From contig NZ_CALEMI010000036.1 of the NCBI RefSeq assembly GCF_937910895.1, positions 1-38,514 on the forward strand: a stretch of DNA of 38,514 nucleotides. The letters run 5' to 3'. This document shows positions 1-38,514 of the stretch, piece after piece. Both the position numbers and the translations under genes were made by a program. The notes beneath the pieces are model-generated. The model was not told where the DNA came from. It saw nothing but the letters and a program-made list of their open reading frames with translations, and searched no databases. Numbering within the stretch: position 1 is the stretch's first letter; each line of letters begins with the position of its first letter. Origin of the DNA: an uncultured Dokdonia sp. Lineage in GTDB: Bacteria; Bacteroidota; Bacteroidia; Flavobacteriales; Flavobacteriaceae.

Positions 1-594
1 TTTGGACATAGAGTCACTAATTTTATAAAAGAGAAAGAATTTGTAGGACGCGATCATCTGGAAGTGACAGATGATATGGTGGTCTTAATAGCTGCCGTAG
101 GCTGTATGCTCACTTTTGGACGAAAGCATTATATGTATGCGTTTGTAGATTATATCTTAATCTATCCAAAAGCATTTTATAGTAGTGCAAATGATAACTA
201 CCATAAAGGAGAATTTAATCCTAGAGAGAGAGCACTCGTACTGTCTTGGGAAGATTTTGAAATAGGATATCGCATTACAGATGACAATCTTAATCTTGGG
301 ATTCACGAGTTTATGCATGCGTTACAACTAGAAGCAAAACAACGTAGTGATATAGATGGACTACGCTTTGAGCGGCAATTTCAAAAAATACTCAGAAGAC
401 TCACAGATCAAGAGCTAAAAGATAAGCTTGATGAAGTAAAGTATTTTAGATCCTACGCATTTACAAATCAATTTGAGTTTATGGCTGTTCTTACAGAGTA
501 TTTTATAGAATCTCCCAAAGATTTTAAATTACATTTTCCTCAATTATATGAATACCAAAAGTGCTTGCTTAATTTTGATTTTGCAGGATATTAA
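1..594 (+). CDS. mtfA: MtfA-like zinc peptidase (5' partial)
   Basis: The frame is open from base 1, so the gene begins before the window; a GTG at 64 is internal, since homologous-looking residues precede it. The product resembles the MtfA (Mlc titration factor A, DUF980) family of cytosolic zinc metallopeptidases. Seen in the sequence: the TDDM-VLIAA stretch, IYP, the R-x-LVLSWEDF block and the zinc motif HEFMH (bases 304-318), followed by a downstream TEYF glutamate that fits the third ligand position. In Proteobacteria MtfA binds Mlc; no Mlc gene is visible here, so that role should not be transferred. It converges on the next gene with a shared terminator between. Confidence 0.85.
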   Translation, partial: FGHRVTNFIKEKEFVGRDHLEVTDDMVVLIAAVGCMLTFGRKHYMYAFVDYILIYPKAFYSSANDNYHKGEFNPRERALVLSWEDFEIGYRITDDNLNLGIHEFMHALQLEAKQRSDIDGLRFERQFQKILRRLTDQELKDKLDEVKYFRSYAFTNQFEFMAVLTEYFIESPKDFKLHFPQLYEYQKCLLNFDFAGY

Positions 595-615
595 ATCCTA
601 TAGTTTACCCTAAAA

Positions 616-653
616 ATAAAAGAGGATACCTGTAAGTAGACAACCTCTTTTAT
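616..653. terminator. Bidirectional terminator
   Basis: A 10-bp perfect stem (616-625 with 644-653, ATAAAAGAGG/CCTCTTTTAT) lies between two convergent genes. A/T runs at both ends suit termination from either side. Confidence 0.6.
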
Positions 654-674
654 AAAATAGGGAAGTGTGGTACA

Positions 675-1805
675 TTATTTTTTTACAATTACTTTTTGTG
701 ATTGTTGTGATCCATCTGATCCAATAATTTTAATGAAATAAATCCCTTCTGCATACGCATGAGCATCCCATGTTAGTGGTAGTTGTTTATACTTAATACT
801 ATCTATTTGCTGTCCTAAGGCATTATGAATGGTCATATTGCCTATTTTAGAAATAGTAGCTGTGTCTATAGTAAACGTAGTTCCTACAGTAGGTGTAATC
901 GTGATATTTTGTGTTGAAAAGCTTTCTGTAGCTAGTGTTGTTTCTCTACGTACAATTGCATTAGGAGTCAATAAGTTTGCTGCACCACTCTCTATAAAGG
1001 TTTCGATAAATGTACCATCATCAGCATATCTATTTACAGCACTATTATTTCCATCACCAATTAGTATATCGCCTTCAGGAAAAAATTCAACACCTTCTGC
1101 AAAACTAATTCCATCTATAAAAATGCCTAGAAAATTTCCTTCGCTGTCAAATCTTTTTACAGCACCGCCATTATAATCTATAACAATTAAATCACCATTT
1201 TCTTCAAACCAAATATTAGTAGGGCCTACCAAATTAGAATTAATAAAGGTTTCTATAAAGACACCATTTGTATCAAATTTTTCTACAGAATCTCCTGTAA
1301 AAGAAGAAATATATAAGTTACCATCACTATCCCAGTCTATTCCGATGCTTTGAGGTACTCCTATATTTGTAAATTCGTCTACAAATGTACCATCTAGCTC
1401 ATATCTAAAAACGGTTCCATTTCCTTGCCATTGTAGTACATACAATAAATTTTCAGGTCCTATTTTCATACGGGTAGGACCTCCTATTCCAGAAGCAAAA
1501 TTTTCGATAAATTCACCTGTCGTTGCGTTGTGTTTTGTAATTAAACCACTATTAAGACTAGAGATAAGCACGACAGGTTCATTCTCAAGAAATACAATGT
1601 CTTGGGGCCATGCAATATGACCATCATCGTCATCTATAAATACCTCGGGATTCTCTCCATTTTGATCAAATTTCAAGATTTGCCAAGGGGGATTATTAAA
1701 GTTTCCTGCGTCACTTACGTAAATAGCTACTTCAGATTCTTGAGCGGTTGTAGTTCCTATAAAAGTAAAAAGGAATAGTTTGCAAAGTAATTTTGTAATT
1801 TTCAT
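675..1805 (-). CDS. Secreted NHL/SMP-30-like beta-propeller protein with T9SS sorting domain
   Basis: 376 aa. An N-terminal signal peptide (about residues 1-21, ending TTAQ) is followed by repeated blades of the NHL/SMP-30 type (F-DG-FI-TFI, GNLYI, V-RFD), about residues 25-285. The C-terminal 75 residues match a type IX secretion system type A sorting domain (IHNALGQQI, AEGIYFIKI, QKVIVKK at the very end). It is therefore predicted to be exported through the outer membrane by T9SS and anchored or released. The ligand or enzymatic role is unknown. The start at 1805 is the only one that gives the signal peptide. It lies downstream of the AraC-family gene on the same strand, with a nested inverted repeat just before the start. 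Confidence 0.8.
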   Translation of the reverse strand: MKITKLLCKLFLFTFIGTTTAQESEVAIYVSDAGNFNNPPWQILKFDQNGENPEVFIDDDDGHIAWPQDIVFLENEPVVLISSLNSGLITKHNATTGEFIENFASGIGGPTRMKIGPENLLYVLQWQGNGTVFRYELDGTFVDEFTNIGVPQSIGIDWDSDGNLYISSFTGDSVEKFDTNGVFIETFINSNLVGPTNIWFEENGDLIVIDYNGGAVKRFDSEGNFLGIFIDGISFAEGVEFFPEGDILIGDGNNSAVNRYADDGTFIETFIESGAANLLTPNAIVRRETTLATESFSTQNITITPTVGTTFTIDTATISKIGNMTIHNALGQQIDSIKYKQLPLTWDAHAYAEGIYFIKIIGSDGSQQSQKVIVKK

Positions 1806-1808
1806 TAT

Positions 1809-1844
1809 GTCAGAGTTTTAAGTTTATGTAAACTAATTTCTGAC
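1809..1844. promoter_or_regulatory. Nested inverted repeat before the propeller gene
   Basis: GTCAGA (1809-1814) pairs with TCTGAC (1839-1844), and inside it AGTTTA (1821-1826) pairs with TAAACT (1829-1834) around a TG centre. It ends only a few bases before the start codon at 1805. It could be a leader hairpin, an operator, or the terminator of the upstream AraC gene; no T-run follows on the minus strand, which argues against a simple terminator. Confidence 0.4.
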
Positions 1845-1886
1845 TTATTGACTCAACAGTTGTCCAGAATTATAAACCTTATCTCG

Positions 1887-3011
1887 TTACGACAAAGTTT
1901 TACTTTTAAAAGAAGCTCGATATTCAAGAGGAGTACATTTGTGTTTATTTTTAAACACCGTATAAAACGTAGTCCTACTATTGAATCCCAAACTATAATA
2001 CATAGAATAGATAGAGATGTCCTCATTATTTTTAAGAAGTGTTTCGGCTTCTTTTAAACGATATTCATTTATAAACTGATTAAAGTTTTTATGTGCTTTT
2101 TCATTGATAAGTTGTGATACAATGTGGATAGGTAATCCTATCGCTGTGGCAACGTCTATAAGGCGAAGGTCATTATTTAAATAGGACTTCGAAGTTTTTA
2201 TATAGTGTGTAAGGATATTATAAAATTCCTCTTTGGTTTTTGAGCTCAATTCACTTTTTTCTTTTTTTGAAGATTGAAAAAGATGTGTAAATAATTCATC
2301 ATTAAATATTTTAGGTTCCATGTAAACAACATATCCTATACCATATACACCTATAGCCATTGTAAAGCTTATTGCATAATCCCAAGTGGGGTTGAAAAAT
2401 GAAAACTTAACTAAAATGTAATAGCTTATATACGCTATGACAAAAAGTGAGAATAAAAGTAGTAAAAAGCGAATCCATCGGGTACGCATTTGGGTAGCCG
2501 CATTTTCTTTTTTAGGTGTGTATATTTTTATAAAATCAACACAAGCTATGATATATATAATGAGTATTCCAATAGCTACCCAAGGAGATTTTAAAGACCA
2601 ATACAACGTAAATAATACTTCTTCCTTAACACCTTCAAATTCTGTATGTCCCTTAGTTTTTATAAAGTAAATTATAGAGAGTATACCAAAGACTATTGGC
2701 ATTATAAAATGAATGAAGTTAACCTTGTATTCTTTTACATAAAACTTAAGAATGTAGACATAAAATAAAGGACCAAATAAGAAATACCAAGCATTATCAA
2801 AAAAGTACACATAGGGATATATTGCCCGATAATGTGTCCATATAAGTACATATTGTACAAGGACTAAAGAAAATCCTAAAATGATAAGGGCAATAGGCCA
2901 GTTATTTTTTCGACCATTTTTATCTGTAAAAAGCAGGACTGACAGGAAAGAACCTATAGCACTTACAATCAGAAATAAGGAAGTCCAAGTATTAAATGAC
3001 GCTTCAGGCAT
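1887..3011 (-). CDS. Membrane-bound AraC-family transcriptional regulator
   Basis: 374 aa. The N-terminal part has about seven hydrophobic segments (roughly residues 9-29, 37-58, 70-91, 100-118, 145-163, 182-203, 213-231). The C-terminal third is an AraC-type double helix-turn-helix: LIDVATAIGLPIHIVSQLIN, then EYRLKEAETLL and SIYSMYYSLGFNSRTTFYTVFK, ending with the usual TPLEYR. Such 7TM-HTH_18 proteins are common in Bacteroidota and are thought to sense envelope or extracellular signals, although the ligand is unknown. The gene follows rpe by 33 bp on the same strand and may be cotranscribed. The propeller gene 81 bp downstream is a possible target (inference only). Confidence 0.85.
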   Translation of the reverse strand: MPEASFNTWTSLFLIVSAIGSFLSVLLFTDKNGRKNNWPIALIILGFSLVLVQYVLIWTHYRAIYPYVYFFDNAWYFLFGPLFYVYILKFYVKEYKVNFIHFIMPIVFGILSIIYFIKTKGHTEFEGVKEEVLFTLYWSLKSPWVAIGILIIYIIACVDFIKIYTPKKENAATQMRTRWIRFLLLLFSLFVIAYISYYILVKFSFFNPTWDYAISFTMAIGVYGIGYVVYMEPKIFNDELFTHLFQSSKKEKSELSSKTKEEFYNILTHYIKTSKSYLNNDLRLIDVATAIGLPIHIVSQLINEKAHKNFNQFINEYRLKEAETLLKNNEDISIYSMYYSLGFNSRTTFYTVFKNKHKCTPLEYRASFKSKTLS

Positions 3012-3044
3012 ATCGTATAATATCCCTGTAATATACTCAATATA

Positions 3045-3704
3045 TTAATTTACAAGTGATTTAAGGTCTTTTACTGTTGCCATAGGATCACTAGATTTAA
3101 AAACATAACTTCCCGCTACGAGTACATCTGCACCAGCTTCTACCAATTGTTTTGCATTTTTATTGGTAACACCTCCATCTATCTCTATAAGTGTTGATGC
3201 ATTTTTGCGAGTGATCATTTCTTTAAGGGCACTTACTTTTGCATAGGTATTTTCTATAAAACTCTGTCCTCCAAAACCAGGATTTACACTCATAAGACAC
3301 ACCATGTCTATATCTTGAATAGTATCTTCCAATAGTTGTATACTTGTATGAGGATTAAGTGCGACCCCCGCCTTCATTCCTGCACTTTTTATAGCTTGTA
3401 AGGTACGGTGTAAATGTGTACACGCTTCATAATGTACTGTGAGAATATTACTTCCAAGATCTACAAATGTCTGGATATACCTATCGGGGTCTACAATCAT
3501 AAGGTGTACATCAATGGTTTTTGTAGCGTGTTTTACGATATCCCGTAATACAGGCATTCCAAAAGAGATATTAGGCACAAAAACACCATCCATGATATCT
3601 ATATGGAACCAATCTGCATCACTTTTATTGATCATTTCTACATCACGTTGTAGATTGGCAAAATCTGCAGCAAGTACCGAAGGGGCTATTAGTTTTTCTG
3701 ACAT
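3045..3704 (-). CDS. rpe: Ribulose-phosphate 3-epimerase
   Basis: 219 aa, full length for the family. It interconverts ribulose 5-phosphate and xylulose 5-phosphate in the pentose phosphate pathway in the cytosol. Seen: APSVLAADFANL at the N terminus, the metal/catalytic motif WFHIDIMDGVFVPN, VHLM, the MSVNPGFGGQSFI loop, and IEIDGGV with the second catalytic aspartate. The C-terminal phosphate-binding stretch AGADVLVAGSYVF is also present. The start gives the canonical N terminus. It is the first gene of a short minus-strand group with the AraC regulator. Confidence 0.97.
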   Translation of the reverse strand: MSEKLIAPSVLAADFANLQRDVEMINKSDADWFHIDIMDGVFVPNISFGMPVLRDIVKHATKTIDVHLMIVDPDRYIQTFVDLGSNILTVHYEACTHLHRTLQAIKSAGMKAGVALNPHTSIQLLEDTIQDIDMVCLMSVNPGFGGQSFIENTYAKVSALKEMITRKNASTLIEIDGGVTNKNAKQLVEAGADVLVAGSYVFKSSDPMATVKDLKSLVN

Positions 3705-3943
3705 GGATAGGGATTTATATTTTTTGTAAAACTACATCTTTTTTAAGAATTTTATTAGTGAAACGCTGTTTTAAAGCGTTGCGGAGTAATAAATTTAAAA
3801 CGGCTAGTTGAGCTAATCCCGCTTTTTGAGTGGGATCTAATACTTGTTCTAATTTAAAAAGGGGGATTGAATACCTCAAAGCTTACTTTGGATATTAAAA
3901 AATTATTTTGTTGAATGTTTTGTGATTTTGCATTGAGGATTAT

Positions 3944-4354
3944 TTACTCGGCGCTCAAAAAAGAATAAACCGTTTTAGAGAGTGCTTGCATTTCCGAAGA
4001 ATCTAGATAATGGAGTAAATTAAGATACGATCGTAAACTTGCTATTTGATTATCTTCTATGATAGATGTAAAACCAGCTTTGTATCCTGTGAAGTATTGA
4101 TCATCAATTTCTTTTTCAAAAAGGGTGATGATATTTTTATGTCTTATATCTTTTTTGATTTTTCCGTAATAAAGTTCTTTGATTTTCACTTCATCTCCTT
4201 CAAAATACTGAAGGAAGTTTCCTGAATTGTGTAATAAAACACCGCTAATGTTTTCTGATATGTTTTTTGTAGCACAAAGTACGAATAGCTCCTTTAGTTC
4301 ATCAGGTTTTAATGAACTTCGTAATGTACTTACATAACAAATACCGTATAACAT
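3944..4354 (-). CDS. Short BLUF blue-light photoreceptor
   Basis: 136 aa: one BLUF domain and a short C-terminal helical cap, with no output domain. BLUF proteins bind FAD and sense blue light through a Tyr-Gln-Met/Trp network. Seen by comparison with AppA: Tyr7 (CYVS), Asn31 (N-x4-ISGVLL), Gln49 (FLQYFEGD) and the LY-x-I-x-D-RH helix at 61-72 are present. The Trp/Met segment near residues 88-95 reads YFTGYKAGF, so by eye Trp becomes Tyr91 and Met becomes Ala93. That would alter the signalling switch while keeping flavin binding. It lies downstream of the primary sigma gene but is separated from it by a terminator, so it probably has its own promoter. Its partner is unknown. Confidence 0.85.
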   Translation of the reverse strand: MLYGICYVSTLRSSLKPDELKELFVLCATKNISENISGVLLHNSGNFLQYFEGDEVKIKELYYGKIKKDIRHKNIITLFEKEIDDQYFTGYKAGFTSIIEDNQIASLRSYLNLLHYLDSSEMQALSKTVYSFLSAE

Positions 4355-4389
4355 AACTATAATTCAGGGAATTAGTATAAGTAAGGTAC

Positions 4390-4419
4390 AAAAAAATCCC
4401 CGGTAATCAGCCGAGGATT
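4390..4419 (-). terminator. rpoD: Terminator of the primary sigma gene
   Basis: On the minus strand a 9-bp stem (AATCCTCGG with CCGGGGATT, one G-T pair; bases 4395-4403 and 4411-4419) is followed by a run of seven T. It separates rpoD from the BLUF gene. Confidence 0.8.
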
Positions 4420-4477
4420 CATTCATCAATCAAAAAACGAACAGTTATGATAAACTGTTGTTATTGTTATTAGGGGT

Positions 4478-5341
4478 TTATCCTAAATATGTTTTTAATA
4501 TTTTGCTACGAGACGTATGTTTTAGTCTACGAATTGCTTTTTCTTTAATTTGACGTACACGCTCACGAGTAAGATCAAATGTTTCTCCTATTTCTTCAAG
4601 TGTCATAGGATGTTGATCTCCTAATCCAAAATATAAACGAATAACATCTGCTTCACGTGGTGTTAATGTTTCTAATGCACGCTCAATCTCTGTACGTAAT
4701 GACTCGTGAAGTAACTCACGATCAGGGTTTGGAGATTCACCAGAACGTAATACATCATATAGGTTTGAATCTTCACCTTCTACAAGAGGAGCATCCATAC
4801 TTACGTGACGTCCAGAGTTTTTCATAGACTCTTTTACATCATTAATAGTCATATCAAGTTCTTTTGCAATCTCTTCGGCGCTTGGTGGGCGCTCATGTGC
4901 TTGCTCAAGAAAAGCGTATGTTTTATTAATTTTATTGATCGAACCAATCTTATTCAATGGTAAACGTACAATACGAGATTGCTCTGCGAGTGCTTGTAGA
5001 ATAGATTGACGAATCCACCATACTGCATACGATATAAATTTAAATCCACGAGTTTCATCAAAACGTTGTGCTGCTTTGATAAGACCAAGATTTCCTTCAT
5101 TAATTAAATCGGGTAACGTTAAACCTTGATTTTGATATTGCTTTGCTACAGATACAACAAAACGTAGGTTTGCTTTGGTTAATTTTTCTAAAGCACGTTG
5201 ATCACCAGCCTTAATACGCTGTGCTAACTCCACTTCTTCATCGGCGGTAATTAGGTCAACTTTTCCAATTTCTTGTAGGTATTTATCTAAGGATGCAGTT
5301 TCACGATTGGTAACCTGCTTGGTAATTTTGAGTTGTCTCAT
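4478..5341 (-). CDS. rpoD: RNA polymerase primary sigma-70 factor
   Basis: 287 aa. Housekeeping sigma factor of Bacteroidota type: it lacks region 1.1 and the large non-conserved insert of proteobacterial RpoD. Seen in order: region 1.2 ([16 protein letters not shown]), region 2 ([53 protein letters not shown]), region 3 ([13 protein letters not shown]), and region 4 ([16 protein letters not shown], then the [30 protein letters not shown]). In this phylum the protein reads -7/-33 promoters of the TAnnTTTG/TTG type, several of which can be recognised elsewhere in the window. The minus-strand terminator at 4390-4419 makes it monocistronic downstream. Confidence 0.97.
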
Positions 5342-5447
5342 GTAGAATTAACTTTAGTTTGGGTGTTGTACTTGTTATACGTACTAAAGTCGCATAATGT
5401 TACAAAAACTTTACTTTTATTTTATTTTATTTTAGAATGAGGCAGTA

Positions 5448-5467
5448 TACGCTTTCGCGAAAGCGTA
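5448..5467. repeat. GCTTTCGCGAAAGC palindrome (20-bp extended)
   Basis: Core at 5451-5464; the arms extend it to a perfect 20-bp palindrome, TACGCTTTCGCGAAAGCGTA. It starts 10 bp after the stop of the HTH gene that ends at 5477. No T-run follows, so it is not a standard terminator. Confidence 0.95.
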
Positions 5468-5476
5468 CATAACTAT

Positions 5477-6475
5477 TTAAAATACAATCCCATTATTGTC
5501 TATATGAATACGATCTACCACCGATTTTATTTTCTGGTGCATTTTGTTGAAAAACATACTTCGATCCTTTTCTCCAGCATTTACAAGTAGTTTTGAGTTA
5601 AGCATTTGTTTTTGGAAAAAGAGCCCCATTTCTTCGCATGTTTGCGGGTGTTGAATTTTGAAATAGGTGAGTACCGTGAAGGGTGTGAAAAATACTTTTT
5701 GATGATTTGTTTTTACCATGATGGTATTACTCATGGTTAACAAGTCGCTTTTGTATAATTTATAAGAAGCATTATTTTTTGAGTTTATAATAGTTTGTTT
5801 AATGGTTTGTTGCTCCACATGATCCACAATATTGGATAAATCTTGACAAATATGTATCGCCGAATCTTTGGTTAATAATCCTGTCTCAAAGTAATAGAGT
5901 ATTTGTTGTAATGTTCCATTAATGGTATTGTCATTCCAAAACTCGGTGATGGAGATATAGTTATAAGTCTCACCCAATGCAAATGCGCTTTCTAATAAAG
6001 AATTTGGAATCTGTTTTACAAAATCTTCAAAAGTGGTTTTAGCCATACTCCCATCTTCATTTAAAAATTTGAGCCATACATAAATTTTATAGCGTGTTAA
6101 AAAAGAATCTGTAAGAGTATAAAACAGCGGGATGTCTTTTGCAGAGTAGGTAATGGAAGCACTTTTTAGTTTTGTGAGTGGCTCAAGATTTTGTAAAGAG
6201 GTTTTAAAGTAATTTTCTAAACCTTTGACATCTAAAATTTTGGGTGATTTTTCTGCGATAAGTGTACTCTGAGACCCTACTTCAAAAAGCTTATTGAGCG
6301 AAATTTTAAAGTGCTTCGCTAAAATAACAGTTTCTTCCAGAGATAAGTGAGTTTTGTTATTTACTCTTCTATAAGCAGCATCGTAATTTATATTTAAAAT
6401 ATCTCCGATAACAGTTATGAGTGACTGGTCTTCGGGGAGGTGCTTTTTAAGATGTTGAATAAATAATTCTTGCAT
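5477..6475 (-). CDS. HTH regulator-like protein, paralogue of 13701-14666
   Basis: 332 aa. Residues about 15-65 form an XRE-like helix-turn-helix (LITVIGDILNINYDAAYRR, then LSLEETVILAKHFKISLNKLF). The remaining 270 residues are a family domain that I do not recognise by name, containing SAKDIPLFY, YKIYVWLKFL, ITEFW-x6-GTLQQI-YYFETG and a late NAGEKDRSMFFNKMH motif. The same landmarks occur in the same order in the protein at 13701-14666, so the two are paralogues. There is no signal peptide or membrane segment, so it is predicted to be cytoplasmic and DNA-binding. It is divergent from the barrel pseudogene, sharing the 126-bp region upstream. The palindrome lies just after its stop, as it does for its paralogue. 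Confidence 0.75.
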   Translation of the reverse strand: MQELFIQHLKKHLPEDQSLITVIGDILNINYDAAYRRVNNKTHLSLEETVILAKHFKISLNKLFEVGSQSTLIAEKSPKILDVKGLENYFKTSLQNLEPLTKLKSASITYSAKDIPLFYTLTDSFLTRYKIYVWLKFLNEDGSMAKTTFEDFVKQIPNSLLESAFALGETYNYISITEFWNDNTINGTLQQILYYFETGLLTKDSAIHICQDLSNIVDHVEQQTIKQTIINSKNNASYKLYKSDLLTMSNTIMVKTNHQKVFFTPFTVLTYFKIQHPQTCEEMGLFFQKQMLNSKLLVNAGEKDRSMFFNKMHQKIKSVVDRIHIDNNGIVF

Positions 6476-6601
6476 ATTTTAAAAGTATAATACTTGATTG
6501 ATATAGTATTTGCGAAAAATGCAAAATATAAGATAGTGAATTGGCAATAAATAATAAAGTATATGAGCATTTAAAATTAACTTGGAGGGTATAATCATAA
6601 A

Positions 6602-7230
6602 ATGTTAAGAGATAAAGTTTTTATTTTCAATAATATGTATACTAATAAGTACATTAATATTTGGGCGAAAAGGATATATATTTATAAGTCTAGATATAGG
6701 GGATACAACGGTCAATGTTATAGATGGCCCATCTGTTGAAGATGAATCATCTACTGATGTTTTTTTTGATGATAAAAGAAGCATTATTATTGGTATATCT
6801 GGGGAATACTTTTTTGCTAAGAGTTGGGGAATAAGCTCCAAAATACAATACTATCACACTGCTCAAGCAAATGTTAAACGATCTATATTTTTTGTCCCTA
6901 TTGATTCAGAACTTAATGATCGATATGTAAGAAACAGTTTGTCTGTTCCTTTACAACTTATGTATTTTTTTTGTAAAGATAGATTTAAAGGACAATTAGA
7001 TGTAGGATCTATGTACAGTTTTGTACTTTCAGATAGTCTTCAACAGGATGTTTTCTCTACAGATGATTCTTCTAAATTTAGGATACGCTGTTGGTATCAT
7101 ATTATCTTATGCTGTTATTCCAGAAAAAGCATTTATCTATTTACATTTAAATCTTCTAAATAGTGGAAGATTCGAAGGCGAAGATATTTCTAATAGCGCA
7201 ATTTCTATAGGAATTAAATATAAACTCTAA
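6602..7230 (+). pseudogene. Frameshifted outer-membrane beta-barrel gene
   Basis: No single frame covers this gene. Bases 6609 to about 7077 read without a stop as a hydrophobic signal-peptide-like start (KFLFSIICILISTLIF) and alternating barrel strands (IIIGISGEYFFA, LSVPLQLMYFF, GQLDVGSMYSFVLSD), but this frame has no ATG/GTG start; TAA at 6606 closes it. An ATG at 6602, with GGAGGG 13 bp upstream, is one frame off. Around 7021-7080 the sense passes into another frame (LGYAVGIILSYAV, AFIYLHLNLLNSG) and ends with the barrel-type terminus ISIGIKYKL at 7230. That stop overlaps the next ATG (TAATG), which implies former translational coupling. Two frameshifts suggest a decayed gene; sequencing error cannot be excluded. 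Confidence 0.65.
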
Positions 7231-7835
7231 TGCTTTTTTCAATAGAAAAAAATAATAAAAATATAGCGTTGCAGGTCTTGCAAAAAGCTATGAAGAAAAA
7301 CCCAAATCTTTTATGGATGACGGGGGGTAGTGCAAAACGATTGTGTAACCTTTATCGTTTCTGTCTAAAACTAGCCATGTTATATAACGGTGCTTTCTTA
7401 CATCCAAATACCAAAGGGGTCGTTTTGTTTTATAAAAAGGGAGTAGGGATTACTATTGGAGGTCTTATAAAAAAAGGGTTACTCTATTTTTTCTTTATTT
7501 TTTCTGTTATAGATGTTTTTAAAATAGTTAAAATATGCAAATTACAGCGTTCGCTAAAAAAACGCGCCCCTAATGAACCCCATTTGTATTGTTTGATAAT
7601 AGCGGTAAGTCCTGAAGAGAAAAGTACACAGACAATCATTCAATTGAGAGATTTTTTATTTCAACAAAGTATAGAACTACAATTGCCTATTTATATACAG
7701 ACCTCAGTGAGAAGGAACAAAATTCTTTTTGAACGTTATGGTTTTGAGTGTTATGAGACTGTTGTGAATACCTCTGGAGATTATACTTTATGGTTATTAA
7801 AAAGAGATTATGAAAAAAGAAATACCACCACTTAA
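7230..7835 (+). CDS. Degenerate GNAT-like acyltransferase
   Basis: 201 aa. The C-terminal half looks like a GNAT fold: HLYCLIIAVSPEEKS (strand 4), then helix 3, LPIYIQTSVRRNKILFERYGFE (strand 5 and helix 4 pattern), and ECYETV. The acetyl-CoA pyrophosphate loop Q/R-x-x-G-x-G/A is missing: after PEEK comes STQTII. An unusual hydrophobic stretch, about residues 74-98 (GGLIKKGLLYFFFIFSVIDVF), may associate with the membrane. It begins by overlapping the stop of the broken barrel gene and overlaps the desaturase gene by 26 bp, so the three form an operon. A role in lipid modification together with the desaturase is inference. Confidence 0.6.
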   Translation: MLFSIEKNNKNIALQVLQKAMKKNPNLLWMTGGSAKRLCNLYRFCLKLAMLYNGAFLHPNTKGVVLFYKKGVGITIGGLIKKGLLYFFFIFSVIDVFKIVKICKLQRSLKKRAPNEPHLYCLIIAVSPEEKSTQTIIQLRDFLFQQSIELQLPIYIQTSVRRNKILFERYGFECYETVVNTSGDYTLWLLKRDYEKRNTTT

Positions 7836-8913
7836 ATTTAAAAAAGAAGATATTTTTTTTCAGCATTTAAGAGCTGAAGTGACTGCTTATTTTAAAAATA
7901 CTGCTTTAACTAAAAAAGCAACTTCTTTCTGGTTTATTAAAGCTTGGAGCTTTATAAGTATGTATGTTGTTATGTATAGTTGTCTTCTCATTTTTGGAGA
8001 AAATAGACTAGTTATGTTTGTGTGTTATGCGGGATTAGGTGTTTTGGCAATATTATTAGGATTAAATGTAGGACATGATGCGGCACATGGAACTATTTCA
8101 AAGAGTCAAAGCGTTAATAAATGGTATGCTGTTGTATTTGATTTGCTGGGTGGTAATTCATATATATGGCGTATACGACATATATATGCACATCATCCTT
8201 ATCCGAATGTAATTGGGTATGATAGTGATATTAAACAGTCAAAACTAGTCCGTATTTTCCCTAAAGATATCTATTTGAGGTTTCATAGATTTCAACATAT
8301 CTATACACCTATACTTTTAATTTTTAGTTATACACTTAACTGGTTCTTGATACGAGATTTTCAAGATTTTTATGTACGACAATTTGGAAAAAAAAATATT
8401 CAAAAGCATCCAAAAGGTACGTTTCAAAAAATAGTATTATTTAAATGTTTGTATATAGGTTTTATATTATATGTTCCTTTTTTTGTTTTAGGTTTTAGTT
8501 ATATAATAGTTCTTGGTTTTTTTGTTATGAATATATTTTCGGGTATGATTATCAGTATAGCGTTAGTGTCAACTCATGTAGGGGATCATCACGAGTTTCC
8601 TACTCCTAATGCAGAAGGTAATTTTGATCATAGCTGGTCAACGCATCAGATAATTACTACTTCTGATTTTTGCACAAAGAATAAAATTGCTAATTTCTTT
8701 TTTGGAGGTTTTAATCATCACGTTATACACCATCTTTTTCCAGAGATAAATCATATACATTATGTAAATATGACACCTATATTAAAGAAAACGGCGAAAG
8801 ATTTCCAAGTAAATTATAGGTCAGAAGAAAACTTGTTTCGTGTTTTTAAATCACACATCAAACTCTTGAAGAGAGAAGGGTATGAGCACGGGCTTCTGCA
8901 TCAAGAGATTTAA
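7810..8913 (+). CDS. Membrane fatty acid desaturase
   Basis: 367 aa. Integral-membrane di-iron desaturase of the front-end/linoleoyl-CoA desaturase-like family. The histidine boxes are visible in order: HDAAH (near residue 95), HIYAHH (near residue 133) and HHVIHH (near residue 302), with further conserved His in GDHHEFP and HSWSTHQ. Hydrophobic segments lie around residues 45-95 and 205-260. It would introduce a double bond into a membrane lipid acyl chain using O2. The start overlaps the GNAT-like gene by 26 bp. Its end overlaps the convergent gene at 8910 by 4 bp, leaving no terminator between them. Confidence 0.9.
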   Translation: MKKEIPPLKFKKEDIFFQHLRAEVTAYFKNTALTKKATSFWFIKAWSFISMYVVMYSCLLIFGENRLVMFVCYAGLGVLAILLGLNVGHDAAHGTISKSQSVNKWYAVVFDLLGGNSYIWRIRHIYAHHPYPNVIGYDSDIKQSKLVRIFPKDIYLRFHRFQHIYTPILLIFSYTLNWFLIRDFQDFYVRQFGKKNIQKHPKGTFQKIVLFKCLYIGFILYVPFFVLGFSYIIVLGFFVMNIFSGMIISIALVSTHVGDHHEFPTPNAEGNFDHSWSTHQIITTSDFCTKNKIANFFFGGFNHHVIHHLFPEINHIHYVNMTPILKKTAKDFQVNYRSEENLFRVFKSHIKLLKREGYEHGLLHQEI

Positions 8914-10526
8914 AATTTATAGGACATTCCGAATTGTAATCCAAAATAGTACGGTTTGAAATTACCTATATTATCTGAGTAAGGATTGAGTTGGTACTTA
9001 AACGCGGGTTCTACATCAAATCTCCATTTTTTTGAGAAGTTATAGTAGGTTCCAAGACCTAAGTTTAATGCTAAGCTTAAATCTTTAAGACTTGTCTCCC
9101 TACCAATAAAGATGCTTTGTCCACTATCTGCAGTTGCAAAAACCCTATTATTGGTAAGCACAAATAAGCTTAATCCTGTATTAAAACTCATAGAAACACG
9201 TTTGTTTAAAAATCGATATTGATAGTCAACAGGAACTTCTATGTAGGATATATTTTGTTCTATACTTACCACATCGTTAGAGTTAAAAAATGCCAGTGCT
9301 TCAGGACTAGGTTGAATACCGCCTGTCTGATTTAAATTTTGCGGATCAATTCCAGAAAGTTGGAAGATATTAACATTGTTATTTGTAATTAATACTTGAA
9401 AGTCCTCTGTTTTATATTGTAGTGGAGCCACTCCAATACCAAAGCGAATACTAGATCTTTCAGAAATTGTATACTCAGCACGTATGCCGTACCCTGTTGT
9501 TCCAATCGCATCCCTTGGATTGTCTACAAGCCTGTTGTCTATAGATGATCCTTTTGTAAGAGAACCATAACTCAATAAACTAGTATACGGAGAAATTGCA
9601 AATTTGTAGTTTATAGATTCTTTACGGTCATTTTCTCGCTCTTCATCTGTTTTAGGGAGCTTAGGAACTTTTTTTGTTTCTGATTTCTTTTCTGTCTTGG
9701 CAGCAATAGCCAAAGCAGTTTTTTTAGATATTTCTACTAATTGTATAGAATCTTGCCATTTTTGCAAAGCAACTTTATTTTCTTCTCTTTGTGTAGCTAT
9801 GGCTGTTGCTAACTCCTCTTTAATCTTTGCTTCGTATGCTGTTCTTGCTTCAAGCTCTTTTTGATCTCTTAATTTTTGAGAAGCACTTACCATTGTACTC
9901 AATATAGCTTTGATAGATGTCGCCTTATTGTTTTTATCTATAGAAGGAGAAGGTGTTGTTTGATTTTGTAAAGAACTAGATTTCTCTCTATTGTATGAAT
10001 CGTTTGTTTTTTTAGTAGTTACTACTGCTTCTTGTGATTTATCAGATATAAGATTTTTAAAAGTTGAAGACTCATTACTTGTACCTGATAATGTAGAGGC
10101 GGTATTTGTTATTGTACTATTTTTAGAAGACGTTGTGTTTGTATTGGTTGTTATATCTGTAATTGTTGTTATTTCAGAATCAGCTCCGTTTTTTATTTCA
10201 GAACCTGTGATGATTGTAGTACTCTCTTTTTTATTAGAAGGGATGTCGATCGTGTCATCTTGAGATATTGCATCCGTTTTAACAATTAAGGGTTGTTCTG
10301 TTGCATTTGGAGAATTTGATGTATTCCAAGGTTCCCAGTACAATAGTCCTGTTAATAATCCTACTATAATAAATCCTCCAAAGTATAACCACAATGGAGC
10401 TATTTTTCGATCTCTTTTTTGATCTAGTTCTGAAGCAATAGTATCCCATAAGTCTGCACCAGGTGCTTGTTCAAAATCTTTGAACTTCTCATTGAATATT
10501 TTGCCTATGTCTTTTCTATTACCCAT
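8910..10526 (-). CDS. ECF sigma partner: anti-sigma-like N-terminus, TM helix, outer-membrane barrel
   Basis: 538 aa. Residues 1-43 form a short cytoplasmic segment of anti-sigma-like character (DIGKIFNEKFKDFEQAPGADLWDTI), followed by one transmembrane helix (about 44-64, PLWLYFGGFIIVGLLTGLLYW). Then come a Ser/Thr/Asn-rich linker to about 210, a Lys/Glu/Ala-rich probable coiled coil (about 215-290), and a C-terminal PorT-like beta-barrel domain (about 300-538, ending FGLQFGMSYKF). It overlaps the ECF sigma gene by 8 bp, so the pair is one unit. The N-terminus resembles that of the protein at 12345-13025, the partner of the second ECF factor. Spanning from cytoplasm towards the outer membrane suits an envelope-stress transducer (inference). 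Confidence 0.75.
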   Translation of the reverse strand: MGNRKDIGKIFNEKFKDFEQAPGADLWDTIASELDQKRDRKIAPLWLYFGGFIIVGLLTGLLYWEPWNTSNSPNATEQPLIVKTDAISQDDTIDIPSNKKESTTIITGSEIKNGADSEITTITDITTNTNTTSSKNSTITNTASTLSGTSNESSTFKNLISDKSQEAVVTTKKTNDSYNREKSSSLQNQTTPSPSIDKNNKATSIKAILSTMVSASQKLRDQKELEARTAYEAKIKEELATAIATQREENKVALQKWQDSIQLVEISKKTALAIAAKTEKKSETKKVPKLPKTDEERENDRKESINYKFAISPYTSLLSYGSLTKGSSIDNRLVDNPRDAIGTTGYGIRAEYTISERSSIRFGIGVAPLQYKTEDFQVLITNNNVNIFQLSGIDPQNLNQTGGIQPSPEALAFFNSNDVVSIEQNISYIEVPVDYQYRFLNKRVSMSFNTGLSLFVLTNNRVFATADSGQSIFIGRETSLKDLSLALNLGLGTYYNFSKKWRFDVEPAFKYQLNPYSDNIGNFKPYYFGLQFGMSYKF

Positions 10527-11073
10527 TTACAATGGAGTTTTTTTTGGTGGTTGTATATACTGATGCGATCTTTTCTTTTAAAATTATTTTGGCTCTATGT
10601 AGGTTTGATTTTGAAGTACCTACACTAATTCCTAAAATTTCACTGATCTCTACATGTGTATGATTATCTAGTTCATATAGGTTAAATACCAACCTATATC
10701 TACTAGGAAGCTCTTGTATAAGTGCTAGCATTTGCTGTAGACTTATAGAAGTTTCATCAATATCTATTGTAGTTTCTTCTTTTAAATGTTGGTCTGTTAT
10801 GGATTCTATAAATGGTTCTTTTTTGTAACGATCTATAGCTTTGTTTATAGTAATACGCTTCATCCACCCCTCAAAAGACCCTTTACCACTATAAGTCTTT
10901 ATACTTTGGAAAATTTTTATAAATGAATCCTGTAGATTGTCTTCTGCTTCTGCACGATTCTTACAATACTTTAGACAAAGCGCAAAAAGCCTGTCCTTAT
11001 ACGTGTTGTACAAGATTTGTTGTGATTGTCGATCACTTTTTTTGCATTTATCTATAAGTTGGATGAGCTCCAA
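10519..11073 (-). CDS. ECF RNA polymerase sigma factor (TTG start)
   Basis: 184 aa from a TTG at 11073. Sigma-70 region 2 is visible (YKDRLFALCLKYCKNRAEAEDNLQDSFIKIF, SFEGWMKRITINKAID), as is region 4 (IQELPSRYRLVFNLYELDNHTHVEISEILGISVGTSKSNLHRAKIILKEK). An ATG at 11124 would add 17 residues, but that codon sits directly on the -35 element of the ECF-type promoter (11094-11122). The TTG start instead aligns the N-terminus with the TTG-started paralogue at 13029-13574 (E-x3-LI-x-KCKK-D pattern). It is cotranscribed with the membrane partner and probably autoregulated. Confidence 0.85.
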   Translation of the reverse strand: MELIQLIDKCKKSDRQSQQILYNTYKDRLFALCLKYCKNRAEAEDNLQDSFIKIFQSIKTYSGKGSFEGWMKRITINKAIDRYKKEPFIESITDQHLKEETTIDIDETSISLQQMLALIQELPSRYRLVFNLYELDNHTHVEISEILGISVGTSKSNLHRAKIILKEKIASVYTTTKKNSIVNG

Positions 11074-11093
11074 TACGTTGGTTTGTTTTAAAA

Positions 11094-11122
11094 TAGACTG
11101 TATAATAACAAATGGTTGCGTC
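11094..11122 (-). promoter_or_regulatory. ECF-type promoter of sigma gene 1
   Basis: On the minus strand GACGCAACC (-35, 11122-11114) is followed after 15 bp by GTCTA (-10, 11098-11094). The same pattern precedes the genes at 12150 and 13574. The predicted transcript begins near 11086, leaving a short leader before the TTG at 11073. Confidence 0.7.
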
Positions 11123-11130
11123 ATAAAATA

Positions 11131-11167
11131 AAAAAAAGCTGATATTTTTTAAATATCAGCTTTTTTT
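11131..11167. terminator. Terminator of the 322-aa lipoprotein gene
   Basis: A 17-bp perfect stem (11131-11147 with 11151-11167, GCTGATATTT core) with a TTT loop and A7/T8 flanks. It can act in both directions and directly precedes the ECF promoter of the next gene. Confidence 0.85.
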
Positions 11168-11181
11168 TATGTGTTGTAAAT

Positions 11182-12150
11182 TTACTGTTTAGTAAACTTA
11201 TAGGTCGTTATTTCTGGTGGGGCACAATCTGATTCTACATCATTTAAGAAGGTGACAAAAAACACTGTATCATCATTAGCATCATAATTTGCAGGGGCAT
11301 CTGTAGGGCCAAAAAAGCCAGCTCCAGAACTACACGCACAATTACTTTCTTGTACGGGGATAATAATCTCTCCACATACAAACAATAAATTAAAGTCATT
11401 AGGTGTAGAACAGTAATCAGGATAGTTAGGCGTAAAGAAAACACGCTCTGTATCTGTATTGCCTACAGTAACTTCTACAACTGAACCATCTGCAAATGTA
11501 GGTCCGTCTACATAAGGAGTAATCTCTTCTATTAAATAATCTCCTACAAAAGAGGTGTTATCTAGATTACATACAATAGGCGTTATATATTGAAATGGAG
11601 AATTAAAGAAACCAGCAGTAATAATCCCTCCAGCATTATTTGAAGAAAACGTACGTCCATCTGTAAGATTTAAAGCTAATCTAGTGGTAAAAGTATCTCC
11701 TCCAAAAAGTGCATCGGGTGTAAGATTTACTGCACTAATTAATTCTGTAGCTTCAAGAGTAAATTCAAGCCTTGGTAATCCAAACGGACCCTCAGTAAAT
11801 AAACTAGCAGAGATATTTCCTAAAAAAACCTCATCAGTAATTGCCATAGATGTATCCCCTGTGCTTGGTGATCCATCTGTAAAACTTGTATATACATCTA
11901 CACTCTCAAGTAAAGCCCCTTCATTCTCATCTTGCTCCTCTATAATAATAGATAATCTAGCTTCGCCTGCAATAATAGTTTGTCCATTTTCTATAGCTAT
12001 AGGAATAGCATTTTCTACAATTTCTATAGTTCTAAGCACAGCTCCAGTTTCTACATTTTCTTGGACAGTATCAGTTACTTTATCATCACTATCACAAGAG
12101 AATAAAATACAGCTGGCAAGTGTAGTAAAAAGTAAGTTTTTAATATTCAT
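11182..12150 (-). CDS. Surface lipoprotein, ECF-regulated
   Basis: 322 aa. The signal peptide carries a lipobox (ILFSC, Cys19) followed by DSDD, the acidic stretch usual for exported lipoproteins in this phylum. The N-terminal part (about 35-185: GAVLRTIEIVEN, LLESVDVYTSFTDGSPSTGDTS, LALNLTDGRTFSSNNAGG) is shared with the 181-aa lipoprotein at 16191-16736. The C-terminal part (about 190-322) starts CNLDNTSFVGDYLIEEITPY, is Cys-rich (CSTPNDF, CGEI, CNCACSS-like, DCAPPEI) and is absent from the paralogue. The function is unknown. It has its own ECF-type promoter (12238-12264) and its own terminator, so it is probably a target of one of the two ECF factors. Confidence 0.75.
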   Translation of the reverse strand: MNIKNLLFTTLASCILFSCDSDDKVTDTVQENVETGAVLRTIEIVENAIPIAIENGQTIIAGEARLSIIIEEQDENEGALLESVDVYTSFTDGSPSTGDTSMAITDEVFLGNISASLFTEGPFGLPRLEFTLEATELISAVNLTPDALFGGDTFTTRLALNLTDGRTFSSNNAGGIITAGFFNSPFQYITPIVCNLDNTSFVGDYLIEEITPYVDGPTFADGSVVEVTVGNTDTERVFFTPNYPDYCSTPNDFNLLFVCGEIIIPVQESNCACSSGAGFFGPTDAPANYDANDDTVFFVTFLNDVESDCAPPEITTYKFTKQ

Positions 12151-12237
12151 ATAATATTTAATTAAATTAGTTTTTATTTTAAAATGCTTTTTAAAATTTA
12201 AAGGTAACCTTTTTATAGAGATCTACCTTTTTCTTAG

Positions 12238-12264
12238 TAGACTTATAAATATACAAATGGTTGC
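12238..12264 (-). promoter_or_regulatory. ECF-type promoter of the lipoprotein gene
   Basis: Minus strand: ACGCAACC with -35 core GCAACC at 12264-12259, a 16-bp spacer, then GTCTA at 12242-12238. Spacer bases ATTTGTAT closely resemble those of the sigma gene 1 promoter. It leaves a leader of about 80 nt before the ATG at 12150. Confidence 0.7.
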
Positions 12265-12275
12265 GTTTTATATTT

Positions 12276-12307
12276 AAAAAAGCAACCTATATAGTAAAGG
12301 TTGCTTT
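12276..12307. terminator. Terminator after the second ECF operon
   Basis: Inverted repeat AAAAAGCAACCT ... AGGTTGCTTTTT with a 9-nt loop and a T-run on the minus strand after the stop at 12345. The GCAACC inside it is part of the stem, not a promoter. Confidence 0.8.
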
Positions 12308-12344
12308 TTATTTTATACTTGAGGATGTGTTATTTATTTGATTT

Positions 12345-13025
12345 TTAATTCTTTGTCTTTAAAGAATCTCGTTTTTTTTGATTTATTTCTACAATAGAAT
12401 CTATTACTTTTTTATCTGTACTACTCATTTCTTGACCGTTTTTGCTATTGTAATAATAATACACCTTTTGAGTAGTTTGGGTTACAGGCACATCATTTCT
12501 GTTTACAATTGTATCTAGTGCTTTTGCATTTTTAGAAGACCCTTTCAATACGTTTAGCGGATGCAAATTCTCTTTGCTTATTTCAGTCTTAAAGATAGTC
12601 TCTTTTATAGAGTCATTTATAATGGATGTTGTACTTCCTTTTGATGCTTCTTGATTCTGGAGATTACTAGCATCAAGATTATTAACATCAGTATTTGTAG
12701 AAACTTTTATCGTTTGCGAGGGAAGACTCGAACTCTTACTTTCTTCTGCTTCAATGATTTTTTGATCATCAATTTTTGAGTGCGTTTCTTCCTGAGATGT
12801 GGTAGTGCTATTAGTAATTATATCCGAATAATTAAACATAAATAAAGCTCCTATGATAAGAAGTAATCCAGCCGATCCTAGTTTTATATAAAAAGCATTC
12901 CTTCTCTTTCTTTTACGCTCTTCTAAAGAGTGTTGTATTCTCTCCCAAGTAGCTTCATTAGAAGCTTTTTTTGCCGATTGAAGTTTTGTTTTGATTAAAC
13001 TTCCTATATCTTCTTGTGGTTTCAT
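12345..13025 (-). CDS. Single-span membrane protein, probable anti-sigma partner
   Basis: 226 aa. A short cytoplasmic N-terminus (EDIGSLIKTKLQSAKKASNEATWERIQHSL), a basic stretch ERKRKRR, one transmembrane helix (about residues 47-66, KLGSAGLLLIIGALFMF) and a low-complexity Ser/Thr/Asn-rich periplasmic tail follow one another. The N-terminal pattern parallels the first 65 residues of the partner protein at 8910-10526, but the outer-membrane barrel is absent. It begins 3 bp after the stop of the ECF sigma gene, the usual position of an anti-sigma factor. No zinc-binding anti-sigma motif is visible, so the assignment rests on position and topology. Confidence 0.65.
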   Translation of the reverse strand: MKPQEDIGSLIKTKLQSAKKASNEATWERIQHSLEERKRKRRNAFYIKLGSAGLLLIIGALFMFNYSDIITNSTTTSQEETHSKIDDQKIIEAEESKSSSLPSQTIKVSTNTDVNNLDASNLQNQEASKGSTTSIINDSIKETIFKTEISKENLHPLNVLKGSSKNAKALDTIVNRNDVPVTQTTQKVYYYYNSKNGQEMSSTDKKVIDSIVEINQKKRDSLKTKN

Positions 13026-13028
13026 AGC

Positions 13029-13574
13029 TTATTGATTCAATATTTTAGTACTAGAAAAGACTAGTATTTTTTCTTTTAAAATTTGTTTAGCACGATGAAA
13101 ATTAGATTTCGATGTACCTTCAGAAATAGATAGCATAGTGGCAATTTCTTTATGTGAATATTCATCTAATTGATACAGATTAAAAACAAGACGATATCTC
13201 TCAGGTAATTCTTGTATAGCCTTAAAAATAGCATCAATGGGAATATCTATATCTTTTTTATCTATGGTCACTTCTCTTGTATCACTTTCTATTTGATAAG
13301 GTAAATCTGTCGTTTTTTTCTGTCGAAACTTATCTACTGCTTTGTGAATGGTAATTCGCTTTATCCATCCTTCAAAAGATCCTTTATTTGTGTATTTATG
13401 GATCGTCTCAAAAAGTACAATAAAAACATCATGCACGTTATCTTCAGCTTCAGCACTGTTTCTACAGTATTTTAGAGATGTTGTATATACAAGATCCTTG
13501 TATTTTAAAAATAATAGCTTTTGAGCTACTAGATCATTTTTTTTACATCTAGCAATGAGTTCTGTTTTTTCCAA
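13029..13574 (-). CDS. ECF RNA polymerase sigma factor (TTG start)
   Basis: 181 aa from a TTG at 13574; no ATG is available before region 2. Region 2: YKDLVYTTSLKYCRNSAEAEDNVHDVFIVLFE and SFEGWIKRITIHKAVDKFR. Region 4: IQELPERYRLVFNLYQLDEYSHKEIATMLSISEGTSKSNFHRAKQILKEK. It is a clear paralogue of the factor at 10519-11073, with the same partner arrangement. An ECF-type promoter at 13615-13643 lies upstream, suggesting autoregulation or cross-regulation by the sister factor. Confidence 0.9.
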   Translation of the reverse strand: MEKTELIARCKKNDLVAQKLLFLKYKDLVYTTSLKYCRNSAEAEDNVHDVFIVLFETIHKYTNKGSFEGWIKRITIHKAVDKFRQKKTTDLPYQIESDTREVTIDKKDIDIPIDAIFKAIQELPERYRLVFNLYQLDEYSHKEIATMLSISEGTSKSNFHRAKQILKEKILVFSSTKILNQ

Positions 13575-13614
13575 TGATTTGTTATTCAGTTTATAGCTAT
13601 TAAACTTACCTTAA

Positions 13615-13643
13615 TAGTCTAGTAAAATAAAAAAGGTTGCGTC
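13615..13643 (-). promoter_or_regulatory. ECF-type promoter of sigma gene 2
   Basis: Minus strand: GACGCAACC (13643-13635), a 15-bp spacer, then GACTA (13619-13615), one base different from the GTCTA of the other two copies. Confidence 0.6.
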
Positions 13644-13670
13644 TTTTATGTATTAAATGTGTCTAATTTC

Positions 13671-13684
13671 GCTTTCGCGAAAGC
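13671..13684. repeat. GCTTTCGCGAAAGC palindrome
   Basis: Intact 14-bp copy, preceded by AATTTC as in the copy at 20857. It lies 17 bp after the stop of the HTH gene that ends at 13701, the same position it takes behind the paralogue at 5477. Confidence 0.95.
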
Positions 13685-13700
13685 ATATACCACCTCTTTC

Positions 13701-14666
13701 CTATTCAAAATCGAGTGCCTCTGAAGCACTTATCAGATATTCTAATGCTTGAATTTTTTTGTGAACTTTATTAAAGAAATCATTTCTTTCCTTCTCTCCA
13801 GCAGTATTTAATAACTTAGAATGCTGTAATTGCTTGTCCAAGTATGTTTTTGCATGATCACACGTAATCCGATCTGACGTACGGTAATAAGACAGTAACG
13901 TAAACGGAATGTATAAGGATTGCTGATCTTCTACTTGTGCGTAGATATTATTATTCATTAATAATAATTCATTGTAATAGAACATATACGTAACATCAGT
14001 AACAACTCTTTGTGCAATGGTGGTAATAGTGTCTTTAAGACTAGTTGTAATCATTAACGCATCTTTTTCTGTAAGATGACCGGCTTTAAAATAAAAATGA
14101 ATCTGTTTTAAGGTGCCGTTAATAGTAGTAAGATCCCATATCTCTGTAATCGGTAAATTTTCATATAAATCACCAAGACGTTTTGCTATTTGTTGAATGT
14201 CAAGACTCGGCGTAAAATGGGTGTAACTTACAGAATGAAAATTAGGATCCAGAAGTTTTAACCATACGTATATTTTAAAGCGCATCATCGTATCGCTTTT
14301 TAAATCATAAAACACAGGAATATCTTTGGCAGAGTATATAAGTTTGCACCCCTTTTTACCTAAGAACGGAATTAGGTTTGCATAAGAGCTCTCAAAATAA
14401 GTTTTTAACCCTTCTTCATTATGAATAGGTGCTGTCTTTTCTACCGAAACCCAATTACTTTCCTTGCTAACAAATAGCTTATCTATAGAGAGTTTAAAAT
14501 GCTTAGCTAAGGTGATACTCTCAGATAAAGAGAGTTTGCTTTTTAAACTCGTTCTCCTATGTGCCGCATCATAACTTATATCTAAGGCTGTGGCAATAGC
14601 TTCTATAAGCGAGGTCTCTTTTGGGACGACCGCTCTAATTTCCTTTAAAAAAAGATCTTGTTCCAT
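13701..14666 (-). CDS. HTH regulator-like protein, paralogue of 5477-6475
   Basis: 321 aa from the ATG at 14666. An upstream ATG (14732) would add 22 residues with no counterpart in the paralogue, whereas MEQDLFLKEI matches its MQELFIQHLK start. HTH region: LIEAIATALDISYDAAHRR and LSLSESITLAKHFKLSIDKLF. Shared landmarks: YSAKDIPVFYDL, FKIYVWLKLL, ITEIWDLTTINGTLKQIHFYFKAG and NTAGEKERNDFFNKVHKKI. The large C-terminal domain is not one I can name. It is cytoplasmic and probably DNA-binding, and lies upstream of and codirectional with the second ECF operon. Whether it regulates that operon is not shown. Confidence 0.75.
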   Translation of the reverse strand: MEQDLFLKEIRAVVPKETSLIEAIATALDISYDAAHRRTSLKSKLSLSESITLAKHFKLSIDKLFVSKESNWVSVEKTAPIHNEEGLKTYFESSYANLIPFLGKKGCKLIYSAKDIPVFYDLKSDTMMRFKIYVWLKLLDPNFHSVSYTHFTPSLDIQQIAKRLGDLYENLPITEIWDLTTINGTLKQIHFYFKAGHLTEKDALMITTSLKDTITTIAQRVVTDVTYMFYYNELLLMNNNIYAQVEDQQSLYIPFTLLSYYRTSDRITCDHAKTYLDKQLQHSKLLNTAGEKERNDFFNKVHKKIQALEYLISASEALDFE

Positions 14667-14785
14667 AGCTGTAAAGATATATTTTTTGTGATAATCACAA
14701 AAAATAATAGTGATCCTTGTGTTTTGAGTCAATTAATATGTGAATAGTGCAATAGTTTTGAATCAAATTAACACACACAAAGACT

Positions 14786-15454
14786 ATGAAACATATTCCA
14801 TTAGCACTCATTATTTTTAGATTTGTAGCTGCTCCTATTATTTTTTTTCTATCCTACTTTTTTAGAGAATTGGCAGTTCCTATTATTTTACTCCTTATGT
14901 ATCTGGGATTGATTTCTGATATATTGGATGGGATCATCGCCAGAAAATATCAAGTGGCAACCGCGACATTACGAAGGTTAGATAGTCAGGCAGATATGCT
15001 ATTTTGGCTTTCCATAGGGATCGCAACGTGGTTGATCTATCCAGAGCTTATACTAGATCACATTGTAGAAGTCCGTATTCTTTTAGGACTAGAAGTTTTT
15101 TGTTATGTCTTGAGTTTGGTAAAATTTAAGAGAGAGTCTGCATCACATGCATTTCTTTCAAAATTATGGGGACTCACACTTCTTGCAGTCTTCACATCTA
15201 TGCTTGGATTTTACTATGCAGGTACGGTGTTTTATTGTTCTCTTATTGTAGGATATATCGCTCATATAGATCGACTTCTTATTACCCTACTATTACCACA
15301 ATGGACACACGATGTTCCAAGTTCTTACTACGCCTATCTTATACGTAAAGGAATCTCTTTTAAAAGAAATCCCTATTTGAATCAAGGGACTCTTTGTAGG
15401 TACCCAATCACAACCTTATTACTGAATATTAAATTTCAAATCACACCATTATGA
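14786..15454 (+). CDS. CDP-alcohol phosphatidyltransferase family protein
   Basis: 222 aa, several membrane segments (about residues 7-50, 70-86, 98-112, 125-165). The family motif D-x2-DG-x2-AR-x8-G-x3-D-x3-D reads SDILDGIIARKYQVATATLRRLDSQAD (about residues 44-70), split here as SDILDGIIAR, KYQVATAT, LRRLDSQAD. All four Asp are kept, but the usual Gly is Leu. Such enzymes transfer a phosphoalcohol from a CDP-linked donor in phospholipid synthesis; the acceptor alcohol cannot be told. Its TGA overlaps the ATG of the following barrel gene (ATGA), indicating coupling. Confidence 0.8.
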   Translation: MKHIPLALIIFRFVAAPIIFFLSYFFRELAVPIILLLMYLGLISDILDGIIARKYQVATATLRRLDSQADMLFWLSIGIATWLIYPELILDHIVEVRILLGLEVFCYVLSLVKFKRESASHAFLSKLWGLTLLAVFTSMLGFYYAGTVFYCSLIVGYIAHIDRLLITLLLPQWTHDVPSSYYAYLIRKGISFKRNPYLNQGTLCRYPITTLLLNIKFQITPL

Positions 15455-16114
15455 AAACATATTTTATCATTGTACTAAGCCTATGTGCTTATGTGTCTAT
15501 GGCTCAATCAGACACTATTTCAACTCAAAAAACCACCTATGAATATTGGGACTATGACCAAGAATGGCAACGGCCTAAATTTGAAATTGGAGGAGGGCTT
15601 TTTATTCCTCAAGGAAAATTAGCCACCTTCATAAAGCCATCTCCATTTATAGATTTAGAAATATATTTTCCCACAAGACGAAATAAGTCTATTGTTGCCA
15701 TATTTCAATTTGTGTTACCTTCTCAAGAAGATTCATTTATAATACAGAACCCAGGCTATAGACCAGGTAGAAGCGGTTAGTAGTGATTTGATAATCAATA
15801 CATTATTGAGATTTAATCAAAACCTAACCTCAATAGATAGTAAAAGTAAGCTCGAATTAGGTGTAGGAGTAGGAATTTCTACAATGTTAGTTCAGACACC
15901 CTTTAGCTTCTTTAATAATGAAGGGGAAAATGCAAGTAGAGGATTGGTTTCTTTTCTAGTAGCTCCAGGATTACATTGGAAGTTTAAACCCACAGAAAAT
16001 AGTCATATTACTATTGGTGCAGATCTTCAGTATTCACCTTATAAACTTAAAGGCGCTTTAGAGCAAGATCTCGGCGGACTTGCTATTTCTCCAAAAATCT
16101 TGTATCGCTTTTAA
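15451..16114 (+). pseudogene. Frameshifted outer-membrane barrel gene
   Basis: The 5' part (15451-15780) has a clear signal peptide (MKTYFIIVLSLCAYVSMAQ) and barrel strands (FEIGGGLFIPQG, IDLEIYFP, VAIFQFVLP). It ends at TAG after the out-of-register run NPGYRPGRSG. A second frame, open from 15743, continues the sense (QVEAVSSDLIINTLLRFNQNL, LELGVGVGISTM, ITIGADLQYSPYKL) and ends with a barrel C-terminus, ISPKILYRF. The two parts together give about 220 aa, a normal length for such a protein. The shift lies between about 15743 and 15780, and no homopolymer is there to explain it. It is coupled to the phosphatidyltransferase gene by an ATGA overlap. Confidence 0.7.
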
Positions 16115-16121
16115 TTTTTTA

Positions 16122-16170
16122 AATGATAAACCCCAACATTTTCAATTAGAAAACGTTGGGGTTTATCATT
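16122..16170. terminator. Bidirectional terminator
   Basis: A 16-bp perfect stem (16122-16137 with 16155-16170, AATGATAAACCCCAAC and its complement) lies between convergent genes. The loop contains further pairing ATTTTC/GAAAAC. Confidence 0.8.
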
Positions 16171-16182
16171 GACGTCAATGAT
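16165..16182. repeat. 18-bp perfect palindrome
   Basis: ATCATTGACGTCAATGAT, centred on GACGTC, shares its first six bases with the terminator arm and ends 8 bp before the stop of the lipoprotein gene at 16191. Its function is unknown. Confidence 0.85.
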
Positions 16183-16190
16183 TAGAAATA

Positions 16191-16736
16191 TTACCCTACA
16201 GTAGTTATAATATTAAAATCGCTTGTAAGACCACCGTTGCTCCCCGTGTTATTTACAGAAAATACACGACCATCTGTAAGAACAATCTCAAACCTCACAA
16301 TATAGTCATCTCCTGGAGCGATACCATCTAATGAATTATTTGTAATGTTTAAAAAGTCTTGAGTAGTAACAATAAGATTATATCTAGGGAAATCATCTTG
16401 CCCTATACTGAACTCAGTAGCATCCACTGCTCTTAAAAGAACTTCTTGCCTTACGATAGCATTCGAACTGTCTCCTGCGTTTTCAGTATTGTCTATAAAT
16501 GTTATGTACACATTAAGTTTATCTAACAAGACACCATTTTCAGCATCTCTATATTCTAAAGTAGTGTTTAGTCCGCCTTCTAGCGTATCACTAGAAACGG
16601 AATTATTTCCTGTAGCCACGATTTCTAGAACAGCTCCATTATCAAAATCATCAGCAAAAACATTAGAATCATCATCACTACAACTCCATAGAGTGATAGT
16701 GGCAAACGTAATAAATAGTATTTTTTTAATTTTCAT
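16191..16736 (-). CDS. Lipoprotein, short paralogue of 11182-12150
   Basis: 181 aa. The signal peptide ends in a lipobox (LWSC, Cys19) followed by SDDD. Shared with the N-terminal domain of the 322-aa lipoprotein: GAVLEIV, LLDKLNVYITFIDNT-x-NAGDSS, RQEVLLRAV, FEIVLTDGRVFSVNNTG. The protein stops just where the longer paralogue begins its Cys-rich second domain, so it consists of the first domain alone. I see no ECF-type promoter upstream, so its control differs. The function is unknown. Confidence 0.75.
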   Translation of the reverse strand: MKIKKILFITFATITLWSCSDDDSNVFADDFDNGAVLEIVATGNNSVSSDTLEGGLNTTLEYRDAENGVLLDKLNVYITFIDNTENAGDSSNAIVRQEVLLRAVDATEFSIGQDDFPRYNLIVTTQDFLNITNNSLDGIAPGDDYIVRFEIVLTDGRVFSVNNTGSNGGLTSDFNIITTVG

Positions 16737-17042
16737 AGATAGATATATATTATTGATGATGACAAATTACTAAAGAAATAGATGTTGTAAAACAAAAGCG
16801 ATGGTAACTATTATCGGGAATTACTTTTAGGTACAGAAAAGACTAAATACCTAGCAAAAAATACTAATTTTTATCCTATAAAAATCGTATTAGGCAATTG
16901 CAATTTTTATGTAGTTAGTAGACTTAATAACTACTATTTGTATTTATTGCAAAATTATAATTAGATTCTTTGTAAATTATGTGATGACTCTGGATATTTT
17001 ACAAATACCTTAGCTTATATAAATGAATTATAAAATAGTATT
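16737..17042. other. Intergenic region between divergent lipoprotein genes
   Basis: AT-rich, 306 bp, with no coding potential. It must hold both promoters, but no convincing -7/-33 pair or ECF element stands out. A small inverted repeat TAGTTA ... TAACTA lies near 16915-16940. Confidence 0.5.
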
Positions 17043-17687
17043 ATGATGAGGCTTAAAAATATAATAGTGTTGGTGTGGCTTATCTGTATGGGCTGTAGTA
17101 ACGATGACGGTAACCAGACAGAATATCATCCCTTTAGTGAGGAGGATCGCAATAACTTATTAATACGTGTACCCGAAAAGGATGCTATTATTAGCTATGA
17201 AAATCAAAACGGAGAAGTGTTTTCTTTTAGAGTTCAAAATAGTGAGTCGGGTTTGGTAGGAGCTTATGGGGGTGGTGGAGGATTTGCGGGAGGAGGCACA
17301 ACGCTTCTCTATAATTATGACACGCAACTTATAGAAATGGAATTTCTTAATGAACCAGACCCTTTTCCAATTTTTACTTTATGTATTTCAAAAAATAGAG
17401 ATGATAGCTTAAAAGCAACCCTTTATTTTGAATTGTGGAACAAGACCACAGATGAAACTTTTCCATCTGTTGAGACACTAGATCTTGATTTTAGCGCTCC
17501 TCGAACAACACTCACCATTGACGAAAAGACGTATAACGATGTGATTATATATACTTCAGAAATAAATGAAGTAAATGGGAGTTGGTTTGGCATAGATAGA
17601 AATGTGCATACCATCTACTACGATGTATTATACGGATGTATAGGTTACGATGACCTCAACGGAAATATGTGGCGTATTAAAATGTAG
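17043..17687 (+). CDS. Putative lipoprotein
   Basis: 214 aa. Signal peptide with lipobox ICMGC (Cys18 from the first Met) followed by SNDDGNQ. Most of the mature part looks beta-rich, with a glycine run GAYGGGGGFAGGG near residues 78-90. Two neighbouring ATG codons start the gene (17043 and 17046), and either gives the same signal peptide. I do not recognise a family. It is transcribed alone and followed by a strong hairpin at 17798-17832. Confidence 0.65.
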   Translation: MMRLKNIIVLVWLICMGCSNDDGNQTEYHPFSEEDRNNLLIRVPEKDAIISYENQNGEVFSFRVQNSESGLVGAYGGGGGFAGGGTTLLYNYDTQLIEMEFLNEPDPFPIFTLCISKNRDDSLKATLYFELWNKTTDETFPSVETLDLDFSAPRTTLTIDEKTYNDVIIYTSEINEVNGSWFGIDRNVHTIYYDVLYGCIGYDDLNGNMWRIKM

Positions 17688-17780
17688 TATGTGCATTTAA
17701 AAAATAAAACTGAGTTGAACGTGTTGATGATGTGCTTGGAAATACATGACGTTTTAGCGAATTAATAATTTCATAAATAT

Positions 17781-17794
17781 GCTTTCGCGAAAGC
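17781..17794. repeat. GCTTTCGCGAAAGC palindrome
   Basis: Intact copy, extended by one base pair to 16 bp. It is directly followed by the terminator at 17798. Confidence 0.95.
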
Positions 17795-17797
17795 AAT

Positions 17798-17832
17798 AAA
17801 AATAGGCTTCTCATTGAGAAGCTTATTTTTTT
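17798..17832 (+). terminator. Terminator of the 17043 lipoprotein gene
   Basis: Stem AAAAATAGGCTTCTC with GAGAAGCTTATTTTT (one G-T pair), loop ATT, then a T-run. Confidence 0.75.
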
Positions 17833-17906
17833 AAAGTAAGTCATCTATTTTAAGAATGTATGTAGTAATGAGAGGGTATATATAGAATTGCTATGCATGT
17901 AATTCT

Positions 17907-17920
17907 GCTTTCGCGAAAGC
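17907..17920. repeat. GCTTTCGCGAAAGC palindrome
   Basis: Intact copy, 16 bp with the flanking T/A pair. It is 112 bp from the previous copy, the closest pair in the window. Confidence 0.95.
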
Positions 17921-18028
17921 ATACTAAACCGCATATTCTAGGCATGTTAAAACTCAAAATAAAAGAAAACTTAAAATTATATTCTAAAAAACACTAAATT
18001 GCAATGCCCCTAATCTGAAAATTATTTA

Positions 18029-20773
18029 ATGAATTCGATAATTAATCGACTTTTTCAAAAGTCAACAGTCATTGATGTGAAATCAATTGACGCCAACGAT
18101 GCTTATCAAGATTTTTTAGAACATTTTTATTGTCAAGCATATACATCTCAGAAACTTGATACTCTTAAAGGGAAAATAATCACTTTTGATTTTGACTCTA
18201 ATCCTGAAAAATCTCTTTATCAACTTGTCAATTCTTATCTAGAGATAGAGAATTTTTTGCTTTTTCAAGATGTAAGATTTCTAGGGACCAAAGAATCTCT
18301 TCGCATAGAGTTACAAGATTTTTTTCCTACAGTAGCAAGTTCTCAACCGTTTTCTGTTTTATATCAAGAAGATACAACACAAGAGATTGCTCTTGCTTTC
18401 TTACTGGCAAACTATTTGTACAATGCCGTTACAGATTATTGTGGCTATGTTTCCGTACTTGAACCAGCATTTGCCTTAGAGAATAAAATGGATCTTGATC
18501 TCGTAAAAGGAAATATGGTCTACTATCTTTCTTGTAGACGCAAAACTAGAGAATATATAGAAAAACTCTCTATTGAAGCACACAGAGTTTGTGAAGAAAA
18601 AAGCATTAAAAACCAATTTAACAAATGGTTTTCACAATTTACTAGCTTCTATCAACAGCTAGAGGTTTCCAATAAAATTAGTTATTATATTCCCGATAAA
18701 ACAGCTGTAGATACACCTGTAGCTGTACCTATTTCAACAACTTTTAGCGTAAAAGAACAGTATAAAACACCCGTCACAAAAACAAATGACGAGAATACTC
18801 TTTCTACTATTTCAGAAATAGATACTTCTTTATATACAGCTATGTTTGAAAATATGCTAGACAAAGCTATTATATTTAAACGCTGTGGAAAGCTGATGCT
18901 CGCAAATGAACGAGCACGCACTTTTTTTAATTTCTCACAGGAAAATATCAATGAGCATAGCATTTATGATGTACTCCCACCAGAGATCTCTCAGAGACTT
19001 AAAGGAGATATTGACGATCTCACCCATAGAAGAGAAAGAACCATTTTGGGTAAAAGAGAGGAGATTCACTTGTCTAGATCAGACGGTTCTATAGAATATT
19101 ATGAGATAACTACATCAAACAATTATACTACAGGAGATGACACCTATAGTATGTTCTTAAAAGATATTACTAAGAAAAAGGACACCTTAGATACGTTAAG
19201 TAAGCAAATGGAGCATGTCCAGAAAGCAGCTAGAGCTAAAGCTACCTTTCTTTCTAATATGAGTCACGAGATACGTACGCCACTCAACGTGATACTTGGT
19301 CTTGCAGATATTATTAAAAAAAGTGACAACATAGATGTAGAACAATTTGAGAAAAATATTGAAGGAATCGATTTTTCTGCAAAAAGCTTGTTGGCTATAG
19401 TAAATGACATACTTGACTTTTCAAAAATTGAAGCAGGTAAATTATCTATCCAATCATACAACTATAATTTAAGAAAAGTAATTACCTCTCTAGCCGAAGG
19501 TTTTAGGACAAAGGCAAATGAAAAAGGAGTCTTACTTTTTACAGAAATTGATCAAAACATACCAGATATTGTAGTAGGGGATCAATATAGACTTAATCAA
19601 ATTCTTACCAACCTCATTGGAAATGCTATAAAATTTACTAAAGAAGGGCACATAGGTATTATTGTAACCTACAAAGAACTATCTGAAGATCAGATTGAAG
19701 TACATTTTGAAGTTAAAGATTCTGGAATAGGTATCCCAAAAAATAAACTGAATCATATTTTTGATAGTTTTTATCAAATAGAAGAAGCAGGACATTCAAA
19801 ATCTAACGGAACTGGATTAGGACTCGCCATAACAAAGGAACTCATAAATTTACAGAACGGTACGCTCACAGCAACCAGTGTAGAGGGTGAGGGGTCTAGC
19901 TTTTATTTTAGACTTCCGCTTATTAAAAGTAAATTACAAAGTACACAAGAAACCATCAAAACTCACAAGCGTAGTGACAAACAGCTTGAAGGATTACGCG
20001 TACTTGTAGCAGAAGACAATACGATGAATCAATTCTATATCAAACAACTCATTAACCGCCTAGGTATTGAAGTAGATATAGCAGAAAATGGACAAGAAGC
20101 TGTAGATATTTACACCCAAAAACAAAATGGCTATTACAATCTAATCCTTATGGATATGCACATGCCTGTATTAGGAGGGGTAGAAGCAATTAAGAAAATT
20201 AGAACTTCTCATAAGGATGCTATAAAAAAAGTTCCTATTGTCATGTGTACCGCAGATGTTTTTCCAGAATCTAGAAAAAATGCTATCAAAGCAGGGATCG
20301 ATTTTTATTTGACAAAGCCTGTCGACGAAGATGCCTTGAAAGAAGTACTTTACTGGCTTGTATCTGATGAAGAAAAAAATCTAGATGTAGAGAACACGCT
20401 CAATAGAGAAGAGATACATAGTGATACCGTTAATATCGCTAAGCTAAATGAGACTTTTGATAACGACGAAGAATTCATCATATCTCTTTTAGAGATATTT
20501 ATCGCAGATACTCCAGACGATTTTAAAAGCTTAAGTAGGTGTGTTGAGAGAGAGTTTTACTCTAGAGCCAGTGAGCTTGCACATAAACTAAAATCAAGTT
20601 TTATGAATCTAGGGATGACTCACCAAGGCTACTTGCTACAACAAATAGAAAAAAATATTAGTAACCAAGCCAGTGTCGAGACAGGCGTAAAATACTTTGA
20701 GCAGTTTAAAAGAGTCTACACAAAAACACTGCTAGACGTAAACATAAAGCTTATTGAACTTAGACGTCTGTAA
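18029..20773 (+). CDS. Cytoplasmic hybrid histidine kinase (PAS-HisKA-HATPase-REC-Hpt)
   Basis: 914 aa with no membrane segment. Residues 1-230 form a mostly helical domain of unknown type. A PAS-like domain (about 270-390) starts MFENMLDKAIIF and ends MFLKDITKKK. It is followed by a coiled coil and HisKA with phospho-acceptor His413 (MSHEIRTPLN). HATPase (about 500-640) shows NLIGNAIKFT, DSGIGIP and GTGLGLAI. The receiver domain (about 650-775) has AEDN and Asp709 (LILMDMHMP). The C-terminal Hpt domain has His852 (LAHKLKSS). All residues of a four-step relay are present. Signal and output are unknown, since no response regulator adjoins; the final acceptor must be encoded elsewhere. Confidence 0.93.
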   Translation: MNSIINRLFQKSTVIDVKSIDANDAYQDFLEHFYCQAYTSQKLDTLKGKIITFDFDSNPEKSLYQLVNSYLEIENFLLFQDVRFLGTKESLRIELQDFFPTVASSQPFSVLYQEDTTQEIALAFLLANYLYNAVTDYCGYVSVLEPAFALENKMDLDLVKGNMVYYLSCRRKTREYIEKLSIEAHRVCEEKSIKNQFNKWFSQFTSFYQQLEVSNKISYYIPDKTAVDTPVAVPISTTFSVKEQYKTPVTKTNDENTLSTISEIDTSLYTAMFENMLDKAIIFKRCGKLMLANERARTFFNFSQENINEHSIYDVLPPEISQRLKGDIDDLTHRRERTILGKREEIHLSRSDGSIEYYEITTSNNYTTGDDTYSMFLKDITKKKDTLDTLSKQMEHVQKAARAKATFLSNMSHEIRTPLNVILGLADIIKKSDNIDVEQFEKNIEGIDFSAKSLLAIVNDILDFSKIEAGKLSIQSYNYNLRKVITSLAEGFRTKANEKGVLLFTEIDQNIPDIVVGDQYRLNQILTNLIGNAIKFTKEGHIGIIVTYKELSEDQIEVHFEVKDSGIGIPKNKLNHIFDSFYQIEEAGHSKSNGTGLGLAITKELINLQNGTLTATSVEGEGSSFYFRLPLIKSKLQSTQETIKTHKRSDKQLEGLRVLVAEDNTMNQFYIKQLINRLGIEVDIAENGQEAVDIYTQKQNGYYNLILMDMHMPVLGGVEAIKKIRTSHKDAIKKVPIVMCTADVFPESRKNAIKAGIDFYLTKPVDEDALKEVLYWLVSDEEKNLDVENTLNREEIHSDTVNIAKLNETFDNDEEFIISLLEIFIADTPDDFKSLSRCVEREFYSRASELAHKLKSSFMNLGMTHQGYLLQQIEKNISNQASVETGVKYFEQFKRVYTKTLLDVNIKLIELRRL

Positions 20774-20856
20774 CTTACAGCGTTTTCGGCTGCGTAATAT
20801 GCATATAGTGTAGCGTGCATTTTTTATTTCAATTGATATAATAGATATAGAATTTC

Positions 20857-20870
20857 GCTTTCGCGAAAGC
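20857..20870. repeat. GCTTTCGCGAAAGC palindrome at the repeat edge
   Basis: Intact copy. The 71-bp direct repeat begins two bases inside it, at TTTCGCG. The corresponding site at 21955 lacks the outer GC and is the only broken copy in the window. Confidence 0.95.
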
Positions 20871-20929
20871 AAAAAAAATCGACTACCCTTTATTGAGTAG
20901 CCGATTTCTATAATGAATCAGAATGAGTA
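20859..20929. repeat. 71-bp direct repeat, copy 1
   Basis: Identical base for base to 21955-22025 (offset 1,096). It comprises part of the palindrome, A8, a terminator hairpin and a tail ending GAATGAGTA. Flanking bases differ at both ends. Confidence 0.97.
20871..20905 (-). terminator. Terminator in repeat copy 1
   Basis: On the minus strand, ATCGGCTAC pairs with GTAGTCGAT (one G-T pair; 20878-20886 and 20897-20905) and is followed by eight T. It now terminates the HAD gene. Confidence 0.85.
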
Positions 20930-20950
20930 CGTTAGCTTATAAATGTTCTT

Positions 20951-21424
20951 TTATTTAACTACTTCAGGTTTTGATTTCTCAATTTTTTCTATAGCTATAT
21001 CAGCTAAATAATCAGTTAAACCAACGGAGCCACTTGTTTGAATTAATTTATTCTTTAAAAAGTCTGGTAATCCATTTAAAGATTTATCATCATCAATTAT
21101 AATAAATTGATCATTTATATGCTTAGCATCAAACCAACTTATAAGTTCATCTTTTCTATTTAAATGATTTAGATTCTTAGGAAGTCTAGTTATTTTATTG
21201 ACATTAATGTTTCTTCTTCTAAAAATAGTTTTCCATTCTTTTAAAGTATACTTATATTTATGGGAAGTAGTCAATACAATGTCAGCATTTGAGTTAGAAA
21301 TTATTCTAACAAGTGACTTGACCGCCTTTGAACTAAATTCAGGAAAACCATCTTCTAAAATTTCAGGTTTTCTCCAAGAGTTAGCAGGAACCATTACTCC
21401 GTCTATGTCTAAGTATACTAACAT
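20951..21424 (-). CDS. Small HAD-superfamily phosphatase (RNA-repair HAD-like)
   Basis: 157 aa. Haloacid-dehalogenase fold without a large cap: motif I YLDIDGVM (nucleophile Asp6, acid/base Asp8), motif II VLTTS (residues 50-54), a candidate motif III lysine (Lys91) and motif IV IIIDDD (Asp111-113). The pattern resembles the short HAD domains described in Swiss-army-knife RNA repair proteins, which act as polynucleotide or nucleotide phosphatases; the substrate here is inferred. It follows the ParB-like gene by 18 bp in the same direction, so the two form a pair inside the repeat-bounded cassette. It is followed directly by the copied terminator. Confidence 0.75.
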   Translation of the reverse strand: MLVYLDIDGVMVPANSWRKPEILEDGFPEFSSKAVKSLVRIISNSNADIVLTTSHKYKYTLKEWKTIFRRRNINVNKITRLPKNLNHLNRKDELISWFDAKHINDQFIIIDDDKSLNGLPDFLKNKLIQTSGSVGLTDYLADIAIEKIEKSKPEVVK

Positions 21425-21442
21425 ACTACAAATGTACTGTGT

Positions 21443-21826
21443 TTATTTAGTTATTTCAATTATTTTTTCAAGAGGGATATTGTTGAATTCAGCATCTAAT
21501 TCATTTAAACGCTTAATTTTATCCTCGGTATCCCATTCTTCTTCAACAAATTCAACATCTGTCCAATTATATTCAATCGTAGCACTTGTCTTAGATGATT
21601 TAGCCTCATCAATCTTAATATTCGCCAATAAAGAGCTTACATATCTATGATGTCCATCAATAATCAACGTGTCACAGACTTTAATATCATCAAATTTTAT
21701 TCCATTCATCATTTTGGTATAAATTCTATTGATAATTGGAAGACAAAGTTTCTTATGAGTTGATTTTAGAATAAAATCAGATTTGCCAATTGCTTTTAAA
21801 ATTATTTCTTTGTTTATTTTATCCAT
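21443..21826 (-). CDS. ParB/sulfiredoxin-like protein
   Basis: 127 aa. The central motif LIIDGHHRYVSSLL (Asp57, Gly58, His59, His60, Arg61) is the phosphate-binding signature of the ParB/Srx fold found in ParB-type CTPases/nucleases and sulfiredoxins. Upstream lies a helical KKLCLPIINRIY region and downstream an acidic tail (VEFVEEEWDTEDKIKRLNELDAEF). There is no HTH or dimerisation domain, so it is not a chromosome-partition ParB. It is the first gene of the two-gene cassette. A TAAATTTG element at 21845-21838 on the minus strand could be its -7 box, giving a very short leader. The function is unknown; nucleotide-dependent activity with the HAD partner is plausible. Confidence 0.65.
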   Translation of the reverse strand: MDKINKEIILKAIGKSDFILKSTHKKLCLPIINRIYTKMMNGIKFDDIKVCDTLIIDGHHRYVSSLLANIKIDEAKSSKTSATIEYNWTDVEFVEEEWDTEDKIKRLNELDAEFNNIPLEKIIEITK

Positions 21827-21954
21827 TTAATTTTTTCCAAATTTACGTAGCTTATTATCAATAAGAGTTTAAAGATAAATCATTTAGCAAGGCATCCAAA
21901 AACACTTTATTATTTACATATTTATAATTTAATTCACTTTTATATAATAAAAAT

Positions 21955-22025
21955 TTTCGCGAAAGCAAAAAAAATCGACTACCCTTTATTGAGTAGCCGA
22001 TTTCTATAATGAATCAGAATGAGTA
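21955..22025. repeat. 71-bp direct repeat, copy 2
   Basis: Identical to 20859-20929. It lies just behind the pnp stop codon, where it looks like the original site, and begins with the broken palindrome TTTCGCGAAAGC. Confidence 0.97.
21967..22001 (-). terminator. pnp: Terminator of pnp (repeat copy 2)
   Basis: The same 9-bp hairpin and T8 tract as in copy 1, located 64 bp after the pnp stop. Confidence 0.85.
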
Positions 22026-22064
22026 GTTTACACCTCAATGCTGATATTTTACCTCTAAAGCAAA

Positions 22065-24311
22065 TTAATCTCGCTTACGATCATCACGTCTGTTATCACG
22101 ACCACCGCCACGATTATCACGACCACCGCTACGATTATCTCTTCCGCCACGATCATTATTTTCTCTTGGTGGACGAGCTACATATCCTTCAGGCTTTTCA
22201 AGAAGAGCCTTACGAGATACTTTTTCTTTACGAGTTCTTGAATCTATACCAAAGTATTTTACTTCAAGTTCTTCTCCCATAGAGAGTACGTCAGAAGCAT
22301 TTTCTGTACGTTCCCAAGCGATCTCAGATACGTGCAATAATACTTCATTTCCTGGAGCATCTAGGTATTCTACCACAGCACCAAAGTCAAGCATCTTAAT
22401 AACTTTTACCTTGTACGTATTTCCTACAGTAGGCTTAAACGTAATAGAATCTATTTTGGCGAGTACAGCATCTATGCCTTCTTGACCCGTTCCTAGAATT
22501 TCAACAATTCCTTCTTCTGTGACAGGATCTTCGTTAATCACGATGGTAGTTCCAGTTTCTTTCTGAAGTTCTTGTATCACTTTTCCACCAGGGCCAATAA
22601 GAGCGCCAATGTACTCATTTGCGATACGTGTTGTTACCATTTTAGGAGCGTAGTCTTTTACGTCTTCACGTGGTGTTGCAATAGTTTCTGTAAGCTTGTC
22701 AAGGATATGAAGACGTCCTGCACGTGCTTGTTGTAAAGCATTTACAAGAATCTCATAAGAAAGACCTTTTACTTTAATATCCATCTGGCAAGCTGTAATA
22801 CCATCTGCCGTTCCAGTTACTTTAAAGTCCATATCTCCTAAGTGATCTTCATCACCAAGAATATCAGAAAGCACAGCGTATTTTCCACTAGTCGCATCAG
22901 AAATAAGTCCCATAGCGATACCAGAAACTGGTTTCTTCATTTGGATACCTGCATCCATCATTGCCATGGTTCCAGCACAAACTGTTGCCATAGAAGAAGA
23001 ACCGTTAGATTCTAATACTTCAGAAACAACACGTACAGTATATGGACAATCATCTGGCACCATTCCTTTAAGACCACGTTGTGCAAGATTACCATGTCCT
23101 ACTTCACGACGTGAAGTCCCACGGATAGGTCTTGCCTCACCCGTACAGAAAGGAGGGAAGTTATAGTGAAGGTAGAAAGTTTCTTCTCCTTCATAAGATG
23201 GCATATCAATTTTATTTGCTTCTCTAGACGTTCCTAAAGTCACTGTAGCTAGTGCTTGAGTTTCTCCACGAGTAAAAATCGCAGATCCGTGTACAGATGG
23301 TAAATAATCTATCTCACACCAGATAGGACGTATCTCTGTAGTCTCACGACCATCCAAACGAAGTCCTTCATTTAATGTAAGATCGCGTATAGCCGCTTTT
23401 TCTGCAGCACGGTAATACTTTGATACTAAATCGCCAAAATCTTCAAGCTCCTCTTCTGAGAATGTTGCTTTGATTTCTTCTTTAATTTCACTAAAAGCAG
23501 CGCCACGTTCTTGTTTTGAAGAACCTGCTTTTGCTACAGCATATACTTTGTCATACGCCATATCATGTACCTTCTGCTTAAGGTCTTCATCTTCTCTTTC
23601 AGCTGGGTACTCACGTACTTCTTTCTTTCCGAAAGCTTCAGCAAGACGTACTTGAGCAGCACATTGTACTTTAATAGCTTCGTGTGCAAACTTGATAGCA
23701 TCTGCCATTTCTTCTTCAGAAATCTCATCCATTTCGCCTTCTACCATCATCACAGAGTCAGCAGAAGCTCCAATCATCATATCGATGTCTGACTCTTCTA
23801 ATTGAGCACGTGTTGGATTGATAATAAACTCTCCGTTTACACGACCTACTCTCGCTTCAGAGATAGGGCATTCAAATGGGAAGTCAGAAAGTTGGATCGC
23901 TGCAGAAGCAGCAAGACCAGCCATAGCATCTGGCATCACATCATCATCATGAGACATTAACTGGATCATCACCTGAGTTTCAGAATGGTAATCTTTTGGA
24001 AAAAGTGGACGTAATACACGATCCACAAGGCGCATCGTTAATACTTCGCCATCAGATGGACGTGCTTCTCTTTTAAAGAAACCGCCTGGGTAACGTCCTG
24101 AAGCGGCAAATTTCTCACGGTAATCTACCGTAAGGGGTAAGAAGTCTAAGTCTTTTTGTTCGTAATTAGAAACTACTGTACAAAGGATCATACACTTTCC
24201 AGACTGTACAACGACAGATCCGTGTGCTTGCTTTGCAAGTTTTCCTGTTTCGATAGAGATTTCTCTGCCATCGCCGAGGTCAATAACCTCTTTGTAAACC
24301 TTTGGAATCAT
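22065..24311 (-). CDS. pnp: Polyribonucleotide nucleotidyltransferase (PNPase)
   Basis: 748 aa from [18 protein letters not shown] at 24311, the usual N-terminus in this phylum. ATGs at 24329 and 24386 are in frame, but the latter would translate a dispersed hairpin repeat. PNPase is a phosphorolytic 3'-5' exoribonuclease of mRNA decay. Domains: first RNase PH (about 1-140), linker helices, second RNase PH (about 310-545, with [15 protein letters not shown] and [10 protein letters not shown]), KH ([16 protein letters not shown]) and S1 ([15 protein letters not shown]). The C-terminal tail is made of GGRDNR-type Arg/Gly repeats, likely RNA-binding. It lies behind rpsO, the classical order, but a terminator and a palindrome intervene. 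Confidence 0.96.
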
Positions 24312-24321
24312 ATTATAATTG

Positions 24322-24358
24322 TTTTTCATTCGCACGAAGGTGGGAATCTCATCCCGCA
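24322..24358 (-). repeat. Hairpin repeat (GGGATGAGATTCCC type) in the pnp leader
   Basis: Minus-strand unit GGGATGAGATTCCCACCTTCG continuing GTGCGAATGAAA. Arms TTCCCAC and GTGCGAA (24340-24346, 24329-24335) pair with one mismatch around CTTC. It is the same family as the two units before pheA. Confidence 0.75.
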
Positions 24359-24517
24359 TTGGTGCGTTATTGTTAATTAAGAACATCCTGCTTTTACTAG
24401 GCAGTAAAGTTCGTTTTTTTTAGGTCGTTGTGTTGTAGTTGTAGTTGTGATGACCAATGAAAAACTAGCTGTTTAGCTTTCTCTGCCTCTTGTCTCGGAG
24501 GTCTTTGTGTGGTGTTC

Positions 24518-24531
24518 GCTTTCGCGAAAGC
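24518..24531. repeat. GCTTTCGCGAAAGC palindrome
   Basis: Intact copy just beyond the terminator of rpsO, between rpsO and pnp. Confidence 0.95.
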
Positions 24532-24532
24532 A

Positions 24533-24560
24533 TAAAAAAGAAGGGAGCCGTAAAGCCCCC
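24533..24560 (-). terminator. rpsO: Terminator of rpsO
   Basis: Minus-strand hairpin GGGGGCT-TTAC-GGCTCCC type (24543-24560, one or two G-T pairs) followed by TTCTTTTTTA. Confidence 0.7.
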
Positions 24561-24568
24561 TATAATTC

Positions 24569-24838
24569 TTATTTTCTAATACCTAATTCTTTAATAATAG
24601 CACGGTATCTTAAAACGTCTTTCTTGATTAAATAATCAAGAAGCGAACGACGCTTTCCTACGAGCATTACTAACGAGCGCTCTGTATTATAATCTTTACG
24701 ATTATTTTTAAGATGTCCAGTTAGGTGATTGATACGGTGTGTAAACAATGCGATTTGCCCTTCAGCAGATCCAGTATCATTTTTTCCTTTACCGTGTTTT
24801 TCGAAAAGTTCTTCTTTTCCTTCTTTTGTTAAATACAT
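24569..24838 (-). CDS. rpsO: 30S ribosomal protein S15
   Basis: 89 aa, the standard S15 length. Seen: TGSAEGQIALFTHRINHLTGHLKNNRKDYNTERSL, split by the family into the 16S rRNA-contacting helices, then VGKRRSLLDYL and the C-terminal YRAIIKELGIRK. It binds the 16S central domain early in 30S assembly. It has its own promoter (-7 box at 24892-24899) and its own terminator, and is followed by pnp as in many bacteria. Confidence 0.98.
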   Translation of the reverse strand: MYLTKEGKEELFEKHGKGKNDTGSAEGQIALFTHRINHLTGHLKNNRKDYNTERSLVMLVGKRRSLLDYLIKKDVLRYRAIIKELGIRK

Positions 24839-24870
24839 TCCAATATTATTTAAATGATTTTTATGTATAT

Positions 24871-24885
24871 GATAGACCGTCTATC
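24871..24885. promoter_or_regulatory. Inverted repeat at the rpsO transcription start
   Basis: GATAGAC-C-GTCTATC, 7-bp arms with a 1-nt centre, directly downstream of the rpsO -7 box and so at or just after the predicted transcript start. It could be an operator or a leader hairpin; S15 autoregulates through its leader in other bacteria. Confidence 0.4.
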
Positions 24886-24891
24886 AGCGTG

Positions 24892-24899
24892 CAAAGATA
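24892..24899 (-). promoter_or_regulatory. -7 box of the rpsO promoter
   Basis: TATCTTTG on the minus strand fits the Bacteroidota TAnnTTTG element. The -33 region is only a T-rich run. Confidence 0.5.
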
Positions 24900-25010
24900 C
24901 TATTTTAAACGATATAAAAAATAAAGCTTATTAGAATAAAATTTTAGCTACGATTAAACGTTTTCTAGTTTTTGCGGTCTTAGTAGTTGTAAACCATAAA
25001 AAGAATACCG

Positions 25011-25844
25011 ATGAAAAAATTTCTAAAGATTAAAATGTTGAGTTTAGTAGCAATTGTTTTTTTAACATTTGCTTGTTCTGATGACGAAGATGAGGTAGTG
25101 ACGCTTCAAACAACGCCTACAACAGCAGAGTTGACACTGGCGGCTCAAGTAGATACTGTAGAGGACGCTAGTTTTGCTGTCGTTGAATATATATATATTG
25201 AAAATGTAGAAGAGACGCGGAGTACTATTATCAATTCTTTTTTTGCAGATTGTGCGACCATTACAGTGACACCAAACGGAGATGGTAGTGGGAGCGTTTT
25301 AGCAGATTTTGGTGATGGTTGTGAGCTTGCTAATGGAGCGATCGTTTCTGGTCAAGTTGTTTTTAACTATAGCACCGTACAAAACGAATCACGAACCATT
25401 ACCTATACGTATGAGAATTTTACATATAATAGTAATGAAGTATCTGGCGGAGGAACCATCAATCGCATTTTTGAAAATGGGAATGGAAATCCACAATCAG
25501 AAGTGATGGCATCTATTACTGTTTATTTTCCCGTGCAAGATGTGACTGCAACTCGTAGTGCAAACAGAGTACGTGAGTGGATTGAAGGCGTTGGCTCTGG
25601 TATTTGGACAGATAATGTATTTAGCGTCACTGGTAATTGGGACACGTCATTTAGTAGCGGTTTTACTCGTAGTGGCGAAGTAATGGAAGCTTTGCGTAGA
25701 GAGGCGACTTGCCCTCATTTTGTGAGCGGTACGTTGGCTATTTCTCAAAACAATATAAATGGTGTCTTAAACTACGGAGGAGGAGTTTGTGATAATATTG
25801 CAGTGATTACCATAGGGAATCAGGACTTTACAATACAGTTGTAA
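25011..25844 (+). CDS. Putative lipoprotein
   Basis: 277 aa. Signal peptide with lipobox LTFAC (Cys22) and the acidic SDDEDE export-type flank. The mature part is beta-rich and threonine-rich, containing ADCATITVTPNGDGSGSVLADFG, GDGCELANGAIVSGQVVFNYS and a late CPHFVSGTLAIS-x-NNINGVLNYGGGVCDN. The conserved Cys could form disulphides. I know no function for this type. It is transcribed alone towards the rhodopsin gene, with a perfect 20-bp terminator stem between them. Confidence 0.7.
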   Translation: MKKFLKIKMLSLVAIVFLTFACSDDEDEVVTLQTTPTTAELTLAAQVDTVEDASFAVVEYIYIENVEETRSTIINSFFADCATITVTPNGDGSGSVLADFGDGCELANGAIVSGQVVFNYSTVQNESRTITYTYENFTYNSNEVSGGGTINRIFENGNGNPQSEVMASITVYFPVQDVTATRSANRVREWIEGVGSGIWTDNVFSVTGNWDTSFSSGFTRSGEVMEALRREATCPHFVSGTLAISQNNINGVLNYGGGVCDNIAVITIGNQDFTIQL

Positions 25845-25858
25845 TCGTTTATCTATAT

Positions 25859-25905
25859 AAAATTAAAATTCCCTTAGACGTAATATCTAAGGGAATTTTA
25901 ATTTT
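25859..25905. terminator. Bidirectional terminator
   Basis: A 20-bp perfect stem (25859-25878 with 25886-25905; TTCCCTTAGA core) with a 7-nt loop between two convergent genes. Confidence 0.85.
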
Positions 25906-25959
25906 AAGAGAGTTCAAAGAAAAGATCATATAAACTCATATTCTTTTTTTATGCGGTAA

Positions 25960-26793
25960 TTAAACTTTAAGATCTCCTTTTTTACTTAGTTGTAATGCAA
26001 GGTTCCCTAGTAACACACCGTAGATTACTTTAGAAGATACATCTGCAATGGTATATGTTAGCTGTCTTGCCATAACGCCATCTTCACTATATAAAAAGCC
26101 ATCAATACCTGTTAAGTAAGGCATTAAGTATGCTCCTGGATATAACATCCAAGATACTAGAAATAAGATCCAAATATTAGAAAGTATTTTTTGTCCAGCT
26201 GGTGGTATTCCTTCTTTTCCCTCATTAATTACTTTTTTCATTACCCAAAGGATATGGAAAAAGAATACAGAAGAAATGGCTCCCCATACAAAAAATGCAG
26301 TAAGATTGCTTACTTCATAAAACTGTCCTATATATCCTGTTATAATCATCATGGCTCCAGAAAACCAGAATTGATTACGTACAGAACTAAATTTTGATTT
26401 GGTTAAACTTACTACAAATAAGATTTGGAATAATAACATCGGTACATCTATTAACCAATTGAGATATCGATATCCATTATTGAAAAGATCTCCTCCTGGA
26501 TCTAAGAAATATCTACCTCTTTCTGAGTCAAACGTGAAACTATTTGACCAGTTTTGAGCTTGTGCGTACAAGAGTAAAAATGCCGATACCATTACCACTG
26601 CAGATAAGATATTAGACATTTGATATTTTTTATCTACATTTTTTATGGTAAGGATAAAGTAGAGTAAACCTGCGAGCATCACGGCATATCCAAGGGTTAG
26701 AATATGTGATGTAAATTGATAAGCAATTTCTGAAAAACCTTCGGTTACTCCTATAAAGTTCTCAAAATTTGCATTCCCTAATTCTTGTGTCAT
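25960..26793 (-). CDS. Light-driven sodium-pumping rhodopsin (NDQ type, KR2-like)
   Basis: 277 aa from MTQELGNANF at 26793; an ATG at 26832 would add 13 residues and lies on the promoter. Seven transmembrane helices with retinal bound to Lys255 (ADVSSKVIYG). The ion-pump motif reads Asn112, Asp116, Gln123 (LNWLIDVPMLLFQ), the NDQ signature of outward Na+ pumps. Other residues known from K. eikastus KR2 are also in register: His30, Asn61, Ser70, Asp102, Arg109, Asp251, Gly263. The protein therefore resembles KR2 nearly throughout, differing mainly in the loop near 83-100 and in a shorter, changed C-terminus. No retinal-synthesis gene (blh, crt) is in the window. It is monocistronic. Confidence 0.97.
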   Translation of the reverse strand: MTQELGNANFENFIGVTEGFSEIAYQFTSHILTLGYAVMLAGLLYFILTIKNVDKKYQMSNILSAVVMVSAFLLLYAQAQNWSNSFTFDSERGRYFLDPGGDLFNNGYRYLNWLIDVPMLLFQILFVVSLTKSKFSSVRNQFWFSGAMMIITGYIGQFYEVSNLTAFFVWGAISSVFFFHILWVMKKVINEGKEGIPPAGQKILSNIWILFLVSWMLYPGAYLMPYLTGIDGFLYSEDGVMARQLTYTIADVSSKVIYGVLLGNLALQLSKKGDLKV

Positions 26794-26831
26794 AGCTGAT
26801 TGTTTAATTAGACTTCTATTGATGGTTAGCA

Positions 26832-26839
26832 TAAAGATA
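26832..26839 (-). promoter_or_regulatory. Possible -7 box of the rhodopsin gene
   Basis: TATCTTTA on the minus strand in the context TAGTATCTTT, as before rpsO. The predicted transcript starts near 26826, leaving about 30 nt before the start at 26793 and excluding the longer start. Confidence 0.45.
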
Positions 26840-27140
26840 CTATTTATTACTTACTTGTTTATGTAATTTAAGAAATTATTAAACAAAATATAATGTATTG
26901 CTTTAGTAAACTTGCAGAAGTATCGCAAAGTCAAATAGAAGAATTTAGTTTTCAAAACCTCAAAACCTCAAAATCTAAGTAAAAACAAAGTTAACTTCCT
27001 GTAAAGAAACTACTCTTTGATATTATTGAAATTGGTTGAAAAGGAAATAAAAATAAGCAGCTACTTACACCGAATTTATAGACACCCTTTATACAATAAG
27101 AACTTGAATAAAGTATTTTAAATGTATTTATAACTTTTTG
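26840..27140. other. Intergenic region with a short tandem repeat
   Basis: About 300 bp without a gene. The only structure seen is three tandem 8-mers (TCAAAACC twice, then TCAAAATC) at 26952-26975. Nothing else stands out. Confidence 0.5.
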
Positions 27141-28034
27141 TTAGGTTGTTAATTCCGTAAACAAGCTTTCCAAACTCGCATTCTTTTGATTAAGTTGTAA
27201 AATTTTAAGCTCATTATCATGAGCAAAGTCAAATACTTTTGAGCGCATATCTTCTTGTGTGCTAAACGTGATCTCATATATAAAGTCATGCGTGTTCTTT
27301 ACAGAAGCTACTTTTTCTAAGCGTTCCAAAGCAACTGTTTCTACTCGGTAATCAAATTCTACAATTACTTTTTGTTGTTGTCCTTCTCTAAGATCTTGAA
27401 GTTTTTTGTCTGCAACAATTTTTCCTTTATTGATAATAATTACCCGATCACATATCGCCTCTACTTCTTGCATGATGTGCGTACTCATTAATATCGTTTT
27501 TTCTTTTCCTATAGATTTGATAAGTCCTCTTATTTCTAATAATTGGTTAGGATCAAGTCCTGTGGTAGGCTCATCTAATATCAAGACTTCTGGATCGTGT
27601 AATAAGGCATTGGCAAGTCCGACGCGTTGTCTATATCCTTTGGAGAGTTGTCCTATTTTTTTATGTGCCTCTGTAGTGAGTCCTGTAAGTTGGATGACTT
27701 CTTCTATACGCTCTTTTGGCGTTTTGTGTACTTGTGCATTAAAAGCAAGGTACTCTCGCACATACATTTCTAGGTATAAAGGATTGTGTTCTGGCAAATA
27801 TCCTACAGATTTACGTACGTCTTGAGTGTTTTTTATCGTGTCATAACTATTTACAGAAGCGGTTCCTTCAGAAGGGGTAAGGTAGGTAGTTAAAATCTTC
27901 ATCATCGTGCTTTTTCCAGCACCATTGGGACCTAAGAAACCAACAATTTCACCTTTCTTTAATGTAAAGGAAACGCTGTCTAATGCTTTTTGAACTTCAT
28001 ACGTTTTTGTAATATTTTTGACAACGATAGACAT
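27141..28034 (-). CDS. gldA: Gliding-motility ABC transporter ATPase GldA
   Basis: 297 aa. ABC ATPase with Walker A GPNGAGKST (about 36-44), Q-loop region GYLPEHNPLY, signature LSKGYRQRVG, Walker B VLILDEPTTGLD and the switch His in STH. The wording SVGYLPEHNPLYLEMYVREYLAFNA and the C-terminal about 80-residue extension agree with GldA of Flavobacterium. In that genus GldA works with GldF and GldG in an inner-membrane complex needed for gliding; neither is in this window, as is common. Other ABC-2 type ATPases are the alternative. It is divergent from the aromatic operon. Confidence 0.88.
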   Translation of the reverse strand: MSIVVKNITKTYEVQKALDSVSFTLKKGEIVGFLGPNGAGKSTMMKILTTYLTPSEGTASVNSYDTIKNTQDVRKSVGYLPEHNPLYLEMYVREYLAFNAQVHKTPKERIEEVIQLTGLTTEAHKKIGQLSKGYRQRVGLANALLHDPEVLILDEPTTGLDPNQLLEIRGLIKSIGKEKTILMSTHIMQEVEAICDRVIIINKGKIVADKKLQDLREGQQQKVIVEFDYRVETVALERLEKVASVKNTHDFIYEITFSTQEDMRSKVFDFAHDNELKILQLNQKNASLESLFTELTT

Positions 28035-28172
28035 ACTTGGGACTTTTTACAAATCTAACGAATAAGAACGTTACGTATTTTATAATATATAGAATTTCGA
28101 TTATCATATTAACAATAATTCGTCTGAAAATTGAAGCTATTGAAAAAAATAATAAAAAATAGTTTTTTAATG

Positions 28173-28202
28173 TTGCTAACCTTACTTTTTTTTCTATTTT
28201 TA
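28173..28202 (+). promoter_or_regulatory. Promoter of the aromatic amino acid operon
   Basis: TTG (28173-28175), a 19-bp spacer, then TATTTTTA (28195-28202), close to the TTG-N19-TAnnTTTG consensus. The predicted start near 28209 lies 13 nt before the leader peptide ATG. Confidence 0.65.
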
Positions 28203-28221
28203 ATCCCATAACAAATTCATA

Positions 28222-28296
28222 ATGTTTACAAACGTTTATTACTGGAACAATTATTTCTTTTTCTTCGGGCTGAAGAAATCGGGACGGTTACGGTGA
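28222..28296 (+). CDS. Aromatic amino acid leader peptide (24 aa)
   Basis: A short ORF, ATG at 28222 to TGA at 28294-28296. It encodes MFTNVYYWNNYFFFF followed by GLKKSGRLR. Nine of 24 residues are aromatic: five Phe (four in a row at positions 12-15), three Tyr and one Trp. It stands directly behind a good promoter and before an intrinsic terminator, 258 bp ahead of pheA. This is the layout of a ribosome-mediated attenuation leader like enterobacterial pheL, where scarcity of charged tRNA stalls the ribosome at the aromatic codons. The four Phe codons (28255-28266) form the ascending arm of the first hairpin. The recognition is from sequence logic; no homologue was compared. Confidence 0.8.
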   Translation: MFTNVYYWNNYFFFFGLKKSGRLR

Positions 28297-28350
28297 TAAA
28301 TAACACTCAAAAACTCTTTAAAGTCCTGATGTAATTATTAGGACTTTTTT
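28260..28350 (+). promoter_or_regulatory. Attenuator with mutually exclusive hairpins
   Basis: Three structures can be drawn. Pause hairpin: TTTCTTC (28260-28266) with GAAGAAA (28272-28278). Antiterminator: ATCGGGAC (28278-28285) with GTCCTGAT (28323-28330), 8 bp with one G-T pair. Terminator: AAAGTCCT (28320-28327) with AGGACTTT (28340-28347), followed by T-rich sequence. The last two share 28323-28327 and exclude each other. A ribosome stalled on the Phe codons leaves the antiterminator strand free, whereas one reaching the stop codon at 28294 covers it. Confidence 0.75.
28320..28350 (+). terminator. Attenuator terminator
   Basis: 8-bp stem AAAGTCCT/AGGACTTT, loop of 12 nt, then TTTTTTTG beginning inside the stem end. 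It lies 200 bp before pheA with no gene ending upstream of it on this strand, which marks it as regulatory. Confidence 0.8.
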
Positions 28351-28463
28351 TGTTTTAAGAAATTCTAACGAAATGGGAGTTTTACAAAGACTAGTGTAAT
28401 TTTGATCATTGAGTGAATTGTTTAAAAAATAAGTTTAAAAATAAGATTCTTGCTTTCGAGATA

Positions 28464-28556
28464 AAAGTCGATTGTGGGATGAGATTTCCGCCTTCGCGGG
28501 AATAAAATGAAAGTCGGATGTTGGGAATGAGATTCCCGTCTCCGCGGGAATTTATG
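28464..28556 (+). repeat. Two tandem hairpin repeats abutting the pheA start
   Basis: Unit 1 about 28464-28509 and unit 2 about 28510-28556 share AAAGTCG, a GGGA(A)TGAGATT block and a hairpin: TTTCCGC/GCGGGAA at 28485-28502, and ATTCCCG/CGGGAAT at 28532-28551. The second hairpin ends two bases before the pheA ATG (28554). A related unit precedes pnp. Confidence 0.8.
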
Positions 28557-29372
28557 AAAATAGCAATTCAAGGCGTAAAAGGATCTTTCCATCATAAAGT
28601 AGCTCAAGAGTTTTTTGAGACAGAAGTACCTGTGATAGAATGTATGTCTTTCCCAGTGCTAGTAGATCAGTTAGTTGCTGGAAATGCTACAGCAGCTGTG
28701 ATGGCTATAGAAAACTCTATAGCAGGAGCTATTCTCCCTAACTATGCACTCATAGATCAACATCAACTTACGATAGAAGGAGAGTTTTATCTAGATGTAC
28801 AACACCATCTTATGGGATTGTCTGGACAGGAAATAACCGATATTAAAGAGGTGTGGTCACATCCTATGGCGCTTATTCAATGTCGCAAATTTCTAGCACA
28901 ATACCCTTCTATCAAATTAGTAGAAGCTACAGATACTGCAGCTGTAGCTCGTCAAATTCAAGAAGAAAATCTTACAGGCATTGCTGCTATTGCAAGTGCT
29001 ACAGCCGCTCAAATTTATGACTTACACATTATAGCTCCTCAAATACAAACCATTAAGCATAATGAGACACGCTTTTTTATTTTAAGCACAAAAGAAAAAC
29101 AAATTAGTACAGATTGCAATAAGGCTTCGGTTTGCTTTACCGCAGACCATAAACGAGGCAGTCTCGCAACGATTCTCAATGTGCTGAGTGATTGCAAACT
29201 CAATTTAACCAAAATACAATCTATGCCAGTTATAGAAACACCTTGGCGATATGCGTTTTTTGTAGATGTTACTTTTAATGCGTATAGTGATTATGAAAAA
29301 GCAAAAAAGGTATTAGCTATTATGTCTACAGATTTTAAAGTATTGGGAGAATATAACAATAGGAAGCGATGA
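28554..29372 (+). CDS. pheA: Prephenate dehydratase
   Basis: 272 aa from MKIAIQGVKGSFHHKVAQEFF at 28554; the in-frame ATG at 28518 would translate the hairpin repeat. It converts prephenate to phenylpyruvate. Seen: the GVKGSFH substrate loop, IENSIAGAI, the HNETRFFIL catalytic TRF motif near residue 172 and a C-terminal ACT domain (GSLATILNVLSDCKLNLTKIQSMP) for feedback by Phe. No chorismate mutase is fused; that activity sits in the last gene of the operon. The stop overlaps the next ATG by 4 bp. Confidence 0.95.
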   Translation: MKIAIQGVKGSFHHKVAQEFFETEVPVIECMSFPVLVDQLVAGNATAAVMAIENSIAGAILPNYALIDQHQLTIEGEFYLDVQHHLMGLSGQEITDIKEVWSHPMALIQCRKFLAQYPSIKLVEATDTAAVARQIQEENLTGIAAIASATAAQIYDLHIIAPQIQTIKHNETRFFILSTKEKQISTDCNKASVCFTADHKRGSLATILNVLSDCKLNLTKIQSMPVIETPWRYAFFVDVTFNAYSDYEKAKKVLAIMSTDFKVLGEYNNRKR

Positions 29373-30511
29373 TACAACCAGCAAATAGATTACAGGAAAC
29401 CAAGGAGTATTACTTTTCGCGTAAGCTTAAAGAAGTTCGTGCCCTAGAAGCGGCTGGACATCCTATCATAAATATGGGCATTGGAAGCCCAGATGTAGCC
29501 GCTCCTACAGCAGTGGTAGAAGCCTTGAAAAAAGGACTAGAAAACCCTAGAGCGCACCAATATCAGAGTTATACAGGCATTCCTGAGTTGAGAGAAGCGA
29601 TGGTAGATTTTTATAAAAAGCACTATCAAGTAACGGTAGATCCAGCGACCGAGGTACTGCCTTTAATGGGGTCTAAAGAAGGGATCATGCACATTAGTAT
29701 GGCGTTTCTCAATCCAGGTGATAAGGTGTTGATTCCTAATCCTGGCTATCCTACATACAGCGCTGTGACAAAGTTGGTCGAAGCCATTCCTGTTTTTTAT
29801 GATTTAGATGCAGATCATCACTGGTTACCAGATCTTAAAGCGTTGCAGCAACAGGACCTGAGTCAGGTAAAAATGATGTGGGTTAATTATCCGCACATGC
29901 CTACAGGAGCCACTGTTCAGGAAGGTTTTTTTGAAGAATTAATCGCTTTCGCGAAAGCGAACCACATCCTCATCATAAATGACAACCCGTATAGTTTTAT
30001 TCTCAATGATCACCCAACTTCCATCCTCGCTTTTGAAGGTGCCAAAGAAGTAGCTTTAGAACTCAATTCGTTAAGTAAGAGTTTTAATATGGCTGGTTGG
30101 CGTGTCGGAATGGTAATGGGTGATAAAACGCATATTAATCATATCTTAAAGGTAAAGTCAAACATGGACAGCGGGATGTTTTATGGGATTCAACAAGGCG
30201 CTATTGCTGCTTTGCAACTCGATCCATCATGGTTTGTAACTATTAATGAGGTGTATAGAAAGCGTCGTGATCTTATCTATACACTGGTAAAAAAGTTAGG
30301 GTGTACCTACTCAGAAGACAGTGTAGGACTTTTTGTGTGGGCAAAGCTTCCTGAGGGGATTGATGCAGAACAGTTTATAGATAGAATACTCGTAGAAAAA
30401 TATGTATTTATAACTCCAGGAACTATATTTGGAACTCAAGGAGAAGGGTATATCCGTTTTAGTTTGTGTGTTACAGAAGACCAAATAAGAAATGCTATTG
30501 ACCGATTTTAA
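29369..30511 (+). CDS. Class I/II aminotransferase of the aromatic operon
   Basis: 380 aa. PLP-dependent fold type I: the N-terminal INMGIGSPDVAAP, the PNPGYPTYSAV loop and the PLP lysine Lys237 in SLSKSFNMAGWRVG are visible, as is the C-terminal Arg region GYIRFSLC. Its place between pheA and tyrA suggests the final transamination of phenylpyruvate and 4-hydroxyphenylpyruvate. Family resemblance to LL-diaminopimelate aminotransferase-like enzymes means other substrates are possible. Two unusual residues are MP in YPHMPTGA, where NPTG is normal. The dispersed palindrome (29945-29958) lies inside the gene and encodes AFAKA. Confidence 0.88.
   Translation: MIQPANRLQETKEYYFSRKLKEVRALEAAGHPIINMGIGSPDVAAPTAVVEALKKGLENPRAHQYQSYTGIPELREAMVDFYKKHYQVTVDPATEVLPLMGSKEGIMHISMAFLNPGDKVLIPNPGYPTYSAVTKLVEAIPVFYDLDADHHWLPDLKALQQQDLSQVKMMWVNYPHMPTGATVQEGFFEELIAFAKANHILIINDNPYSFILNDHPTSILAFEGAKEVALELNSLSKSFNMAGWRVGMVMGDKTHINHILKVKSNMDSGMFYGIQQGAIAALQLDPSWFVTINEVYRKRRDLIYTLVKKLGCTYSEDSVGLFVWAKLPEGIDAEQFIDRILVEKYVFITPGTIFGTQGEGYIRFSLCVTEDQIRNAIDRF
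29945..29958. repeat. GCTTTCGCGAAAGC palindrome inside the aminotransferase gene
   Basis: Intact copy, read in frame as GCT TTC GCG AAA GC(G). The reading phase differs from the copy in dtd. Confidence 0.95.
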
Positions 30512-30512
30512 T

Positions 30513-30532
30513 AACGCTTTCGCGAAAGCGTT
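30513..30532. repeat. GCTTTCGCGAAAGC palindrome (20-bp extended)
   Basis: AACGCTTTCGCGAAAGCGTT, beginning two bases after the aminotransferase stop and filling half of the 39-bp gap to tyrA within the operon. A terminator there would cut the operon. Confidence 0.95.
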
Positions 30533-30550
30533 TAAAAAAATAAGAAACAC

Positions 30551-31402
30551 TTGGAAAAAATTTACATCATAGGAATAGGATTGATTGGAGGCTCTTTTGC
30601 GAGGGATTTGAGAAGACTATATCCTAAAGCCCAGATTTTCGGAATAGATACAACTCCTGAGCATATTGCTGAAGCTATAAAAATAGGATTGATTGATGCC
30701 GAAGCTACGATCACATCTATAGAGGCTGCAGATCTAGTCGTGCTTTCTATTCCTGTAGATATTGCCGTAAAGGTACTTCCAGAAGTGTTAGATCATATAG
30801 GGGATCAAACGTTGGTTATGGATATGGGATCTACCAAAGCATCTATTTGTGCTGGTGTAGCTACCCATGAGAAACGACGGAATTTTCTAGCCTGCCATCC
30901 TATTGCTGGTACAGAATTTTCAGGACCCATGGCAGCTATAGAAGGCCTTTACATAGGAAAAACAAATATAATTTGTGAAGTGGAGAAAACTAGTTTTAAA
31001 CTTCAAGAAAAGGCGTTACACTTATTTACATCTATAGGAATGCGTATTCGATATATGGATCCTGTATCTCATGATAAGCATATAGCCTACGTATCTCATT
31101 TATCACATATAAGTGCCTTTATGCTAGGAAAAACAGTAATCAATAAAGAAAAAAACGAACGCGACATTTTTGATATGGCAGGAAGTGGTTTTGCATCCAC
31201 AGTACGATTAGCAAAAAGTAACCCTACTACATGGACCTCCATATTTAAACAAAATAAAGAGAATATTTTAGAGACGCTAGATGAGTATATCACCAACCTA
31301 GCGCATTTTAAAGAATTAATGCAAGAAGACGACTTTAACGGGGTGTACCAAGAAATGGAAAATACCAATCATATTAAAGAAATATTAAAAGGAATAGAAT
31401 AA
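30551..31402 (+). CDS. tyrA: Prephenate dehydrogenase
   Basis: 283 aa from a TTG start (30551), which places the Rossmann motif IIGIGLIGGSFA (residues 5-16) at the very N-terminus as usual. It oxidises prephenate to 4-hydroxyphenylpyruvate with NAD(P)+. Seen: VLSIPVD, MDMGSTKASI, the catalytic HPIAGTEFSGP, then SHLSHISAFML and GSGFASTVRLA of the all-helical domain. No ACT or chorismate mutase domain is fused. It lies third in the aromatic operon. Confidence 0.95.
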   Translation: MEKIYIIGIGLIGGSFARDLRRLYPKAQIFGIDTTPEHIAEAIKIGLIDAEATITSIEAADLVVLSIPVDIAVKVLPEVLDHIGDQTLVMDMGSTKASICAGVATHEKRRNFLACHPIAGTEFSGPMAAIEGLYIGKTNIICEVEKTSFKLQEKALHLFTSIGMRIRYMDPVSHDKHIAYVSHLSHISAFMLGKTVINKEKNERDIFDMAGSGFASTVRLAKSNPTTWTSIFKQNKENILETLDEYITNLAHFKELMQEDDFNGVYQEMENTNHIKEILKGIE

Positions 31403-31430
31403 GCCTGAAGAGGTATAAACATGCAACACT

Positions 31431-32516
31431 ATGGAAAATAAAAAAGAACTTAGAAATTGGTTAGATGCCTTTAACTTGGATCACCCACTTGTAATAGCAG
31501 GGCCTTGTAGCGCAGAAACAGAAGCACAGGTTTTAAAAATTGCACACCAACTTAAAGATACAGATGCTACTGTTTTAAGAGCGGGTATTTGGAAACCTCG
31601 TACACGTCCTGGTAATTTTGAAGGGGTAGGTGCTTTAGGATTAAAGTGGCTTCAAAAAGCAAAAGAAGAAACAGGAATGCTGACCACTACAGAGGTGGCA
31701 AATGCAAACCACGTAGAATTAGCGCTAGCACATGATGTAGATATTTTATGGATTGGGGCACGTACCACAGTATCTCCTTTTATTGTCCAAGACATCGCAG
31801 ATGCGTTAAGAGGAACAGACAAAACCATACTGATTAAGAACCCAGTGAATCCAGATTTATCTCTTTGGTTGGGAGCTGTAGAGCGTTTTTATACAGCAGA
31901 TATTCAAAATCTAGGTGTGATTCATAGAGGATTTTCTACCTATGAAAAAACACGTTACAGAAATAATCCAGAATGGCAAATAGCGATTGACTTACAAAAT
32001 CGTTTTCCAGATCTTCCGCTAATTTTAGATCCATCTCATATAGCGGGACGTCGGGATATTATTCATGACCTGAGCCAGACAGCTTTAGATCTAAATTATG
32101 ACGGATTAATGGTAGAGACCCATTATGATCCAGATAATGCTTGGAGTGATGCGGCACAGCAAATTACACCAGATACTCTCATTAAGATGATGGTTGATCT
32201 TAAAATAAGAAAGACAGAAGGCAATGAGATTGAATATAAAAACAAACTTAATACGTTACGTACCCAGATAGATGTCGTAGATCATCAACTGATTGAATCG
32301 CTCGGAAAGCGTATGAAAATTGCAGATCAAATAGGACATCTCAAAAGCGATAATAATGTAGCGATACTACAAACAAAACGTTGGAATGAGATTCTAGGAA
32401 AAATGATTCTTGAAGGAGAGCAACATAATCTAAGTGAAGAGTTTATTCTTAGAGTATTTAAAGCAGTACACCAAGAGTCTATTAATCACCAACAGAAAAT
32501 AGCACTTTCTAAATAA
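31431..32516 (+). CDS. Bifunctional DAHP synthase / chorismate mutase
   Basis: 361 aa. The N-terminal about 255 residues are a DAHP synthase of the KdsA-like AroA family: AGPCSAET (metal and PEP site), LRAGIWKPRTRPGNFEG, WIGARTT, LIKNPVNPD, VIHRGFST, DPSHIAGRR and METHYDP. The C-terminal about 90 residues are an AroQ-type chorismate mutase (LRTQIDVVDHQLIESLGKRMKIADQIGHLK, ILQTKRWNEIL). It supplies the first step of the shikimate route and the chorismate to prephenate step feeding pheA and tyrA. In this enzyme type the mutase domain is known to mediate feedback inhibition. It is the last gene of the operon. Confidence 0.95.
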   Translation: MENKKELRNWLDAFNLDHPLVIAGPCSAETEAQVLKIAHQLKDTDATVLRAGIWKPRTRPGNFEGVGALGLKWLQKAKEETGMLTTTEVANANHVELALAHDVDILWIGARTTVSPFIVQDIADALRGTDKTILIKNPVNPDLSLWLGAVERFYTADIQNLGVIHRGFSTYEKTRYRNNPEWQIAIDLQNRFPDLPLILDPSHIAGRRDIIHDLSQTALDLNYDGLMVETHYDPDNAWSDAAQQITPDTLIKMMVDLKIRKTEGNEIEYKNKLNTLRTQIDVVDHQLIESLGKRMKIADQIGHLKSDNNVAILQTKRWNEILGKMILEGEQHNLSEEFILRVFKAVHQESINHQQKIALSK

Positions 32517-32560
32517 TAGTATTGGTAGTTTTATAGATGCCTGTCTATATACTTCATACA

Positions 32561-32600
32561 AAAAAGGCTTCCATTGATTTTATACGTTGGAAGCCTTTTT
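32561..32600. terminator. Terminator of the aromatic operon
   Basis: 13-bp perfect stem AAAAAGGCTTCCA / TGGAAGCCTTTTT (32561-32573, 32588-32600) between convergent genes. Confidence 0.85.
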
Positions 32601-32624
32601 AATTAGTATTTTATTTTACCCTAA

Positions 32625-33080
32625 TTACTGCTTTATTCTTTTAAAAATATATCGAGTAATAAAAATTCCTTGTCCATCGCCTTTTCCAGCCTCACTTTCT
32701 ACACCACTAGCTACAAAGGCTAGATCCCATCCTTGGGCTAGCATATCATTAATTTTAGATTCAATAAGCGCATCATTAGAAGCAATGTTTTGAAAACGAA
32801 TCCCCCCAATGTTGAAAAAGTTTAAAAGCTTTGTTTCATCATACCCTTTTACTCGAATCTCATCTCTTTTAGATTTATTACGTGTATTGTCTTCTTCAGT
32901 TTGCGTAGACGTAAATTCTCTATAATCTCTAGAGTCATTTGCAGAGATAATGCGACTACGTCCTAAACCATTTGGAACAATAGATTCAACAGAAGTTACA
33001 ATTTTTACTTCGTATTGCTGTGCTTGCATTTCAAAAGATAGAAGAACTATCATCACAACAATTAGTAATATTTTTTTCAT
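32625..33080 (-). CDS. Small secreted protein of unknown function
   Basis: 151 aa. Clear signal peptide (MKKILLIVVMIVLLSFEMQA, cleavage near residue 20-21). The mature part starts QQYEVKIVTSVESIVPNGLG and ends with INDMLAQGWDLAFVASGVES and IFITRYIFKR. The pattern of a Tyr-Glu-x-Lys strand with a later ML-x-x-GW-x-L resembles DUF4177-like small proteins, only loosely. It is divergent from rsgA and shares its upstream region. Confidence 0.6.
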   Translation of the reverse strand: MKKILLIVVMIVLLSFEMQAQQYEVKIVTSVESIVPNGLGRSRIISANDSRDYREFTSTQTEEDNTRNKSKRDEIRVKGYDETKLLNFFNIGGIRFQNIASNDALIESKINDMLAQGWDLAFVASGVESEAGKGDGQGIFITRYIFKRIKQ

Positions 33081-33145
33081 AATTAATTAATGTTTATATA
33101 GTTAATACAATTGCAATTTAAATAAATTACTATCTAAAAAGTGAC

Positions 33146-33153
33146 TATTTTTG
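33146..33153 (+). promoter_or_regulatory. -7 box of the rsgA operon
   Basis: TATTTTTG matches TAnnTTTG exactly; the transcript would start about 8 nt before the ATG at 33168. No clear -33 TTG at the right distance. Confidence 0.5.
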
Positions 33154-33167
33154 CATAATTCTAATTT

Positions 33168-34118
33168 ATGACAGGAACCGTATATAAATCTACAGGAAGT
33201 TGGTACACCGTAAAAACGGAAGACAGTCAGTGGTATGAATGTCGTATCAAAGGGAAGTTTCGTATTCAAGGGATAAAAAGCACAAACCCAGTCGCTGTAG
33301 GAGATATTGTAGACTTTGATCTAGATACCAAAAGTGATGTAGAAACGGGTGTTATTACAAACATCCATCAAAGAGATAATTACATTATCAGAAAATCTGT
33401 AAACTTATCTAAGCAAACACATATTATTGCGTCAAATGTTGATCAGGTTTTTTTACTCGTTACGTTAAATAATCCTCCTACGTTTACTGCGTTTATTGAT
33501 CGTTTCTTAATCTCTGCAGAAGCGTATAGAATTAAAGCCATTTTACTCTTTAATAAGATAGATACCTACACCGAAGATGAGTTGCTTGAAATCAAATTTC
33601 TTGCAGCCATGTATAGAGACGTTGGGTATGAATGTCTAGGGATTTCAGCGCTAAAAAACACCAATTTAGATGTGTTGAAGAAACAAATGATAGGAAAAGT
33701 AAATATCTTTACCGGGCACAGTGGTGTTGGAAAATCTACACTTGTAAACGCAATAGAACCTAACCTGAATCTTAAAACAAAAGAGATTAGTGAACAGCAC
33801 ATGCAAGGACAACATACCACTACATTTGCAGAAATGTATGATTTAAGCTTTAATGCAAAAATCATTGATACTCCAGGAATTAAAGGATTTGGAATCGTTG
33901 ATATGGAACGAGAAGAAATAGGAAATTACTTCCCTGAATTTTTTGCCTTAAAAAGTGAGTGTAAATTTAATAACTGCCTCCATCTAGAAGAGCCTAAATG
34001 TGCTGTCAAAGAGGCATTAGATAATGATGAGTTGCATTGGTCTCGTTATAAAAGTTATGTTCAAATCATGGAGGGTGACGAAGAGCAGTACCGTAAAGAT
34101 CACTATCCATCTCACTAA
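33168..34118 (+). CDS. rsgA: Ribosome small-subunit biogenesis GTPase RsgA
   Basis: 316 aa. Circularly permuted GTPase of 30S maturation. An N-terminal OB-like domain (TGTVYKSTGSWYTVKTEDSQWYECRIKGKFR) is followed by G4 LFNKID, G1 GHSGVGKST, G3 DTPGIKGFG and the C-terminal zinc knuckle CKFNNCLHLEEPKCAVKEA. All motifs are intact and in the permuted order. It is the first gene of an operon with dtd (3-bp gap) and the two DUF3857 genes. Confidence 0.96.
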   Translation: MTGTVYKSTGSWYTVKTEDSQWYECRIKGKFRIQGIKSTNPVAVGDIVDFDLDTKSDVETGVITNIHQRDNYIIRKSVNLSKQTHIIASNVDQVFLLVTLNNPPTFTAFIDRFLISAEAYRIKAILLFNKIDTYTEDELLEIKFLAAMYRDVGYECLGISALKNTNLDVLKKQMIGKVNIFTGHSGVGKSTLVNAIEPNLNLKTKEISEQHMQGQHTTTFAEMYDLSFNAKIIDTPGIKGFGIVDMEREEIGNYFPEFFALKSECKFNNCLHLEEPKCAVKEALDNDELHWSRYKSYVQIMEGDEEQYRKDHYPSH

Positions 34119-34121
34119 GCT

Positions 34122-34574
34122 ATGCGAGTCATTATACAACGCGTTTCTGAAGCATCTGTCACTATTAATGATCTTGTAAAGTCAAGTATAGCACAAGGCT
34201 TTCTGGTTTTACTAGGAATCACTCATGAAGATACACAGGAAGATATCGAGTGGCTGACTAATAAAATTATAGGTTTGCGTATTTTTAGCGATGCAAATGG
34301 CGCAATGAATTTATCGATAAAAGACATAGATGGAGACCTCCTAGTGATAAGTCAGTTCACACTACATGCCAGCACAAAAAAAGGAAATCGCCCCTCATTT
34401 TTAGAAGCCGCTCGGCCAGAAGTTGCCATTCCCCTGTATGAAAATTTTGTAAGTACGCTTTCGCGAAAGCGTACCAAAGAAGTGTACACTGGAGAGTTTG
34501 GTGCCGATATGAAAGTACGCTTACTAAATGATGGCCCTGTGACTATTACCATTGACTCAAAAAACAGAGAATAA
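34122..34574 (+). CDS. dtd: D-aminoacyl-tRNA deacylase
   Basis: 150 aa. It removes D-amino acids (and glycine from tRNA-Ala) in proofreading. Seen: MRVIIQRVSEASV, the active-site motif SQFTL (about residues 78-82) and the cross-dimer NDGPVTI motif near the C-terminus. The dispersed palindrome (34453-34474) sits in the weakly conserved helix before the TGEFGADM block and encodes TLSRKR. Length and both catalytic motifs are kept, so the enzyme should be active. Confidence 0.95.
   Translation: MRVIIQRVSEASVTINDLVKSSIAQGFLVLLGITHEDTQEDIEWLTNKIIGLRIFSDANGAMNLSIKDIDGDLLVISQFTLHASTKKGNRPSFLEAARPEVAIPLYENFVSTLSRKRTKEVYTGEFGADMKVRLLNDGPVTITIDSKNRE
34453..34474. repeat. GCTTTCGCGAAAGC palindrome inside dtd (22-bp extended)
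   Basis: Core 34457-34470, with arms extended by GTAC on both sides to a perfect 22-bp palindrome, the longest in the window. It is read as CTT TCG CGA AAG, one phase away from the copy in the aminotransferase gene. Confidence 0.95.
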
Positions 34575-34617
34575 ATTTTTGCTATCTCTTTAACTAGTTT
34601 TATCTTGCTCAAAAAAA

Positions 34618-36519
34618 ATGCGCTTACTTCTTTTGTGTTGCATCTTGTTGCAATCTACGCTATTATTTGCTCAAAATCCGTTAGAATTACAATCGATTAT
34701 ACTGCCTAGTCATCTAACGGAAAATGCAGATAGTATTATACGTGATGAACAAATAACAGTGCATATTCCTGATCAGCGAACCCTTGAATATGAGATATAT
34801 AGAGTAGTTACAGTGATGAATAAAAGGGGGGTGTCTGATATCGATGCTTATGCTGGTTATGATAAAAATTCACGTATTAAAAAACTCGAAGCAGTCATTT
34901 ATGATAAAAGCGGTAGCGAAATAAAAAAGTTTAAGAAAAATGATTTTAAAGATGTTAGTGCTGTAAGTGGGGGAACCCTTTTTTCTGATTCTAGAGTTAA
35001 ATTTTTAGAATATACACCAGTATCGTATCCGTTTACAGTTGTGTTTACTTCTTCTTGGGTTAGTAATGACACAGCATTTATTCCTTTTTGGTATCCTAAT
35101 GACACCTATCAAAGTAGTACGGCAAAGAGCACATATACCTTGACGTATGCTCCAGATTTCGTATTAAAACACAAAATACTAAATCCTAATGAACAGATTG
35201 TTATTAACAAATCTCCTGGTAAAATTGAAGTCTCAGTAAAGAATTATAAAGCCTATGTTCCTGAAGCGTATAGTCCTGGTTTTAAAAAAATAGTACCTAA
35301 AGTGATTTTTGCATTAAATAAATTTCACCTTTCAGGAGTTGACGGGACTGCAGAAGATTGGGCTAGTTATGGCAAATGGATAGATGAATATCTTTTAAAA
35401 GGGACGAGAGACTTATCTCCAGAAACAAAAAATGAGATTCGAAACTTAGTCGCAGGAGAGACTAGTAAAATTGAAAAAGCTCGTAAGATATACGAATATG
35501 TGCAAGAAAAAACGCGATACATTAGTGTGCAAATTGGGATAGGAGGCTGGAAGCCCATGCTGGCATCAGAAGTAGATGCACTAGGATACGGAGACTGTAA
35601 GGCGCTCACAAACTATACCAAATCATTATTAGAGGTAGCTGAGATTCCTTCCTATTACACTATATTATACGCTGGAGATGATAAGATGGATATTCAACCA
35701 GATTTTGTTTCTATGCAAGGAAATCATGCTATTTTAAGTATTCCTGATGGAGAAGATTATGTATGGTTGGAATGTACAAGTCAGGATATTCCTTTTGGAT
35801 TTATTGGTGATTTTACAGATGATAGAGATGTGGTCATTATTACACCAGAAGGAGGTAAAATAGTACATACGGATATTTATGATTATTCAAAAAACACACA
35901 ATATTTAAAAGGAATTTGCAAAATTACTCCAGAAGGAACTTTGGAAGCAACGGTAACTATCCAGTCTAAAGGAATACAATACAATGATCGTTATTTTTTA
36001 GAAAACCAAATAGATAGTGATCAAAAAAAGCATTACTATAATTTTTGGCGACATATTAATAATATGAAAATAGATAGTATCGCTCTAGAAAATAATAGGA
36101 GAGATGTTGTAATGAATGAAAAGATTACTTTCTCAGCCGATAATTATGCCTCTTTTGCAGGTGAAGAAATGCTTATCTCTCTCAATGCAGTTAATAGATA
36201 TACTAATATCCCAAAAAGGTATAAAGAAAGAGATCTTGAACTATATATAGATAGAGGTTTTGTGGATGAAGATGAAGTCAGTGTTACTGTTCCAGATATC
36301 TATACATTACAAGATTCATTTGAAAATATTCATCTAGAAAGCGAATTTGGGATGTATGACTTAACTTTTGAACGCTTAGATGATACCCATGTAAAATATA
36401 CCAGAAAATTTTCTATGTACGACGGAACTTTTTCAAAAGAAAAATATAAAAGTTTTAGATCATTTATAAGAAAAATTGTCCGTTATGATGATCAAAAAAT
36501 TGTTCTTACCAAAATTTAA
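34618..36519 (+). CDS. DUF3857 / transglutaminase-like exported protein
   Basis: 633 aa. Signal peptide (MRLLLLCCILLQSTLLFAQ). An N-terminal DUF3857 domain (about 45-230) is followed by a transglutaminase-like core with Cys327 (YGDCKALTNY), His370 (GNHAIL) and an acidic residue Glu385 (WLECTSQ), then a beta-rich C-terminal part. The triad looks complete. Such proteins are widespread in the Bacteroidota periplasm, but their substrates are unknown. It starts 43 bp after dtd and is followed after 6 bp by a paralogue. Confidence 0.85.
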   Translation: MRLLLLCCILLQSTLLFAQNPLELQSIILPSHLTENADSIIRDEQITVHIPDQRTLEYEIYRVVTVMNKRGVSDIDAYAGYDKNSRIKKLEAVIYDKSGSEIKKFKKNDFKDVSAVSGGTLFSDSRVKFLEYTPVSYPFTVVFTSSWVSNDTAFIPFWYPNDTYQSSTAKSTYTLTYAPDFVLKHKILNPNEQIVINKSPGKIEVSVKNYKAYVPEAYSPGFKKIVPKVIFALNKFHLSGVDGTAEDWASYGKWIDEYLLKGTRDLSPETKNEIRNLVAGETSKIEKARKIYEYVQEKTRYISVQIGIGGWKPMLASEVDALGYGDCKALTNYTKSLLEVAEIPSYYTILYAGDDKMDIQPDFVSMQGNHAILSIPDGEDYVWLECTSQDIPFGFIGDFTDDRDVVIITPEGGKIVHTDIYDYSKNTQYLKGICKITPEGTLEATVTIQSKGIQYNDRYFLENQIDSDQKKHYYNFWRHINNMKIDSIALENNRRDVVMNEKITFSADNYASFAGEEMLISLNAVNRYTNIPKRYKERDLELYIDRGFVDEDEVSVTVPDIYTLQDSFENIHLESEFGMYDLTFERLDDTHVKYTRKFSMYDGTFSKEKYKSFRSFIRKIVRYDDQKIVLTKI

Positions 36520-36525
36520 TATACT

Positions 36526-38154
36526 ATGATAAAAAAATACGTACTACTCCTTGTAAGTTTTGTTGTATTCCAACAATCTATTGTTGCTCAAAATTATAAA
36601 TTCGGAAAAGTCTCTGAAGAAGAACTCGCAGCAACTTCTCATAAATCAGATCCAGAAGCTAATGCTGCAATACTATACAGAAATACAGACACTAAATTCA
36701 ATTATACTCAAGATGGTGGTTTTGTTGTGATAACGGAGCATCAAGAGCGTATTAAAATATATAATAAAGATGGATATGATTTTGCTAATCAAGAAGTAAG
36801 AATGTATCAAGGTACAAGTGAAGAAGAAACAGTTACTTCATTAAAAGCCGTAACCTATAATCTGATAGATGGAAAAATTGAAGAAAGTAAGCTTCAAAAC
36901 AAAGGCATATTTGAAGAAGAGAAAAGTAAAAATTGGACAATTAAAAAGTTTACAATGCCAGACATACAAGATGGTTCTATCATTGAATTTAAATATACTT
37001 TTACCTCTCCCTTCTATACTACGATAAATGAATTTCGCTTTCAAGAAAGTATTCCTGTAGATAAAGTAGAAATGCGATTTTTTGCCCCAGAATATCTCAT
37101 GTACAGAACTCATGGAAAAGGAGGAATCCCTTTAGGGTTAAAAACGGAGCAAAAAGCCCGTACAATTAGATATAGGTATGAAAGACAGGCATTAGCAAGA
37201 GCTACAGAGGTAGAGAGAGGAACAAGGGAGCTTGATCTTACAGAAAACGGATATATTGTAAATCTCGAAAATTTACCCGCTCTTAAAGAGGAACCATTTG
37301 CTGGAAACCTAAATAATTATATATCAGCTTTACAGTTTGAACTTTCATATACAAAGTTTCCGAATTCAGAAGTACGCTACTATGCCACATCTTGGGAAGA
37401 TGTAGCAACAAAAATTTATAAGTCAGATAACTTTGGGAAAGAATTAGAAATCACAAAATATTTTAAGGAAGATATAGATGCCTTGTTGTCTGGGGTTGCA
37501 ACCTCCAAAGAAAGAATGATAAAAGTTTTTGATTTTGTCAAATCAAAAATGACTTGGAATGAATACTACGGTGTGTATACAGATAAAGGTGTTAAAAAGG
37601 CGTATGCAGATGGGTTAGGAAATGTTGCAGATATCAACTTAATGCTAGTAGCAATGCTTAATTATGCAGGTGTAGAAACCAATCCTATCTTACTAAGTAC
37701 TAAAGCTAATGGTATCCCATTCTTCCCAACCAGAACAGGATTTAATTATGTGATTGCTGGTGCTGTCTTAGACAATAGATTGTTTCTTCTTGATGGTGTT
37801 GATAAAACGGGTTCTCCTAGTGTGTTAAAAACCAATCTCCTAAACTGGAAAGGAAGAATGGTAAGAGCAGATGGAAGTTCATTATTGGTAGACTTGCTCC
37901 CCTCTAACCCAGCTACCCACACAAGTCTCATGAACCTTGAAGTAAATGAAGATTTAGTTATTACAGGAAATTCAAAAAATAGATTTACAGGACATTATGC
38001 TAAAGGACAAAGAGCTAGATATCGAAATTTAAATGAGGATCAACAATCTGAAAAAATGGAAGAGAATTTTGAGTCACTAGAAATGATTGATCATTCTTTT
38101 AAAGATATGGATGATGCTGATGAGCCTTTAATTTTAGAATATAACTTTGGGTAA
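36526..38154 (+). CDS. DUF3857 paralogue, catalytic residues lost, C-terminus truncated
   Basis: 542 aa with a signal peptide (MIKKYVLLLVSFVVFQQSIVAQ). It has the DUF3857 domain (about 60-250) and then a transglutaminase-like region in which, aligned by eye to the upstream paralogue, the Cys is Val367 (GLGNVADINL) and the His is Tyr408 (FNYVIAG). It is thus probably a non-enzymatic partner. Related proteins are usually longer by about 100 residues. This one ends abruptly at LILEYNFG, where the frame runs into the antisense of the facing gene. The truncation appears to be a deletion junction. Confidence 0.8.
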   Translation: MIKKYVLLLVSFVVFQQSIVAQNYKFGKVSEEELAATSHKSDPEANAAILYRNTDTKFNYTQDGGFVVITEHQERIKIYNKDGYDFANQEVRMYQGTSEEETVTSLKAVTYNLIDGKIEESKLQNKGIFEEEKSKNWTIKKFTMPDIQDGSIIEFKYTFTSPFYTTINEFRFQESIPVDKVEMRFFAPEYLMYRTHGKGGIPLGLKTEQKARTIRYRYERQALARATEVERGTRELDLTENGYIVNLENLPALKEEPFAGNLNNYISALQFELSYTKFPNSEVRYYATSWEDVATKIYKSDNFGKELEITKYFKEDIDALLSGVATSKERMIKVFDFVKSKMTWNEYYGVYTDKGVKKAYADGLGNVADINLMLVAMLNYAGVETNPILLSTKANGIPFFPTRTGFNYVIAGAVLDNRLFLLDGVDKTGSPSVLKTNLLNWKGRMVRADGSSLLVDLLPSNPATHTSLMNLEVNEDLVITGNSKNRFTGHYAKGQRARYRNLNEDQQSEKMEENFESLEMIDHSFKDMDDADEPLILEYNFG

Positions 38155-38374
38155 ATTGTAATCCAATTTTAAATCCTGGTCTTGGAATAAAAGCGTTACC
38201 CATAATAATACCAAGCACAATGGCTATCATAACTGTAGAAATTGGACTTTTTTCATAACCTAACAATTCAGTTCCAATTACATTGTTTATGCCATCAGAT
38301 AATAGGTAAAGTACAAGAGCTAAAATTATTCCAGGTATAAAAGAAATAAAACTTTTTATTTGTTCAGATATCAT
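38099..38374 (-). pseudogene. Truncated YeiH-type (UPF0324) membrane transporter gene
   Basis: 91 codons. Residues 1-70 look like the N-terminus of a YeiH/putative sulfate exporter family protein: two hydrophobic helices (IPGIILALVLYLLS, STVMIAIVLGIIMGN), then the GLQFTQSYIL stretch that precedes the next helix in full-length members of over 300 aa. After KLK the frame is simply the antisense of the DUF3857 gene and stops at 38099. The rest of the transporter is missing from the window, so the gene is broken. Confidence 0.6.
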
Positions 38375-38426
38375 TTTAATGTGCGTATATCGAATTAATC
38401 TCTAATTATAATGGTATTTGGTCGCA

Positions 38427-38514
38427 TTATGCATCAGTTGAATTTATTTTTTTGTATTTTTGTTTAGAAGGTATTACTCCTCTAACACCGCCTTTAGGAT
38501 CCTCTACGTCTCCT
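38427..38514 (-). CDS. C-terminal end of an unidentified protein (partial)
   Basis: A minus-strand frame enters at the window edge and stops at 38427. The visible 28 residues read GDVEDPKGGVRGVIPSKQKY followed by KKINSTDA. The DPxGGVRGVIP ending is reminiscent of some HIT-family proteins, but too little is present for a firm call. Confidence 0.4.
   Translation of the reverse strand, partial: GDVEDPKGGVRGVIPSKQKYKKINSTDA

Follow-up and report, generated by a model that had tools for sequence, protein, structure and literature searches.

A conserved leader-peptide attenuator predicted ahead of the pheA operon in Dokdonia and other Bacteroidia

Introduction

What controls the pheA operon of Dokdonia, and does the short open reading frame (ORF) that precedes it act as a sensor of aromatic amino acids? 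The question is raised by the window analyzed here, a 38,514-nucleotide stretch of DNA from an uncultured Dokdonia sp. Ribosome-mediated leader-peptide attenuation, first worked out in Escherichia coli, is a classical mode of control, and classical attenuators need a ribosome that closely trails RNA polymerase. Attenuators of this kind are said to have been predicted in some Bacteroidetes by Vitreschak et al. in 2004.

Other traces exist in the phylum. The main text of PMC9723704 describes strong clues for leader-peptide attenuation before amino acid operons of Flavobacterium psychrophilum, together with a structured 5' element upstream of pheA, named in 2021, whose conservation extends to other genera of the Flavobacteriaceae and for which Rfam gives no hit. 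Short ORFs reminiscent of leader peptides are mentioned for Bacteroides thetaiotaomicron in PMC7366714, and a Bacteroid-trp motif is listed in PMC2864571.

Results

The pheA operon and its leader ORF

Judged by their sequences, the four genes downstream of the leader look like a route to phenylalanine and tyrosine (Table 1); among the matches listed, only the prephenate dehydrogenase passes its curated NCBIfam cutoff. The best named pheA relatives of the window are Dokdonia loci, with 84 to 85% identity, and sequence places the genome close to Dokdonia (Flavobacteriaceae). Divergent from the operon, on the minus strand at 27141-28034, lies gldA, which encodes the ATP-binding subunit of the gliding-motility ABC transporter (TIGR03522, 469.2 bits).

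Table 1. Features of the pheA leader and operon, in window coordinates
Feature	Position	Strand	Remarks
Putative -7 promoter element TATTTTTA	28195..28202	+	TTG at 28173-28175 as a possible -33 element
Leader peptide ORF, MFTNVYYWNNYFFFFGLKKSGRLR	28222..28296	+	Counterpart in 127/140 pheA upstreams, window included; codon-level constraint
Predicted early (pause or 1:2) hairpin over control codons and antiterminator 5' arm	28234..28301	+	Folding, z -2.7 for 28222-28322
Four consecutive Phe codons, the last control codons	28255..28266	+	
Antiterminator 5' arm ATCGGGAC	28278..28285	+	Within the 3' part of the leader ORF
Intrinsic terminator stem-loop, then T tract	28320..28347	+	12 pairs, 4-nt loop; covariation
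Antiterminator 3' arm, equal to terminator 5' arm, GTCCTGAT	28323..28330	+	
Two copies of a tandem repeat with palindrome, not part of the switch	28476..28551	+	Between terminator and pheA
pheA, prephenate dehydratase (regulated gene 1)	28554..29372	+	PRK11898, 199.6 bits, under curated cutoff of 219
Aminotransferase, LL-DAP/aspartate aminotransferase type (regulated gene 2)	29369..30511	+	No curated cutoff reached among the 25 of 70 families listed
tyrA, prephenate dehydrogenase (regulated gene 3)	30551..31402	+	PRK08507, 374.2 bits, cutoff 295; TTG start per ORF tool
DAHP synthase fused to chorismate mutase domain (regulated gene 4)	31431..32516	+	PRK08673, 193.5 of 335, and PRK12595, 189.8 of 279, both under curated cutoffs

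A sequence-only reading of the window had proposed a 24-codon ORF ahead of pheA with nine aromatic codons, including four consecutive Phe codons. Such an ORF is present, with its aromatic codons at F2, Y6, Y7, W8, Y11, and F12 to F15 and its stop codon at 28294-28296. A short ORF rich in codons for the product of the operon that follows is what an attenuator calls for. For the ATG-initiated leaders from 77 named loci, 0 to 16 of 100 shuffles per locus attained the aromatic score of the respective leader; for the window the figure was 0 of 100. On its own, the leader ORF says less than ORF and terminator taken together.

Beyond the leader ORF, 23 nt past its end, begins the stem of an intrinsic terminator, placed as in an attenuator between the ORF and the first gene. 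The upstream ATCGGGAC forms 8 bp with GTCCTGAT, including one G-U pair. Because 28323-28330 belongs to the 5' arm of the terminator, terminator and antiterminator exclude each other, and the proposal of an intrinsic terminator excluded by an 8-bp antiterminator is borne out in both its parts. The pause hairpin suggested over the aromatic codons is predicted by folding as well: 28260-28266, within the Phe codons, would pair with 28272-28278, inside an outer stem of 28234-28244 with 28291-28301. The fold of the whole leader has a z score of -4.1 and was equaled in stability by 0 of 200 shuffles.

The leader is conserved among relatives

We judged 140 pheA upstreams, comprising the window, 79 named loci, and 60 upstreams from the order. 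The named loci are the best 80 of 114 relatives, with L065, whose contig ends 47 nt upstream, dropped from all counts; the order-level upstreams, from 60 genomes, were taken out of 120 matches that included the window's own genome. An upstream passed if it held an aromatic-rich mini-ORF of 12 to 32 codons followed by a terminator. This was so in 127 of the 140 upstreams, window included, against 12 of 1,400 dinucleotide shuffles, and in 5 of 1,752 other 450-nt windows of the named loci. A stricter cut left 124 upstreams, with 1 of 1,400 shuffles and 0 of 1,752 other windows. The combination of ORF and terminator is far beyond chance. Leaders start with ATG in 125 of 127 cases and with GTG in 2.

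Outside the order but within the class, 28 matches were available, of which 27 were used (G302, whose match began at residue 47, was left out). Here 18 of 27 pheA upstreams pass, compared with 1 of 540 shuffles, and under the stricter cut 12 of 27 compared with 0 of 540. The 13 of 140 upstreams in which no leader was found (L126, L127, L132, and L137-L146) fall into three family-level groups, f4 with eight, f15 with four, and f11 with one. PheA of f4 is distant, at 31 to 35% identity with one member at 45%, and f15 consists of tiny genomes of 0.3 to 0.6 Mb.

Phe and Tyr codons are kept, Trp codons less so

Phe and Tyr codons occur in all 127 leaders and Trp codons in 58. Where Phe or Tyr codons differ by a single base, 32 of 36 changes stay aromatic; uniform random changes would be expected to do so in 8 of 36, a figure that transition bias would raise. 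Conserved aromatic codons were one check that the sequence-only reading had proposed, and it came out in favor. In 46 disjoint pairs of nearest leaders, differences by codon position number 40, 56, and 97. Over the whole run, however, replacements (95 codons) outnumber silent changes (56) between nearest leaders, which counts against codon constraint; aromatic codons take part in 38 replacements, 21 of which exchange one aromatic residue for another and 17 of which change class.

It had also been proposed that one leader would sense Phe, Tyr, and Trp together. The part concerning Phe and Tyr stands, and joint sensing of these two appears well supported by the codons. The part concerning Trp is not well supported, the place of Trp being often taken by Phe or Tyr; from the codons, Trp sensing is possible and not specifically conserved.

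Both helices covary, and the antiterminator arm keeps its spacing to the control codons

Covariation was scored in a MAFFT alignment of 63 loci, built without structure (9 of 72 non-redundant references were left out). In the antiterminator, 85.5% of cells are paired, against 27.6 to 44.6% when slid, with 61 two-sided changed cells against 22.0 in shuffles and a covariation score of 0.399 against 0.240. In the terminator, 97.3% of cells are paired, with 78 two-sided cells against 15.7 and a covariation score of 0.453 against 0.244. For both helices, 0 of 500 shuffles reached the observed paired cells, two-sided cells, or covariation score, in statistics that ignore shared descent. Two-sided changes fall on 6 of 8 antiterminator pairs and 7 of 9 terminator pairs. 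The antiterminator count of 6 compares with 5.0 in shuffles, 119 of 500 of which reach it; its further pair types, 14 against 12.6, are reached by 93 of 500, and those of the terminator by 200 of 500. Compensatory changes had been named as a check for the pairings 28278-28285/28323-28330 and 28320-28327/28340-28347, and both helices show them.

In some lineages all three strands have changed together at the core. Polaribacter has AGTCTCG with AGAGACT and CGAGACT; four loci, at least three of them of genus g2, have AATCCTG with CAGGATT twice; and Aureibaculum (L079) and L124 have AGCCTCG with CGAGGCT twice. An anchored covariation analysis used 122 of the 127 leaders, the divergent L129, L130, and L133-L135 being left out there and in an arm-swap test, and in both the register was chosen for best pairing. 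When terminator arms were swapped among 98 distinct loci, best pairing fell from 14.4 to 10.9 (sd 0.25), and 0 of 1,000 swaps reached the loci's own value, a comparison that ignores shared descent. In 8 of 10 terminator-core types the own core pairs best; in the two exceptions, both single loci, another core pairs better.

The antiterminator arm was defined by the best pairing in the stretch from the last aromatic codon to the terminator. So defined, it starts a median of 10 nt after that codon (5 to 95% range, 7 to 13 nt). Relative to the stop codon its place varies widely: the 5 to 95% range of its start is 1 to 27 nt ahead of the ORF end. At 0.05, the antiterminator does not beat shuffles in 17 of 128 loci, E. 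coli pheL being among the 128. Genera differ in the frame in which the arm is translated: depending on the locus it encodes KSGR, RRDF, or ETGP, and in several loci a TGA stop overlaps it. The arm is therefore kept as RNA. Given the generally known ribosome footprint, such spacing fits a model in which a ribosome at the last control codon stalls just short of the arm and one at the stop codon covers it. Pairing, covariation, and spacing together put the antiterminator where an attenuator needs it, within reach of a ribosome at the stop codon and clear of a stalled one.

Folding calculations

For folding calculations, the edge of the stalled ribosome was assumed to lie 9 nt past the last aromatic codon. 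With the terminator 5' arm just made, the window's antiterminator has a probability of ~1.0 with a stalled ribosome and 0.17 with no ribosome; for a ribosome at the stop codon the calculation counts the arm as covered, which sets the value to 0. Over the 127 loci, the antiterminator exceeds 0.5 at this point in 96 with a stalled ribosome, 98 with none, and 0 with one at the stop codon. The positive control, E. coli pheL, gave a stalled-state antiterminator of 0, since its arm, at 8 nt, is counted as covered by an edge of 9. Stall-state folding of this kind is too crude a model to prove the switch by itself.

The antiterminator arm is mostly paired upstream (>0.5) in 120 of 127 loci, yet without a ribosome the antiterminator still wins in 98. 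In the model, not every locus has an early hairpin that is a strong ground state, and the untranslated state would not terminate uniformly. At equilibrium, the finished RNA favors the terminator in 123 loci with no ribosome, 117 with a stalled one (probability, >0.5), and 127 with one at the stop codon, as does finished E. coli pheL RNA. Equilibrium folding of the finished RNA fails to reproduce the switch, both in the 127 loci and in pheL, which counts against the model. Because the finished RNA prefers the terminator even with a stalled ribosome, the attenuation model needs kinetic, cotranscriptional capture.

Promoter region and start-codon context

The putative -7 element, TATTTTTA, starts 27 nt 5' of the leader ATG. 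A TAnnTTTG-like element is also found in relatives, at a median start of 32 nt ahead of the leader ATG; 70 of 125 have a perfect copy, compared with 4.8% of shuffles. The window's copy matches at only five of six fixed positions, and two other nearby places score equally. The exact pattern TTTG-N17-20-TAnnTTTG has no match at the leader promoter and two elsewhere in the window, where 1.72 are expected. A scan for sigma-70-type promoters gave 9 sites against 3.0 expected and was set aside, since that consensus is, to our knowledge, not the one of Bacteroidetes.

The context of the start codon is A rich: among 126 leaders, A stands at -3 in 70%, at -6 in 74%, at -11 in 75%, and at -12 in 70%. 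According to the text of PMC6847099, Flavobacterium lacks Shine-Dalgarno sequences, and an A-rich start context favors initiation there.

A repeat between the terminator and pheA

The distance from the terminator to the first matched pheA codon is 209 nt in the window, against a median of 29. Within it lie the two repeat copies, at 28476-28503 and 28524-28551, spaced by 48 nt, with the palindrome GAGATTCCCG-CGCGGGAAT. The last predicted hairpin, 28530-28553, abuts the pheA ATG (28554), in a stretch with a z score of only -0.84, and the palindrome might hinder pheA translation. Among the sister loci of Dokdonia, clear repeat units number two to three in L003 and L004, and there are none in L002 and L005. 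The window's own genome holds six occurrences of the palindrome pattern, these two copies among them; the genomes of the sisters hold 3 and 11.

Known leader families and other leaders in the genome

At gathering thresholds, an Rfam 15 scan of the window returned only an S15-Flavobacteria ribosomal protein leader (RF03161, 71.3 bits) at 24836-24899 on the minus strand; the pheA leader scored below gathering for RF01859 and RF01692. At an E value of ≤1, a scan of L001, which contains the leader, gave one antisense hit, RsaE, below its threshold.

Three further leaders were picked by eye from listed ORFs of the same genome, without a null. Ahead of trpE lies MKNNAVHTWWWNTKQQFS, with Trp codons (WWW; L082, 1310-1367, 0-based start), which matches RF01692, Bacteroid-trp, with 60.8 bits against a gathering score of 49. 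Ahead of hisG lies MKNNILHHHHFTSIARAR, with His codons (HHHH; L085, 1195-1252, 0-based start), and ahead of ilvD lies MKNQIQNSVSISIPLQE, with Ile, Val, and Leu codons (L084, 1128-1182, 0-based start). A terminator-like hairpin, seen by eye in the sequence, follows each of the three. The control codons fit the operon in all four cases judged, pheA, trpE, hisG, and ilvD; homoserine dehydrogenase was left out of these, its domain lying inside long open frames (829 and 814 amino acids) in which the start of the gene was not reached.

The E. coli pheL leader (RF01859, Phe_leader) likewise has a Phe-rich leader peptide and a terminator, and by the same calculation its antiterminator arm lies 8 nt after the last Phe codon, against the median of 10 found here. 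Unlike pheL, the leaders described here mix Phe with Tyr, and that of the window precedes pheA, tyrA, and DAHP synthase together. Bacteroid-trp is also a peptide leader with control codons and a terminator before an amino acid operon, in Bacteroidetes; it differs from the pheA leader in having Trp codons and another sequence, and the pheA leader does not match its model.

Discussion

We regard it as highly likely, from comparative sequence evidence, that the element ahead of pheA is a ribosome-mediated transcription attenuator sensing Phe and Tyr. Attenuation by a translating ribosome was what the sequence-only reading had envisaged, and it is supported by the parts of the leader, their conservation, the codon constraint, the covariation of both helices, and the spacing. 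RNA polymerase would start shortly before 28222, with a ribosome translating the leader peptide behind it. When charged tRNA-Phe or tRNA-Tyr is short, the ribosome would stall at the aromatic codons ending at 28266; its front edge would end just before 28278, and the antiterminator 5' arm would be free. Once 28323-28330 is made, the free arm would pair with it, no terminator would form, and pheA-tyrA-DAHP synthase would be transcribed. When Phe and Tyr are plentiful, the ribosome would reach the stop codon at 28294-28296 and cover 28278-28285, the terminator at 28320-28347 would form, and transcription would end near 28350.

Could the ORF be a by-product of base composition, ahead of a constitutive terminator or a short independent RNA without regulation? 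The region is AT rich, T-rich DNA easily yields Phe and Tyr codons, and an equally aromatic ORF turned up in as many as 16 of 100 shuffles of a single locus. The rarity of ORF plus terminator among shuffles (12 of 1,400) and other windows (5 of 1,752) led us to reject a chance T-rich ORF, and the third, antiterminator strand covaries with the terminator, whereas a plain terminator needs no such strand; we hold this explanation to be extremely improbable. A ligand- or tRNA-binding 5' element, a riboswitch or something like a T-box, with the mini-ORF incidental to it, would account for the stable structure (z, -4.1) and for the terminator/antiterminator pair. Against it, no Rfam family was matched at gathering score, nor at an E value of ≤1 on the sense strand of L001, and the aromatic codons tend to stay aromatic, and on these two grounds a T-box or riboswitch was rejected. 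In addition, the feature that is kept is the distance of the arm to the last aromatic codon, and an unsystematic look noticed no conserved aptamer-like block. We consider such an element very improbable.

A variant of the attenuator, not exclusive of sensing Phe and Tyr, is that the leader deliberately senses Trp as well. The window has W8, 58 of 127 leaders have Trp, and the DAHP synthase of the operon serves all three pathways. Trp is nonetheless missing from 69 of 127 leaders, with Phe or Tyr often in its place in related leaders; W8 lies ~32 nt 5' of the antiterminator arm; and a separate Trp leader precedes trpE in the same genome. Deliberate Trp sensing seems to us unlikely.

Joint sensing of Phe and Tyr by an attenuator is a case of leader-peptide attenuation, a kind already known, and an element before pheA has already been noted, as the main text of PMC9723704 indicates. 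The sequence-only reading had offered the existence of the attenuator in this lineage as its own suggestion; the attenuator is supported, but such an element is not unknown there. The two are very probably the same: the published element, like the window's, precedes pheA, has counterparts in other genera, and hits no Rfam family. For this element, the main text of PMC9723704 gives no peptide, antiterminator, or covariation, and it states conservation for the family. As far as literature searches show, four findings are new: a defined peptide family, covariation across all three strands, a spacing that hardly varies, and occurrence in much of the class.

Since the leader is carried by 127 of 140 upstreams in or near Flavobacteriales and by 18 of 27 elsewhere in the class, a broader reading suggests itself: a pheA attenuator dependent on transcription-translation coupling would be ancestral to the class Bacteroidia, ribosome and polymerase would be tightly coupled in general, and Phe and Tyr would be sensed jointly by one mixed codon run. 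We judge the arguments for and against this broader reading to be about evenly balanced. If it is true, tight ribosome-polymerase coupling would be general in a group that lacks Shine-Dalgarno sequences. An attenuator kept, with covarying arms and an almost fixed ribosome spacing, across much of a class that initiates without Shine-Dalgarno sequences, as the text of PMC6847099 describes, points to coupling of transcription and translation. A conserved leader with no match in Rfam 15 also gains an annotation, and the analysis predicts how Phe and Tyr synthesis would be controlled in many Bacteroidota.
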